Assembly: GCF_011386835.1 (NCBI RefSeq)
Contig: NC_088804.1
Span: 36,691,549-36,755,548 of the forward strand
Length of the DNA: 64,000 bases
Direction: 5' to 3'
Source: Chrysemys picta bellii
Lineage: Eukaryota > Chordata > Testudines > Emydidae
The position numbers were made by a program, and so were the translations under genes. Below are positions 1-64,000 of this stretch, piece by piece. The notes under the pieces are model-generated. The model did no database searches. It was given only the letters and a program-made list of their open reading frames with translations, and was not told the DNA's origin. Within the stretch, counting starts at the first letter, position 1, and the number at the start of each line of letters is the position of its first letter.

Positions 1-1640
1 AGTAACAGTCTGCAGTGAAAGAGGCATCCCCTGTAATCATGCGCAGTAATAAATAAATTCTGGCAAACAGAGTTAATAAAACAACCCCTGTCCCCATTAA
101 CACCTGCCACCTATATGAATCTTCTGAGAGTTGTTTGCTTTGGAGATACCAGCTGAGTACTTTGGGAGCAGCTTCCATTCACAGCACCGCTGGCCATCTT
201 CTGAAATAGGGATTCACTAATGGGATTTTATGGGAAAAGGTAAGTTGCTTGCTTGCTTGCTGGGAGGATGGATCCCACCGCCCTCCTGGTTGCTGGGAGA
301 AGACATTCCTCAGCGCAGTGGGTCTCCCCACCCACCTGCCCCCGAGACCAGGGAGTGGGGTCTGAGCCTTCCATTTCCCACAGAGCTGCCCAGAAAACTC
401 TCTACCCTCCCTGCCTTTTGTAGGGGGCGGGGGCTTTCTCATCGCTTCATTACACAGGCAGTTAAGGAGGCTATTCCATATATTCCTTCTCTCCCTTTCT
501 TCCACATGTGATCAAGGGGGATTGGGTATAGCTGGTGGCTGCAATGCTATTGGTCTTTGGGCTGAACGATGGGGGTGTTAGAAAGGAGGCATGGATTAGA
601 TCAATATTCCATTCACCGTGCCACAGTAGAATCAATGAGCTGATCAGCAGATCCCCAAAGGCTCATGCTCCCAAATGGTGAGCTAACTCTGCCGAGGCAA
701 CAGCCTTAGGATGTGTCGTACCTGGGTTGTCCAAAGTCACAGAACTCAGATCCAGAGCTGGATTTTAACACAGGCTGTTCAGATCCAAAGGTTTTGTTTG
801 GCCGATTGCATGGATAAGGGCTACTTGCAAAAGTGTTCCTCAGAGTTTGGATTTCATTGGCGCTTGGGTTTTGGTTTGAGTGCCTCTCTCATTCGCACAG
901 TCAATATACTGTGCACTTCGGCCCAGATTCTCAAAGGTATGGTGGCTCCTAATTTCCATTGAAATCAAGCCTAAATATCTTTGAGCATCTGGGCCTTTGT
1001 CCCCTTGGCTCATTTTGCCCCACTTCCACACTTAACTTTTGGAGGAATCACCCACCACCAAATTGCAACCCCTTTGAAGCAGAATGGTGCAGCTGTTGAT
1101 CAATGTATAGCTATGCTCTGGCATCGTTTAGGACAGGAAGGCTTCTAGTTCTAATTGGACACTTTGGCACATCTCCTTTGGCCCATGAGGTGCCCAGATG
1201 ATGAACTTCTTATCAAGCTCTAGCACTGGAGTTTACACACAGGTACTAATTATGCAGTCTACTGAGAAGACAAGATAGATGCCTTTAGGCATCAGAGTCC
1301 TGGGAATGTAGCTCAAAATCACTTAAATCCTATCACGTTAATAAATGTAGCTGTTCACTCTTCATATCAGCCATTCCCATGGATTTCAGTGCAAAGAAAA
1401 AACAATTCTATTCTAATTAACTTTGGATAAATTATTTCATAAAATGGCAAATCAATCAGCATCGTCGCGTTACCTCAGCCCCCCTCCCCCCTTTGTCAGG
1501 TATATTTAAAGGTAACATTTCTGAAGTGCATTGAGACAAGAATGTGTCCAACAGCAATGCGCAAAATTGCACTACAATGAATAATAAAATGTTATCAGTG
1601 TTTACCAAAAAGTGTATGTTTATGACTATTTAATGCCTCA
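1..1640. other. Unassigned non-coding DNA
   Basis: No gene or well-defined repeat is recognised. Reading frames are short and overlap on both strands. A small inverted repeat lies at about 922-993, where a 'GCCCAGATTCTCAAAGGTAT'-like left end faces a 'TATCTTTGAGCATCTGGGC'-like right end. It looks like a remnant of a short palindromic DNA element of the kind seen again at 49.6 kb. A pyrimidine run sits near 1480. Confidence 0.5.
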
Positions 1641-1654
1641 TCCCTGGTATTAGG

Positions 1655-2195
1655 AATCTTATTTGTTTTACAGTAGTGCTCCCATCTGAAATCAGGGCCC
1701 CATTGTGCTAAGCAGTATTAGTATTAGACAGTCCTGAAGAGTTCACAGTCTACGCAGACAAGGTGGAAATATCATTATCCCCATTTTGCAGATAGGGACC
1801 GAGGCACAAAGAGACTCAGGGCTTGTCTAGACAGCACGGACAAGCTGGGGAATAAATCTACAGCACACCAGTATGCTGTGCACTAACTGTCCATGTGGAT
1901 CTTGGTACCATGCACTGAAAGTTCCCTCGTGCACACTGACCTACTCCCATTTCAAAGCAGAGTAGCTCAAAGTACACTAGGGAATTTTTAGTGCACGGTA
2001 GCAGAGTCCACATAAGAGAGTGCATGTCACGCTAGTGCACTGTAGATTTAGACCCCAGCTTGCCACGCACTCACTGTTCATCTAGACAAGTCCTAAATAG
2101 CTTTCCCAAGGTCACACATGGAAGTCTGTGATGGGGCCAGGAATTGAACCAGGTCTCCTGCGTCCCACTCTTAACCCTCAGACCATCCTTCCACA
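1655..2195 (-). mobile_element. MIR-like CORE-SINE, split by a palindromic MITE
   Basis: The stretch 'ATTATCCCCATTTTGCAGAT', a 'GAGGCACAAAGAGACTCA' segment and then, past 2094, 'CCAAGGTCACAC' with 'GAACCAGGTCTCCTGC' follow the antisense order of the amniote MIR consensus. The element is interrupted at 1819-2093 by an insertion, after which the MIR order resumes. The upstream part (1675-1740) has the 'GGGCCCCATTGTGCTAAGC' motif typical of sauropsid MIR relatives. The family call is from recalled consensus. Confidence 0.7.
1819..2093. mobile_element. Palindromic MITE inserted in the MIR-like SINE
   Basis: The left end GGGCTTGTCTAGACAGCA and the right end, whose reverse complement is GGACTTGTCTAGATGAAC, form imperfect terminal inverted repeats. 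Candidate 3-bp flanks are TCA (1816-1818) and TAA (2094-2096), so the target duplication is not perfect. The MIR-like sequence reads continuously once this block is removed, which supports the boundaries independently. Internal sequence is rich in GTGCAC motifs and has no coding capacity. A PIF/Harbinger-like origin would fit a 3-bp target site but is inference. Confidence 0.7.
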
Positions 2196-5100
2196 GTATC
2201 CAATTCTTGCTTTCTGTTTCTCCTATTTTGTGCCTTTAAGCACAAGTCACTGTGTCCCCTCTACCCAATTCATCTCTCTCTTTTTATAGTAACACTTCTG
2301 TTACCTTTTCTTGTCCCTTAGTTACCGTTCCTTTTTCAAGCTCGCTCCAGATGGTTCCCAGGTAATTTTCTTTCACTGTAAATTTCCCTCACTCTTTGCA
2401 ATTGCCTCACTCAGTTTGAGACTCGCTATCCCTCTCTCCCTTTTCCTCTCTCTCATTCGAGTTCTCTTGCAGTCTCTATAATTCCTCTCATCCCTCCTTC
2501 CTTTATTACCCACCCCCTCAGTCAAATCAACTCCTGTTATCTTTCTGCTACCTTAAATTCAGCCCCTGCCTCCTTTGTACTCAGCCATCCTGTGGTTAAG
2601 CGTGAGGGCAACCTGCGGACGAAAGCAGGAAGAACTCGCTGGGAAATTGTAAGTGTCTTTCTGTTTTCTGCAGAGGGAAACTCTAAAAGGCCCAAATGCT
2701 GCCACATGCAATAGTTGTTAATGTGACACAAGCTGGCTGAGTCGCACTGGACTGTAAGTAATAACGCTCATAATGGGCTAGACGGTCCCCATTGCTTACT
2801 CAGCCGAGCAGAGGAATAGGAGCGAGTAAGGGCTCAGGTACTCTTGTTTGGCCCATGTGCTTCTTAAGAATGGGGCGAAGCACAGTCCTTGCTCTCCAGA
2901 TACAGCCCCTGGGAGTAAATGGCTGGAGAGAGGTGGTTTCCCCATCTATTTGCTGGCCAGACTTGGGATGTTAGGTGCCTCCTTTTGAGGGGTGTAATTC
3001 TCAAAATTCCCGCTTTCCTGAGCAAGAGTGGATCAGGGAAGGAATTATGACTGTGCTTCTGGGGCAAAGCAGTTGCATATTGCCCCTTACTCAGAACCAA
3101 GGCTAAAGGCTCAATCTAGCCATGCGTAAACCTAAGTAAAAGTTTCAATCCTGGTCCCATGAAAATCAGTGGCAAAACTCCCACTGACTTCCAAAGGAGC
3201 AGGAGCAGAACCTTAGAAATGGCAATTCAACTATGCATATTCAACATGAATCCACCCACATGGTGGGTGAGTGTGGTTATGTGTGGGTCTTTTTCAGTGG
3301 CCAAGCAAACCGGAACATACGTGAGTCTGGCAATGGCTTTTTAAGGAACAATAGGCCATATCTAATTGCAGTGGCGACACAGATTTTCTGGATTTACATA
3401 GCTCAATATTGAAGCAATTAACATCGTTGCTCATTAAGTTTTTTTATCGGTATATAGAGTCTGCAGACTATGGGGAGAAATAGTGGAGGCTGACTCCATT
3501 TGTGTGTTCTTCATTGTGAAGATTTAATGATCATTCTCTTTTCCTTTATCTTCACCACCAGTTATGCCATAATCTCATATTGCTTCAAAATTTCTGCCTT
3601 CCCAGTATAGTATGCACAGGGGCTCTGGTATTTCTCGGTGTATCTTGTTTTCTGAGCACACAATAAAGTCCCACATTCCTCAAAGGATCCAACTTTCCAG
3701 GCGGTGCATGGCCATTTTCGAGGTTCAAGCAGTGACCAAAATCTTCTGAGTATCATTGCTGTATGCATTTACTATTCTAGCTTGTAAAATTTGTTTGATC
3801 CATTTGGAATATTCCCTCTTCTCCAGGCATGTCTCTACATAAGATATAGGCAAAAGGTGTTCTGGACGCTGCTAGTTGGCCTTACTCCAGTTTCTGGATT
3901 TGTTGCATTGCCAGCAGCGCCAAGCTGCTGGAATCAGGGTCAGGTTATTTATCATTCATTGCTAATGTTACTTGTTTGTAACAGACAATCTCATGGAACA
4001 TAGATTTCATGTTCTGAAAATTTACATTCTTTTGGGGCTTCCAATCATTCTGCAACAAGCAGCCATGTAAATTCATAATGGCACTATTGTCAATCTTCCC
4101 TTCCCTCTCAGCCTTTTTGTAATGCTTAAATATAATATGAAGATAATTGCTTTCCCTGGCATCTATAACCAGCAGAGGCATTTCATGCTTCCAAAGTGAG
4201 AGAAAATAAAAGTGTGAATGAAATTAATTATATAGAGAAATATGAATGCACAGCCAGAGCAAAAATGTAAGCACCCACAAAAAACCCACAAACCCCACCC
4301 TGGGGAAAAAACCCACCACACACCAAAGAAACTCAGTTTTAAAATAATTCACCTGTAATCTTTCTGCATTGGCTTAGAAAAGACCTTGGGCCCGTAGGTG
4401 TAATTCCACTGAAGACAATGGAGTTGTGTTCATTTACATCAGCTGCAAATCCGGTCCTTTGTCTGCTAAGAATTCTTCTCCCTAGCTCAGCTTGTCCATA
4501 AACTTATTCCGGTTCTTGTTGCTCAGACCACATGAATTCCTGAGATAAATAAAATGATTCTCAATTCCATTTGCAGAATAACGAAGACGCAGAGTCCAAA
4601 GGAACATTTTAACAATCGAGAATTAATTTAAATGTTTCCATTGTGTTCCCAGTTGGTTAATAATTGCAGAATTAATTAAATTTAGATAGCCTTGTTACGT
4701 GGAAATTCAGTGTGCTTTCAGATCCCCATCTTAATATTTGGACATAGGTGGAGAGCTTAGTTTTCTTTCCAAGCTTAATTATGACATAATAAATTTCCAA
4801 GTAAACTTTTAGGATTTACACCAACATTTGATTCAATTCAGCAGTATTAGCTTCACGCTACAATGCATCTTCCCAGGATTTGTTTTTACTACACAACAGA
4901 AATATTTTTTCTTGATAAATGCCTATTTTGTATGGATAATTAAATTGAATACACTTTGGCCAGCTTCACTATTGCATTACTCCAGTTTGACACCATTGCC
5001 GCTCCATGGAGTCCAGCAGAATTATGCCAGTGTAAACCTAGCATTATCCAGTGGTAGATTAGGCAATGTGTACTGCTGATATGTTACACGGTATGACGAG

Positions 5101-8100
5101 GCATGCCATTTAAACCAGTAGACAGCTTTTAAAATATTGAGTCACATCTCAGTTGTATTATATTCTTGTTGCTCACTGTCTTTTGTGAAATCTGTTTATT
5201 TTCTTTTTTGAATTGGATGAATGAACTGATCGGGTCAAATTATTGGCAGCCATGGCTCCATTGAAGTCAGTGGATAATTCACACACATAATGTTACTCAC
5301 TTATGCAAATACCTGTCAATGGTATGCAGTATGAACCAAATCTATATAGTCTTTCTCTCTTTTCCACAACGTTTTCACTATATGTGGCGCAAGAAGACTA
5401 GAACAGAAAAGGGAATTTGCTTCAGTTTTATTTGCACCTTTTATGTGCTCATTTTCCATGGATCTTCCAGAAAATGAGTTAACCGGTAGGTTTGTTCTCC
5501 AAAACAGTGAATTTTAAGTGAGTAAGTGACTGTATTCGAAGAAAGCAAATGTCAAATGACCAATCATGAGTATTAACAATGGAATTCTCAGAGTAACATT
5601 CAAGTGGAACATACCAAGTGACCTTTATGTCCCACCGAAGCAGCTTTAGTTTTGAACAGTGGACAACGTAACTATTTAAATAGGCTATGAGCTAAGAACT
5701 GATGAAGAATTTTAAATAATGGCTAGATCTGTCAGCAGAAAATTCAGGCTAGATTTGCAAAAATATTCAATATCCACCTGGGACCAGTTTCTCAGTAGGA
5801 CTCAACAGCTCTCATTGAAAACAATGGAAATTACTGGTCCTCAGTCTGGAAAATCTGGCCATTCATGGGCAAAATTTGTTGACTACATTATTCATTAATA
5901 TTAATTATTACCTTGGATATTATGAAAATCAAGTGTGTGGCCTCCATTTTGTCCCTCAATTACACCGATGAAGTCACACTGAGAGCAAGCCTACGAAAGA
6001 GCTGAAAAACGGTCCCCGGGAGTAAGCAAAATGAGATGATTAGCAATAAAGAAAAGTTTTCTTGGAAGCCCAAATATTCATTTGCTCTCGTGTTTGCATA
6101 TAGATTTTGGACTGCACGCTTTTTCCTGTCAGTGTAGAAAATGTTTCCAAAATGTAAATAGTGTGATAAAAATTGGAAACAACATGAAAAATGATTACAA
6201 AGCCCCTTCATTGTGAAGTCCCAGGGTGATGAAGGGATGGAAAGGGATTTGGGATTCTAATGGAAATTAGGCGCCTAAATACATTTGAGGATCTGAGCCC
6301 TAGAGCCTTGCATAAGGAGTCCTCTCAAATTATTTCAAATCAAAGTAAGTAAAATAATGAAAGGGCAACAGTATGTTTGGTGCTGTACGAGGCACAAAAT
6401 GGCACACTCTGCTCATTATTTATTATTGTTAGTTCTGAGTATCCAGAGTGCTTCATCAGAGCCAGTGGGAAGTGCTCAGATACAACAGTCATGGCGGACA
6501 CTTATTTAGAGAGGTGGAATGGCAGGCAATTACTTTCCATCTTGAATAACTACATTGGATGAGACTTTTTTAACAGATGTTTAAATTGCCACTTAGACAA
6601 GTAATTTAACGTTACATGACTTTCTGAGGAATATAATAAGGCAATGTGCCTACTTTTCAAGTACAAAGCAGAAATACCATTCAATTATATTAGCATCAGG
6701 GATGAACTACCAAATTAAAAGGTAATTCCCTAAACAGAGATCTTTACTGAACTGGGCTTGAATGTTCAATGTTGTTTTCCTCCCCCAAATAAGGATTTAT
6801 TTCTGAAATCATTTTAAACTGCTGAGAGAAGGCCTTATAATATGTTTATTGTTACTGGTGGAAATAAATGGTCTCATCTTGTTCCTCCTAATACTGTACT
6901 ATTGAAATGAATTACCATACAATTCCAGTTCAGCATTTATGAATTTATGCATTAAATCTCAAAAAAGAATTATTGTCATTATAATTCTTCCCAAGCCATC
7001 AGATGATTCATTATAAACAACATGCATAAAAGATTTTATTGTCTATATTCTAACCACTCCGTTGTTTAAAAGTATTCTGAGGTTTTACTCTGTCCTAACT
7101 CAGACCTGTTTCCATCGAAATCAATTAAAGTTTAGCATAAGTAAGGTGCAGAGATAAGAACTTGAGATCTGCCCCATACAAAACTATCTGAAAGCAAATG
7201 ACTGTGGGTTTCATCCAAAATCCATTGATCCCAATGGGATGAGTCCTAATCATCAGGCTTTGGATGAGGTCCTATGTGCTTCTTTTAAAATGGGATCTTC
7301 AAAAATGCGCATTGTTGGCATTAAATCCTCTTCCATGGAATCAATGGGAGTTTTACCATTGACACCAGTGGAAGAAGAATTAGGCCAGCACTGAGTGCTT
7401 TGGCCACCCCTTAGGTTAAAAAAAAAATTGGGGGGAAGCTAAATCTACATGTATCTAACAATAACAAAGGCCCTTTGGTAGTCAGAAGCATCTAAGTGAG
7501 TTAGGAACCAAAGTCCTATTTTCAAAACTGACTTAGGCCCATTGACTTTCCAAAATTTCAAAACGTTTTGCCTTTATAAGCTATTCCCACCATATCACTT
7601 GGAAATTGACAAATAAAAGTATTTACAAGAGTGACAAAGATAAACTTGCTCTGACAGGCCCAGAGCCTCCAGCACAACGTTACTGTTTTGCACCCCACTC
7701 ATGGCAGCATCTGGATTTAAAGCTGGCATGTTCAGCCCGGGGGTAGGAGGAAGATCTCAGTGGAGGGGGATGCCGCAGTGGTGTAGAGCCAGTGTTGTGG
7801 TTCAGGCCTCTGTCCTTACTGCCAGCATAACGGGGTATGGCCAGGAATGCGACCAGTGCATCTCTGCATTCCACTGCTCCCTGGCTGCCATATTAGCCCT
7901 TTGGGATTGTTGACACTGGCATAACATACAGGAGCCTTCAGGTTGCTCTAAGATATATTGGGGTAGCGCAAGATCCATCTCTACGAGTCTACGCCCCTCT
8001 ACTGTGCAGTCCTCAGCCACAGCAGAAGAGCTGGTCCATTCTTGCAGACCGTTCCCTCTAGTCTCAACCCTGTACCTTTACCTCCTGCCCTGTAAAGCCG

Positions 8101-8400
8101 GAAGGAATTACCATCTACCAGTGATGTAATACCTAAGGGGAAACGTGCTCATTCAAACACTGTTTCATTTATTTTTGATCTTAGAACAGTCATCACATTA
8201 ATTCTGAAATGGTCTGACTTTTGTGGGGTAGAAGAATACCCCAAGCACTTGTATAACAGCAAATGTCTCACATACTAAAAAGGCATTTTAATGAATACTA
8301 AAGCCAAGAGAAGTACCCAGGAGGACAGAGAGAGAACCATAAATGGACCTAGTAAGATTAAAGAAAATGGCAGGCATTAATAAAATTAGATTGAACCTGG
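2196..8400. other. Unassigned AT-rich DNA with short palindromic fragments
   Basis: No gene is supported. All frames are under 85 codons and overlap on opposite strands. Short fragments of the dispersed 'GACTTCAATGGG'-type element occur at about 4385-4457, 5225-5275, 5783-5865 and 7205-7385. In each, a CAATGG-rich core lies between partial 'GGGCC..GATTCT' style ends. The block 7640-8100 is more GC-rich and has no recognised family. Confidence 0.45.
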
Positions 8401-8417
8401 AAAGCTATTACAGTCTG

Positions 8418-8444
8418 GTGTGTGTGTGTGTGCGCGCGGGGGGG
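8418..8444. repeat. (TG)n microsatellite with a G-run
   Basis: A TG dinucleotide run passes through CGCGCG into eight consecutive G. A separate AC run follows at 8581-8597. Confidence 0.9.
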
Positions 8445-8580
8445 AATAATCTGAAGGAAACACAGCTATAGGATAGGGCGGGAGAGATGTATAATGGAAA
8501 AGAGGTGTCTAGAAAGCAGTAATGCTGAAAAAGCTTGTAAAGTGATATAGTAGCATAAAACAAAAGAGAAAAAAACTACC

Positions 8581-8597
8581 ACACACACACACACACA
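8581..8597. repeat. (AC)n microsatellite
   Basis: Eight or more AC units, directly preceded by an A-rich tract. Confidence 0.9.
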
Positions 8598-9511
8598 ACC
8601 AACAAATCAGAATATACTGGTAGGTGTACGCATAATGTCATGCATTTTCTTTATGTAGAGTTGGGGTTGTTCAGTTTCTATGTCCCACTTTGGATTTTCA
8701 TAGCTCAAGAAAAATATTACAAATGTGGAGGGGGTTCCAAGGAAGATTGGCAAAGTTGACTAAGGACTTGGAAGTACTGACTGATGAAAAGAGGCAAAAA
8801 GAATAACAGCTAAAAGATTGTTTATGGGTTATATGAAAACTGTCTGTAGATATTAAACGGTGTCAACGTTAAGGAAAGTGAAGAATTATTCAGAGTGGTT
8901 CAGGGTGGAATACTTGGCAGAAATTGACAATTTGAAGGTTTAGACCGGACAACAAGAAAAATATCCTACCAAAAAGTTCGATTAGACTTTGGAAGGGAAG
9001 TGCTGCAATCCCTCTCACTTAAGCTGTTCAGTTGTAGCTTTTGTCTACATTGGGGATTTGCTCTGACTTCAAGTGTCTTTTGGGAAGGCTAAAAAGAAGA
9101 AGAAATGAATAGCAGCACTTTGTGTGGGGGCATGCGTCTTCCAACAGGATGTATTTAATCTGCTGTAAGGATTATAAATAGCAAAGGACCCTGGCTGGGG
9201 GGAACAAGACAGGATGCCATGAATTGGGATAGTATGGATTCCCTTTTCAGCCAGAGTGGCTAGTCAAAGTTTGGGGCCCCGTGGATTGTTCCAGCTAGGA
9301 GAAGAAATAGACAGTGGAGCCAAGTACCTTTGTTGAAACCTATTCATTTACAAAGAATGTACCAAGTTCTGTTTCCCTGAACACAGGAGGAATCAAAAAC
9401 ACAGGAGACAGCTACTTTGCTCACAGCATCAAACTCTTTCAGCCAGCTTGCTCAGGCTACGTGTCTGGCTTTCTATCTGTGGTCCTTCAGCTTGAGCTGT
9501 GTCTCTCTTTT

Positions 9512-9551
9512 ACACACACACACACACACACACTCTCTCTCTCTCTCTCTC
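9512..9551. repeat. (CA)n(CT)n compound microsatellite
   Basis: About eleven CA units change directly to about nine CT units. The tract abuts the 5' side of the tRNA-like SINE unit starting at 9553. A second copy of that SINE at 47.17 kb is also preceded directly by a dinucleotide run. Confidence 0.95.
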
Positions 9552-9552
9552 G

Positions 9553-9702
9553 AGTGTGGTGCTGTGGCACCAAGACCACTTGGAGATTAGTGAGTCTACT
9601 ACAGCCTTAATTAAAGACCACGTGGCTAGAGGCTCATGCAGTTAGCTTCAGAGGTCCCAGGTTCAATCCTGCCCATCAACAACCAGGGTCTGTCAATGTT
9701 AC
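9553..9702 (+). mobile_element. tRNA-derived SINE-like unit, copy 1
   Basis: This unit shares the order 'GTGTGGTGCTGTGGCACC', 'GAGATTAGTGAGTCTACTACAG', 'GGCTCATGCAGTTAGCTTC' and 'CCCAGGTTCAATCCTGCC' with copies at 9780-9976 and 47168-47352. A box B-like GGTTCAATCC lies at 9660-9669, downstream of an A-box-like TCATGCAGTTAGC. This fits a Pol III promoter inherited from a tRNA. I do not know the formal family name. It could instead be a tRNA-related part of a larger element. Confidence 0.65.
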
Positions 9703-9779
9703 AAGTGGGGGCTCATCCAGGATATCAACTGGAAAGTTCTTGAAACTCAGGAAGTGCTTCCTCAACTAGGGGAAGTATG

Positions 9780-9976
9780 TAACCCACACACCTTCTGGGT
9801 GTGGTGTTCTGTCCCATGTAGTGGCGCCTAGACCACTTAGAGATTAATGAGTCTGCTACAGCCTTAGTTAATGGCCACATGGCTTTTAGCTCATGCAGTA
9901 GAGGCTAATGCACTAAGCTCCAGAGGCCTCAGATTCGATCCCGCCCACCGACGACCGGGGTCAGTCGGTGTTACAC
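9780..9976 (+). mobile_element. tRNA-derived SINE-like unit, copy 2
   Basis: Direct repeat of the 9553-9702 unit in the same orientation. The conserved segments are 'GTGTGGTGTTCTGTCCC', 'AGAGATTAATGAGTCTGCTAC', an A-box-like TAGCTCATGCAGTAGAGG, and a box B-like GATTCGATCCC at 9932-9942. It is less decayed in the tRNA-like part than copy 1. About 75 bp of unrelated sequence separates the two units. Confidence 0.7.
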
Positions 9977-11440
9977 TTCCACCCACAAAAGTCCAAATTA
10001 CTGGGCAGGCTCACATACCCCATTTGTGTCAGGTGGCCCCACTTAGCTGCCTCTCCCAGCTATCTTCAGTGAGGGTGGCGGTCACAACAGTTTAGAAGAG
10101 GTTTAATCCATCCCCCGTCAGTATTATAGACATGGCTACCAGTAAAGTGACTAAGCTTGCTCTACTGTCAGTGTTGATGGACCCCTTCAGCTTTCCCACT
10201 TTCCCCCAAATACCTAATATGTCCACCCTCTCACGTTTTCTTTAATGCTTTGGTTACTGCTCTGTGTTGATGCCACAATGCTTTCTCAGTATAAAAGTAT
10301 TCATGGGCTTTAATTATAAAGATATATATAATTATACACACGCACACATATACACCAATCTGGTTTTCCCAAAATGCACACAGGTGCGTATATCAGTTCA
10401 CTAGGCTTATGTTGGAACTAAGTTATACAATGCAGCTTTTTATTCATGTGGCAATAAGACAGTACTTGGGTATGTGTAGTATAGAGTCCAGACCTGTTGC
10501 TCATTCTGTGTCTCCAGTAAGTACATATACAGATAAAAGAGGGAGTGTATTTGAGGTGATGGGATATAAACACAAGCTTAGAGGTTTAGCAGATGACATT
10601 GCTTAAAGCGGGTTCTACCTGGCCCAGTGACTAAGTAAAAACAGCACCTTCTTACGCAGCACATCTGATCCCTGTGTATAGTCAGAGTCATCCCTGCTGA
10701 TGTTAGTGAGAAAGCTACTTTTCTACTGTGCTTTCTCACTTTAGCACTGTGGAACCAGCCTTGGTAAAAGAGAGCAGGAGTCTCTTATTTTATTTTATTT
10801 CAGGGGGAGGGAGGAATTGTCAATGGAATTGTTTGCTAAGTCCCAATCACTTACACTTCCATGACAAATGAAGGCAAAAGAGGCCATCCATGTGAAACTG
10901 AGGGCATAATTTGGCCTGAAAGATCTTTATTACTGGTGGTGATGTGTGAGAAAGAAAGAACTGGAAATGGCTGAGAAAATTGAACAGAAATCAGGAAATG
11001 TTTTGCAGATATCTTCTCCTTTCTTTTAGGATGAAATTCAAATTTTTGATGAAGTATTTCATTGAAATTTAAAATGCCTCCCAAAATTTGACCAGCTCTG
11101 GAAAGACCCCAGCTTAGCTTTCAGATCCCTGGCTGAAGTTGCAGGGGGGGAAATCGTATTACTTGTAAAAGTGAGCAAAGTTGATCTGCGTGGCATCTCT
11201 ATTGGTCTAAATTTGTATATCAACAATCTCCCTGTGTCGGTCCGCAGTTTGTGCTGCCTCAGAGCTCATACCAGAAGTGTGGGAAGTGTTGTGGCCTATG
11301 ACCTTTCCATGTTCTCTCCCCCATGCCATGGGTCTGCTGTATTATAGCTCTAGGATTTCACCCTAAATCCTACATGACATATACATTAATATTGACTGTT
11401 TATCAGTGCAGGCACTCTGACATCTGAGACACAATTACTA
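9977..11440. other. Unassigned non-coding DNA
   Basis: No gene or repeat family is recognised. The region contains an AT/AC-rich stretch at 10320-10355 and a TTTTA run near 10785. Confidence 0.4.
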
Positions 11441-11565
11441 TTTATTATTTGTATTACGGTAGAGCCTGGTGGGCCCAGTTATGGACCCAGATTCCATTGT
11501 GCTGTGGAAACACAGAATAAAAAGATTGCCCTGCCCCAGGCACAGCAGACTATGCCTCAGACTAT
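11440..11565 (+). mobile_element. MIR/L2-like SINE tail fragment
   Basis: The order 'TTATTATTTGTATTACGGTAG', 'GAGCCTGGTGGGCCC', 'CCATTGTGCTGTGGAAACACAGAATAAAAAG' and 'TTGCCCTGCCCCA' parallels an abundant sauropsid SINE/LINE tail also present at 25.2, 27.6, 32.0, 44.9 and 49.3 kb. The assignment to a MIR- or L2-related family is from memory and moderate. Confidence 0.5.
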
Positions 11566-11603
11566 GGGTTTGATTGGACTTCAGTGTTATAAGAAAGTAA
11601 TTA

Positions 11604-11707
11604 GAGTGACAAAGTGGGTGACGTAATATCTTTTATTGGACCAATTTCTGCTGGTGAAAGAGACACGCTTTCGAGCTCCACAGAGCTCTTCTTCAGGTGA
11701 AAGTATA
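11604..11707 (-). mobile_element. Penelope-like terminal fragment (family B) with hammerhead-like core
   Basis: On the minus strand the fragment reads CTGAAGA (11696-11690), a perfect GAGCTC-TGTG-GAGCTC stem-loop, GAAA (11672-11669), and then the 'CACCAGCAGAAATTGG' and 'ATAAAAGATATTAC' segments. Copies with the same order lie at 26449-26580 and 52990-53058. The CTGANGA / stem II / GAAA arrangement matches the catalytic core of a hammerhead ribozyme. Stem III is weak. The hAT element at 11716 was inserted right beside it, separated only by the target duplication. Confidence 0.6.
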
Positions 11708-11715
11708 CTCTACAT

Positions 11716-12053
11716 CAGTGGTTCCCAAACTTGTTCTGTCACTTGTGCAGGGAAAGCCTCTGGCGGGCCGGGTCGGGCCGGTTTGTTTACCTGCCGCCTC
11801 CACAGGTTTGGCCAATTGCAGCTCCCAGTGGCCGCGGTTCACTGCTCCAGGCCAATGGGAGCTGCTGGAAGCAGCGGCCAATATGTCCCTTGGCCCGCAC
11901 CGCTTTCAGCAGCTCCCATTGGCCTGGAGCAGCGAACTGCAGCCACGGGGAGCCGTGATTGGCTGAACCTGCGGATGTGGCAGGTAAACAAACTGGCCTG
12001 GCCCGCCAGGGGCTTTCCCTGCACAAGCGACGGAACAAGTTTGGGAACCACTG
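11716..12053. mobile_element. hAT-type non-autonomous element, palindromic
   Basis: The element starts CAGTGGTTCCCAAACTTGTT and ends with its inverted repeat (…GTTTGGGAACCACTG). It is flanked by a perfect 8-bp duplication, CTCTACAT, at 11708-11715 and 12054-12061, as expected for hAT. The interior is GC-rich and itself roughly palindromic, with the GCTCCCATTGGCC and GTTTACCTGCC segments appearing on both arms. Frames of up to 143 codons inside it are by-products of the GC-rich inverted repeat. No transposase is encoded, so mobilisation would be in trans. Confidence 0.93.
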
Positions 12054-12061
12054 CTCTACAT

Positions 12062-13184
12062 ACTTGACTTCTTTCAGGTGACTGCACACTTGATCTTCCT
12101 TCAGGTTTTGGAACTGTTCTCTGTGACAGAAAATAAAAGAAGTAGCACTATTCTCAGATGTTTTCACCTTATTTATGAAGTGTCCAACTCTATTGCAATT
12201 CAAATATCTCATTCTTTACTTGACCAAAGAACAATGGTTTGAAAAAGGTCACCCCCTTAACCCAAATCACTAAGAAAGTGGCATTAAAAGTAGGAAGAAA
12301 CTTATTAAGAGAATTGTTCGAGGAGGAGATCCTCATCAAAGAATTCATCTCCTCAAGAGTATCATGTTTGTTTTGAAATCAGTCTGTTTGGTGTTGTTTG
12401 CCCAGCAGAGGATCGGTTGTTCTGTCTTGCCCTTACATCCTTCCTGCCTTTCTTTGTGCAAGGTAACAATCATGAAACCTGAGGATGAGCCTTCCTTCAC
12501 ACCGTGTCTGTCTGTCTCCCGTGTTGCACCAGCATTAGGCAGCACATCTTGTTCATCATTTTTGCAGAATAGCAGCGCTGGTGAGTGGTTGCAGTTAGCA
12601 GACATATGAAGACAGCAAATAAAGGAACTTTCTGGTAGGTATAAAAGTATCCTTCCCACCTCAGTAAAACCAAAGAATACACTCAGTATGGCAGGAATAT
12701 GACAAAATTCTGATACGCAATTGGAAAAAAAATAGCATCGTGAAATGCTTACATACAGCATGTGTGCAGAAGCATAACTATACAAAACACTTTCTGATAG
12801 CAATTCCTGCATGGAACATTTTGATTTCTGAGCTGGGGGATCCTGTGTTGTTAAGTTTATCATTTGTATTCACTGTGTAATGCTCAATTATCTCGTTTCC
12901 TCAGCCCTTACTATTGGCATACATGTATCACACACAGCGACTACCTGGTGCCTGATTCTGAGACATGCACAAGGCAAAATTACCTCTACATCTCTCCATG
13001 GGTGAGGGAGAGACCTCAGTGTCATTAGGATGCGAATAGGTTGGCCTCTCTACAGCTTCTCTGGGGCACTGAGTGGAAAAATGCAGAAAGATGTTCAGTT
13101 TTACAATTTGCTGTAAAAAACTTCAAGAGCCTTCAGGATGAAATAGTCTATTTAAATATTTTGAGGACGTTATTATTTTATGAG
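12062..13184. other. Unassigned DNA with an open 173-codon frame of no known family
   Basis: A minus-strand frame covers 12345-12863. Its translation shows no domain, repeat or compositional signature that I recognise, it has no splice context, and overlapping frames lie on the other strand. I treat it as a chance frame. A short inverted repeat, GAGGAGAT…ATCTCCTC, lies near 12317-12353. Confidence 0.4.
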
Positions 13185-13345
13185 CTAGAGAAATCAATCC
13201 CCATCACTGGAGGGTTTTTAAGGACAGGTTGGACAAACACCTGTCAGGGATGGTCTAGGTTTTCTTGGTCCTGCCTCAGCGCAGGGGGCTGGACTAGATG
13301 ACCTCTTGCAGTCCCTTCCAGCCCCACAATGATATGATTCTAAAT
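13185..13345 (+). mobile_element. CR1 LINE 3' end
   Basis: The sequence 'CATCACTGGAGGGTTTTTAAG', 'GACAGGTTGGACAAACACCTG', 'GGGGCTGGACTAGATGACC' and 'CCCTTCCAGCCC' is the standard CR1 3' untranslated end. It runs out in an ATGATATGATTCT tail in place of poly(A). It is 5'-truncated and carries no coding part. Confidence 0.85.
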
Positions 13346-13999
13346 CACAGGCAGGTCAGATGGTCATTTCAATAGCCTATAGATGATTTGCAACCATTTG
13401 TCTGGCATGAACAATTGAAAGGGGTGCACAGGCCATGAGCTGGTATGTGAGCTAATTGTAACTCACCAAGTGCAAGTTCCAGATTCATCATCAATCCTAT
13501 CCTTTCAACATTTGCCTTCACTGAAATGTTCTCAGTTCTCCACTCTGTTATAAAACTCTGTCTGGCCTGGATTTTCTTAATCACCCTAGCTAGGCAGCCA
13601 GTCACTGTAATTATTAAGGATATGGCTTTAAATGCTAATATTAATTTCTTATTCAGTAATTATCTTATGAAACAGGCAGATTAAGTGATCATATGGGCAC
13701 ACAGCTGTAGAGTATCTGAGCTGGGTGACACTGGCAGATTGTGCTCATATAAAGAGCTTTCCCTGAAGGGATCTAGGAATGGGGAGCGCTGTAAAATGAT
13801 AACATCTGACCACCTCTCCCTTCATCCTCAGGTACTTGCCAAAAGTCTTTGGAAGTTTACAGAAGAAACTGAGTATAGGGAAGAGTAAGTTGATGTTTGA
13901 CAGAAAGGAAGAATGGGCTAGCAGTTTTCTTCTATCTAAGCTGTTTATATGTCCCTCTTTACCATAGAATCTGAAAGCCTCTCATTTTTTTAATGTATT

Positions 14000-14175
14000 T
14001 TCCTCACAACACCTCCGTGAGGTAGGTCAGTGCTATTTTTCCCCATTTTACAGATGGGGAACTGAGGCATAGAGAGACTAAACAGCCTGCTCAAATTTAC
14101 GTAAGAGGTCTGTGGTAGATTAGGGAATTTAACCCTGGTCTTCTAAGGCCCAAACTAGCACCCTAATGACTAGAC
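14000..14175 (-). mobile_element. MIR-like SINE, interrupted by a hAT element
   Basis: 'CCTCCGTGAGGTAGGTCAG', 'CCCCATTTTACAGATGGGGA', 'CTGAGGCATAGAGAGAC' and 'TAACCCTGGTCTTCTAAGGC' follow the antisense MIR order. The fragment ends at the target duplication GACTAGAC of the hAT element at 14176-14486. Confidence 0.8.
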
Positions 14176-14486
14176 CAGGGGTAGGCCACCTATAACACGT
14201 GTGCCAAAGGCGACACGCAAGCTGATTTTCAGTGGCACTCACACTGCCCGGGTCCTGACCACTGGTCCAGGGAGCTCTGCATTTTAATTTAATTTTAAAT
14301 GAAGCTTCTTAAATATTTTAAAAACCTTATTTACTTTACATACAACAATAGTTTATTTATATATTATAGACTTATAGAAAGAGACCTTCTAAAAATGTTA
14401 AAATGTATTACTGGCACGCGAAACCTTACATTAGAGTGAATAAATGAAGACTCGGCACACCACTTCTGAAAGGTTGCCGACCCCTA
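14176..14486. mobile_element. hAT-type non-autonomous element (CAGGGGTNGGC family), copy 1
   Basis: The left end CAGGGGTAGGCCACCTATAA pairs with the right end GGTTGCCGACCCCTA. The flanks GACTAGAC (14168-14175) and GACTAGTC (14487-14494) are an 8-bp duplication with one mismatch. The AT-rich interior, with its run of TTAAATATTTTAAAAACC, has no coding frame. It shares termini with the shorter copy at 33360-33552 and is inserted in a MIR-like SINE, so it is younger than that SINE. Confidence 0.88.
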
Positions 14487-14809
14487 GACTAGTCCCCCTT
14501 CCCATGCTTCTTCTTGCCCTAGTACAGTGGCCTTCTAAAATGGGGAGAAGTCCCCTACCTTCTATTGCTTGTGGGGATAACATGAAGTTTTGCCAATGTT
14601 TCTGTGTATTTATCTCCATGGAATGAAGTACGTGGTATGCAGCAAATAGAACCTCGCCAGAATCTGGTAGCTGCCTGAAGTGTTGACCCACGGCTTAGCT
14701 CTCTAGAAATATTTCTGCCCACATGTCAAAATTTTCCAGTGGGAGCGGGATTTGAGAAGACTTCTTCTTATGTGGGAATGGAATCTAGATAGATTGGATG
14801 AGGATTTTT

Positions 14810-15135
14810 TTTCCAGTGGAAAAATTCAATGAAAACGGTTTGGGCAAAAAAAAAATTCATAATTTTGGGGGTGTTGTTGAAAAATCAAAACAATGAAAAC
14901 TGAAATTTGTTTGGGTCTTGGTTAAAAAAAGAAAAGAGGCTTTAAATTAAAAAATTCTGGTTTTGGGTTGCTGAAAAGTGATACATTTTTGGTTTTCACG
15001 TTTCCAGGTTCTTTTTGTCAAAAATCTAAACATATTTCACAAAAACAGAATTTTTTTCTTTTACAAAAATGTGTTTCTTCAAAAAGCCATTTTCCATTGA
15101 AAAACATTTTAGTGAAAAAAATTGATTAGCTTTTT
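14810..15135. repeat. A/T-rich degenerate repeat of GAAAAATTTT-like units
   Basis: Many imperfect units of the type TTTTTCA / TGAAAAA alternate on both strands, giving a long low-complexity block with weak internal inverted symmetry. Similar texture recurs at about 16325-16660. It may be a decayed MITE, but no convincing termini or target duplication were found. Confidence 0.4.
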
Positions 15136-15734
15136 AGCTAGGTTCTGGTTTATGAATTGGTACAACACTCTGGGACAAGAGACTGATGCAAATTCAAACC
15201 TTGTGTAACTACACCGCACACCAGAGATGACTTTAACCCAATTGGTTCAAGAGCTGTCTGTAAATGACTTCGTCCATCTTGGTTGGTATTTTATTTTTTA
15301 CTGAGGTATGTGAGTTCAGCTGCCAAGGTCAAATGAGTAAACGTGTTTCAGAGAGAACTGAAAAAAGAGGATGAAAATAGAGGGGTTTTATTGTTACTAT
15401 TATTATCGATAATCAAATTGTTTGTAAGAGTTTGGGGTGCTGTGAAACAAAGCTGTGTCCTTTGCTTTCAGAGTACTGATGCCAAAGTGTTTTAATTGGG
15501 TTCAGAGTTGAAAGTGTGGCAGCTTGCCAAGGTGAGAGCTGGTTTTCGAGATACTTATCCTGTCAGCTTTTTCAAATCTCAATCTGCAGATCTGTAAAAG
15601 CTGATTTCCTGCCGATTTCTTATTAGTCAAAACAGAACTTTCTGGCAGGAGAATTTAAGCAATAGAACAAAAAACTGCACATGGACGTGAATGATCTCAG
15701 ACCCAGATGCACTCTCCAGTGCTCTCCTACATAT

Positions 15735-15915
15735 GGGGGAGGGATAGCTCAGAGCTTTGAGCATTAGCCTGTTAAACCCAGGGTTGTGAGTTCAATCCTT
15801 GAGGGGGGCTATTTAGGGATCTGGGGCAAAAATTGGTCCTGCTGTGAAGGTAGGGGACTGGACTCAACTTACTCAATGACCTTTCAAGGTGTCTTCCAGC
15901 TCTATGAGATAGGTA
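15735..15915 (+). mobile_element. Turtle Cry/Pol III-type tRNA-derived SINE
   Basis: A tRNA-like head, with an A-box region GATAGCTCAGAGCTTTGAGC and a box B GAGTTCAATCC (15788-15798), is followed by 'GGGATCTGGGGCAAAAATTG', 'GGTCCTGCTGTGAAGG' and 'GACCTTTCAAGGTGTCTTCC'. From recalled consensus this is the tortoise Pol III/SINE (Cry-type) family. It is among the better family-level clues that the window is from a turtle. The tail blends with CR1-type 3' sequence, as expected for a SINE using the CR1 machinery. Confidence 0.82.
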
Positions 15916-16189
15916 TACCTTCATATTTAAAAAAAAAATGCCATAGTGGGGCTGCACAGAGAGAGAAAGTTGCTATGTAAGGGAAAGTGGCATCCATGCA
16001 AAACATATTCACAGCCCCTTGACTGTGTGGAAATGTGGTCAGGACCAAATAGTGGTGCTGTGGGAGGTCCCAGGAGGAGATGCATTAAATAGCAGGCTGC
16101 CCAGGCCAAGACTGTAGACAGCCACAAGAATCAGTTATCAAGAACTGATGCTGCTTCATTCTGTCATATTTTTTTTCACTCACAACAGC

Positions 16190-17500
16190 CCAAATCCTGA
16201 AGTCTTTTACTCAGTCCTTACAAAGGTAGAACTCTCATTGAAGTTAATGGAGTTTTGCCTACTTCAGGGCATGGTGCATTATTTAAAAATCTCTATGGTC
16301 CATACAGCTTATTGAAAGTTTTAGAATGAAAAGGGATTTAAAAAAAAAAAAGAGCTTTTATGGAGAATGTTGTGAAACTGGTGACTTTCCTACAGCTTTC
16401 ACTTTTTGCAAAAAAAAAAATTGAAACATTTTTAATGATTAAGTTTTTCGTTACTTGAAACCCCATTTTTCAACACATGAAAAATGTCCATAACTAATTT
16501 GACAGTGGTTTCAAAAGCACTGACAATAAAAACAATTGATAAAAAGCTGGATTACAAAGTTTTGTCAAATATGCAAAACACTGTAAATAGGGTCAATTTT
16601 GACCACTGCAAAATGGAAACAACTTTGAAGTTTCAAAATTTTTCAATTTTTTTCCCCAATGAGTTCAAATCCCAGGATTTGTAGTCCTAAACCACAGAGG
16701 AACTTTTGAAAATCTCACCCTAGTGTTAATGCTTTATCATGAACCCTGCATTATTGTTGTTATTCATGTAGTGTACCAAGTAACAATAGAAGACATTGCT
16801 ATTATAATAAGATGAGCCAGAGTAGAGATTACAAATGTTTTGGGACATAAAAAGACATCAGATGAAAGGTATAGTATATATACCAGGATTATACCGAACT
16901 GAAGCGAGGGAATAAATTAAGCACAGAAAACCATTTTCAAAGGCCCAAAGTTAGAGTACGCCCTTTCAAGTATGACCTATATGTTAAATCAGCATTGTCC
17001 ACATGACTGGAAATGGAAGGAATGAACTATTCTTTTTTCACTGTAAAGATTTTGTATTTGAAAGTAATACCAACAAGGTTAAACTACATCCTTATTTTGT
17101 TGGCTTGTGTATCTATATCTTTCAGATTGACTATGAAAACTTTTGTTGCTCTGCTTTTAATAACACTGGTCTACAATTTTTGAGAAGTCGTCTGCTTCAG
17201 AGATAAAATGTGCTATTTATTATGTATTTTGATGTGCTGAATTCAAATATGACAATTAAAACAACTGATTGGCTACTGTTTCTACGATATTTAAGTTTTT
17301 ACATTTTATGTCTATGTATATTGTGTAGATAGTAGATTTTAATCATAAATTGTAAACCTAGGTCTTTTCATGTGTTTATGGTTGCTTTACATGATAATAT
17401 TTCACCTGTCCTGTTTATGTAACACTTTAAAAATCAGCAAAAGGGTTATATAAATAAAATTTATTATGAAACAAAAGGCAAAAAACTATTATGTACATAG
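16190..17500. other. Unassigned AT-rich DNA, 3' flank of the orphan frame
   Basis: Contains one dispersed palindromic fragment (16190-16270), long A-runs at 16342 and 16410, and no gene. At 17459-17465 the minus strand carries AATAAA-like signals about 45 bp beyond the stop of the 17.5-19.2 kb frame. These could serve as a polyadenylation signal or may be chance in AT-rich DNA. Confidence 0.4.
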
Positions 17501-17507
17501 TTTAGTC

Positions 17508-19208
17508 CTATTCAGTCTCTACTCGGCACTTCTTGGCTTGTCTCTTGTATTCATTAAATGGAGCATCTCTTGTCACTGTCCAGCAATAGTCTGCAAGCAT
17601 TGATGGGCTCCATTTGCCCTGATAGCGTTTCTCCATTGTTGCAATGTCCTGGTGAAATCGCTCGCCGTGCTCGTCGCTCACTGCTCCGCAGTTCAGTGGA
17701 AAAAAATCTAGATGAGCGTGCAAAAAATGTATCTTTAGTGACATGTTGCAACCAAGGCTTTTGTATGCCTTGAGAAGGTTTTCCACCAACAACCTGTAGT
17801 TGTCTGCCTTGTTGTTTCCGAGAAAATTTATTGCCACTAACTGGAAGGCTTTCCATGCCGTCTTTTCCTTGCCACGCAGTGCATGATCAAATGCATCATT
17901 TTGAAGAAGTTCACGAATCTGAGGACCAGCAAAGACACCTTCCTTTATCTTAGCTTCACTTAACCTTGGAAATTTTCCACGGAGGTACTTGAAAGCTGCT
18001 TGTGTTTTGTCAATGGCCTTGACAAAGTTCTTCATCAGACCCAGCTCGATGTGTAAGGGTGGTAAGAAAATCTTCCTTGATTCAACAAGTGGTGGATGCT
18101 GAACACTTTTCCTCCCAGGCTCCAATGACTGTCGGAATGGCCAATCTTTCTTGATGTAGTGGGAATCTCTTGCACAACTATCCCATTCGCAGAGAAAACA
18201 GCAGTACTTTGTGTATCCAGTCTGCAGACCAAGCAAGAGAGCAACAACCTTCAAATCGCCACAAAGCTGCCACTGATGTTGGTCATAGTTTATGCACCTC
18301 AAAAGTTGTTTCATGTTGTCATAGGTTTCCTTCATATGGACTGCATGACCAACTGGAATTGATGGCAAAACATTGCCATTATGCAGTAAAACTGCTTTAA
18401 GACTCGTCTTCGATGAATCAATGAACAGTCTCCACTCATCTGGATTGTGAACGATGTTGAGGGCTGCTATCACACCATCGATGTTGTTGCAGGCTACAAG
18501 ATCATCTTCCATGAAGAAGAATGGGACAAGATCCTTTTGACGGTCACGGAACATGGAAACCCTAACATCACCTGCCAGGAGATTCCACTGCTGTAGTCTG
18601 GAGACCTACAGCTCTGCCTTACTCTTGGGTAGTTCCAAATCCCTGACAAGGTCATTCAGTTCACCTTGTGTTATGAGGTGTGGTTCAGAGGAGGAGGATG
18701 GGAGAAAATGTGGGTCCTGTAACATTGATGGTTCAGGACCAGAAGTTTCATCCTCTTCCTCTTCCTCGTCTGACTTAAGTGAGAATGATTCTGGTGCATC
18801 AGGAATGGGCAGTCCTTCTCCGTGTGGTACTGGGCGTATAGCTGATGGAATGTTTGGATAATGCACAGTCCACTTTTTCTTCTTTGACACACCTTTCCCA
18901 ACTGGAGGCACCATGCAGAAGTAACAATTGCTGGTATGATCTGTTGGCTCTCTCCAAATCATTGGCACTGCAAAAGGCATAGATTTCCTTTTCCTGTTCA
19001 ACCACTGGCAAAGATTTGTTGCATAAGTGTTGCAGCATATGTGTGGGGCCCACCTCTTGTCCTGATCTCCAATTTTGCAGCCAAAATAAAGGTGATAGGC
19101 TTTCTTAACCATAGTGGTTATACTGCGCTTTTGTGATGCAAAAGTCACTTCACCACAAACATAGCAGAAGTTATCTGCACTGTTCACACAAGTATGAGGT
19201 ATCTCTGC
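17508..19208 (-). pseudogene. Orphan transposon-like protein frame, intronless, one in-frame TAG
   Basis: One minus-strand frame is open from 19208 to the stop at 17510-17508, broken only by TAG at 18608-18606. That gives about 565 sense codons. The 17 codons between the TAG and the first downstream ATG (18554) stay open, so the two visible frames are one gene. There is no upstream ATG: the apparent start at 19187 is GTG, and TGA lies at 19211-19209. Counting from 19187, the N-terminal part has Cys8-x2-Cys11, Cys51-Cys52 and Cys88-x2-Cys91 (a likely zinc-binding module), a KKKK basic patch, then an acidic SDEEEEED run. The C-terminal part has a YTKYCCFLCEWDS block and a SDEHGERFHQD block. I recall homologous uncharacterised proteins in arthropods and other animals, and repeated copies in turtles, which suggests a mobile element. 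The function is unknown. Tyr55 sits where a second C-x2-C would need Cys, which is a possible decay mutation. Confidence 0.8.
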
Positions 19209-19211
19209 TCA

Positions 19212-19708
19212 CTTTGGCTAAACAGAAATGTGTCCCTTTGCAAAATCAAACACTGACAAATAAGAGAGCACGACACTGTATGATTTCTAGAGCTGATATA
19301 GGGCAATTTGTTCAGCAGAGTGATATAAGCTTCGTTATGATTGCATCATCCATGACTTCTAGGAATAATTCATGTCATGTATGACGCAATACCAGCTTCA
19401 GATTGCATCATTCATTGTTTTGCCTAAAAAGCAAGTACTGTCCAAACCCAGTCATAGATTTATTCATAGATCCAGTCAAAGAGGTATTTTAGTCATTTCT
19501 GGTTTAAATTGAGATCCCTTCCCTTTATAACTCACTTATCCTCCGCCATTCCCAAGTCAAGGGTCGTATATACTGACCCAATAGCATATCTTGAAAACTA
19601 GAACAAATCAACAATTTTAAGCATCATTTTCGTTCTCAGTGACCCAGAATTAGTAAAGTTTGACTACATTTATTTCAGAAGCATTTTGGCTGTAGAGCAG
19701 TGATATAT
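19212..19708 (-). other. 5' flank of the orphan frame, possibly part of the same element
   Basis: This stretch upstream of the orphan frame contains a loose repeat of GATTGCATCATCCATGAC / GATTGCATCATTCATTG (about 19341-19360 and 19403-19420). I recall similar sequence beside other copies, ending near 'TGTAGAGCAGTG' at about 19708, but I could not find a matching inverted end downstream of 17508. The outer limits of the element therefore remain open. Confidence 0.35.
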
Positions 19709-22700
19709 CTAGATGGCGGGGGTTATGTTTTGGTTTTCGTATTCATTGCGTTGCTGTTTTAAATTGTTTTCAGGCAGTTGAGGGTTATTCACACTCACAT
19801 CTCCAGATAGTATGTAGCATAAATGGAGATTATCAGAAAGCAAATGTTAGATCATATCTGTATGGCATAACAAATAAGTATCCAAAGAGCAGACCATAAT
19901 AGATCCTAATAACCAAACTGCCCTTTGTAAAATAAAACATGAACCAAGCAGTCGCTTTAACATTTTTAATATTAAATTATACTGACTTTCCTTGAACTGA
20001 TTTAATGAGCTCCAGCCTTTTGCATACGTGTTATGGCTGATTGGCTCCAGATCCTTGTAGATTATGGAACCTGAGTTTTCTGCTTTCTAGAAGGTTTTAC
20101 TGTAGCACAAACATGTCTATTCTGGCTACAGAATCGTAAACCATTTTTGAAGAGATGTGGTGGGGATATTTTGGTTTAGTATGTAATTCAGAAAATCAGG
20201 TAGCCATCAAATATATCAGTCACTATGTGAGCCAGTGTCCTAAACAGAATGGTTTCTTGTGGCTCTTTTGTGACTTGGTAATACCAAATAGAAGTCAGTT
20301 TAGATATCATGGGCCAGACTCTCAACTGTTGTAAATCAGCATAGTCCATTGACTTCATGGACTACATCTACTGGGGATCTGACTCCATAGTTTTATTTCT
20401 GGACAAATCAAGCCTTCCAAAGAAAGATCTTCAAATAGTTAAATACTGTGGTTAACTATTGATAAGACATCTTTGCAGAACAGGGTGAAAGTGGTGAGTG
20501 ACAGACTGCTTTTGGTTCTACTTCCAACTAAACTGAAGTACTTGAAGGATGAAGGTACCGGTAATCAATTATGAATATTGTAGAAATCATTTGTAGCACC
20601 TGACGTTAGGTTACAAACTTTTTGGCCCTGACTCTGAGCTGTGAACGGCTAAACTCAGTTTAATTTTGTGCATCATCATGGCAAATCCCAAAGGGACGTA
20701 GGCCTCTTTGAAGACTGAGCACCACTTGGATCAGTCTGTAGCTAGGTCCTTAAGATGGTCTGGCTGTATATTCAGTGTGTGTCCATCACTCGTGATCTTA
20801 TTGCTCCACTGAAGCTTTTGGAATCTACACAACTGCCAGCTGTGTGTGGGCATTCCTTGGAACACACATTTCATAATTCATTGGATTGCCCCACTGTAAA
20901 CCTGGAACCATCCATGCTCCAGCCCCCAATGCACTCTTGTCACACCCCTTTTTCCAGAGAATGCAAGCTGGGGAGCAGTCTAGTGCTAGTTCAACACCAG
21001 CTGGGAGCCCCCCTAAAGCCAGGGATATTCAAGGGTTTCAAAGTTTTTGTGGCTCCGTTACTACAGGAGAGCAAGGTGAAGGGAGCATAGGGGAGCAAGG
21101 TGAAGGCCAGAATTGGGGTGTTTATGTCTGAAATATCACGTTTAGAGCAGTTGGGTTTGACAAGGACAAAGAGCCAGAATGCAACAGAACCCCTCTGTCC
21201 GTGGCGGCAACAGTGGTTTAACCAGGACAGGAGGACAGACTGTCTGTGTCCATGTACCACTATGTACCACAGCTGAAAAAGAAAAAAAAAAACATAGAGT
21301 CTAAAGTAGTTTGAAAATGACAGGTTTCTGAGTTCTCATGCTCAGAAAAGAAGCCGTTCACAGGCTTGTCATTATCAAGCTTCAGAGACAGCCCCCATGT
21401 GTGTCTGACAGCATGTGTGGTGAGGGGAGATAAGTAGATGAGAGATGGAGAAGATGACACAGCAAGGAAAGGCATGAGGCAGCCAAGCAGAGAGAAAATG
21501 GAAACTGAATTTGATTGAAAGATAAGTGAGCTGGAAACGGGTACAGGAGAAGAGATGATTGTGGGGAGGGGATGAAGGGAAAGCAGCAGTTGGGAGACAA
21601 ATGCGAAAGAGGATAAAAAAAAGATCAGAAGGAAAGAAGCAAAGGAAAATAAAACAAAATGAATGAAAAGGACAGAATAAAGGGAAATAGATGATAAGAG
21701 GAAAAATTATTGGTTAGTGGTAGGCTCTAGTGGCTGTCAAAGAAAGGGTTAATGCTCTCTCCCTGAACAGAACGGTCTGTCACAGGTGTAGGCCTTCTTT
21801 GAAAAGACGGCCAAGCAAACAACCCTGGGGTGAAAGGAGGCTGAGCTCAGCTGGAGTGAATGACTTAATCAGGAGGAAATATAAGAGACCCGAATGCTGT
21901 AGCATCTTTTTCCTTTTCTGGATTTAGACTGAGCTTAGAAACTAGAGCCTATCTGACACCCTTTGCTTTATTTATTTATTTGATCCCCAAAGTCATGAGT
22001 GGGGGTTTCTTTCTCATGCTGCTGACTTTTTGCAGAATGAAAGTGTAAAATGAGGTGGGGGTAGAGAAAAATAGCATGAGAAACAGAAAGGGGAAGGAAT
22101 TAAATTATAAGCAAAATCCCCAAGTAGACAGTGAAGTGAAACTTTTTTTTTTCTTTTACAGTTTAAACTTGAATGGGAAGGAGACAAACATGTTTGGTTG
22201 GGTTTGTAAAGAAAATGTGTCACTGTATAATGTGACCCTGTACTTCCTATATTAAACTGACATTAAAATACACAATTACACTTGCATTTGGGGGGGGGGG
22301 GATGAAGAAACATTCCTCTCATTCCTCCCCCATCCCTCCACTCATATTCCTACATCCAGGGGGAATATTTTAAGATAACTACAAGGAAGAATATGTTTCA
22401 TTCACCAAAACTCAGGCTTGTTTTGGAACTTTCAATTACTTGACAGGGGAAATTTTAACATTTGAATTTTCCCCTGTGAAATATTAGAATGAAATTCCCT
22501 TCTTCCCTCCCCCTTTCCCGTGGATAGGACACATGTTAAAGGACAGGGGAAAGTCATCTGATAGTATCTCATATTAAGGAATTGCTCTTTTATCCCTTTT
22601 GGAAAGACTGCCCTTTAGTACAAGTTGAATATCACCTACCTCCTGCCTACATATGCATATTGTGCTAACGTCTGCCATGCATTTAACAATTCACAACTCT

Positions 22701-22755
22701 TGAATATTCATTAGAACTTAGAGACACCTAGAGTATCGAGTTGTGTCTTTGACCA
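19709..22755. other. Unassigned DNA with a purine-rich block
   Basis: No gene is supported. About 20306-20388 is a short palindromic element, with a GGGCCAGACTCTCAACTG left end, a CCATTGACTTCATGG core and a GGGGATCTGACTCC right end. About 21410-21720 is strongly purine-rich on the plus strand. A run of ten G sits at about 22290-22300. Confidence 0.45.
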
Positions 22756-22756
22756 T

Positions 22757-23495
22757 CTTGGTTAATAGCCATTGATGTAGCCTCCATGAATTTATCTAAG
22801 TCTTTTTTTAATCCAGTTATACTTTTGGCCTTCACAACATCTCCTGGCAATGAATTCTACAGAATGACTATGTGTTGTATGAAGAAATACTTCCTTTTGT
22901 TGGTTTTAAACCTGCTGACTATTAATTTCATTGGGAGACCCTTGATTCTTGTGTTATATGAAGAGGTAAATAACACTTCCTTATTCACTTTCTCCACACC
23001 ATTCTTGATTTTATAGACTTCTATCGTATCCTCCCTTTAGTCGTCTCTTTTCCAAGCTGAACAGTCTCAGACTTTTTCATCTCTCCTCATATGCAAGCTG
23101 TACCAGACCCCTAATCATTTTTGTTATGCTTCTCTGTACATTTTCCAATTCTAATATCTCTTTTTTAGATGGAATGACCAGAACTGCACACAGTATTCAA
23201 GGTGTGAGTGTACCATGGATTTATATAGTGGCATTATGATATTTATTATCGTCTTATCTATCCCTTCCCTAATGATTCCTAACATTCAGTTAGCTTCCTT
23301 GACTGCCGCTGCACATTTCACAGATGCTGTCAGAGAACTACCCACAATGACTCCAAGATCTCCTTTTGAGTGGTAACAGCTCATGTAGACCCCATCATTT
23401 TGTATATATAGTTGGGATTATGTTTTCCAATGTGCATTACTTTGCATTTATCAACATTGAATTTCATCTGCCATTTTGTTGCCCAGCTGTGTGGT
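22757..23495 (-). mobile_element. CR1 LINE 3' coding end and UTR, antisense
   Basis: Read on the minus strand, it runs from a 'CAAAATGGCAGATGAAATTC'-like coding segment through the conserved 'AATACTGTGTGCAGTTCTGG' region to 'GGAAGTATTTCTTCATACAA' and 'GGAGGCTACATCAATGGCTA'. This is the C-terminal end of the CR1 second open reading frame plus the start of its 3' UTR. The final tail is absent. Multiple stops and frameshifts make it a dead copy. It belongs to the same CR1 subfamily as 62706-63121. Confidence 0.85.
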
Positions 23496-24345
23496 AACTT
23501 CTAGCTGCTGGCAATTACGCTGTTCATAGCCTCTGGAGAGAAAGCAAAGCACAGATGCTGACCTCATGAGTCAATTTAGCCTGCTGGGAATATCAAGTGT
23601 TGGGGGGGGAACTGTGCAGCCTGAAAAAAAACCCGTGAGAAGGAAGAGAGACAGGTCTTTGCCCAAAAGAGGTGATGGGTGACGATCCAGGAGCCTAGAG
23701 TGGGTGCCCTTGAGAGACCACGGAGAGGGAATACAGGTACGGTTGCTCTGAAGTGTGACAGGTGTAATAACCATTTGAGTAGCATTACAATCTCACCTGC
23801 TCCAGTAAAACAGACTGAGCATGCATCTGCTTGTTTAGTTTTTCACACATGTTGTAATTCTTTCCTTCTTATAGAGCACAGAAGAATCCAAAACAACAGG
23901 GGTAGGACACCTACAAGTCCTTAAGGATTATGTTTGAATCGGAGACGGACAAAAATAAATTTCTTTCTAAGAAATATTTCTTAGGCTGTAGAAGACTGGC
24001 TTCAGCATTTGCAGATTTGTTTAGCAAGATGGCCACAAAATTTTAATAACTATATAACGAGATGACACTGTTTAATTTGGGGCGATCTCCATTACCCAGG
24101 TCTGAGTTAATGTCTGCAACTATTTTTATAATAGCTATATCTATATCTGTATCTCTCTAGCTCTAGCTCTCTCTATCTATCTATCCAGCTATGCACAGTA
24201 TGTATTGGGGAGATAGATATAGGTATGTATAAACAAATACAATTTAAAAAAAAAATATCTATGGCCTGATGAAAAGCCCATTAAAAATCAATAAAAAGAC
24301 TCCCATTGATTTCACTGCGTTTTGGATCAAGAACATGGCAGTCGT
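23496..24345. other. Unassigned DNA with a tetranucleotide tract
   Basis: No gene is seen. A compound (TATC)/(TCTC) repeat occupies about 24129-24184. A run of eight G is at 23602-23609. Confidence 0.5.
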
Positions 24346-24346
24346 G

Positions 24347-24469
24347 TAGGGTGACCAGACAGCAAATGTGAAAAATCAGGATGGGGGTGGGGGTTAATAG
24401 GAGCCTATATAAGAAAAAGACCCAAAAATCGGGACTGTCCCTATAAAATCAGGACATCTGGTCACCCTA
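24347..24469. mobile_element. hAT-type MITE, TAGGGTGACC family, copy 1
   Basis: Starts TAGGGTGACCAGACAGC and ends GACATCTGGTCACCCTA. The 8-bp flanks CAGTCGTG (24339-24346) and CAGTTGTG (24470-24477) differ at one base. The interior carries the conserved 'GGAGCCTATATAAG' and 'AAAAATCGGGAC' segments. Orientation is opposite to the copy at 59307-59424. It has no coding capacity. Confidence 0.9.
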
Positions 24470-25199
24470 CAGTTGTGTTATTTTATGGGTGTGAGTTTGC
24501 ATAAAGTAAAAACAAAAAGAAATTGTGCAGGTCCCCGCAAATGAGTGCCAGTAGCACGTCTGTACTGTATGACATCATCATCTACTGCATATACAACTTT
24601 TTAACAGACAATAATATTTTGCAAATGCTTAGAAAGTTTTTAAAAAATGTATTAGTAATATTTTTTGTTGCATCCATCCATCTGTAAAGACAGAAAGCAA
24701 ACTATCCAAACCATTGAAGGAAAGAAAAAATAAAACAAAGTTTTAAAACCTAAAAATGCTTGCCTAAAATAGCCTCTGTTTAAAAATTCAGTTGTATAAT
24801 CCGATATCTCAGCACCCTCCAGTGCTAAAAGCAAATCTGCTGTTGTGCATGCCACTGAAAAACTTGCTAATCTCCCTTTCTAAATTGTATAAAGCTTCAA
24901 TTCTAGCCATGCAGGGTTGAAATATGAGAGACTTGAGACAGCTCATTGTTCCAGGCCTCAATATTCTCCATGCTACACCAAAGGTTATAGTTACTTTAGC
25001 TGGGATTCCATGATCTGGGAAGAAAGAAACAAGGTAGTAGTAAATTCCTTCTCTCTGATGTGCTCAGAGATTTAGAATGTTAGACGCTGTTCCAGCAACA
25101 ACCCAATAGTGGGGAAAGTGTTGGTGAAATGGTCAAGGCTAACTGATAAATGCAGTTTATCAAATTTCTCTGCATTTTATCATATGGATAACTCCATCA

Positions 25200-25290
25200 C
25201 CCATATTTTGTAGGTGGGGCACAATGCGAATCCTTTCTAATTGGGGCCTCTAGGCATTACGACAGTACAGATAATAATAAATAATAATTA
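25200..25290 (+). mobile_element. MIR/L2-like tail fragment
   Basis: 'GGTGGGGCACAATGCGAATC', 'TTGGGGCCTCTAGGCATTAC' and an AATAATAATAA tail match the 3' end of the same abundant SINE/LINE tail seen at 27585-27715. Confidence 0.5.
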
Positions 25291-25928
25291 GAAGCCTTCG
25301 GCTTTTGAATGACTTGACTTTGTGTACTTCATTTCTCAACCTTAATGGTGCTGTAATGCCAGTTTTTTGCATTTTGTTACCCTAGCTTTTTAAAAGAAAA
25401 AAAATAATAAAAGAGAAAAGGAATACAGAACTTCTGGCAGTCTTTAGGTACTTAAGGGAGCTCCACACAGTCTATGATGACCAATAGATATTAAAAAGCA
25501 CTTGGTTCAGGCCTATCTTTACCTGAAAGCAAGCTGTCTTCAGGTTACTTTTTGTTAATTTCTGGTAACTCTTATTGTACTTTGGAGGTGCCCCTTTCTT
25601 GATTCATTTTCTGTACACCTGACACCAGGGACATGGTGTTTTCATTAAGCAGAGGAAGCCAATACTGGCTCTGTGTCTGACACATCCAGCTGTCAGGTCT
25701 CTGCCATAATTAAATACAAGAGCATTTCTTACAATGGCCAAAAAGAACAACGGATACTCATGCATTCATTTGCAATTCAATATAGCTACAGGAAACTGTT
25801 ACCAAAGTTTCTGAGATGAAGAGATCACATGGATTAGGTACTGATTACATCTAAATTTGATACAGTATTATGCCATTCACCTGATTGCCTCTTAACAAGC
25901 TTCTGTAGAGCATGGTTCAGCTAACATC

Positions 25929-26166
25929 CAGGCCCGGCTCCAGGCACCAGCTCAGCAAGCAGGTGCTTGGGGCGGCCAAGGGGAAGGGGCGGCACGTCGG
26001 GCTCTTCAGCGGCAATTCGGCAGTGGGTCCCTCGGTCCCTCTCAGAGGGAAGGACCAGCCGCCGAATTGCCGCCGAAGAAAAAAGCAGGGATGGTGGAGC
26101 TGCCGCCAAAGTGGCTTTTTTTTTTCTTCGCCACTTGGGGCGGCAAAAACCCTGGAGCCGGCCCTG
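25929..26166. mobile_element. hAT-type element, CAGGGCCGGCTCCAGG family, copy 1
   Basis: Starts CAGGCCCGGCTCCAGGCACC and ends CTGGAGCCGGCCCTG. It is flanked by CTAACATC (25921-25928) and TTAACATC (26167-26174), an 8-bp duplication with one mismatch. The interior carries GGCAATTCGGC and 'GCCGCCGAA' segments shared with the copy at 38296-38546 in opposite orientation, and a T-run before the right end. Non-coding; the frames of about 60-110 codons inside it follow from GC richness. Confidence 0.93.
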
Positions 26167-26365
26167 TTAACATCTCCTTGTTACAAAATACTTGGACTTA
26201 CTAGAATTGAAATATTTGTAAATACATGGCATGTGAAAATTTACCAGCATTGAGCATGGCAAAATACTGTAGAGAATGTTTGTGCTGCTTGATTCTTAAA
26301 CAACTCCTTATATTTTTAAGAATTACATCTGAAATCTAATCTTGCTTCCATAGAAGTCAATGGTA

Positions 26366-26368
<3 letters not shown>

Positions 26369-26398
<30 letters not shown>
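26369..26398. repeat. (GT)n microsatellite
   Basis: Fifteen uninterrupted GT units, followed by ACACACATATA, so the tract can pair with its own flank. Confidence 0.97.
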
Positions 26399-26399
<1 letters not shown>

Positions 26400-26404
26400 A
26401 CACA

Positions 26405-26810
26405 TATAAGGCCATTAGCCCATCTAGTCTGCAGACTCTGTGATTTCCTTCCCCAGACTTGAAGAAGAGCTCTGTGCAGCTCAAAAGTTTGTACCTTCCA
26501 CCAACAGAAGTTGGTCTGATAAAGGTATTACCTCACCTACTTTGTCTCTCACCTGGGACCAGCACAGCTACAACAACACTGCACACTCCTGCATAACACA
26601 AGCCATAGAATTTCAGACAGTTTTTCTTGTATTGAACCCAATAACTTGTGCTTGGCTACAGCAAATCTTCCAGAAAGGCATCTACTCTTGATTTCAAGGC
26701 TTCAAGTGATGGAGAATCCACCACTTCCCTTGATAGTGGGAACCAGTGGTTACTTAACCTTGCTGTTAAAAAATTGCCATTCATTCTCATTATGTTTATC
26801 CATGTATTTT
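26405..26810 (-). mobile_element. CR1 LINE 3' end, interrupted by a Penelope-like insertion
   Basis: Minus-strand CR1 3' UTR sequence: 'CATCTAGTCTG' lies before the insertion, and 'CTCCTGCATAACACAAGCCA', 'TCTTCCAGAAAGGCATC' and 'GGAGAATCCACCACTTCCCT' after it. The insertion occupies about 26439-26578 and is flanked by a near-perfect 10-bp duplication. Confidence 0.8.
26449..26580 (+). mobile_element. Penelope-like terminal fragment (family B) inside CR1
   Basis: Contains 'TTGAAGAAGAGCTCTGTGCA', 'CACCAACAGAAGTTGG', 'TAAAGGTATTACCTCACC' and 'CTGGGACCAGCACAGCTAC' in the order seen in the other family B copies. Flanks CTGCAGACTC (26429-26438) and CTGCACACTC (26579-26588) look like a 10-bp target duplication with one mismatch. 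Counting from the duplication, the insert is 26439-26578. The hammerhead-like core is damaged here: GAAA has become AAAA, and one base is inserted before the TGAAGA box. Confidence 0.65.
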
Positions 26811-27584
26811 CTTTTAATAAATTCAGAAAAAATAGTTAAACTCTGCAAGACCCCCAAAAAGAACTGATAGATCACTGTAAAATGATGACAGATGCTAAGT
26901 GTACACTGTATTATACTGTGATATGTTTCCATGTTAAAATATTAGCTCTTTACTTTTCTATTTTCCTCTTTCTTAGATTCTCTTGGTAAAATAACTGGGA
27001 TGTAATAGAGCAGAATAAAATACCTGCATGAAAGCTATCCCTCCTATACCATAACCGGGATATCTCAAAAGCGCAGAACAAGAGGAAATGTGATTACTGT
27101 TCAGGAGCCTTTTATCCAATTCACAAGCTGTGCATGCACACGTTGGTTTTCATTGCAGTAAAGCCTGCTAGTTTTAGGTCTTAGGTTATTGATATCAGGA
27201 AGGGTTGCACAAAGGAATAAGTAGCAAATAAGTCTAATAACTATGCGTTTTTCATAGGATGTCCCAAAGGCCTCTGGATTCCTAACAATCTACCCTAGTG
27301 ACGACCGCTATGTAAAAAAATAAAATAAAAAAAAAGTCATGCAGCATATTAAATCAATTTCTACATTGGTGCAGATACGACTAATTTAGTAGAACCTATA
27401 TATCCCCCACTGTCTGACAAGATTGTGCTTAGGGGAATAGGGTTGCTTTTTATCCAGAGGGGAAAGCTCACTCCCAGAATCCTCTATGCCTAAAGGGAAT
27501 ATGGAAAGCATTCAATAGTAGTGCGTAATAATACTATTTACAGCACCGCAGTTACATTTTTTATTATTATTTTAAAGGTTACCA
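26811..27584. other. Unassigned AT-rich DNA
   Basis: No gene or repeat recognised. An A-rich run with TAAAATAAAA lies near 27315. Confidence 0.4.
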
Positions 27585-27715
27585 GGGCATCTCATATTGT
27601 AAACTCTTTGGCACAGGAACTGTCTCTTATCCTGTGTTTGTACAGCACCTAACACAACAAGCTTGGCTGAGGCTTCTAAGCATTACAATAATGCAAATAA
27701 TAATAATAATCAACT
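27585..27715 (+). mobile_element. MIR/L2-like tail fragment with (AAT)n end
   Basis: 'TTGTAAACTCTTTGGCACAG', 'GAACTGTCTCTTATCCTG', 'GTTTGTACAGCACCTAACAC' and an (AAT)n tail give the same order as at 45030-45145. Directly followed (27716-27782) by a dispersed palindromic GGGCCTGATTCTGCA … GAGGCCC element. Confidence 0.6.
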
Positions 27716-27965
27716 AGGGCCTGATTCTGCATGACTGAAGTAATGGAAGTTTTGCCACTGATTTGGAACAGTATTGAGGCCCAGGGGAGAACTATATCTG
27801 TTTTTTGTTTTGTTTCTTTATGACAGTTCTAACAACCCAATAATGTGCTGAGCATGTACTATGTGGACTAGGTTGTATTATAGTCTAAGGCTATTAAGGC
27901 TAGACATAACTACAATAACTCTGTAACAAACAGTGATAAACAACAATATGCTGGATTGTGAATGA

Positions 27966-28190
27966 TTCATCGATTCTAAGACCAGAAGGGACTACCATGA
28001 TCATCTAGTCTCACCGGTATAGCACAGGTCATAGAACTTCCCCAAAATAATTCCTAGAACAGGTCTTTTGGAAAAACATCCAATCTTGATTTAAAAATTG
28101 TCAGTGAGGGAGAATCCACCAGGTCCCTTGGTGAATTGTTCCAATGGCTAATTATTCTCAGCTCTTTATAAAATTACTGATTTAGGTCCT
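27966..28190 (-). mobile_element. CR1 LINE 3' end
   Basis: 'CATCGATTCTAAGACCAGAA', 'GGGACTACCATGATCATCTA', 'CATCCAATCTTGATTTAAA' and 'GAGGGAGAATCCACCAG' are the CR1 3' UTR read antisense. Truncated, non-coding. Confidence 0.85.
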
Positions 28191-28678
28191 ATTGAGAATG
28201 TATGCCACAAATATTTCTGGAAATGTTTACAAAACAACACTTGCGTTTCATCTGCCATGCCTTACAGACACCAACTGACAGTTTATGCCAAATATTTTAT
28301 ATGGAAGACAACATAAGGCATGAATCATTTAAAGCTGATTTCTGGATTTAAACACTAAAATTCAACATAATTTAAAATGAGCATCAGAGCAAGATTTAGA
28401 TTCCACCTGCTTGGAAGTGAAATACAATGATTTGTAACTTCTAACTATAATGTAGCTAAAGATTCTAGTTCAAAATGTACACAATTAAGGTCATTATGAA
28501 TTAACGACAGTAGAAGCCTGTAGGAATGATAAATTGTGGTTTAATATGAGTAATAATTTGTGCAGATGTACATCAAAGCACTTAGGAACACATGTTATAG
28601 TTCTTTGGGGTGAATTAAAAAGATTCTGGACAATGTACCTGATAGAAATGATGATATTATTGCACTCTATTATTATGT

Positions 28679-28768
28679 CTGACGAAGTGGGTAGTCATCC
28701 ATGAAAGCCTATGTTCCAATACATCTGTTAGTCTATAAGATGCCACAGGACTCTTTGTTGCTTTCTAA
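28679..28768 (+). mobile_element. Penelope-like terminal fragment (family A) with hammerhead core
   Basis: Starts CTGACGA (28679-28685), then GTGGGT-loop-ATCCAT as stem II, then GAAA (28703-28706), GC-CTAT-GT as a 2-bp stem III, and the cleavage triplet UUC (C at 28716). It is followed by the family signature 'CAATACATCTGTTAGTC' and 'AAGATGCCACAGGAC'. This is the full minimal hammerhead arrangement known from Penelope-like retroelements. Target duplication is uncertain (CTATTATTATGT and CTAATATTACTG are only partly alike). Confidence 0.7.
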
Positions 28769-28769
28769 T

Positions 28770-30690
28770 ATTACTGTGTCACAGTACTATACTATATTAA
28801 ACCTCTCAACACAACAAGAAATGAGATAGACTCCATGAAAGCATGTATGTGGAGGATTGTAAAGAAAATAATTCTCTCATTGGAATGATCAGGTCCCTCC
28901 AACGGTACATATTAATGAAAGGATAACATTTAGAATACAAAACCATCTGCTGGAGAAACTCAATCTATTATTGAGCTATATAATAATAGGTGTAAGTTCA
29001 GTCTAAAAAGGCCAGGTGGTAGGAGAAAACAGGTCAGAAGAATGTATGTCCACTCTCCTACACCCTGAAGTTATTGGTTAAAAGTTGGGGTGGGGTCATT
29101 AGCTCAGGTCTCCCAGAACCAGTGCAGATTACAATCTCCTACCCCCTCCCCGCCCCCAGCATACACAAGAAGACACAAACAATGCAGCAGCAAGCTTAGC
29201 TGGTCCTTATAGCTCTATATGCAATGCAATGCCTCATGTGTGGACATTACCCCTGTCTCGTGTGTGAAAGTGCCCTTGCTTCCAGCAATGGTCCTGGGCA
29301 GTATGGGAGAGGTACAGTATCATTACCTGTGAAGATAGAGAGACGCTTAAGAAGTCATAGAATATACTGATTTAACCCTAGTTGCAAGGTGCCTCTGAGC
29401 AGAAACCCCAAAACTGTCCAGTTCAAAACTGTTGGCTATGCAGAAGGGGACAAGCTAAGTCAAGACCGAATCGATCCTCTAGTCTTTCTCTCTTTTTATT
29501 TCAGTTGGTGGCATGGAGTGAAAGTCAGGGCAGAATTTCGCTCTAAGCCTGCATTTGACTATATGCACCAATGCACTAAAACCCTGCCAAAGGATTCCTT
29601 GTCTGGCATGTGTTATTTCATCAGACGCGCTTGGAGTTTCTTGTATTTTTTTCCTGTTTGCTAATTGGTTGCAAATTTTATAACATCAACTCCTCTTGCC
29701 GTAGCAAATTATACAATCTAGCTCTGAACAAAATGTACCCAGTCTACTCCCTGCCAAAGTCTGAAAGAAATGTCCTTAACTATTATATGTCAAAACATGC
29801 AGCTTTCGCCTGACCCATCGAAGCTGGTGGCTTTCATCCTTCCCTGGTCTGCTGGATCGTGACCGTTTCAATTTCTTTTTCACAATTTCCTCCCTATATC
29901 AGGTGATGAAATGCAACACACATGGCAGCCAGAAATAGCCTGACCTTCTTCCAGCAAAATATCAGATACCTGATAAAGATCCCAATAGCTTTCTCTCCAT
30001 TGCAGTTTCCACCATGCACTTAAGGTAGATGTGCATGTAAGGCTATAGGAATAGCCATTTGCTCAACATACACAATGCCTGTGGTAAGGGGTATTAGATT
30101 CAGCCACTCTAATTTCAGTAACATATGGAATGGGTGGCCATCAATAAAAAATGAGATGGAGTCAACGAAGAGGAAAAAGACAATGCTGATATCAGGTGTG
30201 TGATGTACATGTCCTACAGTATTCGCTGGAATCTTCCATCTCCTTTAATAGAGTAATAAATATTACGTTAGCTTTCTGTTCAAAGCAATATCAATCCAGG
30301 ATAGGGGTTTTGTTGTGTAGCCTACACCCAAGGCAGTCTGGTTCTGATATTTCAAGCAAGAGAAAATGTAAAAGCTGGGGGCCAAATTCTGCTCTTATTT
30401 ACACTGGTGTAAAGCTATAGCTACTCCATCAAAGTCAAGGCAGTTGCTCTGGATATACACCAGTGTAACCAAGCACAGAATGCAACCCGGTTCAAATAAC
30501 TCATTGTCTATGCACAAATCTATGGGCCTGATTCCCCTCTCACATGTCCCAATTTTACTGGGGGTAAATCAATGGGAGAAAGCCTATAAGACGAGCAACA
30601 CAAAGCAGCTCCCTCGCTGGGCCAAGAGTATGGTGCAGGTGTAGAGAAATCAGCATCATCTAGTGGGCTGCCTATGGAACCTAGAAGTCT
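28770..30690. other. Unassigned non-coding DNA
   Basis: No gene is supported; the longest frame is 91 codons and is not recognised. At about 30380-30480 a palindromic fragment (ATTCTGCTCTTATTTACACT … CCAGTGTAACCAAGCACAGAAT) belongs to the dispersed small palindromes. Confidence 0.4.
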
Positions 30691-30724
30691 CAGTCTGGCC
30701 CTGCCATTCACTCACTGTCACTTT

Positions 30725-30855
30725 TCCTCAGGTTCTTCATCTGGTCAATGAGAATCGTAGCACCAGTGGGCTGCAAGGATTAATTAATTCATATTTGGAA
30801 AGTGCCTTGAGGATGAGAAGCGATAGAGAGGTGTTATGTATTAAATAATAATAAC
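30725..30855 (+). mobile_element. MIR-like SINE 3' part
   Basis: 'TTTCCTCAGGTTCTTCATCTG', 'AATGAGAATCGTAGCACC' and 'AAGGATTAATTAATTCATA' parallel the sense MIR sequence after the core, ending in an AATAATAATAA tail. Confidence 0.55.
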
Positions 30856-31939
30856 ATACATCAGTGGTGAGTCTATGGAAGCCTCTTGTAGCGAGGGAGA
30901 AGGAAAACAGGTCTACATGAAGGAAAAAGGAAGCGGATTCAGAACCATACCCAATGCGCACAGTAGAATGTATGGCACTCATCCTGCCCCGTTTACTCAC
31001 AGTGAAGAGTGCCTTGCTTTGTGAGTAGGTCCTATGTATTTTAGTGAGACTTCTCTCAGTGTAAGGTGCCAATCCATGTGAGCCTAATGTCAGAGTGTCA
31101 AAATTCGGCCCTGCCCTATTTCTATATAGCGTCTTTCTTACTAAAACATGAATAACACTTTCCCTGTTGTCTGCAGCTTCACTACACAAATATTATTGAG
31201 GCAGCATACACAGGCACCGCAAGCAACCAGCATCCGCACTTATCACGGCTCTCCCTTGATCTTTGATGGCACATTTTTCTGGTAAATTAAACATCTGCCA
31301 TATGAATATACTGGGCAAAACGGCTACCCCCGGCACTGCTTTGCAGCATCGTGTTTGCAGTGGGTAAGAAATCGGAGAGGACAAAGAGGCTGAAGGACCA
31401 GTGCAAGGGAGACAAAACCAGTTCAGATATTGGTTATTGCCTAGCAGAAAACGTAATGCTATAGCATTATGAAAAATAACCCAATTAAAAGGTCATTAAA
31501 AATTAGATTGACTGTAATGGAGGGAGTAGGGGAGACATATTCTGAAGTTTGCTTAAGGCTTCAGTCTGCCTAAGGCCATCCTGGTTCATTGTGGAAAGCG
31601 AGCAGCCAAACTGCACCACTGTGCAACAGCACGTGAGCTGGGTTTGGGGAGGAGAGTGCTTTCGAGCATGTATATCAAATGTTGCCAGAGGGGAACATTT
31701 TCATTTAGCTTCTTTAAGGAACGATAGGTCTGATCCTGTCCGGTACTAAACAGCTGCTGTACAACCATTTTGACTCTCGGGAGAACGGGTGAAGCTCAGG
31801 ACATTGTATTGGGCCCAATGTGTCACTACCCACATCCTTGCTCTGAGTTTGATGATGGCTGGGTTTTTTCCCCCAGTATAGTGGACACTTATTTACAATG
31901 ACTGTTCTTCAGTGTGCTTTTCTCCCCATGCCCCACATC

Positions 31940-32140
31940 ACTTTGCAGTGTTATTAATATATATTACATGTAGGTTGTACCTAGGAGCCTTGATCATTCA
32001 CCAAGACCCCTTTGTGCTTGGCACTGTGCAGACGAGTAACAAAGAGATGCTCCATGTTCCAATGAGCTTACAATCAAAGTATAAGACAAAAGACTCAGAC
32101 CGACAGGCAGTGTGACAAATAAGTAGTTTAGAAACATTAC
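31940..32140 (+). mobile_element. MIR/L2-like SINE fragment
   Basis: 'GTTGTACCTAGGAGCCTTGA', 'CCCCTTTGTGCTTGGCACTG', 'TGCAGACGAGTAACAAAGAG' and 'GAGCTTACAATCAAAGTATA' give the order of the abundant sauropsid family. Non-coding. Confidence 0.6.
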
Positions 32141-32149
32141 GGGGCAAAA

Positions 32150-33355
32150 TGTTTGCTGGACTGTTATGTAACTAGGAGAAAAAGTTCCTACCCAGATAAA
32201 CTCAATCTATTTTACCCTGATGGCCAAATTTCTTGTCTCCTTGTTTAGAAGGATCATGCTTTTATGGCCCATATTTTGCATCCTGTATAACAGTTATAGT
32301 ACCTTTCTGTCAAACAGTCTATAGGACAAGTGGTATAGGACACGCTTGCAAAGCAATACACAGGAGTGAAATCCTGGCCCCACTGAAGTCAATGAGAGTT
32401 TTGCCACTGAGCCAGGACTTCACCCTAGACCCTTACAGTGAAGTCAGTTGCACACCAGGTCTGAAAACATCTGCCTCATTGTATCTTTCCTGGATAACAG
32501 AAGGAAGAAAGAGGTATCCTTTTTAGAGGGAACCCCTGTCACTTCTGCAGAGAAAAAACCTGTTCCAGTACCTTTATCTAGATATCTACATGCTATCCCA
32601 TTCCTTCTGGAGCATTGTCCCAGGTTAGGATTTGGAGAAATTGGTGTAATAGGAAGCTGAGTTCTGGGATATGAAAACTCCCATTGTAATGTTTGAAAGG
32701 CCTGGTTCTCATGGACACCAAGCCACCCTTCTTGATCACGGTTAACCAGTTACTGTTTTATTATTTCAGCAGCGCGGTGACCATTCATCCTTAAACCAAT
32801 CCTCAAGCTATTTTTTGTGCGCTGCCTTTTCTTCCTCCACGTCCACAGAGGCTAGAGAGAAAGCAAAAAATCCCAGCAGACAAACAAACCAAGCATTCAC
32901 TGCTCTTTGTTATAGGTCAGTCTATAACTGACATTTATTGACAGGCTCTGTGTAAACTAAGGATTGTACTGGTTTCCTCAGTGAGGAAAACTGCATGGAT
33001 GCTGGGATTTTCTGACCTATATTTTATTTCTTCTTCCTACACACTAACAGACCAATATGTCACTAAAATTACATAACTTTACTTAGCAGAGGTATTTTGA
33101 GAGAGAAGCAAACTTTTGATTGTACACTGAGAACTATCTGTTGAAATCCTAAAGTCCTTAGCTCTGGATACCTGAAATGTTGTCAAATGGGATTGAATGT
33201 TATGGTTAGTACAATACAATCAACACAGAAGCCAGGCCATAATGGCAGGTGAATCATTCCATGTCCCTACCCATGTGTGCATGTATGTGTTCTGTTTAAC
33301 GTACAGAGTGTGAAAACTGCTTAAAACAACAAAAACAACCAATGAATTACTGCCT
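32150..33355. other. Unassigned non-coding DNA
   Basis: No gene is seen. A palindromic fragment at 32370-32426 (CCTGGCCCCACTGAAG … GAGCCAGGACTTCACC) belongs to the GACTTCAATGGG-type set. Confidence 0.4.
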
Positions 33356-33359
33356 AGTG

Positions 33360-33552
33360 CAGGGGTCGGCAACCTTTGGCACGCGGCTCAGCCCGCACCA
33401 CTTCCCACCGCCCCCATTGGCCTGGAGTGGCAAACCGCGACCAGTGGGAGCCACGATCTCCCGAACCTGCGGACGCAGCAGGTAAACAAACCAGCCCGGC
33501 CCGCCAGGGTGCTTACTCTGGTAAGCCGTGTGCCAAAGGTTGCCGACCCCAG
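33360..33552. mobile_element. hAT-type non-autonomous element (CAGGGGTCGGC family), copy 2
   Basis: Starts CAGGGGTCGGCAACCTTTGG and ends CCAAAGGTTGCCGACCCCAG. It is flanked by a perfect 8-bp duplication GCCTAGTG (33352-33359 and 33553-33560). The interior shares GCCCCCATTGGCCTGGAG and 'GGTAAACAAACCAG' motifs with the 11716 family, showing the two families are related internally. Non-coding. Confidence 0.95.
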
Positions 33553-33560
33553 GCCTAGTG

Positions 33561-34922
33561 TATAGTGACCAGCTGATCTTGGTGGTGGTCAAATATCCCC
33601 AAACTATGGGGACATTCTTTCAGCTCCAGCTTTGAACTTTTCAGCTTGGACTTGTCTCTACTAAAGCCAGACCTGGACAAAACCCTTTGCCCCCTAACCA
33701 CAAAGGATCTTTTGTGAGCTTTCTATAGTCTAAACTGCTAATTTACATTATAGTTCAGAGTTCTAACAGAGGCTACAGTGTGACTGCCAGGGTTTTGAAA
33801 TACCATGCGCTCTCCAAATCCGTTACATTTATAACAGAGCAATCCAAAGCACACAGAAAATGCTGATGATGAGTGTTCTACACTTCTCTGGGATAGACAG
33901 CCTTAGAAAATGAACATTACATAAAAACAATGACACAGAAACCAGTTTAACTGTATCTCTTTACTAGAAAAAAATGTCTTTAATTCTGTTAAGTTTCACT
34001 TTAAATAATAAAAAACCCCTAGAAATTACCATTTTATTTTCTTGATAAAGAGCTTGAAGAAGGTACGTACACATCCTTTCACGTCTGCACAATACCACAG
34101 ATTTATGATCTGTTTCCTCCCCAGCCATTCTGTTTCTCGCCTACCAAACATCATTCACCTCACCCCCACACACCACTTTTCTCCCAGTGTGACCCTCACT
34201 CATCTCTGTGCTCTTTCACAAGCGGCGCTATGCTGTGTATGGGGTGATTCCATTGCTAAGATTCTCTCTCAGAACACATTATTCTAACCCATGTTGTATT
34301 CTCAAGTGCCTTGGTATGATCTGGTCTCAGTCCCATTGTGAAGCACAGTTAGTCTACACATATTATTATTGTAGGGATCTTTACAAAGGACCTGGAGGAG
34401 GAAATTTCCAAGTCATTGCAGAGTGATGGAGCTCAGTGCCAGCTAACAATTTGGTAAAGACAAACTAGACAGCCCTGCAGCAGATGTTTGTGACAATTTC
34501 TCTTTTTAAATCAGATTACAGCAGTGTAGTGATTCAGTCCATTAGGGGTTGCTGTACAGTGACGAAGGAGATGGCATGTGATACCATGCTCAGCCAGCAC
34601 CATAACAACAGGTGTCACGGCATCTGCTTTTAGCACTTCCCAAGCCAGATGGGGTATGCAAACACTAACTGACGAGCCATAATCTCCTGCTACATTTTGT
34701 TATTGTTTGCTTCAGCATGTGTTCCAATGGCATTAAACCAAAAAAACATTTGAATTGACCTTTCAAAATTAACCAACCAAAAAAAAAAAAAGAAAGAAAG
34801 AAAGAACCCACAACTTGGAGACTAAAAGGAAAAAACCCTCCAAATTTTAGAGATGAGCCAAGACCAAAGCCTGTATCGTAGTTACCATTAAGAAGCATTT
34901 ATCAGCAAGTACCATTCTACGG
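33561..34922. other. Unassigned non-coding DNA
   Basis: No gene is seen. An A-run followed by (GAAA)n is at about 34782-34807. A 'TATTATTATTGTAGGGATC' segment near 34361 may be a scrap of the MIR/L2-like tail. Confidence 0.4.
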
Positions 34923-34923
34923 T

Positions 34924-35490
34924 ATCAGAGAACCATAGAATATCAGGGTTGGAAGAGACCTCAGGAGGTCATCTAGTCCAACCCGCTGCTCAAAGCAGGA
35001 CCAACACAGGGCCTGCTCTAGGCACCAGCGCTCCAAGCATGTGTTTGGGGTGGCCCTTTCCAAGGGGCGGCACTCCGGCCCCCCCCCCCTTTTTTTTTTT
35101 TTTGCTTGGGGCGCAAAAAGCTTGGAGCCGGCCCTGAGCAGAGGTGAGCTGCGGCAGTGGGGGGCGCGGGGAGGGCCGCAGGAAGTAACCCAGGGGGGGC
35201 AGAGGAACCACTTCCCCCCCAGCTCACCTCCGCCTCCTCCCGCAGCGCGCCGCCGCTCCGCTTCTCCCCCCTCCCTCCCAGGCAAGCCTGGGAGGTAGGG
35301 GTAGGAGGGGAAATGTGGTGTGCCCGGGGGAGGAGGTGGAGCCGGGGATTTGGGGAAGGGGTTGGAGTGAGGCGGGGCCAGGGGGAGAGGGGGGGGGCAG
35401 ACGGAATTTTTTTTTGCTTCGGGTGGCAAAAAACTTGGAGCCGACCCTGGACCAACATCAGCTAACACCAATTAAATCATATACATATTT
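34924..35490 (-). mobile_element. CR1 3' end split by a hAT element
   Basis: The left part (34924-35006) carries 'AGAACCATAGAATATCAGGG', 'TTGGAAGAGACCTCAGGAGG' and 'TCATCTAGTCCAACCC', the antisense CR1 3' terminus. It resumes after 35449 with 'GACCAACATCAGC' and 'CCAATTAAATCAT'. The hAT insert at 35007-35449 falls in the CAGGACCAAC segment of CR1. Short residual fragment, non-coding. Confidence 0.85.
35007..35449. mobile_element. hAT-type element, CAGGGCCGGCTCC family, copy 2, nested in CR1
   Basis: Starts CAGGGCCTGCTCTAGGCACC and ends CTTGGAGCCGACCCTG, flanked by a perfect 8-bp duplication GACCAACA (34999-35006 and 35450-35457) made from CR1 sequence. A second right-end-like motif CTTGGAGCCGGCCCTG lies internally at about 35122-35137, so the element may be a composite of two copies or carry a duplicated terminus. 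A C-run and T-run occur at 35080-35103. The minus-strand frame of 184 codons (34917-35471) runs across GC-rich element sequence and is not a gene. Confidence 0.93.
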
Positions 35491-35679
35491 TAGGGTGACC
35501 AGACAGGTGATATTTCAGTGTCTGTCCCGCATCCCGACCAATCTTCATTTTGTCCTGATATCTGCCGGCAGCACTGCGGGGTTTTGGGGGTTTTTTTGCT
35601 CAGCCGGCAGGACTCGGCTTTTTTTTTTTGCTCCCGCCCCATGTGTCCCTATATTTTCTTCCCCTCATCGGTCACCCTA
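35491..35679. mobile_element. hAT-type MITE, TAGGGTGACC family, copy 2 (variant interior)
   Basis: Starts TAGGGTGACCAGACAGGTGA and ends ATCGGTCACCCTA with a perfect 8-bp duplication ACATATTT (35483-35490 and 35680-35687). The interior differs from copies 1 and 3: it has a CTGCCGGCAGC / GCTCAGCCGGCAGG stretch and T-runs. It lies only 33 bp beyond the previous hAT element's target duplication. Confidence 0.94.
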
Positions 35680-35834
35680 ACATATTTAGATGTGTGCTGT
35701 ATCTTCTGGGTAATTTACAATAATTAAAATGCAATAATTATAAATAAAACACAAATAAAGCACAAAGGAACCTCCCAGCTAGGACCCTAGAGCCTAGAAA
35801 AATAATCATTTCAAATTAATAAAAATTCAGCCCA

Positions 35835-36055
35835 GGATGGTGTTGTGGTTATATCTCTCACCAGGAGATGGAGGAGATCTTGGTTCAATTTCTCACTCAG
35901 ATATGAACATCTCGTGTGACCATGGGCAAGTCACATAACATGTTTCAGTTCTCCACCTATAAAATTGAGGTAATTGCACTTTATTAACTCTGAGGCATAT
36001 TGTGATGATAAAATCTTCAATATGGGTGAGACACTCAAATACTATGGTGAAGGGA
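35835..36055 (+). mobile_element. MIR-like SINE
   Basis: Sense order: 'TTGGTTCAATTTCTCACTC' (box B-like), 'GTGTGACCATGGGCAAGTCA', 'CAGTTCTCCACCTATAAAAT' and 'GAGGCATATTGTGATGATAAA'. This is a long, well-ordered copy. Confidence 0.7.
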
Positions 36056-36059
36056 CAAT

Positions 36060-37400
36060 TTATATTCCTCGTTAAATAGATAACTCTGGAGTCTAACCCA
36101 TCCTGTATTTTGTACGATATCCCTGTATTTGGAATAGAGAATTCTTGTTAATTCATTGTGATGTTGATTCTTTTAATGGTGATCTAGCCGAGTAACTGGT
36201 TCCCACAAAGCATATGATTCCGGAAAAGTGTTGTTGCCTTCAGAAATTGCTGCCTGAGGATGGGCCAGCTATAGTCATATTAACATTCAACACCACAAAG
36301 AGAGCTAGAAACATAGAACCTATGGGAAAAGAGGAAGTAAAAACAAAGAGGTAAGAAGAAAAATGTAACTCCAGAGGCAACTGGGGTTTGGTTGGGGGCA
36401 ATGAGGCATTTCACTTCAAGGTCCCTCATTTTTATTTGGCCCATGGACTGTGAAAAGTCTTAGCACACTCACTCCTGGTCCTGTTTGGCAGCCAGCTCTT
36501 ACCTGGACCTGTGCAAGTGAGAGGAGAAGATGGCTCCAGGAGACTTCTCTCCTCTTTTCCATGTGGTACTGTGCCAGGAGCCAACTGCAGTCCAGGTGGG
36601 AAGTGCAGGGAATGCACTGACTGTGCTAGCTGTTCCAGTGGGGATGGGGAAATAGAGGAGGATGAGAGGAAGCACCCACTGCTCACTCTCAAAGAGTGGG
36701 GGCTCTACCACCGCCAAAGTCCCTGGAACAATCATTCCTTCAGAGGTTCCACTCACCCCTGTTACCCAAAGTGATCAGTGCCCTTAAACCATGATCTAGC
36801 CTTCGTTGTCCATATAAGAGAGTAAACCACATCAAAGCTGACGCCCTTGTGAGTAACTTCAACAGAGAAGGAGCGGACTGTATGAGGATAAAGGAGGATG
36901 GGCCCAGTCAATCTCAGAGATCCTCTCTTCAAGTCCAGGTTGAGACACCGTTGCAGGAGACCGTGAAAGAGTACGCTGCTATTGTCCGTGCTGTATGAGT
37001 GCTGTGGATAAACTATGGCAACTTTCACACATACTTACAACTTATTTTAATAAACAAACTTTGCAGCACTTCAGCTCATCTCTAGGTATCGGTAAGTCAA
37101 TGTAGACAGAGAGAATCCTCATTGTCCCCCAGAAACAAAGTGTAAGACTGCATGTGCTCTCTCTCTCTTGCTTTCTCTCTGTGTGTAGTTGGATTGATTT
37201 CATTTTCTTCAGTTCACTTTCCAATTTTTTTAAAAAGTTATTGCCATAGGCATTTAAACATCCTGAATAGTTCTTCAAAGAAAATGGCTTCCATTTTCAA
37301 ACAAGAAAGCAATATGTGTTTAAATATTGCTAAATGTATATATTTAGGAGCAAAGAAGGTAGGCCATACTTCCACAATGGGGGGACTCTATCTTGTGACG
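36060..37400. other. Unassigned non-coding DNA
   Basis: No gene or repeat family is recognised. The block 36430-36780 is more GC-rich with short overlapping frames on both strands, none recognised. A CT-rich run is at 37160-37180. Confidence 0.4.
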
Positions 37401-37404
37401 CAGT

Positions 37405-38102
37405 GATGCTGAAAAAGTCTTGGGGATCATGATGGATAATCAGCTGAAAATGAGCTCCCAGTGAGATGCTAGGGCCAAAAAGGCTAATTCAATCTTGGGC
37501 TGCATAAACAGGGGAATCTCGAGTACGAGTAGAGAGGTTATTTGACCTCAATTTTTGGCATTGGTGCAACTGCTGCTGGAATACTGTGTCCAGTTCTGGT
37601 GTCCACAATTCAAAAAGAATATTGATAAATTTGAAAGTGTTCAGAAAAGTGCCAAGAGAATGAATGAAGGATTAGAAAACATACCTTATAGTGATAGACT
37701 CAAAGAGCTTGATCTATTTAGCTTAACAAAGAGAATGTTAAGGGGTGAGTTGATTACAGTCTGTATGTATCTATAGGGGTAACAAATATTTAATAATGGG
37801 CTCTCCAATCTAGCAAAGAATGGTATAACACGATCCAATGACTGGTAGTTGAAGCTAGACAAATTCAGACTGGACATAAGGTGTACATTTTTAACAGTGA
37901 GTGTAAGTTAAGTAAGTAAGTGGAGCAACTTACCAAGGGTTGTGGTGGATTCTCTGTAATTGACCATTTTAAAATCCAGACTGGATGTTTTCCTAAAAGC
38001 TCTGCTTTAGGAATTATTTTGGGGAAGATCTATGGCTTGTGTTATAGAGGAGGTGAGACTAGATGATCACAATGGTCCCTTCTGTTCTTGGAATCTATGA
38101 AA
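37405..38102 (+). mobile_element. CR1 LINE, C-terminal coding part and 3' UTR
   Basis: The translated stretch around 37578-37750 gives LLEYCVQFWCPQFKKNIDKF and LKELDLFSLTKRMLRGEL, the conserved C-terminal block of CR1 ORF2. It continues into the UTR 'GATTCTCTGTAATTGACC', 'GAGACTAGATGATCACAATG', 'GTCCCTTCTGTTCTTGGAATC' and a TATGAA end. The frame is closed by stops and shifts, and the GTAAGTTAAGTAAGTAAG run (37904-37920) is an internal small expansion. Confidence 0.85.
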
Positions 38103-38295
38103 CCAAACTTTCCATGCCATTAGCTGTGCTGCGGTTGAGAGTCATAACGATTAAGAACAAGGATGACTCTGGCTATTCAGCCGTGAGCGTTATAAACCAC
38201 TGCAGTTAGAGATATTTCCTTTGGCTGATAGAAAGAATGCAGAGAAATTATAACATGTGGGTATAGGATCTAAATACAATGGTGATTCTAGCAGA

Positions 38296-38546
38296 CAGGG
38301 CCATCTCCAGAGTTTTTGCCGCCCCAAGCGGCGGGAGAAAAAAAAAAAGCTGCGATCAGCGGCACTTCGGTGGCAGCTCCACCGCGCCGCTTTCTTCTTT
38401 GACGGCACTTCGGCGGCAGGTCCTTCCCTCCGAGAGGGACTGAGGGACCCGCCGTTGAATTGCCGCCAAAGAGCCGGACATACCGCCCCTTTCCCTTGGC
38501 CACCCCAAGCACCTGCTTGCTGCGCTGGTGCCTGGAGCTGGCCCTG
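38296..38546. mobile_element. hAT-type element, CAGGGCCGGCTCC family, copy 3
   Basis: Starts CAGGGCCATCTCCAGAG and ends GGTGCCTGGAGCTGGCCCTG, flanked by a perfect 8-bp duplication CTAGCAGA (38288-38295 and 38547-38554). It is in the opposite orientation to the 25929 copy, with the same internal CTTCGGCGGCAG and 'AATTGCCGCC' segments and an A-run where that copy has a T-run. Non-coding. Confidence 0.95.
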
Positions 38547-38554
38547 CTAGCAGA

Positions 38555-39595
38555 CTAACCGCCGATGCTTTGAAAGATCTACCTATATGTGTATATACTC
38601 AAAGTATGGACACACCGTTAAATGACACATGCAAATGTCCGTTTAAATGCAACATAGTCCATATCCTGAGAAGTTAAATCAGGCATGGGGGGTGTTAATT
38701 ATTAACATACTTTTTATAATATGGACAAATTACATCCAGTGATGTTTTGATTGGAGGATTAATTGTAGAAAATCTCTACATATGAAGAGGCTGCTTGTCA
38801 GAATTTAATATATTTTAGCAATGGATACACATTGATACACAGTGAATGGCTTTTGATTATGGCTTCCATGCCCTGAACTTAGAACAGACTTGGTCACAGA
38901 GGGTAAATAAAGAAGGTCCCCTTGGTTATGTAAGAACTAGAGAGAAGTATCTCGCTTAAAGCTGGATTATAAAATCCTAGGCAAAGTACAGTATTAGCCA
39001 ATAGCATCACATCTGGAGTCAGAAATCAGGTGGGGGAAGGGGGGAGCGTTCATTAAAAATAGATCTGCAGAACAGCTAAGATGATTATTGGACCTGATTT
39101 GCAAGATTAGAGACATGCAACATTCTGTCGGGCCGTTTTTTTCTCCTGTGGCTGCACAAAAGGCCTTTATCACAGGGGGCAGGGAATGCTCAGACTTCTC
39201 CAGGGCTCAGACAGAAATTGATTGTGTGGCCAGAGTTCACTGAAGGAGAGAGAAAAGCAGTAATTGGGGTGTGGTGATGAAAGGGATGTTCCGTCTAGCT
39301 TACTCTTGTCTGAATTTATGGCTTCTTTTCCTATATCCTTCTCTTTTGTGTAGTGATGTCTAAGCCATAGCTGGGCACAGAACTGATCCCTCAGAGATTT
39401 ATGTATCTCACACAGTGCAGATGTAAATTATTAATATGATCTTTCTACCTTATGCTCTGAGCCTCTTCCTCTTTGTATCTAGAGATTTACAAAGTTTATT
39501 GAAATTACAGAAGTAATAGAAAGATTGTAGGTCTTTTTACCTGCCAGGGACAGTAACGGAGGAAAGAGCTACATATTATCCAAAAAAACCCCAAA
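38555..39595. other. Unassigned non-coding DNA
   Basis: No gene or repeat family is recognised. Confidence 0.4.
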
Positions 39596-39599
39596 AAAA

Positions 39600-39692
39600 C
39601 AAAAACTCAGAGGAGTCTTTGTGGCACCTTAGAGACTAACAAATGTATTTCTTACAGCTGACACAGACTAACACGGTTACCATGCTGAAACA
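39600..39692 (+). mobile_element. Penelope-like terminal fragment (family A), internally deleted
   Basis: 'CAGAGGAGTCTTTGTGGCAC', 'CTTAGAGACTAACAAATG', then 'GACACAGACTAACACGGTTACC' directly. The hammerhead part between these blocks is missing. Preceded by AAAAAACC runs. Confidence 0.6.
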
Positions 39693-39699
39693 TATGATC

Positions 39700-42600
39700 C
39701 AGAGATTTCTGGGCAAATTGGGCTGAATAAAAGCAGTGGCTAAATTTCATAGGCCAGAATTAAAGATCTCAACATGAAAATCTCTCAGGAGAAGAGCTGG
39801 CTGATTGATGGGAAGAAAAGTATTGGTGAACATGATTGTAAAATCCAACTCAAGATTCAAATTGGTGGGATTAATTTATTGTTTTGTTCATTATCTCTGT
39901 ACCTTCAGATGTGCATTTCTTCTGCACAATTGTTTGTGGAGCTACTATTATTTGTAGGAAAACCCATAATTGAGAGTGAACATTGGTATTCATTAGTTGC
40001 TGGATAAATGGAAGTTTTATTCATCCAATCAAGGAACAGAAACAATTTTCAGTCAGGGAACAGAATACCATGTGTCGTGTGTGACTAATCTCACATAATG
40101 AATAATCATAGTGATTTATTTCCAGACAATCCAGAGGCTGTAATTTATTCAGACAAATGACATGACAAACAATTAGGAATAACAAACACATTCAGGAAAG
40201 CAGCAATCAGTTCTTGCAAACAGGAAAAAGGGTTACATTCATCAAAGAAATGGTTACAGATTGTTTGTTCACCTCTACCTAATTCCAGTGGCTGAGAGAA
40301 TACCCAGCTTCTTGTCAAGCCATTCTAATTAACTGCAAAATGAAGATGCAGCCCAACCACCTGTATACAGAGAACCCGTGGACCATTACTTGAACAGCAC
40401 ATGCTAGGACTGACTGTAGGGCTATTACGTTAGAAATGCAGATTCATGCAATGACTTGATTATTGTTGCATGGGTAGTTTGCCACTGGATAACTACACAG
40501 GTTGGCTGTTAGTCCATGTTGACAGTTGTCTAAACCATTGCTGCACATACCTGAGTATCAAAAATGCACTTTTCTTTCTGTTCTTTGAGGGTAAGTATCT
40601 ATGATTGAGAGACAGCATTTAAGAAACGGTTGCTATACACACCCAAGTGCTCACTTGTGACAGATTACTGTACTTCAGGACAAACAGAGGTTAAATATTT
40701 TTTGATTCCTCCAAGCAGGTGGATGAGAATGAGTTCCACATCTCAGCCAGTCATCAACAAAAAAAACCCCTCAAACGCTCACAAACCCAATTATTGAGCC
40801 TGTTACGTGCAGCAGCACTTCCTACACCTAATGGCTATCTCAGCATGCAATTTGGAAGGAATCTAGTTCAGTGCTTCCCCTGTAAATAATAAAATACAGT
40901 GGATCTGCGGGAATTAAGTCCTTCAAAGGCAGTGAGGTCATCTGCACAAATTCAGGCCGCTCTTCATCTAGAAAGCTTGCATTTTGGAAACATGTCATAG
41001 TTATATAATATTCTTCAATCCATGTTCAGCATCAGCTTTGTTGCATCAGGCTTTTTCTCATTATTCTAATAATCTGCATCTCCAGCCTCACACCGTTTAT
41101 CTGAAATATGTAAATAGGCAAAAACAAATCAAGCCTGCATCTTATGAACCCATCATCATTGCTTGTGACGATATAACTATTAGAGGTTGCTTTATCTAAG
41201 TGCAGTTTGTTTCTTATCTGCAGGAATATTAATGCTTTCTTTCCCATGATCTAATTCAGCATAATGGAAAGGATTTATTAGAGATTAAGAAGGGGGGCAG
41301 TTGAGGGTGAATCTGTGGTCTTCGGACTTGATCCTGATGCCAGGGAAGTCAATGGGACTTTTACCATTAACGTCAATGAGAGCAGGAGCTCATTGTCCTA
41401 GAAATTAAAAGCTGAAAAATAAATCGGAAAAAGGGTCACATAGTATCCTAGAGTGAAAGAGTCTCAGGAGAAGGGAGAAATGAGCAGTGGAATTTCAGAC
41501 TCCTCGCTGCATAGCTGGAGGGGCACATTTGTCCCATGAATCACTGCTCTCAGGCCTTGATCCTTGAAGGCACTCAGGACAATGAATACCGCCTGCTTTT
41601 CAGCGGCCCAGCCTGGGGCAGAAATGGAAGGAAAGGCAAAGGTGGCTTTAGGGTGACTGTGGCTGTGCTGTATTATGGGGTCTGACAAGATCCCAGTGTA
41701 AATGATGCTCTGCTTCCCAGAGGCCTCATGGGCACTGAGAAGCAGAGACTAGCCACAGTGTACCCTGGCCATGTCCTCACACGCCCCCTCTCTGCCTCCT
41801 TGAGAAGAGGTCTGCTTTACATAGGCACTGCCTAGTGGTCAGATGAGGGCATGACAGGCGCTTGCCTGTCTTGGCGCCCCCTGCTGATACCTGCCCCAGT
41901 CCTGCAGCGGTCTGTCCCCTTCTGTAGCTCAGCCCTCCAGCTGGACCACAAGCTGTGTCCACTCCTGCCAGGGTATGTCAAGTTCTGCTGCCCAGCAAGG
42001 GGCTTCAGGCTTCACCTGGCCAAAGTCCCAGAGTCAGGATTTTCTGCGATATGGGGTCTTCCTAGTCCTGAGTGTCTAGTATCAGACTTTTTGCCTCCAG
42101 CCTCAACAGGGGGTGGGTAGGGGAACCCAGGCCCACCTTCTCCCCTGGATTCTGATTCAGGGCCCAAAGGTGGGCAGCTGAATCCTGTCCCCTGGAGCGC
42201 TACGCGACTGCCTCTCTACATATCTTCCTACCAGCCTCCCCACTCAAGAGGGAACGGCAAAGACATATCAACAAAATAAATGAGGTCTCTAACCTTGCAG
42301 ATGTCCAGAGTCCTGTTCCCTCAGCAGGTCGGGCAGACCAGCAATAGTCAGGGGCCCCAGCAGCTGGGCCTCCCACAGGGCTCCTTCTGCAGAGCTTTGG
42401 TCTGCTCCCCTCCACTATCTATGCTGCTCCCCAGTTAAGCTCCTCCTCCAGCCTGTGCATGCCTTGCGGTGTGGAGCTGCTTGGGCCCAGAGCAGCTCCT
42501 TAACCCCATCCTCTCCTGTGTGGGGTTTGTACACCCACACTGTGGCCGGGAGTAGGGCTGCTGAAAATCCCTTATATCAGCTCTACCCTAGCTAGGGACA

Positions 42601-42716
42601 CCACCTGTACACAGAAAGCCTCCTCAGTTGTCCATTTCCATATCGTGAGCAGCATAAAGTGGCCTTAGTGTAACTGAGGTTCAAGGCCTCAATGTGCAAA
42701 GCCCCCCCAAACTCCC
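39700..42716. other. Unassigned non-coding DNA
   Basis: No gene is supported. A palindromic GACTTCAATGGG-type fragment is at 41325-41392. The part 41460-42500 is more GC-rich and has only short overlapping frames. The 45-bp sequence at 40096-40140 recurs at 43735-43779 (see separate entries). Confidence 0.4.
40096..40140 (+). repeat. 45-bp direct repeat, copy 1
   Basis: TAATGAATAATCATAGTGAT followed by TTATTTCCAGACAATCCAGA and GGCTG. It matches 43735-43779 with three differences in 45 bases. The similarity stops sharply on both sides. Not a known family to me. Confidence 0.75.
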
Positions 42717-43014
42717 AGCGTATGTCTACACTGCAGCTGGGAGTGTGCCTCCCAGCCCGAGTAGACAGACTCACGCTAGCTTGAGCCGAGCTAATGGGCT
42801 AAAAATAGCAGTGTGCACATTATAGCTCTGGGGGAGACTCAGGCTAGCCACCCAAGCTCAGACCCAGGGGGATAGGTGGGCTTGAGAGCCCAAGCTGTCA
42901 CCTGAGCCTCAACACCCACATTGCTATTTTTAATACGCTAATTTGAGCTGAGCTAGTGCAAGCTTGTCTACCCGGGATGGGAGGCTCACTTTCAGCTGCA
43001 GTGTAGACGCACCT
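42717..43014. mobile_element. Palindromic MITE, GTCTACACT family
   Basis: Left GCGTATGTCTACACTGCAGC and right GCTGCAGTGTAGACGCAC are inverted repeats. The interior is a near-palindrome with 'CTCACGCTAGCTTGAGC', 'GGGCTAAAAATAGCAGTGTG' and, inverted, 'CACATTGCTATTTTTAATACG'. No coding capacity; target duplication not clear. Confidence 0.78.
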
Positions 43015-43734
43015 TCAGGTAAGTCCCTGGGGATAGAGGGTACAAGGCACTTCTGGGAATCACATAGGACCTTGCAAAGTCAAGCCCTACATGAGTATAA
43101 GGAAATAATAGGTAAGGCAGTTTGCAGTATCCTTTCTTCACAATGGCTGATCCTAGTAACTGGTTTGATCTACATAGCAATATAGTCTGATCACATTTAA
43201 CCCAGATTGGGTTAGCTGAGGGTTAGTCAGTCATGTGTCATGGAATGAAGATGCTTCTTGTTTTCTAAAGATTCCAGCTGTCTAAGAAACAGTTTGAATA
43301 TAAGTCCTTGTGATCTATGTTGAGAAATGAGGTATGAACTTCTTACCGCTACTATTAATTAGCTAATTTGTAAAGTGCTCTGTAAGAAGAAAAGGGCCAA
43401 TTATTAATTATTATCAAGATTCTGTGGTGTATGTTATCCAGTGCTAGTAACAGGTGGTTAATAGAAAAGGTGCCCTAGAATTATTGGAGATTTGCTATGA
43501 ATAGAAACATATAACCCAGCCACTCCCAAGACACAACCATGCATCCTGCTTCTCCCCACAGAGTAATGTTTACGCATCCCTCCACCCTGCAAACAGAATC
43601 AAACACAATCCATGGAACTCACAAGGCATGTTTCCAAGAGGGAATATGGGAATCATAGGTTACTGCAAGGAATACCGGGAAAGAGAGCAATTCTTTGTCA
43701 GCGTAACAGGGAGAGACCTAGAGGAAGTAAGAGG

Positions 43735-43779
43735 TAATGAATGATCATAGTGATTTATTCCCAGACAATCCACAGGCTG
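43735..43779 (+). repeat. 45-bp direct repeat, copy 2
   Basis: TAATGAATGATCATAGTGAT followed by TTATTCCCAGACAATCCACA and GGCTG. It is the partner of 40096-40140, in the same orientation about 3.6 kb away. Confidence 0.75.
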
Positions 43780-44885
43780 AGGCAATTAAGAGAAAGAATG
43801 GCTGCTGCTGGGCCTCTCCAGTGAGACAAGACACCTGAAGGGAACAGGGCCAGCTTTTCTGGGTAGAGGTCCCAGAAGGGGTTTTGGAAGAGGCTTAGAC
43901 TGACAGTCTAATGGCTGGGGAATGTATTCCAAGGAAGAGGTTGTTTTGGAAACACAACCAGAAAACCAGGGACTAGAAGAAGAACTGGAGAGAGCAGGAG
44001 CTGCTTATGGGCTATAGAAGAAGGTTAGTGCTAAAGGACTACTTGTGAACCTCTCCACCAAGGGGTGAAGGTCTGGATCTATCATTGGGCTATTGTTTAC
44101 CCCAGAGGAGAGGTGTTTATTTTGGAGAAGCCATAGAGCTCCTTTATTCAGGGTCTAATGCTCTCCTCATCACCACAGTATCTGAGCACCTTCCATAGGG
44201 CATTTAATGGCAAGATGAGCAGCTACCATGTGTGGCTTCCTCTTTTTCTCATCCTCTTCCCAGGATGCAAACTACATGTGCAGTGTAGTGTGTTGCTTTG
44301 GTATGATTGGAAGGCTCAACTACCAATCAGTGATGGGCGAAACTGAGGCAGTGTCTGGACCAGATGAAGGTAGGCGTTAAGACACTGTTACCCAGTGACA
44401 TCTAGAAATGACGTGGTCTGACTAAATAAGGATCATATTTCTTACTTGATGTGAAAGGAATCCCTCTCCAGCGTACTGGCTTTTTACATCGCTGCACTCA
44501 AAATGCATTTACAAAGCCACTCTTCCTTTAAGATATCCCCTGCCTTTTTCTTTGGAACATTTTATTTCTGTCAAATTATTTTCTAATGCTCCTTATACCT
44601 CTACTAGATTACACTTTTGATTGGAGGAAATTTCTTTTCGAGCTCTCTATCTATTTACCCACTACCCCACAAACTTAATCTGAGATTTTGTTCCACTTCG
44701 ACATTGGCACTTAGTGGGGGAGTTTTCCCCTTTTATTCAGTATGGTTTTGCTAAACATTGCTATACAGGTGTTTCCCAGCAGCGCTTCTTCACAAGTTTA
44801 TTTGAACTGACTTGCAACCTCTTAAGAATTGTCTCAGTGGGTTCTGAATCTTAGAGGGATAGGAATAGTATTACCCTGTATGGTA
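43780..44885. other. Unassigned non-coding DNA, possibly old LTR-derived at its start
   Basis: 43780-44160 is purine-rich and has the look of decayed LTR or internal retroviral sequence, but no termini, primer site or coding block could be confirmed. No gene is seen in the rest. Confidence 0.3.
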
Positions 44886-44887
44886 TT

Positions 44888-45147
44888 AGTAGTGATATTT
44901 ATTAGCGTAGCACCTGGAAGCAGTCATGGATCAGAACCTCTTAGGTGCTGCACAAACATAGAACAAAAAAGAATCCTGCAGCCATTCACATCTCATGTTT
45001 CAATTAGTCAAATTCCAAAAACTGCTCAGATTATAAACTCTTTGGCGCAGGGAACATCCTTATGTTCTGTGGTTTGTACAGCGCCTTGTGCAATGATGTA
45101 CTAGTCCATGACCAGGACACCTAGACACTATCCCAATACAAATCATA
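44888..45147 (+). mobile_element. MIR/L2-like SINE
   Basis: 'TTATTAGCGTAGCACCTGGA', 'CTTAGGTGCTGCACAAACAT', 'ATTATAAACTCTTTGGCGCAG', 'GTTTGTACAGCGCCTTGTG' and an AATAATAATAG end. This is the most complete copy of the family in the window. Confidence 0.65.
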
Positions 45148-45364
45148 ATAATAATAGTATCCATGACAAAGAGGACTAGATTCTCAATTGCAATGTCTTG
45201 AACAAATTAATTTTAGCTACTCTAGTGGGTAAATGGGATTCAGTTACTTGGATGGAAGACCCCCCCCTTCCCTTCCCTGTCCCAAATCCCCCCTCTCCCC
45301 CTGAAAACCCATGTGCAGCAAGATGTAGCGCAGGTCATTAATTAGGCAGCATTCTTCCCTTTAA

Positions 45365-45460
45365 GGCCCTGTCTACATTACAGAAATTTCGACAGGTGTA
45401 ATTATATAGCTGTACCTACACTACTGCAAATCCTTAATGAAGATGCAGTTTAATTAGGTA
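45365..45460. mobile_element. Fragment of a GTCTACACT-type MITE
   Basis: 'GGCCCTGTCTACATTACAGA' and 'GTGTAATTATATAGCTGTACC' resemble one arm of this element class. No partner arm was found. Confidence 0.4.
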
Positions 45461-45464
45461 AATT

Positions 45465-47140
45465 ACAATATTGCAATGATGCTGTCCTGTCGTATCCCCT
45501 ATAACCTAAATTGACTGTAAGATAAATCAGAAGTGCCTAAGGCTGTGAATGTTGAATTTTGTTGTGTTATTAGGACAATTGATCTATGCCTGTGATCAGT
45601 AGAACTTTTCTTCGGTATTACTGGCAGTGGCTGAGAATGTGCGTAAGGTTTTGTTTTTTTTTCATGATGTCTAGTTTCTTCCTGGGAAATCTGTAATTGA
45701 TATTTGTATTAGCAGTTGCAGCTTGGTATGGCTGAAACTGTGATGTCCTGGGATTAGAATTAGGAATTATATAGTGTTTATACAAGTGTCATTTCTGATC
45801 TGTCTGCGCCATCTGATCTTATTATGAGAGCAAGAGATAGAGTATGGTCAGAATTGTTTATTATGGTTTTAAATAACAGCAACCAGGTTGGGAACTTGAC
45901 ACTGACTGATCTATGGTGAGGACTGAGACAAGTCCCTTACATTTCACACTCACACAAAAGGAGCAGAGACTGTTTGAGGGATGGTAAAGCAGTATGGAAT
46001 GTATTAAGGATTGGATCTGTGTTAGAGAGGAACAGTATGTGCAAAATTCTCCTTTCTGGATTTGCTTTCTAGCGTTTGAAAAGATGAAATGACTCAGAGC
46101 TTGATACAAAGTGCATTGAAGTCAACAGGACTGCACTGACTTCAGTGGCTTTTGGAGACAGTTCTATGAATTAAGTGTGATTTGTGAGCCGGAAACATCT
46201 ATATTCCAAATCACCAAGGATTTGGGGCTTAAAACCATGTGCAAGTGGCAAAGCTCATGACCATATTGAAGCAGATCAGAGCTCACGAGAACCAGGCCAT
46301 GTGGGGCCTAGATCATCTTAGTCATATTGTTTTTTATCATAAACAAACCTAGGGGCAAATATTTCTGAACAATATACTATAGCTGTGACATCTGTGCTGT
46401 TCGGTTATCCGAGTTCACAATGCCGGCCTGTGTATTTCACGAGAATGCAAGTTTGTAGTAATTCTCCGGCCAGCTAAACCCAGACAATGATCTCATAATC
46501 CTTGTTACATTTACTCGTTTCCTCTTCTAATCATGTTGGAATCAGCATGAATTCTCCCAAATGTTAATGAAAAGCAGGAAGCCTGCACACACTGGGGCCT
46601 CGGAAACTAAAAATCCACATTTCCAGCCATTGATACCTAGTGCCCTGCTTCTGGTTTAATGCTGCCGTATTATTTGCAGATTTGACTTCCAGACTTCACT
46701 CTTTCTTGGGCTGGAGTATTAGGGGACTCGAAATGTACAAGAAAGTGCTTTGCTCATGAAAGCAAGAAAGCAATCTCCTGTGGAAATCTGTAAATATGTG
46801 TCGTTATAACACACTCCAGCTCAACTCTCTCCCCACCTGCTTACCAAATCTCTTATTATGTCGCTTTCCATCTCCTCTTCTCTGCCAATGCGGGCAATTT
46901 TGTCTACTTCTCCCACAGCCATTGTGGTGTTTTTTGGTTCCCCGTGCCACCTCTAATGCATGGAATAACTTCCTGGACATGGTCTTGTGAGGCTGTCAGC
47001 CTGTCCGTATTGAAATCCCTCCTCAAGAACTACATCTACCATGATACCTACAGGAAATGGGTCAGGAAGACATTCCTAGGTGTGCATTTGTATTGCAGTA
47101 GCCCCTAGGAACCCCAGTTATATATAATTTGCTTCCATGT
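45465..47140. other. Unassigned non-coding DNA
   Basis: No gene is seen. A palindromic GACTTCAGTGG-type fragment lies at 46118-46160. Confidence 0.4.

Positions 47141-47142
<2 letters not shown>

Positions 47143-47169
<27 letters not shown>
47143..47169. repeat. (TG)n microsatellite
   Basis: Thirteen TG units immediately before the tRNA-like SINE copy 3. Confidence 0.95.
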
Positions 47170-47171
<2 letters not shown>

Positions 47172-47352
47172 CCCATGCGTACTTGGTGTGGTGCTCTGTC
47201 CCCCCAGTGGCACCTAGCCCAGTTAGAGATTAATGAGTCTGTTACAGCTTTAACTAAGAGTCATGTGGCCTTTAGGTCATAAGGAAGAGGCTCAGACACT
47301 AAGCTTCAGAAGTCCCAGGTTTGATCCCACCCGCTGATGATCAGCTGTTACA
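47168..47352 (+). mobile_element. tRNA-derived SINE-like unit, copy 3
   Basis: 'GTAACCCATGCGTACTTGGTG', 'GTGGTGCTCTGTCCCCCCAG', 'AGAGATTAATGAGTCTGTTAC', 'GGCTCAGACACTAAGCTTC' and box B-like GGTTTGATCCC (47317-47327), ending GCTGTTACA. Same order as copies 1 and 2 at 9.55-9.98 kb, about 37 kb away. Confidence 0.7.
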
Positions 47353-47424
47353 TGTGCACAAACCTTTGCTATATAACCACTGAATCTTATTGTTATAGCC
47401 CCTGTCCTTCCTCCTCCATGACTC

Positions 47425-47605
47425 ATAGAAATGTAGGGCTGGATGGCACCTTGAGAAGTCATCAATTCCGACCTCCTGGGTTGTGTCAGGACCAAGTAAA
47501 CCTAGACCATCCCTGACAGGTGTTTGTCCAACCTGTTTGTAAAATGGTGGGGATTCCCAACCTCCCTTGCAAGCCTATTCCAGAGCTTAACTACCCTTAT
47601 AACCT
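47425..47605 (-). mobile_element. CR1 LINE 3' end
   Basis: Antisense 'ATAGAAATGTAGGGCTGGAT', 'GGCACCTTGAGAAGTCATC', 'CTAGACCATCCCTGACAGG' and 'TGTTTGTCCAACCTGTTTG'. It is the same 3' UTR segment as the plus-strand copy at 13185-13345. Confidence 0.82.
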
Positions 47606-47639
47606 CTGTCCATGGTTTTGTTTACTTCCTTCACTGCAT

Positions 47640-49320
47640 CCTACCTGGAATTATAGTATATGATCTTTGAGACTGTGTCTTTCTGGGAGGTACCTAGCAC
47701 ACTTGTAGGTGCTGTGAAATACAAAATACTACTAAATGGAATAGTCTTATACCCCCCCTTCAAATAGCAGCATTGCCTGCCAGCATACTTAGTACGTGTA
47801 GCTGCATTCAGATGCCGCTGAGCAAAGAATGAATAATTGGTACCCATAGAGCTGGTCCTTGTGCTAGGAGAAACCTAGTAGATTTCTTGGAGGGTCTGGC
47901 AATTGCACTTAAATGTGCACTATTATGTGCAAATAAAGATTCCCTCAAGAGATCCGTTGCATGATACATTTGTAAAAGAAATGTGCTACAAGATCTGACA
48001 TTTGAGTCAATAGTGTAAAATGTGCTTTCTCCTTTTGGGTTGCTTTGCTCTCAGCTGAATGGCTTATTTTTCAAAGTGGGAGGAGCGGAAAAGGCAGATT
48101 TGGAGTCATCTCATGATGTTAGAAAGCATCAGAAGCAGGTAGCAGCAGTCAGCAAGGTAGCAGAGGTCACGGGGACCTATGGTGTTGGTTCTATAGCCTT
48201 TTGAGATATAGAGAGAAGGGTGGGGAATGGCAACAAACAGTGCCTGCACAAATGTGGAAATGTGGAAAAGCTCTAAGGAAAAGGCTAGGCTTAGGGTAGG
48301 GTGAGAAGTTTTCCTAGAACTCGGAATCTCAAGTCACAGTGAGTTTGAGAGGTCTACTGGAACTGCGAACATCTTCCCAGGTCTATGAATGTTCACAGTC
48401 CTGAGCTTGTTTGTACGTCAAACCCAGAACCGCGGCCACCTCTAGATGTTACATTCAAACCTAGACCAGTAATGACTAAAAGTCATTATCATCTAATCAA
48501 CAGTTCAGTGCCCTAGGCGAAATGAATTGCTGATCTCCAGGCAATTCCTAGGGGTTGGGACCCCTCACAAGAAAAAACTCTGGCAGTAAAGAAAATCATA
48601 ATTAAATGGGCACAGTGACTGAAGTAGTCTCTCCACTACAGCTCAGCTCATCCATGGCTAAGATGTAACAGTGGGATAGTCAAGCTTACATCATCACTTC
48701 ACTGCACTTGCAAGGTGGCCAGAGAGTCTCCATTCCTAATGCTTTCAGATCTGATATCTTCAGGCGCATTAATTTTCCTTGTGCACCGTTGTAGTCGGTT
48801 CAGCTGCGGACACTGCAGGGAATGTGTCTGTGTTCAAAAATTAGTCTGAATGAAAGGAAAGAAGTGTTTACCCTTTGACTAATTTCCTCCTGATTTATTT
48901 CTCATCTTGGAAAGCTTGTGGTTAATTTGTAATCTTATGTAAAGTACCATATGTGAAGTAATTTGACTTTCATCTAATCTGAAATGAGAACCTTAAATCA
49001 GGCCTCAGTTTCAACACACTGCAACCGTTTCTCTCGATAGTCTCATCACTACGGCTTTTTTCTGTTCTTCCCTATTGACCTGCTGTATCTGTCGCAGATT
49101 CCTGGCAAGGAAAAAATGCATAGAAAAAAATAAATCTGTCAATCCAATTTGTGAATTATAACTGTAAACTTTAATCACATTTCTCTTTCGCCAGAACTGA
49201 GGAATTTTAAGAGAGTCCCATTATCAACAATTAATTAAATCAAGTGTGACAGAAATGCTGGATGAAATCCTGGCTCAGTGGGCCAGAATTTCACTTGCTG
49301 TGTTTTGGAGTCTCATGATC
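47640..49320. other. Mostly unassigned DNA with a MIR/L2-like scrap
   Basis: 47645-47735 ('GATCTTTGAGACTGTGTC', 'TACCTAGCACACTTGTAGG', 'TGCTGTGAAATACAAAATAC') resembles the MIR/L2-like tail. Nothing else is recognised. Confidence 0.4.
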
Positions 49321-49324
49321 ATTA

Positions 49325-49440
49325 TATTATTTATTATTTGCATTATGGTAGCGCCTGGAAGGCCTCATGGTGCTTGGTGCTGCCCAGGCATGTAACAAAG
49401 ACAGAGAGCTCACAATCTAAATGACAAACAGGATGCAACA
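49325..49440 (+). mobile_element. MIR/L2-like SINE fragment
   Basis: 'TTATTTGCATTATGGTAGCG', 'CCTGGAAGGCCTCATGGTGC', 'TTGGTGCTGCCCAGGCATG' and 'AGAGCTCACAATCTAAATG' follow the same family order. Confidence 0.6.
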
Positions 49441-49573
49441 GGTGCATGAAATGGACAGACTGGATGTAGGTAGCTTGGAACGAAGAGGGAACAATAAAGC
49501 TAACAGAGTTTGGCATAAAAATGAACAAACTTTAATAGAAAACTTATCACAATTCCTCTATGTCTCCCTATAC

Positions 49574-49825
49574 TTTGGGTCAAATTTTCAGAAGTGCCTG
49601 ACTTTCAACGGGATTCCTAAATGACTTAGCATCAGATTTACAAAAGTATTTTGCTGCCTAAAGATGCAGACAGATACGTGCCCAGTGGGATTTTCAGCAG
49701 TGCCTAAGCAGGATGGGCACCTAACTCTCATTTAAAGTCAATGGGAGTTAGGCACGTAACCTGTTATAAATCTCAGTTGGCACCTATCTGTAGGTGCCCA
49801 AATACCTTTGAAAATCTGGCCCAAA
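49574..49825. mobile_element. Palindromic MITE, TTTGGGCCAGATTTTCA type
   Basis: Left end TTTGGGTCAAATTTTCAGAA; reverse complement of the right end TTTGGGCCAGATTTTCAAAG. The interior is rich in GGCACCTAACT and 'GGGAGTTAGGCAC' motifs that mirror each other. Non-coding. Smaller relatives may be at 922-993 and 6240-6300. Confidence 0.72.
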
Positions 49826-50287
49826 GTTCCTTTTGAAAATTTTACACTTTGTCCATAGTATTTTATTGCACAGCAGTTGCTATACTGCTGTTTATCACTG
49901 TACATGCCAGTAAACAAGATAGATTGTGCAATATCAAGCAGTGACAGCTAGAAATTAAACCTCAGAATATAAAATATGGGTGGGGAAGAATCAAACTATC
50001 AAGCCCCAACTGGATTCAGTTGGGTACCAAAATCTGAGACAGACTTTCAGTTGGCTACAAACCAGCCTTTGAGGTCTCATGTGCAAATGTAGGACAGACA
50101 TCTGTTTGTAGATATGAGCTGTGCAAATACTGGCTCTGAAGCAGCAAATGGATGCACAGGAATTTGTGCTCATATGAGTTATAGATTATGGCTGAATATC
50201 TGGCACTGGTCATTTTAATATCTACTCGATGTAGGAAACCTAGGATGGGAGAGGTTGTTTGGATGATCATGATTTCACATGTCGAAA

Positions 50288-50470
50288 TCATGGAAGTTGC
50301 ATGGCCTAAGAGTTAATGAGCAGGACCAGGCTGAACAAGGAGATCTGGGTTTTCCTACCAGCTTTGTCACTGAATTGCTGTGTGACTTTGGACAAGCCGC
50401 TTCACCTCCCTAGCTTAGTTTCCCTATTGGGATATTAATACTCACCCACCTCACAGCGGGATTTTGAGAC
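50288..50470 (+). mobile_element. MIR-like SINE
   Basis: 'TTGCATGGCCTAAGAGTTAA', 'GGAGATCTGGGTTTTCCTAC', 'TTGCTGTGTGACTTTGGAC', 'CTTAGTTTCCCTATTGGG' and 'CACCTCACAGCGGGATT' are the sense MIR order with its core. Confidence 0.75.
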
Positions 50471-50901
50471 CAACATCTCAATGGGCCTGATTCCACACGA
50501 TTAGAGCAAATGGTAGTTTTGCTATTGGTTGCAATGGCAGCCCAGTCAGGCCGCATTTACTTAAAATAAGCTTGAGGTGAAAGGCACTAGATTAGGCGAT
50601 TTGATACACCTGGACTGGCATACATCAGCCAGCAAAATCTGATAAGAATTAGCATCTGTAGGGATGTCTCCATGATAGAAGCTGAAGTAGGTGATGTTTA
50701 GGGATAACACATGTTGAATGAGCAATCTAAACGATGCGGCAGAAATTGCGGTGAATGTTTGTGGATCGGTGACAAAATAAAATCCCATTTCTGCTTGTGA
50801 TGTCATTAGGCAAGCTTATAAAGCAGACTCAGAATGTAATGTGGAATGACATCCACCTAAAAAGGAGTTTAGATGCTACCAGGTTTGTGATAATAAATCT
50901 A

Positions 50902-51197
50902 GGGGCTGGTCCACACTAACCCCCCAGTTCGAACTAAGATACACAACTTCAGCTACGTGAATAACGTAGCTGAAGTCGAAGTACCTTAGTTCGAACTACA
51001 AGGTACTTACCGTGGGTCCACACGTGGCAGGCAGGCTCCCCTGTCGACTCCGCGTACTCCTCTCGCGGAGCAGGAGTACCGGCATCGATGGAGAGCACTT
51101 CCGGGATTGATTTATCGCGTCTAGACAAGACGTGATAAATCGATCCCAGAAGATTGATTGCTTACCGCCAAACCCGGAGGTAAGTATAGACGTACCC
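50902..51197. mobile_element. Palindromic MITE with internal GTTCGAAC stems
   Basis: Left GGGGCTGGTCCACACTAACC; reverse complement of right GGGTACGTCTATACTTACC. Inside are a near-perfect hairpin, 'ACTTCAGCTACGTGAATAAC' against 'GTAGCTGAAGT', a pair of AGTTCGAACT boxes (about 50927 and 50988), and a second stem 'GATTTATCGCGTCTAGACA' against 'GTGATAAATCGATCCC'. Frames across it are by-products. Target duplication unresolved. Confidence 0.75.
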
Positions 51198-51330
51198 AAA
51201 GAGACGCAAGGATGTACACAGTTAAAGCTGAATCCTCTGTCCACATCCAGCCTCTTTGTATCTAGAAAGACAAGGAAATCTAGGAAGATAAGATTTGAGT
51301 GCATTGATCTGTGTGTACTCTGGGAATTGT

Positions 51331-51477
51331 TTCAAAGTGGTAGCTGTGTTAGTCTGTATCAGCAAAAACAACGAGGAGTCCTTGTGGCACCTTAGAGACT
51401 AACAAATTTATTTGGGCATAAGCTTTTGTGGGCTAAATTTGTTAGTCTCTAAGGTGCCGCAAGGACTCCTCGTTGTT
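51331..51477. mobile_element. Foldback Penelope-like insertion (family A) with 12-bp duplication
   Basis: The insert carries 'GGTAGCTGTGTTAGTCTG' and then two inverted 44-bp arms (51367-51410 and 51434-51477, one mismatch) around a 23-nt spacer. Flanks TCTGGGAATTGT at 51319-51330 and 51478-51489 form an exact 12-bp target duplication. The arms hold the family signature 'GTGGCACCTTAGAGACTAAC'. On the minus strand the spacer holds a degraded hammerhead end (GAAA changed to AAAA, stem III GC-TTAT-GC kept); the CTGANGA side is lost. Confidence 0.8.
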
Positions 51478-51489
51478 TCTGGGAATTGT

Positions 51490-52985
51490 GTGTCTGCAAG
51501 TCAGGTGAGCACACTTTTAAATACGGGGGCCTTTCTGGCTCCCACTTGCATCCCCCTGGGGTGGAGTATAGTAGGAGATGAAGAGTTATGATCTCTATTC
51601 CCATAGCAGCTCTGCCGCGCCAATCTCTACAGCTGAGATTTTTAGGTTGGGAGAGGAAGGAAGAGAAGTCCTTGTGTGCTGGCCCAACCTTCTCTCTGGA
51701 GGTTGCTCTCCCATTGCACCTGGAGTATATGCAGTCTCCTCGGGCTCAAAAGGCCATTCCCAGTAGTCACCGTTGAAAAGTCAGCAATTCCAACAGCTAT
51801 AGTGAGGAATGAGGTTTCCACCATTTCCCCCATACTTAGAACAACAGATAGCTGTGACATTGTGTTACCGTGGCTGGTGATTGTTCTCTTTGTGAGGTCT
51901 TCTACTGTATATTTTCTGCCAAATGGAGCTCCCAGGCAGTTTTAAAAGTGACCAGTTCCAAAAGTTCAAACAGGCCCTGATACAGGACTTGAGCCTTCTC
52001 CCACTGAAATCAAAGACCTGACCAAGGAAGGGGAGCCCAGTACATCTGTTGCTTTAATTCGGCTGATATTACTGGTCAATAAGCAAAGGTTCCAAATAGT
52101 GGCACTATCATCAGAAGGACATTACAAGAGTATCAATCATTGCCAGCGTCGATGATGTGTTTCTGCTGGCCAGAAGAAACAAAGAGGTAAGAATTATGAT
52201 TAATGGACTTTGTGGGGGTGGAATTAGTCAATAATATGTGACCTAATCACTTTCTGTATTTTGAAAATTGCCCTTTTGTTATGGAACAGTGGCTACTGCA
52301 CATGCAAAGTGACCAGTTTCCATTTATACCATACTTTTTATAGCATCTCTGCAGGGTCCAGTCAACATCTCAATTCTCCCCCAGTCACTGAGGGACTATG
52401 TGATGGAGTGGAGAGGCCCGAGGCCAGCTAAGAAAGGATGAACAAGAGCCCATGGGCCCATCTAGCTCTGCCCCACCATACCTGCAGCCAGTGCCAAGCC
52501 TGGAGGGGGAATAAACGAAAGAACGTGGCTCAGTTCCAGGCTGATGGGCAAGGCAGCGGGATGGAGCTCTGCCTCTTTGCATAAAGGGAGCTTTGCTAAT
52601 GGAGAATCAGGCCTGATAACAGGGGCATCCACTGGGGAGAAGCACTTAGCCCAAGAACGACGCTCAAGTAAGAAGATACTGGGGATGACCCAGTAGTGAG
52701 TTAACTTTACATTTTGCTTGAGAAGATATTGGGGATAAGCCCCTCCAGCCCCTCCCTCCCCCCAAAGGAGTTAAGACTGTAGGAGTGCACAGTGGACACA
52801 GGGGACAGAGACTTCCTCCCCTCCCAACCCCCTGGGGGACCCATGGCCACGTCAGGATGCCGGTAAGGTCCACAAGGGGGCATTACTCTAGCCGCACTAT
52901 TACTAGGTGAACAGCTCTAAGATCTATGACATCCTGTAGCTGCTGCTACTCCACAAATAACATGCATTTGCATGTATACGTTCTC
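51490..52985. other. Unassigned DNA, part possibly LTR-derived
   Basis: 52392-52870 is GC-richer, starts near TGTGATGGAGTGGAGAGGCC and resembles an LTR or other repeat in texture, but no terminal pair, polyadenylation signal or duplication could be fixed. No gene is seen. Confidence 0.3.
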
Positions 52986-52989
52986 TGTA

Positions 52990-53058
52990 AGCTTGTCTCT
53001 TTCACCAACAGAACTTGGTCTAATAAAAGATATTACCTCACCCACCGTGTCTTTCTAA
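52990..53058 (+). mobile_element. Penelope-like terminal fragment (family B)
   Basis: 'AAGCTTGTCTCTTTCACCAA', 'CAGAACTTGGTCTAATAAAA' and 'GATATTACCTCACCCACC' match the other family B copies. The hammerhead-like core lies upstream in the full sequence and is missing here. Confidence 0.6.
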
Positions 53059-53924
53059 GTTTTTAACGTGCAAATACTTACAGATTGGTGTATTTACAAA
53101 GGCAGCAGGGTTTTGCAGCGACTTTCATCATGGTGTGATTTCCCCCCTTTTCCCTGCTCTAGTGTAGTTCAGTTAGAAGACGGCATGAGGGCAGTATCTA
53201 CAAATCATTGTTTAGTTCTGCAGGAACAGTAGATGGCTAAAGAGTCAGACTTTCAAGTTCCTTTGGTTTCTCTCTGCACTGAGCTGTAAAGATCTTGCTT
53301 TAAAATTGAGGTATCAGTAGGCATGACCGCCCCCAGAACTATAGCCTGTTATTATCAGAGGCAGAATTATTAGTGGGGGTTCACATGGGATTTTAGGCTA
53401 ATATGACAGATACCAGATACAGCAGATTTGGCTCCTGGACTCTAACTTTGCACTCACTACAGGAATGTGTAGCAATAGATTTGGAGCTGTGTTTATTTTT
53501 CTCTCCCAGCTGTGCTTTTTAATCGGACAGCTTTCTGTTTTGTCTTTAAGGGTTCAATTCAGTTTGGTACATTGGGAAGCAAAAAAGATTCTACTTGGGT
53601 CATCACCACAATAGAGATGCATTTTGTTGTTGTTCTAGGCATTTTTTGGCTTGGAGCCATCAACTGTTCTCATGTTGTCTTTGGAGTGGGCAGGCTCTCG
53701 GGATATTTGGTGGTCTCACTTCATGGATGGAGGAAGACATGTAAAGGGAAAATCTGGGGCAGATTAGTTTGAGTGGTTGGAGTTTTGGGATACAACATCA
53801 ATAAGGAAATAGGATGGCCTGCATTGCCCTCCACGTGTTCACAACACTCGCCACTCTGCATTAAAACAATGACTGTAATCAAATCTCATGCTTCTGGGCT
53901 TCAGCCAGGCATCTGCAGTGGACA

Positions 53925-54300
53925 GGAAGGAATATTTTTGCCTGATGCACAATTGGTTGTATCTTGTTACCTTCCTGTGAAGCATCAGAGATTGGCCCTG
54001 GCAGGAGATGGGACATGGGGCAGGCTGGACCAGTGCTCTGAGGCAGTGCAGAATCTACTTTCTTAGACGCCTGGCTGCTGTGTCTTGTTCACATGCTCAG
54101 AGTCAAACTGATGGCCAGATTTGGGGTTGGGAAGGAATTTTCCTCTATGTCAGACTGGGAGGGCCCTTGGGGTCTCTGCTTTTCTCTGCAGCATAGGTCG
54201 TGGGTCGCCTGCTAGGATCACCTGGGCATATCTCACCTATTCCCTTCCCCGCCATTGCAGGGTTTTCAGGCCTTGGTGGTGCCTTGGTCTCTCTTGTTGT
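53925..54300 (+). mobile_element. CR1 3' UTR fragment (alternative subfamily)
   Basis: 'CACATGCTCAGAGTCAAACT', 'GATTTGGGGTTGGGAAGGAA', 'TTTTCCTCTATGTCAGACTG' and 'GGGAGGGCCCTTGGGGTC' correspond to the 3' UTR of a common sauropsid CR1 subfamily as I recall it. No terminal tail is seen. Confidence 0.5.
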
Positions 54301-54368
54301 CACAAAAGTTTAGTAACCTGAGAACTGAATTTTTTTAGTCTGAGGGCTTGTCTACGTGGGGACACTCA

Positions 54369-55809
54369 GGCCATGTCTACACTACACAATGATGGCAACC
54401 TAACTTACATCAACCTACAGCCACTGCAGTTATTAAATCACTTATGTGTGTGCAGTGCACACTTGGCTCCTTGTGTCGGCGGTGCGTGTCTCACCAGGAG
54501 CGCTCGTATCAATTGGACTATAAGATGGATAGAAAGCTGGCTTGATTGTCGGGCTCAACAGGTAGTGATCAAATGGCTCAATGTTTAGTTGGCAGCCAGT
54601 ATCAAGCAGAGTGCCCCAGGGGTCGGTCCTGGGGCCAGTTTTGTTCAACATCTTCATTAATGATCTGGATGATGGGATGGATTTCACCCTCAGCAAGTTT
54701 GCGGATGACACTAAGCTGGGGGAAGAGGTAGATATACTATAGGGTAGGGATAGGGCAGAGTGACCTAGACAAATCGAAGGATTGGGCCAAAAGAAATTGG
54801 ATGACGGTCAACAAGGATGTAAGAATCCCATGCACTACTACAGGCTGGGGACCGACTGGCTAAGCAGCAGTTCTGCAGAAAAGGACCTGGGGATTACAGT
54901 GGACAAGAAGTTGGATATGAGTCATCAATGTGCCCTTGTTGCCAAGGAAGCTAACAGCATATTGGGCTGCATTAGTAGGAGCATTGCCAGCAGATCGAGA
55001 GAAGTGATTATTCCCCTGTATTCAGCACTGGTGAGGCCACATCTGGAGTAGTGTGTCCAGTTTTGGGCCCCCCACTACAGAAAGTTGTGGACAAATTGGA
55101 GAGAGTCCAGTGGAGGGCAATGGAAATGATCAGGGGGATGGGGCACATGATTTACAAGGAGAGGCTGAAGGAACTGGGATTATTTTTAGTCGGCAGAAGG
55201 ATGAGTGAAGGGGGATTTGATAGCAGCCTTCAACTTCCTGAAGTGGGATTCCAAAGAGGATGTAGCTCAGCTGTTCTCAGTGGTGGCAGATGACGGAACA
55301 AGGAGCAATGGTCTCAAGTTGCAGTGGGGGAGGTCCAGGTTGGATACTAGGAAAAACTATTTCACTAGGAGGGTGGTGAAGCACTGGAATGGGTTACCTA
55401 GGGAGGTGGAATCTCTATCCTTAGAGGTTTGACAAAGACCTGGCTGGGATGATTTAGTTGGGGTTGGTCCTGCTTTGAGCAGGAGGTTGGACTAGATGAC
55501 CTCCTGGCGTCTCTTCCAACCCTAATCTTCTATGATTGTATTGTCAGTGTGGGGCGTTGTGGGAGAGCTCCTGGAACCAGTAACAGTCCACGTAAACAAC
55601 TCAGTGTCTACAGTGATGTGGCAGTGATGTTAGGACACAGATGACCTAACTACATCTGTGACTCTACGCTGCTTGGGGAGGTGGTGTTACTAAATCGGCG
55701 TAGAGAGGCACTTACATTGGCGGGAGCCAAATTTAAGTGGAGACACTTCCACAGCGAGGTGAGCGCAAGGCAGCTGACATCGACCTAAGCAGGTAGTGTA
55801 GTCCAGGCC
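54369..55809. mobile_element. GTCTACACT-type MITE carrying a CR1 insertion
   Basis: Left terminus GGCCATGTCTACACTAC and right terminus GTAGTGTAGTCCAGGCC are inverted repeats, flanked by TCA (54366-54368 and 55810-55812). The two halves (54369-54516 and about 55540-55809) are separated by about 1.0 kb of CR1. Rejoined, the MITE would be about 420 bp. A 3-bp TCA duplication would fit a PIF/Harbinger-like mechanism. Another element end, GGGCTTGTCTACGTGGGGAC, sits just outside at 54345. Confidence 0.75.
54517..55539 (+). mobile_element. CR1 LINE with RT FADD motif, nested in the MITE
   Basis: A 5'-truncated CR1. The translated sequence contains the reverse-transcriptase catalytic block FADDTKL (FADD at 54698-54709), then EKDLGITVDKKLDMSHQCAL, ALVRPHLE and ERVQWRAMEMIRGM further on, then the 3' UTR 'GGAGGTTGGACTAGATGACC' and 'CTCTTCCAACCCTAATC', ending TTCTATGATT. 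The coding part is broken: the frame of the N-terminal block (54373-54588) differs from that of FADD, a TAG follows near 54740, and more shifts occur near 55051. It is the CR1 copy that keeps the most of ORF2 in this window. Confidence 0.9.
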
Positions 55810-55810
55810 T

Positions 55811-56046
55811 CAGGAAAGTTAATCTGAGTAATTATACTTGAAATGCTACAGCAACACAGCTGCAGCTGCTCAACTGTAGTACTTTAGTATAGACACTAAC
55901 TACATTGACAGAGGCAGTAGCTAGATCAATGTAAGAATTCTTCCATTGGTTTATATTGGTTTAACTACATCACTCTGGGGTTGGGGTGGATTTTTACACC
56001 CCTGAGCGACATAGCCGGGTCAAGCTAATTTTCTAGTGTAAAGCAG
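55811..56046. mobile_element. MITE fragment related to the GTCTACACT class
   Basis: 'GGATTTTTACACCCCTGAGC', 'GACATAGCCGGGTCAAGC' and 'TTTTCTAGTGTA' are motifs shared by this MITE class as I recall it. It directly follows the split MITE. Ends not defined. Confidence 0.4.
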
Positions 56047-56136
56047 CAGGGGCGGGGTCGGTGCCTATACAAGGAGCCGCTTATTAACTTCTGAAGAGCC
56101 GCACGTGGCTCCGGAGCCACAGGTTGGCCACCCCTG
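56047..56136 (-). mobile_element. hAT-type element fragment, CAGGGGTGGCCAACC family
   Basis: Read on the minus strand: CAGGGGTGGCCAACCTGTGG, 'CTCCGGAGCCACGTGCGGC', 'TCTTCAGAAGTTAATAAGCG'. The end is typical of a hAT family, but the flanks (TAAAGCAG and ACTTAGAA) do not match, so it is probably truncated or rearranged. Confidence 0.5.
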
Positions 56137-56440
56137 ACTTAGAAGATGTCATGACATTTGAAGATGACACTAACAGCAGCATTACAAATAAATGGAATGC
56201 ATGTCATCTATTTTTCTGAAAGGCTTTTACGTTAAAGTCATTAGAGTGCCTTTTGGACTATTATCATTGAGGAGATTAACAGAGTATCATACATTTATGT
56301 CGGTGTAATTTATCTTTCACCTTACTTGATATGACTGAAGCAATGGAGAATGTCAACTACAATTTAAGGTAGGGAAAAGTTTGCATTATAAAATATAAGC
56401 TGCTATCATATAGGAAAGCAAAGAAGCCCCTGAAGATTAG

Positions 56441-56555
56441 AACAGGAGTACTTGTGGCACCTTAGAGACTAACAAATTTATTAGAGCATAAACTTTCGTG
56501 GATGCATCCGAAGAAGTGGGCTGTAGTCCACGAAAGCTTATGCTCTAATAAATTA
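56441..56555. mobile_element. Foldback Penelope-like insertion (family A) with hammerhead core
   Basis: 'CAGGAGTACTTGTGGCACCT' and 'TAGAGACTAACAAATTTATT' lead into inverted arms 56475-56502 and 56527-56554 (28 bp, one mismatch). The plus strand at 56508-56545 reads CCGAAGA, GTGGGC-TGTA-GTCCAC as stem II, GAAA (56532-56535), GC-TTAT-GC as stem III, and TC. This is a hammerhead core with one change (CTGA to CCGA). Flanks ATTAGAACA and ATTAGAGCA may be a partial target duplication. Confidence 0.75.
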
Positions 56556-56559
56556 GAGC

Positions 56560-59298
56560 AAAATGTAGTGGTGTTGCTTCTCCAGGATTCTTGCAACTAC
56601 ATATGAGATTAAAAACACCCTAAATTGAAATCAAAACTCAGTCAAAAAGTTAGTTTAATCTCAAAATGGCAAGTTCTCCGTGGTTTTACATGAAACCATG
56701 AACCAACTGGCTTGCTCAGAATTAGTCTTCTCCACAAACCTATAGTGAGTGTCTTTTTAAAACCAGGCCTGTTTATGAGTTTGTAACAAAAACCACAAAG
56801 GAAGTGAATTTCATTGGGTTTAGGGATTTGCTGTGAACATTCCATATGGCTTCAGCTTGCACTGCGAAGAAAGAATGTAGTTGATTTGTGAAATGAGAAC
56901 GTTTGCTATGGAAGGCACCAGTAGAGGATAAACATGTAGCTAGATGCAAGCTTGGGGTGTAGCGTTCAGATCCTGATACACACGTCCCAATTTGAACATG
57001 TTTGGCCTGGGATTTTGGTTCAGTCCATTACCACATTTGAACTCTTCCAAGTTCAGAGTTTACTCAGACCTGGGATTCAAGCCCAGCTGTATATGGAATA
57101 CCAAGGTATTGTGATTTTACTCTCACAATTGTGGTATAATCATCCGCTTTAAGAGTCCAATGTGCGGAGTTATAACTCTGGGTAAAATGTTCATGTCATC
57201 TCACTTTGATAGCCCTGCACGGAGAGATTCACATGAAATGCACCTAGGTATTTAAATCCTGACTCTATTAAAACTGCAGGAAATGAATAACCCAAGTTGC
57301 AAAGTCAAAGAACCCTGGTTGTATGTGACCTAATAATAGCTGCCACTTGAAGAAAGGGACCAAAACCAAAACACTCTCATTCAAAATATGTAACAAGCAT
57401 ATGTTTCCCTCCACAACATCTCTATTTCCTTTATTACTTAATTAAGTAATTGCCAAGGCTGTCATTACAGACTGAAAAATCTGCAGTATGTTTATGGAAC
57501 AGGCAAAAGATAAAAACTTCAGCCAGCTGTCTTATATCTTGCACTAATAAAGGAATGCCAACCTGTGATATACAGACAGATCTCAGTGTAGAGCCTTATC
57601 TCATGACTCTTATGTAAGTTGGGGGTAGCGCCATTAAAGTGAATGGAGATGAACCAATGTAAATGAGATCAGAATCAGTCCCACAGACAGTTATGGAAAT
57701 CCAAAATCCAGTTCATGATCTGCACTCATTAGGGAATCATTTTAAAGTTTCAAAACAGTCCTGTGTGTTTTCTTTCTTTAATGACAATGTCGGAGAGAGC
57801 GTCAGAGAGGAGAGAAAGAGAAGAGAGAGGCATGTTGTTCCCTGGGTTCTAAATGTGTTCAGGATGTGAATTTATACCTCGGGATCATTGCTGAAAGGGC
57901 CTACTCTTGATCCCACTGAACCCATTGGCAATTCTCCGTCCTACTGATTTCCGAGGAAGCAGGAACAGACCAAAGTTGAGCTGTGAGCCGAAATTGAGCA
58001 CAAAGTGCCACAGGATATAAAAACACAGACACATTTTTTTTAATCACCTACCCCCCTCGTGTGCGTCTCTTTAGTTCAGCTCTAACCTGTGATGCTACAG
58101 AAGTACCCAAATATTTGTCTTCCCCTTTTGAGTAATGCCTGGGATACTAAAGCTCACATTTGTTTCTCTATGCCATTGACTGTTTGGAAATGCTTTGCAT
58201 TTGTTCACTGGAAACTTAGACAGCAAACAGGCTACATTCCTTTTCCAGTTCAAGTTCAGACTAATATCCTTTCCCAGTCAGTTAATCCAAACTGGACAAT
58301 CAGTCATACTCCATTTTATAGGCTAAATGGTATTTCTAAACTTTTCACCTCTCTCTTAGATCTCACAAGTCTTTATTTGACATGTGGCATGGCTTCCAGG
58401 AGAGGGAGCTACAATCAAATCCAAAGCCTATCATCGGGCGGATGCTCTTGGGGAAAAGCATGTTTGCAAAAATCATTGCATGCCGAACGATAATTGTTAG
58501 CTCAACGCTACGGTTCCAGGCAGAATGATCAGTTTGTATGTGCAGCATCCATTAAAGTACGTGTCCATTTTAGTGAAATTGTTCAACATGTATTCCTTGT
58601 TTTAAATATATTCACTGCCTAAAGTGCCAAAGGTGTTTGAACACAGAACTCAAGTGAAATGACTGATGTGTTATACGTGTTATCCACTAGAGTGCATTGC
58701 TTTAAACTGACAATCATTAAAATACTCTTCTTTCTCCCCTGACTACCAAAACTCTTTCTACTACTATCTTTCTTTGCTGTTGTCCTGGGAAAGGAAGAGC
58801 GAACTTTACATTTTCTTCTGAAAGCACCAAGATCTGTGCTTATTTTAATATCCCATGGAAGTGAGTTCCCCAATGCTGGTTCAGCTGTTCAGAATGCTGG
58901 CTCTCATGAATTTCACCCTTGTGATTGACAGTTCAGTAGTTCCACTGAGGGCTTTGAAGATTCGGACGGAGACTTTGAATCTGACCTGGTATTCTGTGAG
59001 GAGGCTGTGTAATGAGCTAGTGACAGGCTCTTGGTGGGCTGTGTTGCTGAGATGTGCAGACACATTGTGGACCATATCGGGCATCTTTTAAGACCGTCAT
59101 TTTCATTCCTAGATACAATGATCTACCGTAATGCAGCAGACTGACATGGTCAGAAGGAGGTGCAGTCTCCTGGCCACCAAAATTTAGCAGTGGACTTGGT
59201 TACTCATGCTATTTCTGTTGCTGAAAGGAGTGAAAATTCATTCTTACTCTGTCACTGGAAGGTCAATGTCCGGAAGAGGGACACTGTCTCTCAAGAAG
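56560..59298. other. Unassigned non-coding DNA
   Basis: No gene is supported. A plus-strand frame of 134 codons at 58089-58493 is unrecognised and overlapped by other frames. A purine-rich stretch (GAGAGA) is at 57795-57830. Confidence 0.4.
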
Positions 59299-59306
59299 GT
59301 CTCTGG

Positions 59307-59424
59307 TAGAGTGACCAGATGTCCCAATTTTATAGGGACAAGATTTTTGGGTCTTTTCCTTATATAGGCTCCTATTACCCCCACCCCCGTCCCGATTTTT
59401 TACACTTGCTGTCTGGTCACCCTA
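59307..59424. mobile_element. hAT-type MITE, TAGGGTGACC family, copy 3
   Basis: Starts TAGAGTGACCAGATGTCC and ends GCTGTCTGGTCACCCTA, flanked by a perfect 8-bp duplication GTCTCTGG (59299-59306 and 59425-59432). The interior 'TTTTATAGGGACAAG', 'TTTTTGGGTCTTTTCC' and 'TATATAGGCTCCTATTACCC' is the reverse complement of copy 1. Confidence 0.94.
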
Positions 59425-59432
59425 GTCTCTGG

Positions 59433-60234
59433 TAAAGAGAACAATATGAATCCCATTATTCTGTTCTCTTTGAATCCTATGACTCATGTGCCACATAACA
59501 GCTCCCTGCATTTCTGAGGCTGGAATGGTTGAGCTTGAAGAATTCATGGAATGTTCAGCTGTTCTTAACTCACAGCCCTTTGAAGAGCTGCTTTCTTTTC
59601 TCTCCTGTCCTTTTTTCTGTCTCTGCTAATTGTGCTGCACTGAATCAAAGGAGTAAACCCTCCATCCCATATTTCTATTTATAATCACAAGCTCTTATTT
59701 GTGGCCAGCTGGGCTGGTGAACCTCTACTCTTTTAATTGGTCAAGTCATTTCATTTTGAAGCCCTCTAGAATATGTATGGTGAGAACAATAAGAGAAAAA
59801 GGCAGATGAACACAATTAAAATCATGTGCGAAGGAACAGTCATTGATGGTTATTTTTAATGCAGTAATTTTAATGGTCTCCCATTTCCTGCTATGGAAAT
59901 GTGAAACTAATTAAATCTATGACATTTTTTAACTTGAGCAATAAAAAGTCTCTCATGTCAACAGAATTCTTTCCTAAATAAGTGCCTTCCTAAAGGGGGG
60001 GAGAAAACCCCTTAAATGAAATCATAAAATAAGTTGGCCGTAGCCTTTCTAGATTCTGATAAAGATATTGCTGACATTGAAGACTAAGGCGTCTCCAGTA
60101 ACAGAAATGTTTCAGCTACACAATATTTGGGAGTTGGGTTGGAAAATAATAACTCACCACATGATCTGGGATTTGGTAGAGAGATAGGAAGAGAAGAGGA
60201 AAGAGAAATGTTAACCTCCATAGCGATCATGCAG
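59433..60234. other. Unassigned AT-rich DNA
   Basis: No gene or repeat family recognised. Confidence 0.4.
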
Positions 60235-60246
60235 CGAGTTCACATA

Positions 60247-60465
60247 AAAAGCAACAGAGGGTCCAGTGGCACCTTTAAGACTAACAGAAGTATTGGGAGC
60301 ATAAGCTTTCGTGGGTAAGAACCTCACTTCTTCAGATGCAAGAAGAAGTGAGGTTCTTACCCACGAAAGCTTATGCTCCCAATACTTCTGTTAGTCTTAA
60401 AGGTGCCACAGGACCCTCTGTTGCTTTTTACAGATTCAGACTAACACAGCTACCCCTCTGATACT
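60247..60465. mobile_element. Foldback Penelope-like insertion (family A), 87-bp arms, intact hammerhead core
   Basis: Inverted arms 60246-60332 and 60343-60429 match in 86 of 87 positions around a 10-nt spacer; a single-arm tail CAGATTCAGACTAACACAGC and 'TACCCCTCTGATAC' follows. Flanks CGAGTTCACATA at 60235-60246 and 60466-60477 are an exact 12-bp duplication. On the minus strand the left arm and spacer read CTGAAGA (60335-60329), an imperfect stem II, GAAA (60310-60307), GC-TTAT-GC as stem III, and UC with the cleaved C at 60297: a complete hammerhead core. No coding capacity. Confidence 0.85.
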
Positions 60466-60513
60466 CGAGTTCACATAGTCATCTTGTAGACTCAGGTCCT
60501 GGTCCTGTTCAGG

Positions 60514-60800
60514 TCTGTCTGCACTGCTATTAGACACTCATGGCTGGCCCATGCCAGCTGACTCAGTCTTGCCGGGCTCAGGCTAAGGGGCTGATTAATT
60601 GCCAAGTAGGGCAAGTGCCGTGTAGGGGCTCGGGCCGCAGCCCAAGCTCTGGGACCCTCCTTCCCCGCAGGATCCTAGAGCCTGGGCACTAGCCCGAGCC
60701 GAAAAGTCTACACTGCTGTTAAACAGCCCCTTGGCCTGAGCCCAAGTCAGCCGGCTTGGGCCAGCTGCAGGTTTTTAATTGCAGTTTTAGATGTTCTCTT
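60514..60800. mobile_element. Palindromic MITE, GGGCTCGGGC type
   Basis: Left 'GTCTGCACTGCTATTAGACA' and 'GGCCCATGCCAGCTGACTC' mirror right 'GGCTTGGGCCAGCTGCAGG' and 'TTTTTAATTGCAGTTTTAGA'. In the middle, 'GGGCTCGGGCCGCAGCCC' faces 'GGGCACTAGCCCGAGCC' around a GGGACCCTCC centre. Ends approximate, target duplication not found. Confidence 0.65.
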
Positions 60801-61338
60801 AGTGAGCATCAGCTCTGAAATTGCCGTGAGAACCTTGTGTGGATATAGGTTATACTGCCGAACTTCTGAACCAAAGAAGAGATGGAAAAGATAAGACTAG
60901 AACTTTTCATCTCATGCTTCCCGGGTTTGTACAATGTGTGGCTTAGTGGATAAGTGCATTTGGGTCCCTCTCTATTAGCTAGTGCTAGTCCACTAAAAGG
61001 CTAAGAATCTACTATTATTACCAGCTAGCGAAGTTAGGCCTTTACCTCAAACAGCAAAGACTTGTGCTGAAGGTCCCTGCTAAAAACCTATGGTGGAGGT
61101 CATTGCATCTATCCTCGCACTTCCCTATAGTAGGGAACTCCTTTTGTTCTCCATCTCGGAAATTTTCTATACCTACCTCTCAATATAGAGAAGTTTCTAG
61201 TTATAATGTCAGCATGATTTTCTTTTTTTTTTTTTTATGGTTGATTTCATTGGCAACAAAAGTCAAAGGTCATGTGAAATCCAGGCTGTTTCCCATTCTT
61301 TTTATTTCATTTATTTTGTCAGTGAGGAAATTCTAAAC
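60801..61338. other. Unassigned DNA
   Basis: No gene seen. A T-run of 14 is near 61225-61238. Confidence 0.4.
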
Positions 61339-61343
61339 AGAGC

Positions 61344-62054
61344 TGTTGGAATTAATAATAATATTTGAAATTATTAATATGGGAAATCACCAAACACCAA
61401 TTTAGCCATAAATTCCTTTATTAAATCCAAAGGCCACAGGGTACTTTATGCAGTTTCTCTAAACGTTCCAAAAAAGCCTAACTAATAAGCAATTTAATAG
61501 ATCCAAACAGTCACAAAACATTTATAACACATTTGATCAATATACTTACAAATGGGCTAAACCCATGCTCGGTCCCATATTGGTTGGCTCCGACGTGGTC
61601 AGGCAGGTATTAGCAATGAACCCTTTAAGAGTTTATTTTTTATACCCTTTAACAAACAAGTGATGTCATTGCCAATTACTGACTCCAGCTAAAAACCAAT
61701 TTGAGACCATTCACCCTTATTTCCAGGCTTAATTCAGATAAAATTTACAGTCTCTTTTCTTCCCAAGGCATTTCCTTTCTTATCTTCTTCCCCACTCTTT
61801 GCTTACCAGCAGAACAGTGGGAAGGTTTGGGCTTGTTTCTTTTAAGACAGTTTTTCTTTGTCTTCTTACTGCATCTCTTTATTTTATTAGTTACTTTTGA
61901 AACCATACATCCTTCCCACACTACAAGTAATACTACTTATTATTCTCACGGCCTCTTTTACTTGCTGATTGGGGCCTTCTTTTCAACACATATCTTTATC
62001 CTTAACCAAAAACTTAAGCTAACTTTAATTCTTTAATTTTATACTTATCCTACA
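61344..62054 (-). mobile_element. Solo LTR of an endogenous retrovirus, antisense
   Basis: The block begins TGTTGG and ends CCTACA on the plus strand, so either strand reads TG…CA. Flanks AGAGC (61339-61343) and AGAGT (62055-62059) form a 5-bp target duplication with one mismatch. On the minus strand it has a TATAAAAAATAAA promoter-like box (61644-61632) and an AATAAA signal (61422-61417) about 220 bp downstream, the U3-R-U5 order of an LTR. No gag, pol or env sequence adjoins it, so it is a solo LTR left by recombination. The retroviral class is not determined. Confidence 0.72.
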
Positions 62055-62059
62055 AGAGT

Positions 62060-62382
62060 TAAGGCTTTTCCTCCTCCAGCCCTCTTGAAATGAAGAAACC
62101 AACAGTGAAAGAGGAACTCAGGCAGGTGGGCAGGGCTGGGTTTGCTGTTTTCCAAAGAGTGCTTCTTGACACTATCAAGTTCCATGTCCCTCTTGTAAAT
62201 TTCCTTCATCTCTAGCAGATACCGGCACCTGTAACGGCCTCCTGTACACCTTAGGGGCCAATCTTGAAAACACTGGTGCACATGCTTAACTTTGCTCCAT
62301 TAACTAGGCCTGGTGATGGCAATGCAACTGCTCATAGGCATGAAGTTACTTATAGTCTGTAGAGGCGTTTGTCGAATCAAAG
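62060..62382. other. Unassigned DNA
   Basis: No gene or repeat family recognised. Confidence 0.4.
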
Positions 62383-62390
62383 CTCTAGAC

Positions 62391-62631
62391 CGGGGGTTCT
62401 CAAACTGGGGGTCGTGATCACTCAGGGAGCCATGAGGTTATTCCATGGGGGGTCCCGAGCTGTCAGCCTCCACCCCCAAAGCCCGTTTTGCCTACAGCAT
62501 TTATAATAAATGTAAAATAAAACAATATAAAATAAATATTAAAAATGTGTTTTCACTTTATGGGGGACGGGTCACACTCATAGGCTTGCTGTGTGAAAGG
62601 GGTCACCAATACAAAAGTTTGAAAACCACTG
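62391..62631. mobile_element. hAT-type non-autonomous element (GGGGGTTCTCAAACTGGGGGTC family)
   Basis: Starts CGGGGGTTCTCAAACTGGGG and ends AAAGTTTGAAAACCACTG, flanked by a perfect 8-bp duplication CTCTAGAC (62383-62390 and 62632-62639). The interior 'CCATGAGGTTATTCCATGG' and 'TTTATAATAAATGTAAAAT' has no coding frame. Inserted just before a MIR/L2-like scrap (62638-62700). Confidence 0.95.
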
Positions 62632-62705
62632 CTCTAGACTATAAACTCTTTGGTGGCAGGAACTCATTTTTATTTTTCCCTGTGAAGTAACCAGCACACT
62701 TTTGC

Positions 62706-63121
62706 GTTATTTACTCCTTCTCTTAACACAAGAACTAGTAGTCACCAAATGAAATTAATAGGCAGCAGGTTTACAACAAAGAAAAGGAAGTATTTCTTCA
62801 CACAACGCACAGTCAGTCTGTGGAACTCTTTGTCAGAGGATGTTGTGAAGGCCAAGACGATAACAGGCTTAAAAAAAACTAGATAAATTCATAGAGGATA
62901 GGTCCATCAATGGCTATTAGCCAGTATGGGAAGGGATGGTGTCCCTAGCCTCTGTTTGCCAGAAGCTAGAAATGGGCAAGAGGGGATGGATCCCTTGATG
63001 ATTACCTGTTCTGTTCATTCCCTCTGGGGCACCTGGCATTGGCCACTGTCAGCAGACAGGATACTGGGCTACATGGACCTTTGTTCTGACCCAGTATGGC
63101 CGTTCTTATGTTCTTATGTTG
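62706..63121 (+). mobile_element. CR1 LINE 3' end with 8-bp tail repeats
   Basis: 'CTCTTAACACAAGAACTAGT', 'AAATGAAATTAATAGGCAGC', 'GGAACTCTTTGTCAGAGGAT', 'GGTCCATCAATGGCTATTAG', 'CTGGGGCACCTGGCATTGGC' and 'GACCCAGTATGGCCGTTC', ending in tandem TTCTTATG units, the diagnostic CR1 tail. It is the best preserved CR1 3' end in the window. 5'-truncated, non-coding here. Confidence 0.95.
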
Positions 63122-63124
63122 CCA

Positions 63125-63780
63125 CTATACAAATAAAAATAATGGGCTCTATCCTGTAAAATGCTGAGCATTCTGTCCCCAATCCAGTAAAATCAGTGGG
63201 ATTATTCATGTTCTTAAAGTAACCACGTGCTTATGCGCCTTGTTGGATTGAGGCCAGAGCTCTCAGAACCTTGCAGGACTGAGCCCAAAAAGAGCAAGTC
63301 AGAGAAAATAGAAAGAAATCCGAGACGGAATCCCTTAGTTATTCCTGATGTGAGATCTTCGGAAAGGTGTCAAGACAAACCACCCGTAAAGCCTGTGTAT
63401 TAGTTAAAGCAATTTACTGTAATTTAGTCTTCTGGAAGTTGCAGACATAAATCTCTTTCTGGCTGGCAATCTGGAAATTGTAGCATTCTAAGTGTTAAAT
63501 GTAGATTGTCCTGTAAAAAGCATAGAACAAAGAAGATGAAAACAGTTCTGTAAAATGTACTTTATTATGTATCATCTTCCCCTAAAATGAAACCACTTTG
63601 AGCGTTTTCAGACACCAGCAGGAATAATTCATTGTATCATCTCCGTGCAGGGTGGCAACTTGCTTTCATATCCCCTGTTGCTTTGAACAAATAAATGCTT
63701 TCTATGGTACCTGTTGTCATCAAACAACTCCGATAATAACAATGTCTAGCAAGGCTCGATGTGAGGAAATTATTGTAACT
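63125..63780. other. Unassigned DNA with a palindromic fragment
   Basis: About 63145-63290 carries a weak copy of the dispersed small palindromes (CAATCCAGTAAAATCAGTGG … TTGGATTGAGGCC). No gene. Confidence 0.4.
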
Positions 63781-63810
63781 GGGGGGGGGGGGGGAGGGGG
63801 AGAGGATGCA
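63781..63810 (+). repeat. G-run (G14-A-G5-A-G-A-GG)
   Basis: Fourteen G, an A, five G and further short G runs. Could form a G-quadruplex or be a replication-slippage tract. No gene context. Confidence 0.9.
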
Positions 63811-64000
63811 GCTGTTTACCATTGAGCAAGCCAGTTTCAGAGCACTGCCCCAATTTCCCCTTAAGATAGAGCCGGCACTTGCACTAAGCAGGGGTATTTG
63901 CTTTGTGTCTGTTCGTGTTTCATTGCAAGTCCACCAAGCATTTGACACGTAAACTGCATGCCGGACCCACATCACATACCTTCCAGCAAATCTAGCCATG
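63811..64000. other. Unassigned DNA at the window edge
   Basis: Nothing recognised. A minus-strand frame of 120 codons ending at 63637 runs off toward the edge and is unrecognised. Confidence 0.4.

Follow-up and report, generated by a model that had tools for sequence, protein, structure and literature searches.

A head-to-head Penelope-like fragment in Chrysemys picta bellii and its possible origin by reverse transcription primed from both target strands

An inverted insertion between exact target-site duplications

How does a 219-bp insertion come to consist of two almost identical arms in head-to-head arrangement, with a short tail on one end only, between exact copies of a 12-bp sequence? 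This question is raised by a locus in the window analysed here, a stretch of 64,000 nucleotides of Chrysemys picta bellii (NCBI RefSeq assembly GCF_011386835.1, contig NC_088804.1, positions 36,691,549 to 36,755,548 of the forward strand). The first-pass annotation of this DNA had proposed a partial, inverted insertion of Penelope type with target duplication, and our analysis supports this proposal. The insert (60247-60465) lies between exact copies of CGAGTTCACATA at 60235-60246 and 60466-60477, as annotated, and of 400 loci drawn at random from the window, one had a flanking repeat at least as good. BLAST reproduced the two annotated arms, 60246-60332 and 60343-60429, with identity in 86 of 87 positions, and a repeat search lengthened them to 60245-60333 and 60342-60430, i.e. 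89 nt each with 8 nt between them. The arm identity had also been taken to suggest a recent insertion or a template switch during one reverse-transcription event; the identity stands, but one difference in 87 positions is a weak basis for calling the insertion recent. The RNA fold of the insert reached -168.8 kcal/mol compared to a shuffle mean of -52.6 (sd 4.7). The features of the locus are:

60235..60246, plus strand: target-site duplication, left copy (CGAGTTCACATA), from the repeat search with random-locus control
60247..60333, minus strand: left arm, antisense end of a Penelope-like element (PLE) pseudo-LTR (pLTR), with its outer end at the proximal (tail-less) start site
60297..60339, minus strand: predicted minimal hammerhead, from fold, covariation and model match
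60334..60341, unstranded: single-copy spacer at the inversion junction, from the repeat search
60343..60429, plus strand: right arm, the same region in sense, with the hammerhead CTGA lost at the junction
60389..60446, plus strand: possible stem-loop of AGACTAAC in the tail with GTTAGTCT in the body
60430..60465, plus strand: AC-rich 'tail', at the right end only, stopping 118 nt past the start of stem II
60466..60477, plus strand: target-site duplication, right copy, from the repeat search with random-locus control

Related copies and their outer ends

Relatives of the insert were located by BLAST and then by a profile built from the BLAST hits, which gave nine hits with E of 7e-6 or better and two further ones above 0.5. 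The family sample, five copies from this one window, comprises five loci with nine arms, named 60k, 51k, 39k, 56k and 28k, with L and R for the left and right end or arm. The first four are foldbacks and 28k is a single sense copy. End coordinates refer to the right arm plus tail of the insert (60R; 123 nt, ref 1-123). Besides 60k, the loci are:

51331..51477, minus strand: second foldback, in mirror orientation, with the tail on the left end and none on the right
39594..39691, unstranded: third foldback, with antisense body on the left (ref 39-87) and sense tail on the right (ref 83-122)
56441..56550, unstranded: fourth foldback, with the left end at ref 80 and the right end internal at ref 42
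28678..28763, plus strand: single sense copy with its end near the proximal site and a hammerhead with CTGACGA

The second foldback, 51k, is likewise bounded by an exact 12-bp duplication (51319-51330 and 51478-51489), which was equalled at none of 400 random loci. Its arms are identical in 43 of 44 positions where they overlap, with a single-copy spacer of about 25 nt. For 39k, 56k and 28k, the proposed duplications, imperfect in the case of 28k, did not exceed the random level (191, 72 and 81 of 400 loci, respectively). The inverted pLTR arrangement is thus combined with an exact 12-bp duplication in two foldbacks and found without a significant duplication in two others. Tandem or partial-tandem copies with direct pLTRs were not present among the five copies, all of which are heavily truncated.

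The outer ends are grouped around two points, with about 35 nt between them. Tail-less ends lie at ref 88 in 60L (87 if the base common to the duplication is excluded), 84 in 51R, 87 in 39L and 80 in 56L, and the outer end of 28k lies at ref 94 as aligned or at 84 once its proposed duplication is trimmed by hand. Tail ends were found at ref 123 in 60R and at ref 122 in both 51L and 39R. In the three tailed foldbacks, the tail is on one side only, on the right in 60k and 39k and on the left in 51k. The sole exception is 56R, with an outer end at ref 42 that matches neither site. Leaving aside the two ends of the query itself, six of seven ends fall in ref 80-94 or 119-123, with a chance probability of about 1e-4 in a binomial estimate that assumes uniform ends and uses windows picked after inspection of the data. 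An optional tail of 30-40 bp past a fixed end, which is a trait of PLEs, is hence seen with the one exception at ref 42.

The window also contains a second family, which is diverged and has a hammerhead-like core, at 11601-11698 (minus strand), 26457-26587 (plus strand) and 52989-53058 (plus strand). Its stem II has 6 bp (GAGCTC/GAGCTC in the 11k copy), and the tail of its 26k copy has GACYARCACRGYTAC in common with the first family.

The tail motif GACYARCACRGYTAC gave 4 matches in the window and none in 100 shuffles, the pattern having been derived from those copies. For the possible stem GTTAGTCT/AGACTAAC, the halves of which were chosen by eye, all eight pairs are kept in 60R, 51L, 39k (across the two arms) and 26k; one pair is compensated in the last of these. 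The fold of the whole 123-nt unit was not significantly better than that of shuffles (z -1.08).

A minimal hammerhead without stem III

A complete hammerhead core had been reported for the minus strand of the left arm. CTGAAGA, a stem, GAAA, GC-TTAT-GC and an NUH triplet do follow one another there in this order, but the completeness needs qualification: an extra A stands between CTGAAGA and stem II, another A is bulged inside stem II, and CTGA is missing from the right arm at the junction. The bare pattern CTGANGA-N(8-22)-GAAA was not rarer than expected by chance, with 4 occurrences in the window compared to 3.46 expected from shuffles; the motif letters alone therefore prove nothing.

Structure was assessed on five aligned copies, two of which (11k and 26k) come from the second, diverged family. 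The CUGANGA...GAAA core is intact in 60L, 28k and 11k, with one change in 56R and two in 26k. Across these copies, 97.5% of the 40 pair cells of stems I and II are paired, with a covariation score of 0.825. Neither value was reached in any of 500 shuffles, and slid controls gave 22.5-47.5%. Double changes occur in five of eight pairs, a count also obtained in 86 of 500 shuffles; pair changes are common within the families, so that the independent events are few. A covariance model built from the three first-family copies matched 11660-11698 of the second family with 32.5 bits and a rough E of 9e-7, and it matched the right arm of 60k (60338-60378) as well. The same model gave three further rows at E 0.5 to 1.3; the decayed 26k copy was not among its matches with E as high as 10.

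The fold with stem I (GCAU/AUGC) and stem II amounts to -9.7 kcal/mol, compared to -6.9 kcal/mol for the originally proposed version with a 2-bp stem III around TTAT and a CUC triplet, and the best fold of the motif contains no GC/GC stem III. The stem III version was dropped on account of fold energy and comparison with PAc, the Anolis element described below; published PLE hammerheads, in the accessible parts of their descriptions, usually lack this stem. Since the better fold has stem I together with stem II, the cut is likely to fall after GCUU, at the predicted site GAAAGCUU^AUGC. The length of stem I is 4 bp in the first family (three copies), although part of it may be flank in 28k, compared to 2 bp in the second (two copies). 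In the best dimer fold, AAGCUU pairs between two copies and stem I is absent.

The covariance check that had been suggested gave no hammerhead match in Rfam, neither for the whole window at gathering score nor, with E values of up to 10 allowed, for the 60k, motif, 11k and 56k stretches. Taken literally, this is an outcome that the first-pass annotation had named as refuting its proposal. At an E limit of 10, the 60k stretch gave 10 rows, all below gathering scores, of which 8 were microRNA models that suit the long hairpin. The 4 rows for 56k were weak and included no hammerhead, and the motif alone and 11k gave no rows. In our reading, the Rfam models overlook minimal PLE motifs. Covariation of stem II and the match of the model to a held-out copy speak for the motif despite the absent Rfam match, and the hammerhead claim stands in a corrected form, as a predicted minimal motif without stem III that is recognised by structure.

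Hammerhead cleavage was ruled out as the process that sets the 5' ends, as ref 31 is the starting point of none of the nine arms, among which 60R serves as the reference.

The inner (5') ends of six of the nine arms lie within or just before the hammerhead (28678, 51432, 56501, 56511 and 60332-60343). Stalling of the reverse transcriptase at the folded hammerhead may be their source.

Proposed mechanism and alternatives

At a probability of roughly two in three, we take the insert to be a 5'-truncated fragment of a PLE pseudo-LTR, placed head-to-head by target-primed reverse transcription primed from two strands. For this, the enzyme would cut both target strands with a stagger of about 12 nt. 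The 3' end of one strand would prime cDNA synthesis at the distal RNA start site, i.e. the tail end, and its counterpart on the opposite strand would do so at the proximal site, which lies about 35 nt upstream. Both cDNAs would have the same polarity and halt at different points, and they would then be joined with little common sequence, yielding a foldback with a single-copy spacer. If one strand primes at the tail site and its partner at the tail-less one, no foldback should have more than one tail. The hammerhead would be a passenger from the pseudo-LTR, because none of the nine arms starts at the predicted cut and the RNA of the locus would be locked in a long hairpin. The two-strand model is supported by the exact 12-bp duplications at two foldbacks, the head-to-head arms and the one-sided tail, and further by the recurrence of both end points among other copies and a stem II kept by paired changes. 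Points against it are that no RT or GIY-YIG frame was seen in the window, that 56R does not fit, that three of the proposed duplications are not significant, that the sample consists of five copies from a single window, and that the two exact targets are not strikingly AT-rich.

Twin priming is the LINE-1 model in which the second target strand anneals inside the same RNA. If this strand annealed anywhere in that RNA, the inversion point would be random, which suits the adjoining geometry of 39k and the internal end of 56R at ref 42. The tail-less outer end is, however, nearly fixed in all four foldbacks (ref 80-88), and the overlap of the arms at 60k and 51k is not readily given by one template; we consider this origin unlikely. 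Our assessment is somewhat more sceptical for self-priming on an antisense template, in which the first cDNA would snap back and copy itself into an inverted arm. This route accords with the near-perfect arms and the 8-nt spacer at 60k, and it has been published for a rotifer Penelope element, Pen2a_Av of Adineta vaga, whose authors favoured it and left the question open (PMC3846280, in the part available). In a snap-back, one arm serves as the template for its partner, so that an overlap would be expected, whereas the two parts of 39k (ref 39-87 and 83-122) abut with barely any overlap; the absence of a repeat there argues against an arm copied from its partner. Neither the second outer end at the tail-less site nor the single-copy spacer of about 25 nt at 51k is explained by self-priming.

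A foldback DNA transposon, a MITE or a SINE with no relation to Penelope would share the inverted repeat, the flanking duplication and the lack of a coding frame, but is very improbable in view of the differing outer ends, the tail on one side only, the single-arm copy 28k, the hammerhead stem II kept through paired changes and the absence of tRNA genes in the window according to ARAGORN. Foldbacks are a known type of artefact, yet an artefact of assembly or amplification is just as improbable, as is a pair of independent insertions, given the exact 12-bp duplications right at the ends of two foldbacks in opposite orientations and the differently shaped foldbacks within one window.

Taken by itself, the insert is a dead fragment of a retroelement and nothing unusual; this kind of element is already known, and the copy is new. 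We see an even chance that PLE foldbacks directly record, in the genome, a target-primed reverse transcription from two strands and two sites, with both sites used by the protein within one integration event. We infer this two-strand, two-site reading from end positions in a few copies, and no statement of it for inverted copies was seen among the open-licence titles, abstracts and text passages covered. It links two facts that have been explained separately, the inverted Penelope copies with one-sided tails (PMC3846280, 2013) and the two-strand enzyme of Anolis (PMC11167929, 2024). Should these end positions be confirmed across the genome, two-strand integration events could be counted through the inverted copies, and that route would be favoured over self-priming.

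Comparison with known Penelope elements

The enzyme of PAc (Poseidon, Anolis carolinensis) cuts and extends both strands, and reverse transcription starts at two internal sites, the interval between which corresponds to the tail of 30-40 bp (PMC11167929). The AC-rich interval described here resembles that tail between two start sites. In PAc, the hammerhead cut lies 26 bp after the start codon; the distance from stem II is 25 nt to the predicted cut here compared to 26 in PAc, and 118 nt to the start site compared to 111-118 (PMC11167929). The ribozyme of PAc is dispensable for insertion in vitro (PMC11167929), which fits the passenger role of the hammerhead in our copies. Unlike PAc, the enzyme of which is active in vitro, the locus is a remnant in which no ORF was seen. 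PAc prefers ATT as target (PMC11167929), whereas both exact 12-bp targets in the window (60k and 51k) have an A+T content of only 7/12 and are not strikingly AT-rich. The main text on PAc does not discuss inverted copies (PMC11167929).

Pen2a_Av, as far as its description is available, shares the inverted layout and the optional one-sided tail (PMC3846280), but has a long ORF together with direct pLTRs, whereas our copies comprise pLTR fragments only, with a duplication of 12 bp. Inverted pLTRs and short 3' extensions are already known from the accessible part of PMC8969392. As in the minimal type I hammerheads of PLEs, according to the available parts of three sources, core and stems I and II are present and stem III is absent (PMC7761336, PMC7229834, PMC6155905); set beside that description, the hammerheads here have an extra A after CUGANGA in all five aligned copies. 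The dimer fold with its AAGCUU pairing agrees with the possible cleavage of PLE hammerheads as dimers reported in the accessible part of PMC7761336. Penelope is said to be unreported in amniotes in the available part of PMC5753468, against which stand the Anolis PLE (PMC11167929) and a table naming Penelope-2_CPB in the accessible part of PMC9004415.

Coding frames and outside copies

No RT or GIY-YIG frame was seen in the window, where Pfam searches at E 0.01 with 10 of 11 ORFs of at least 130 aa gave no match. In viral_contigs, two short patterns matched 1 and 69 stretches, respectively, and BLAST of the insert against these 70 loci gave one 21-bp match, which we took as chance. A longer pattern had no match in genome_contigs or viral_contigs; these are not reptile genomes, and absence there therefore says little.

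On the minus strand at 17508-19208, two open frames of 365 and 200 aa adjoin with one stop between them. Neither had a Pfam match at E 0.01, and the 365-aa frame had no PDB match. Another dispersed repeat, outside the family described here, was detected by BLAST at 11716-11795 (minus strand), 11979-12053 (plus strand) and 33472-33503 (plus strand).
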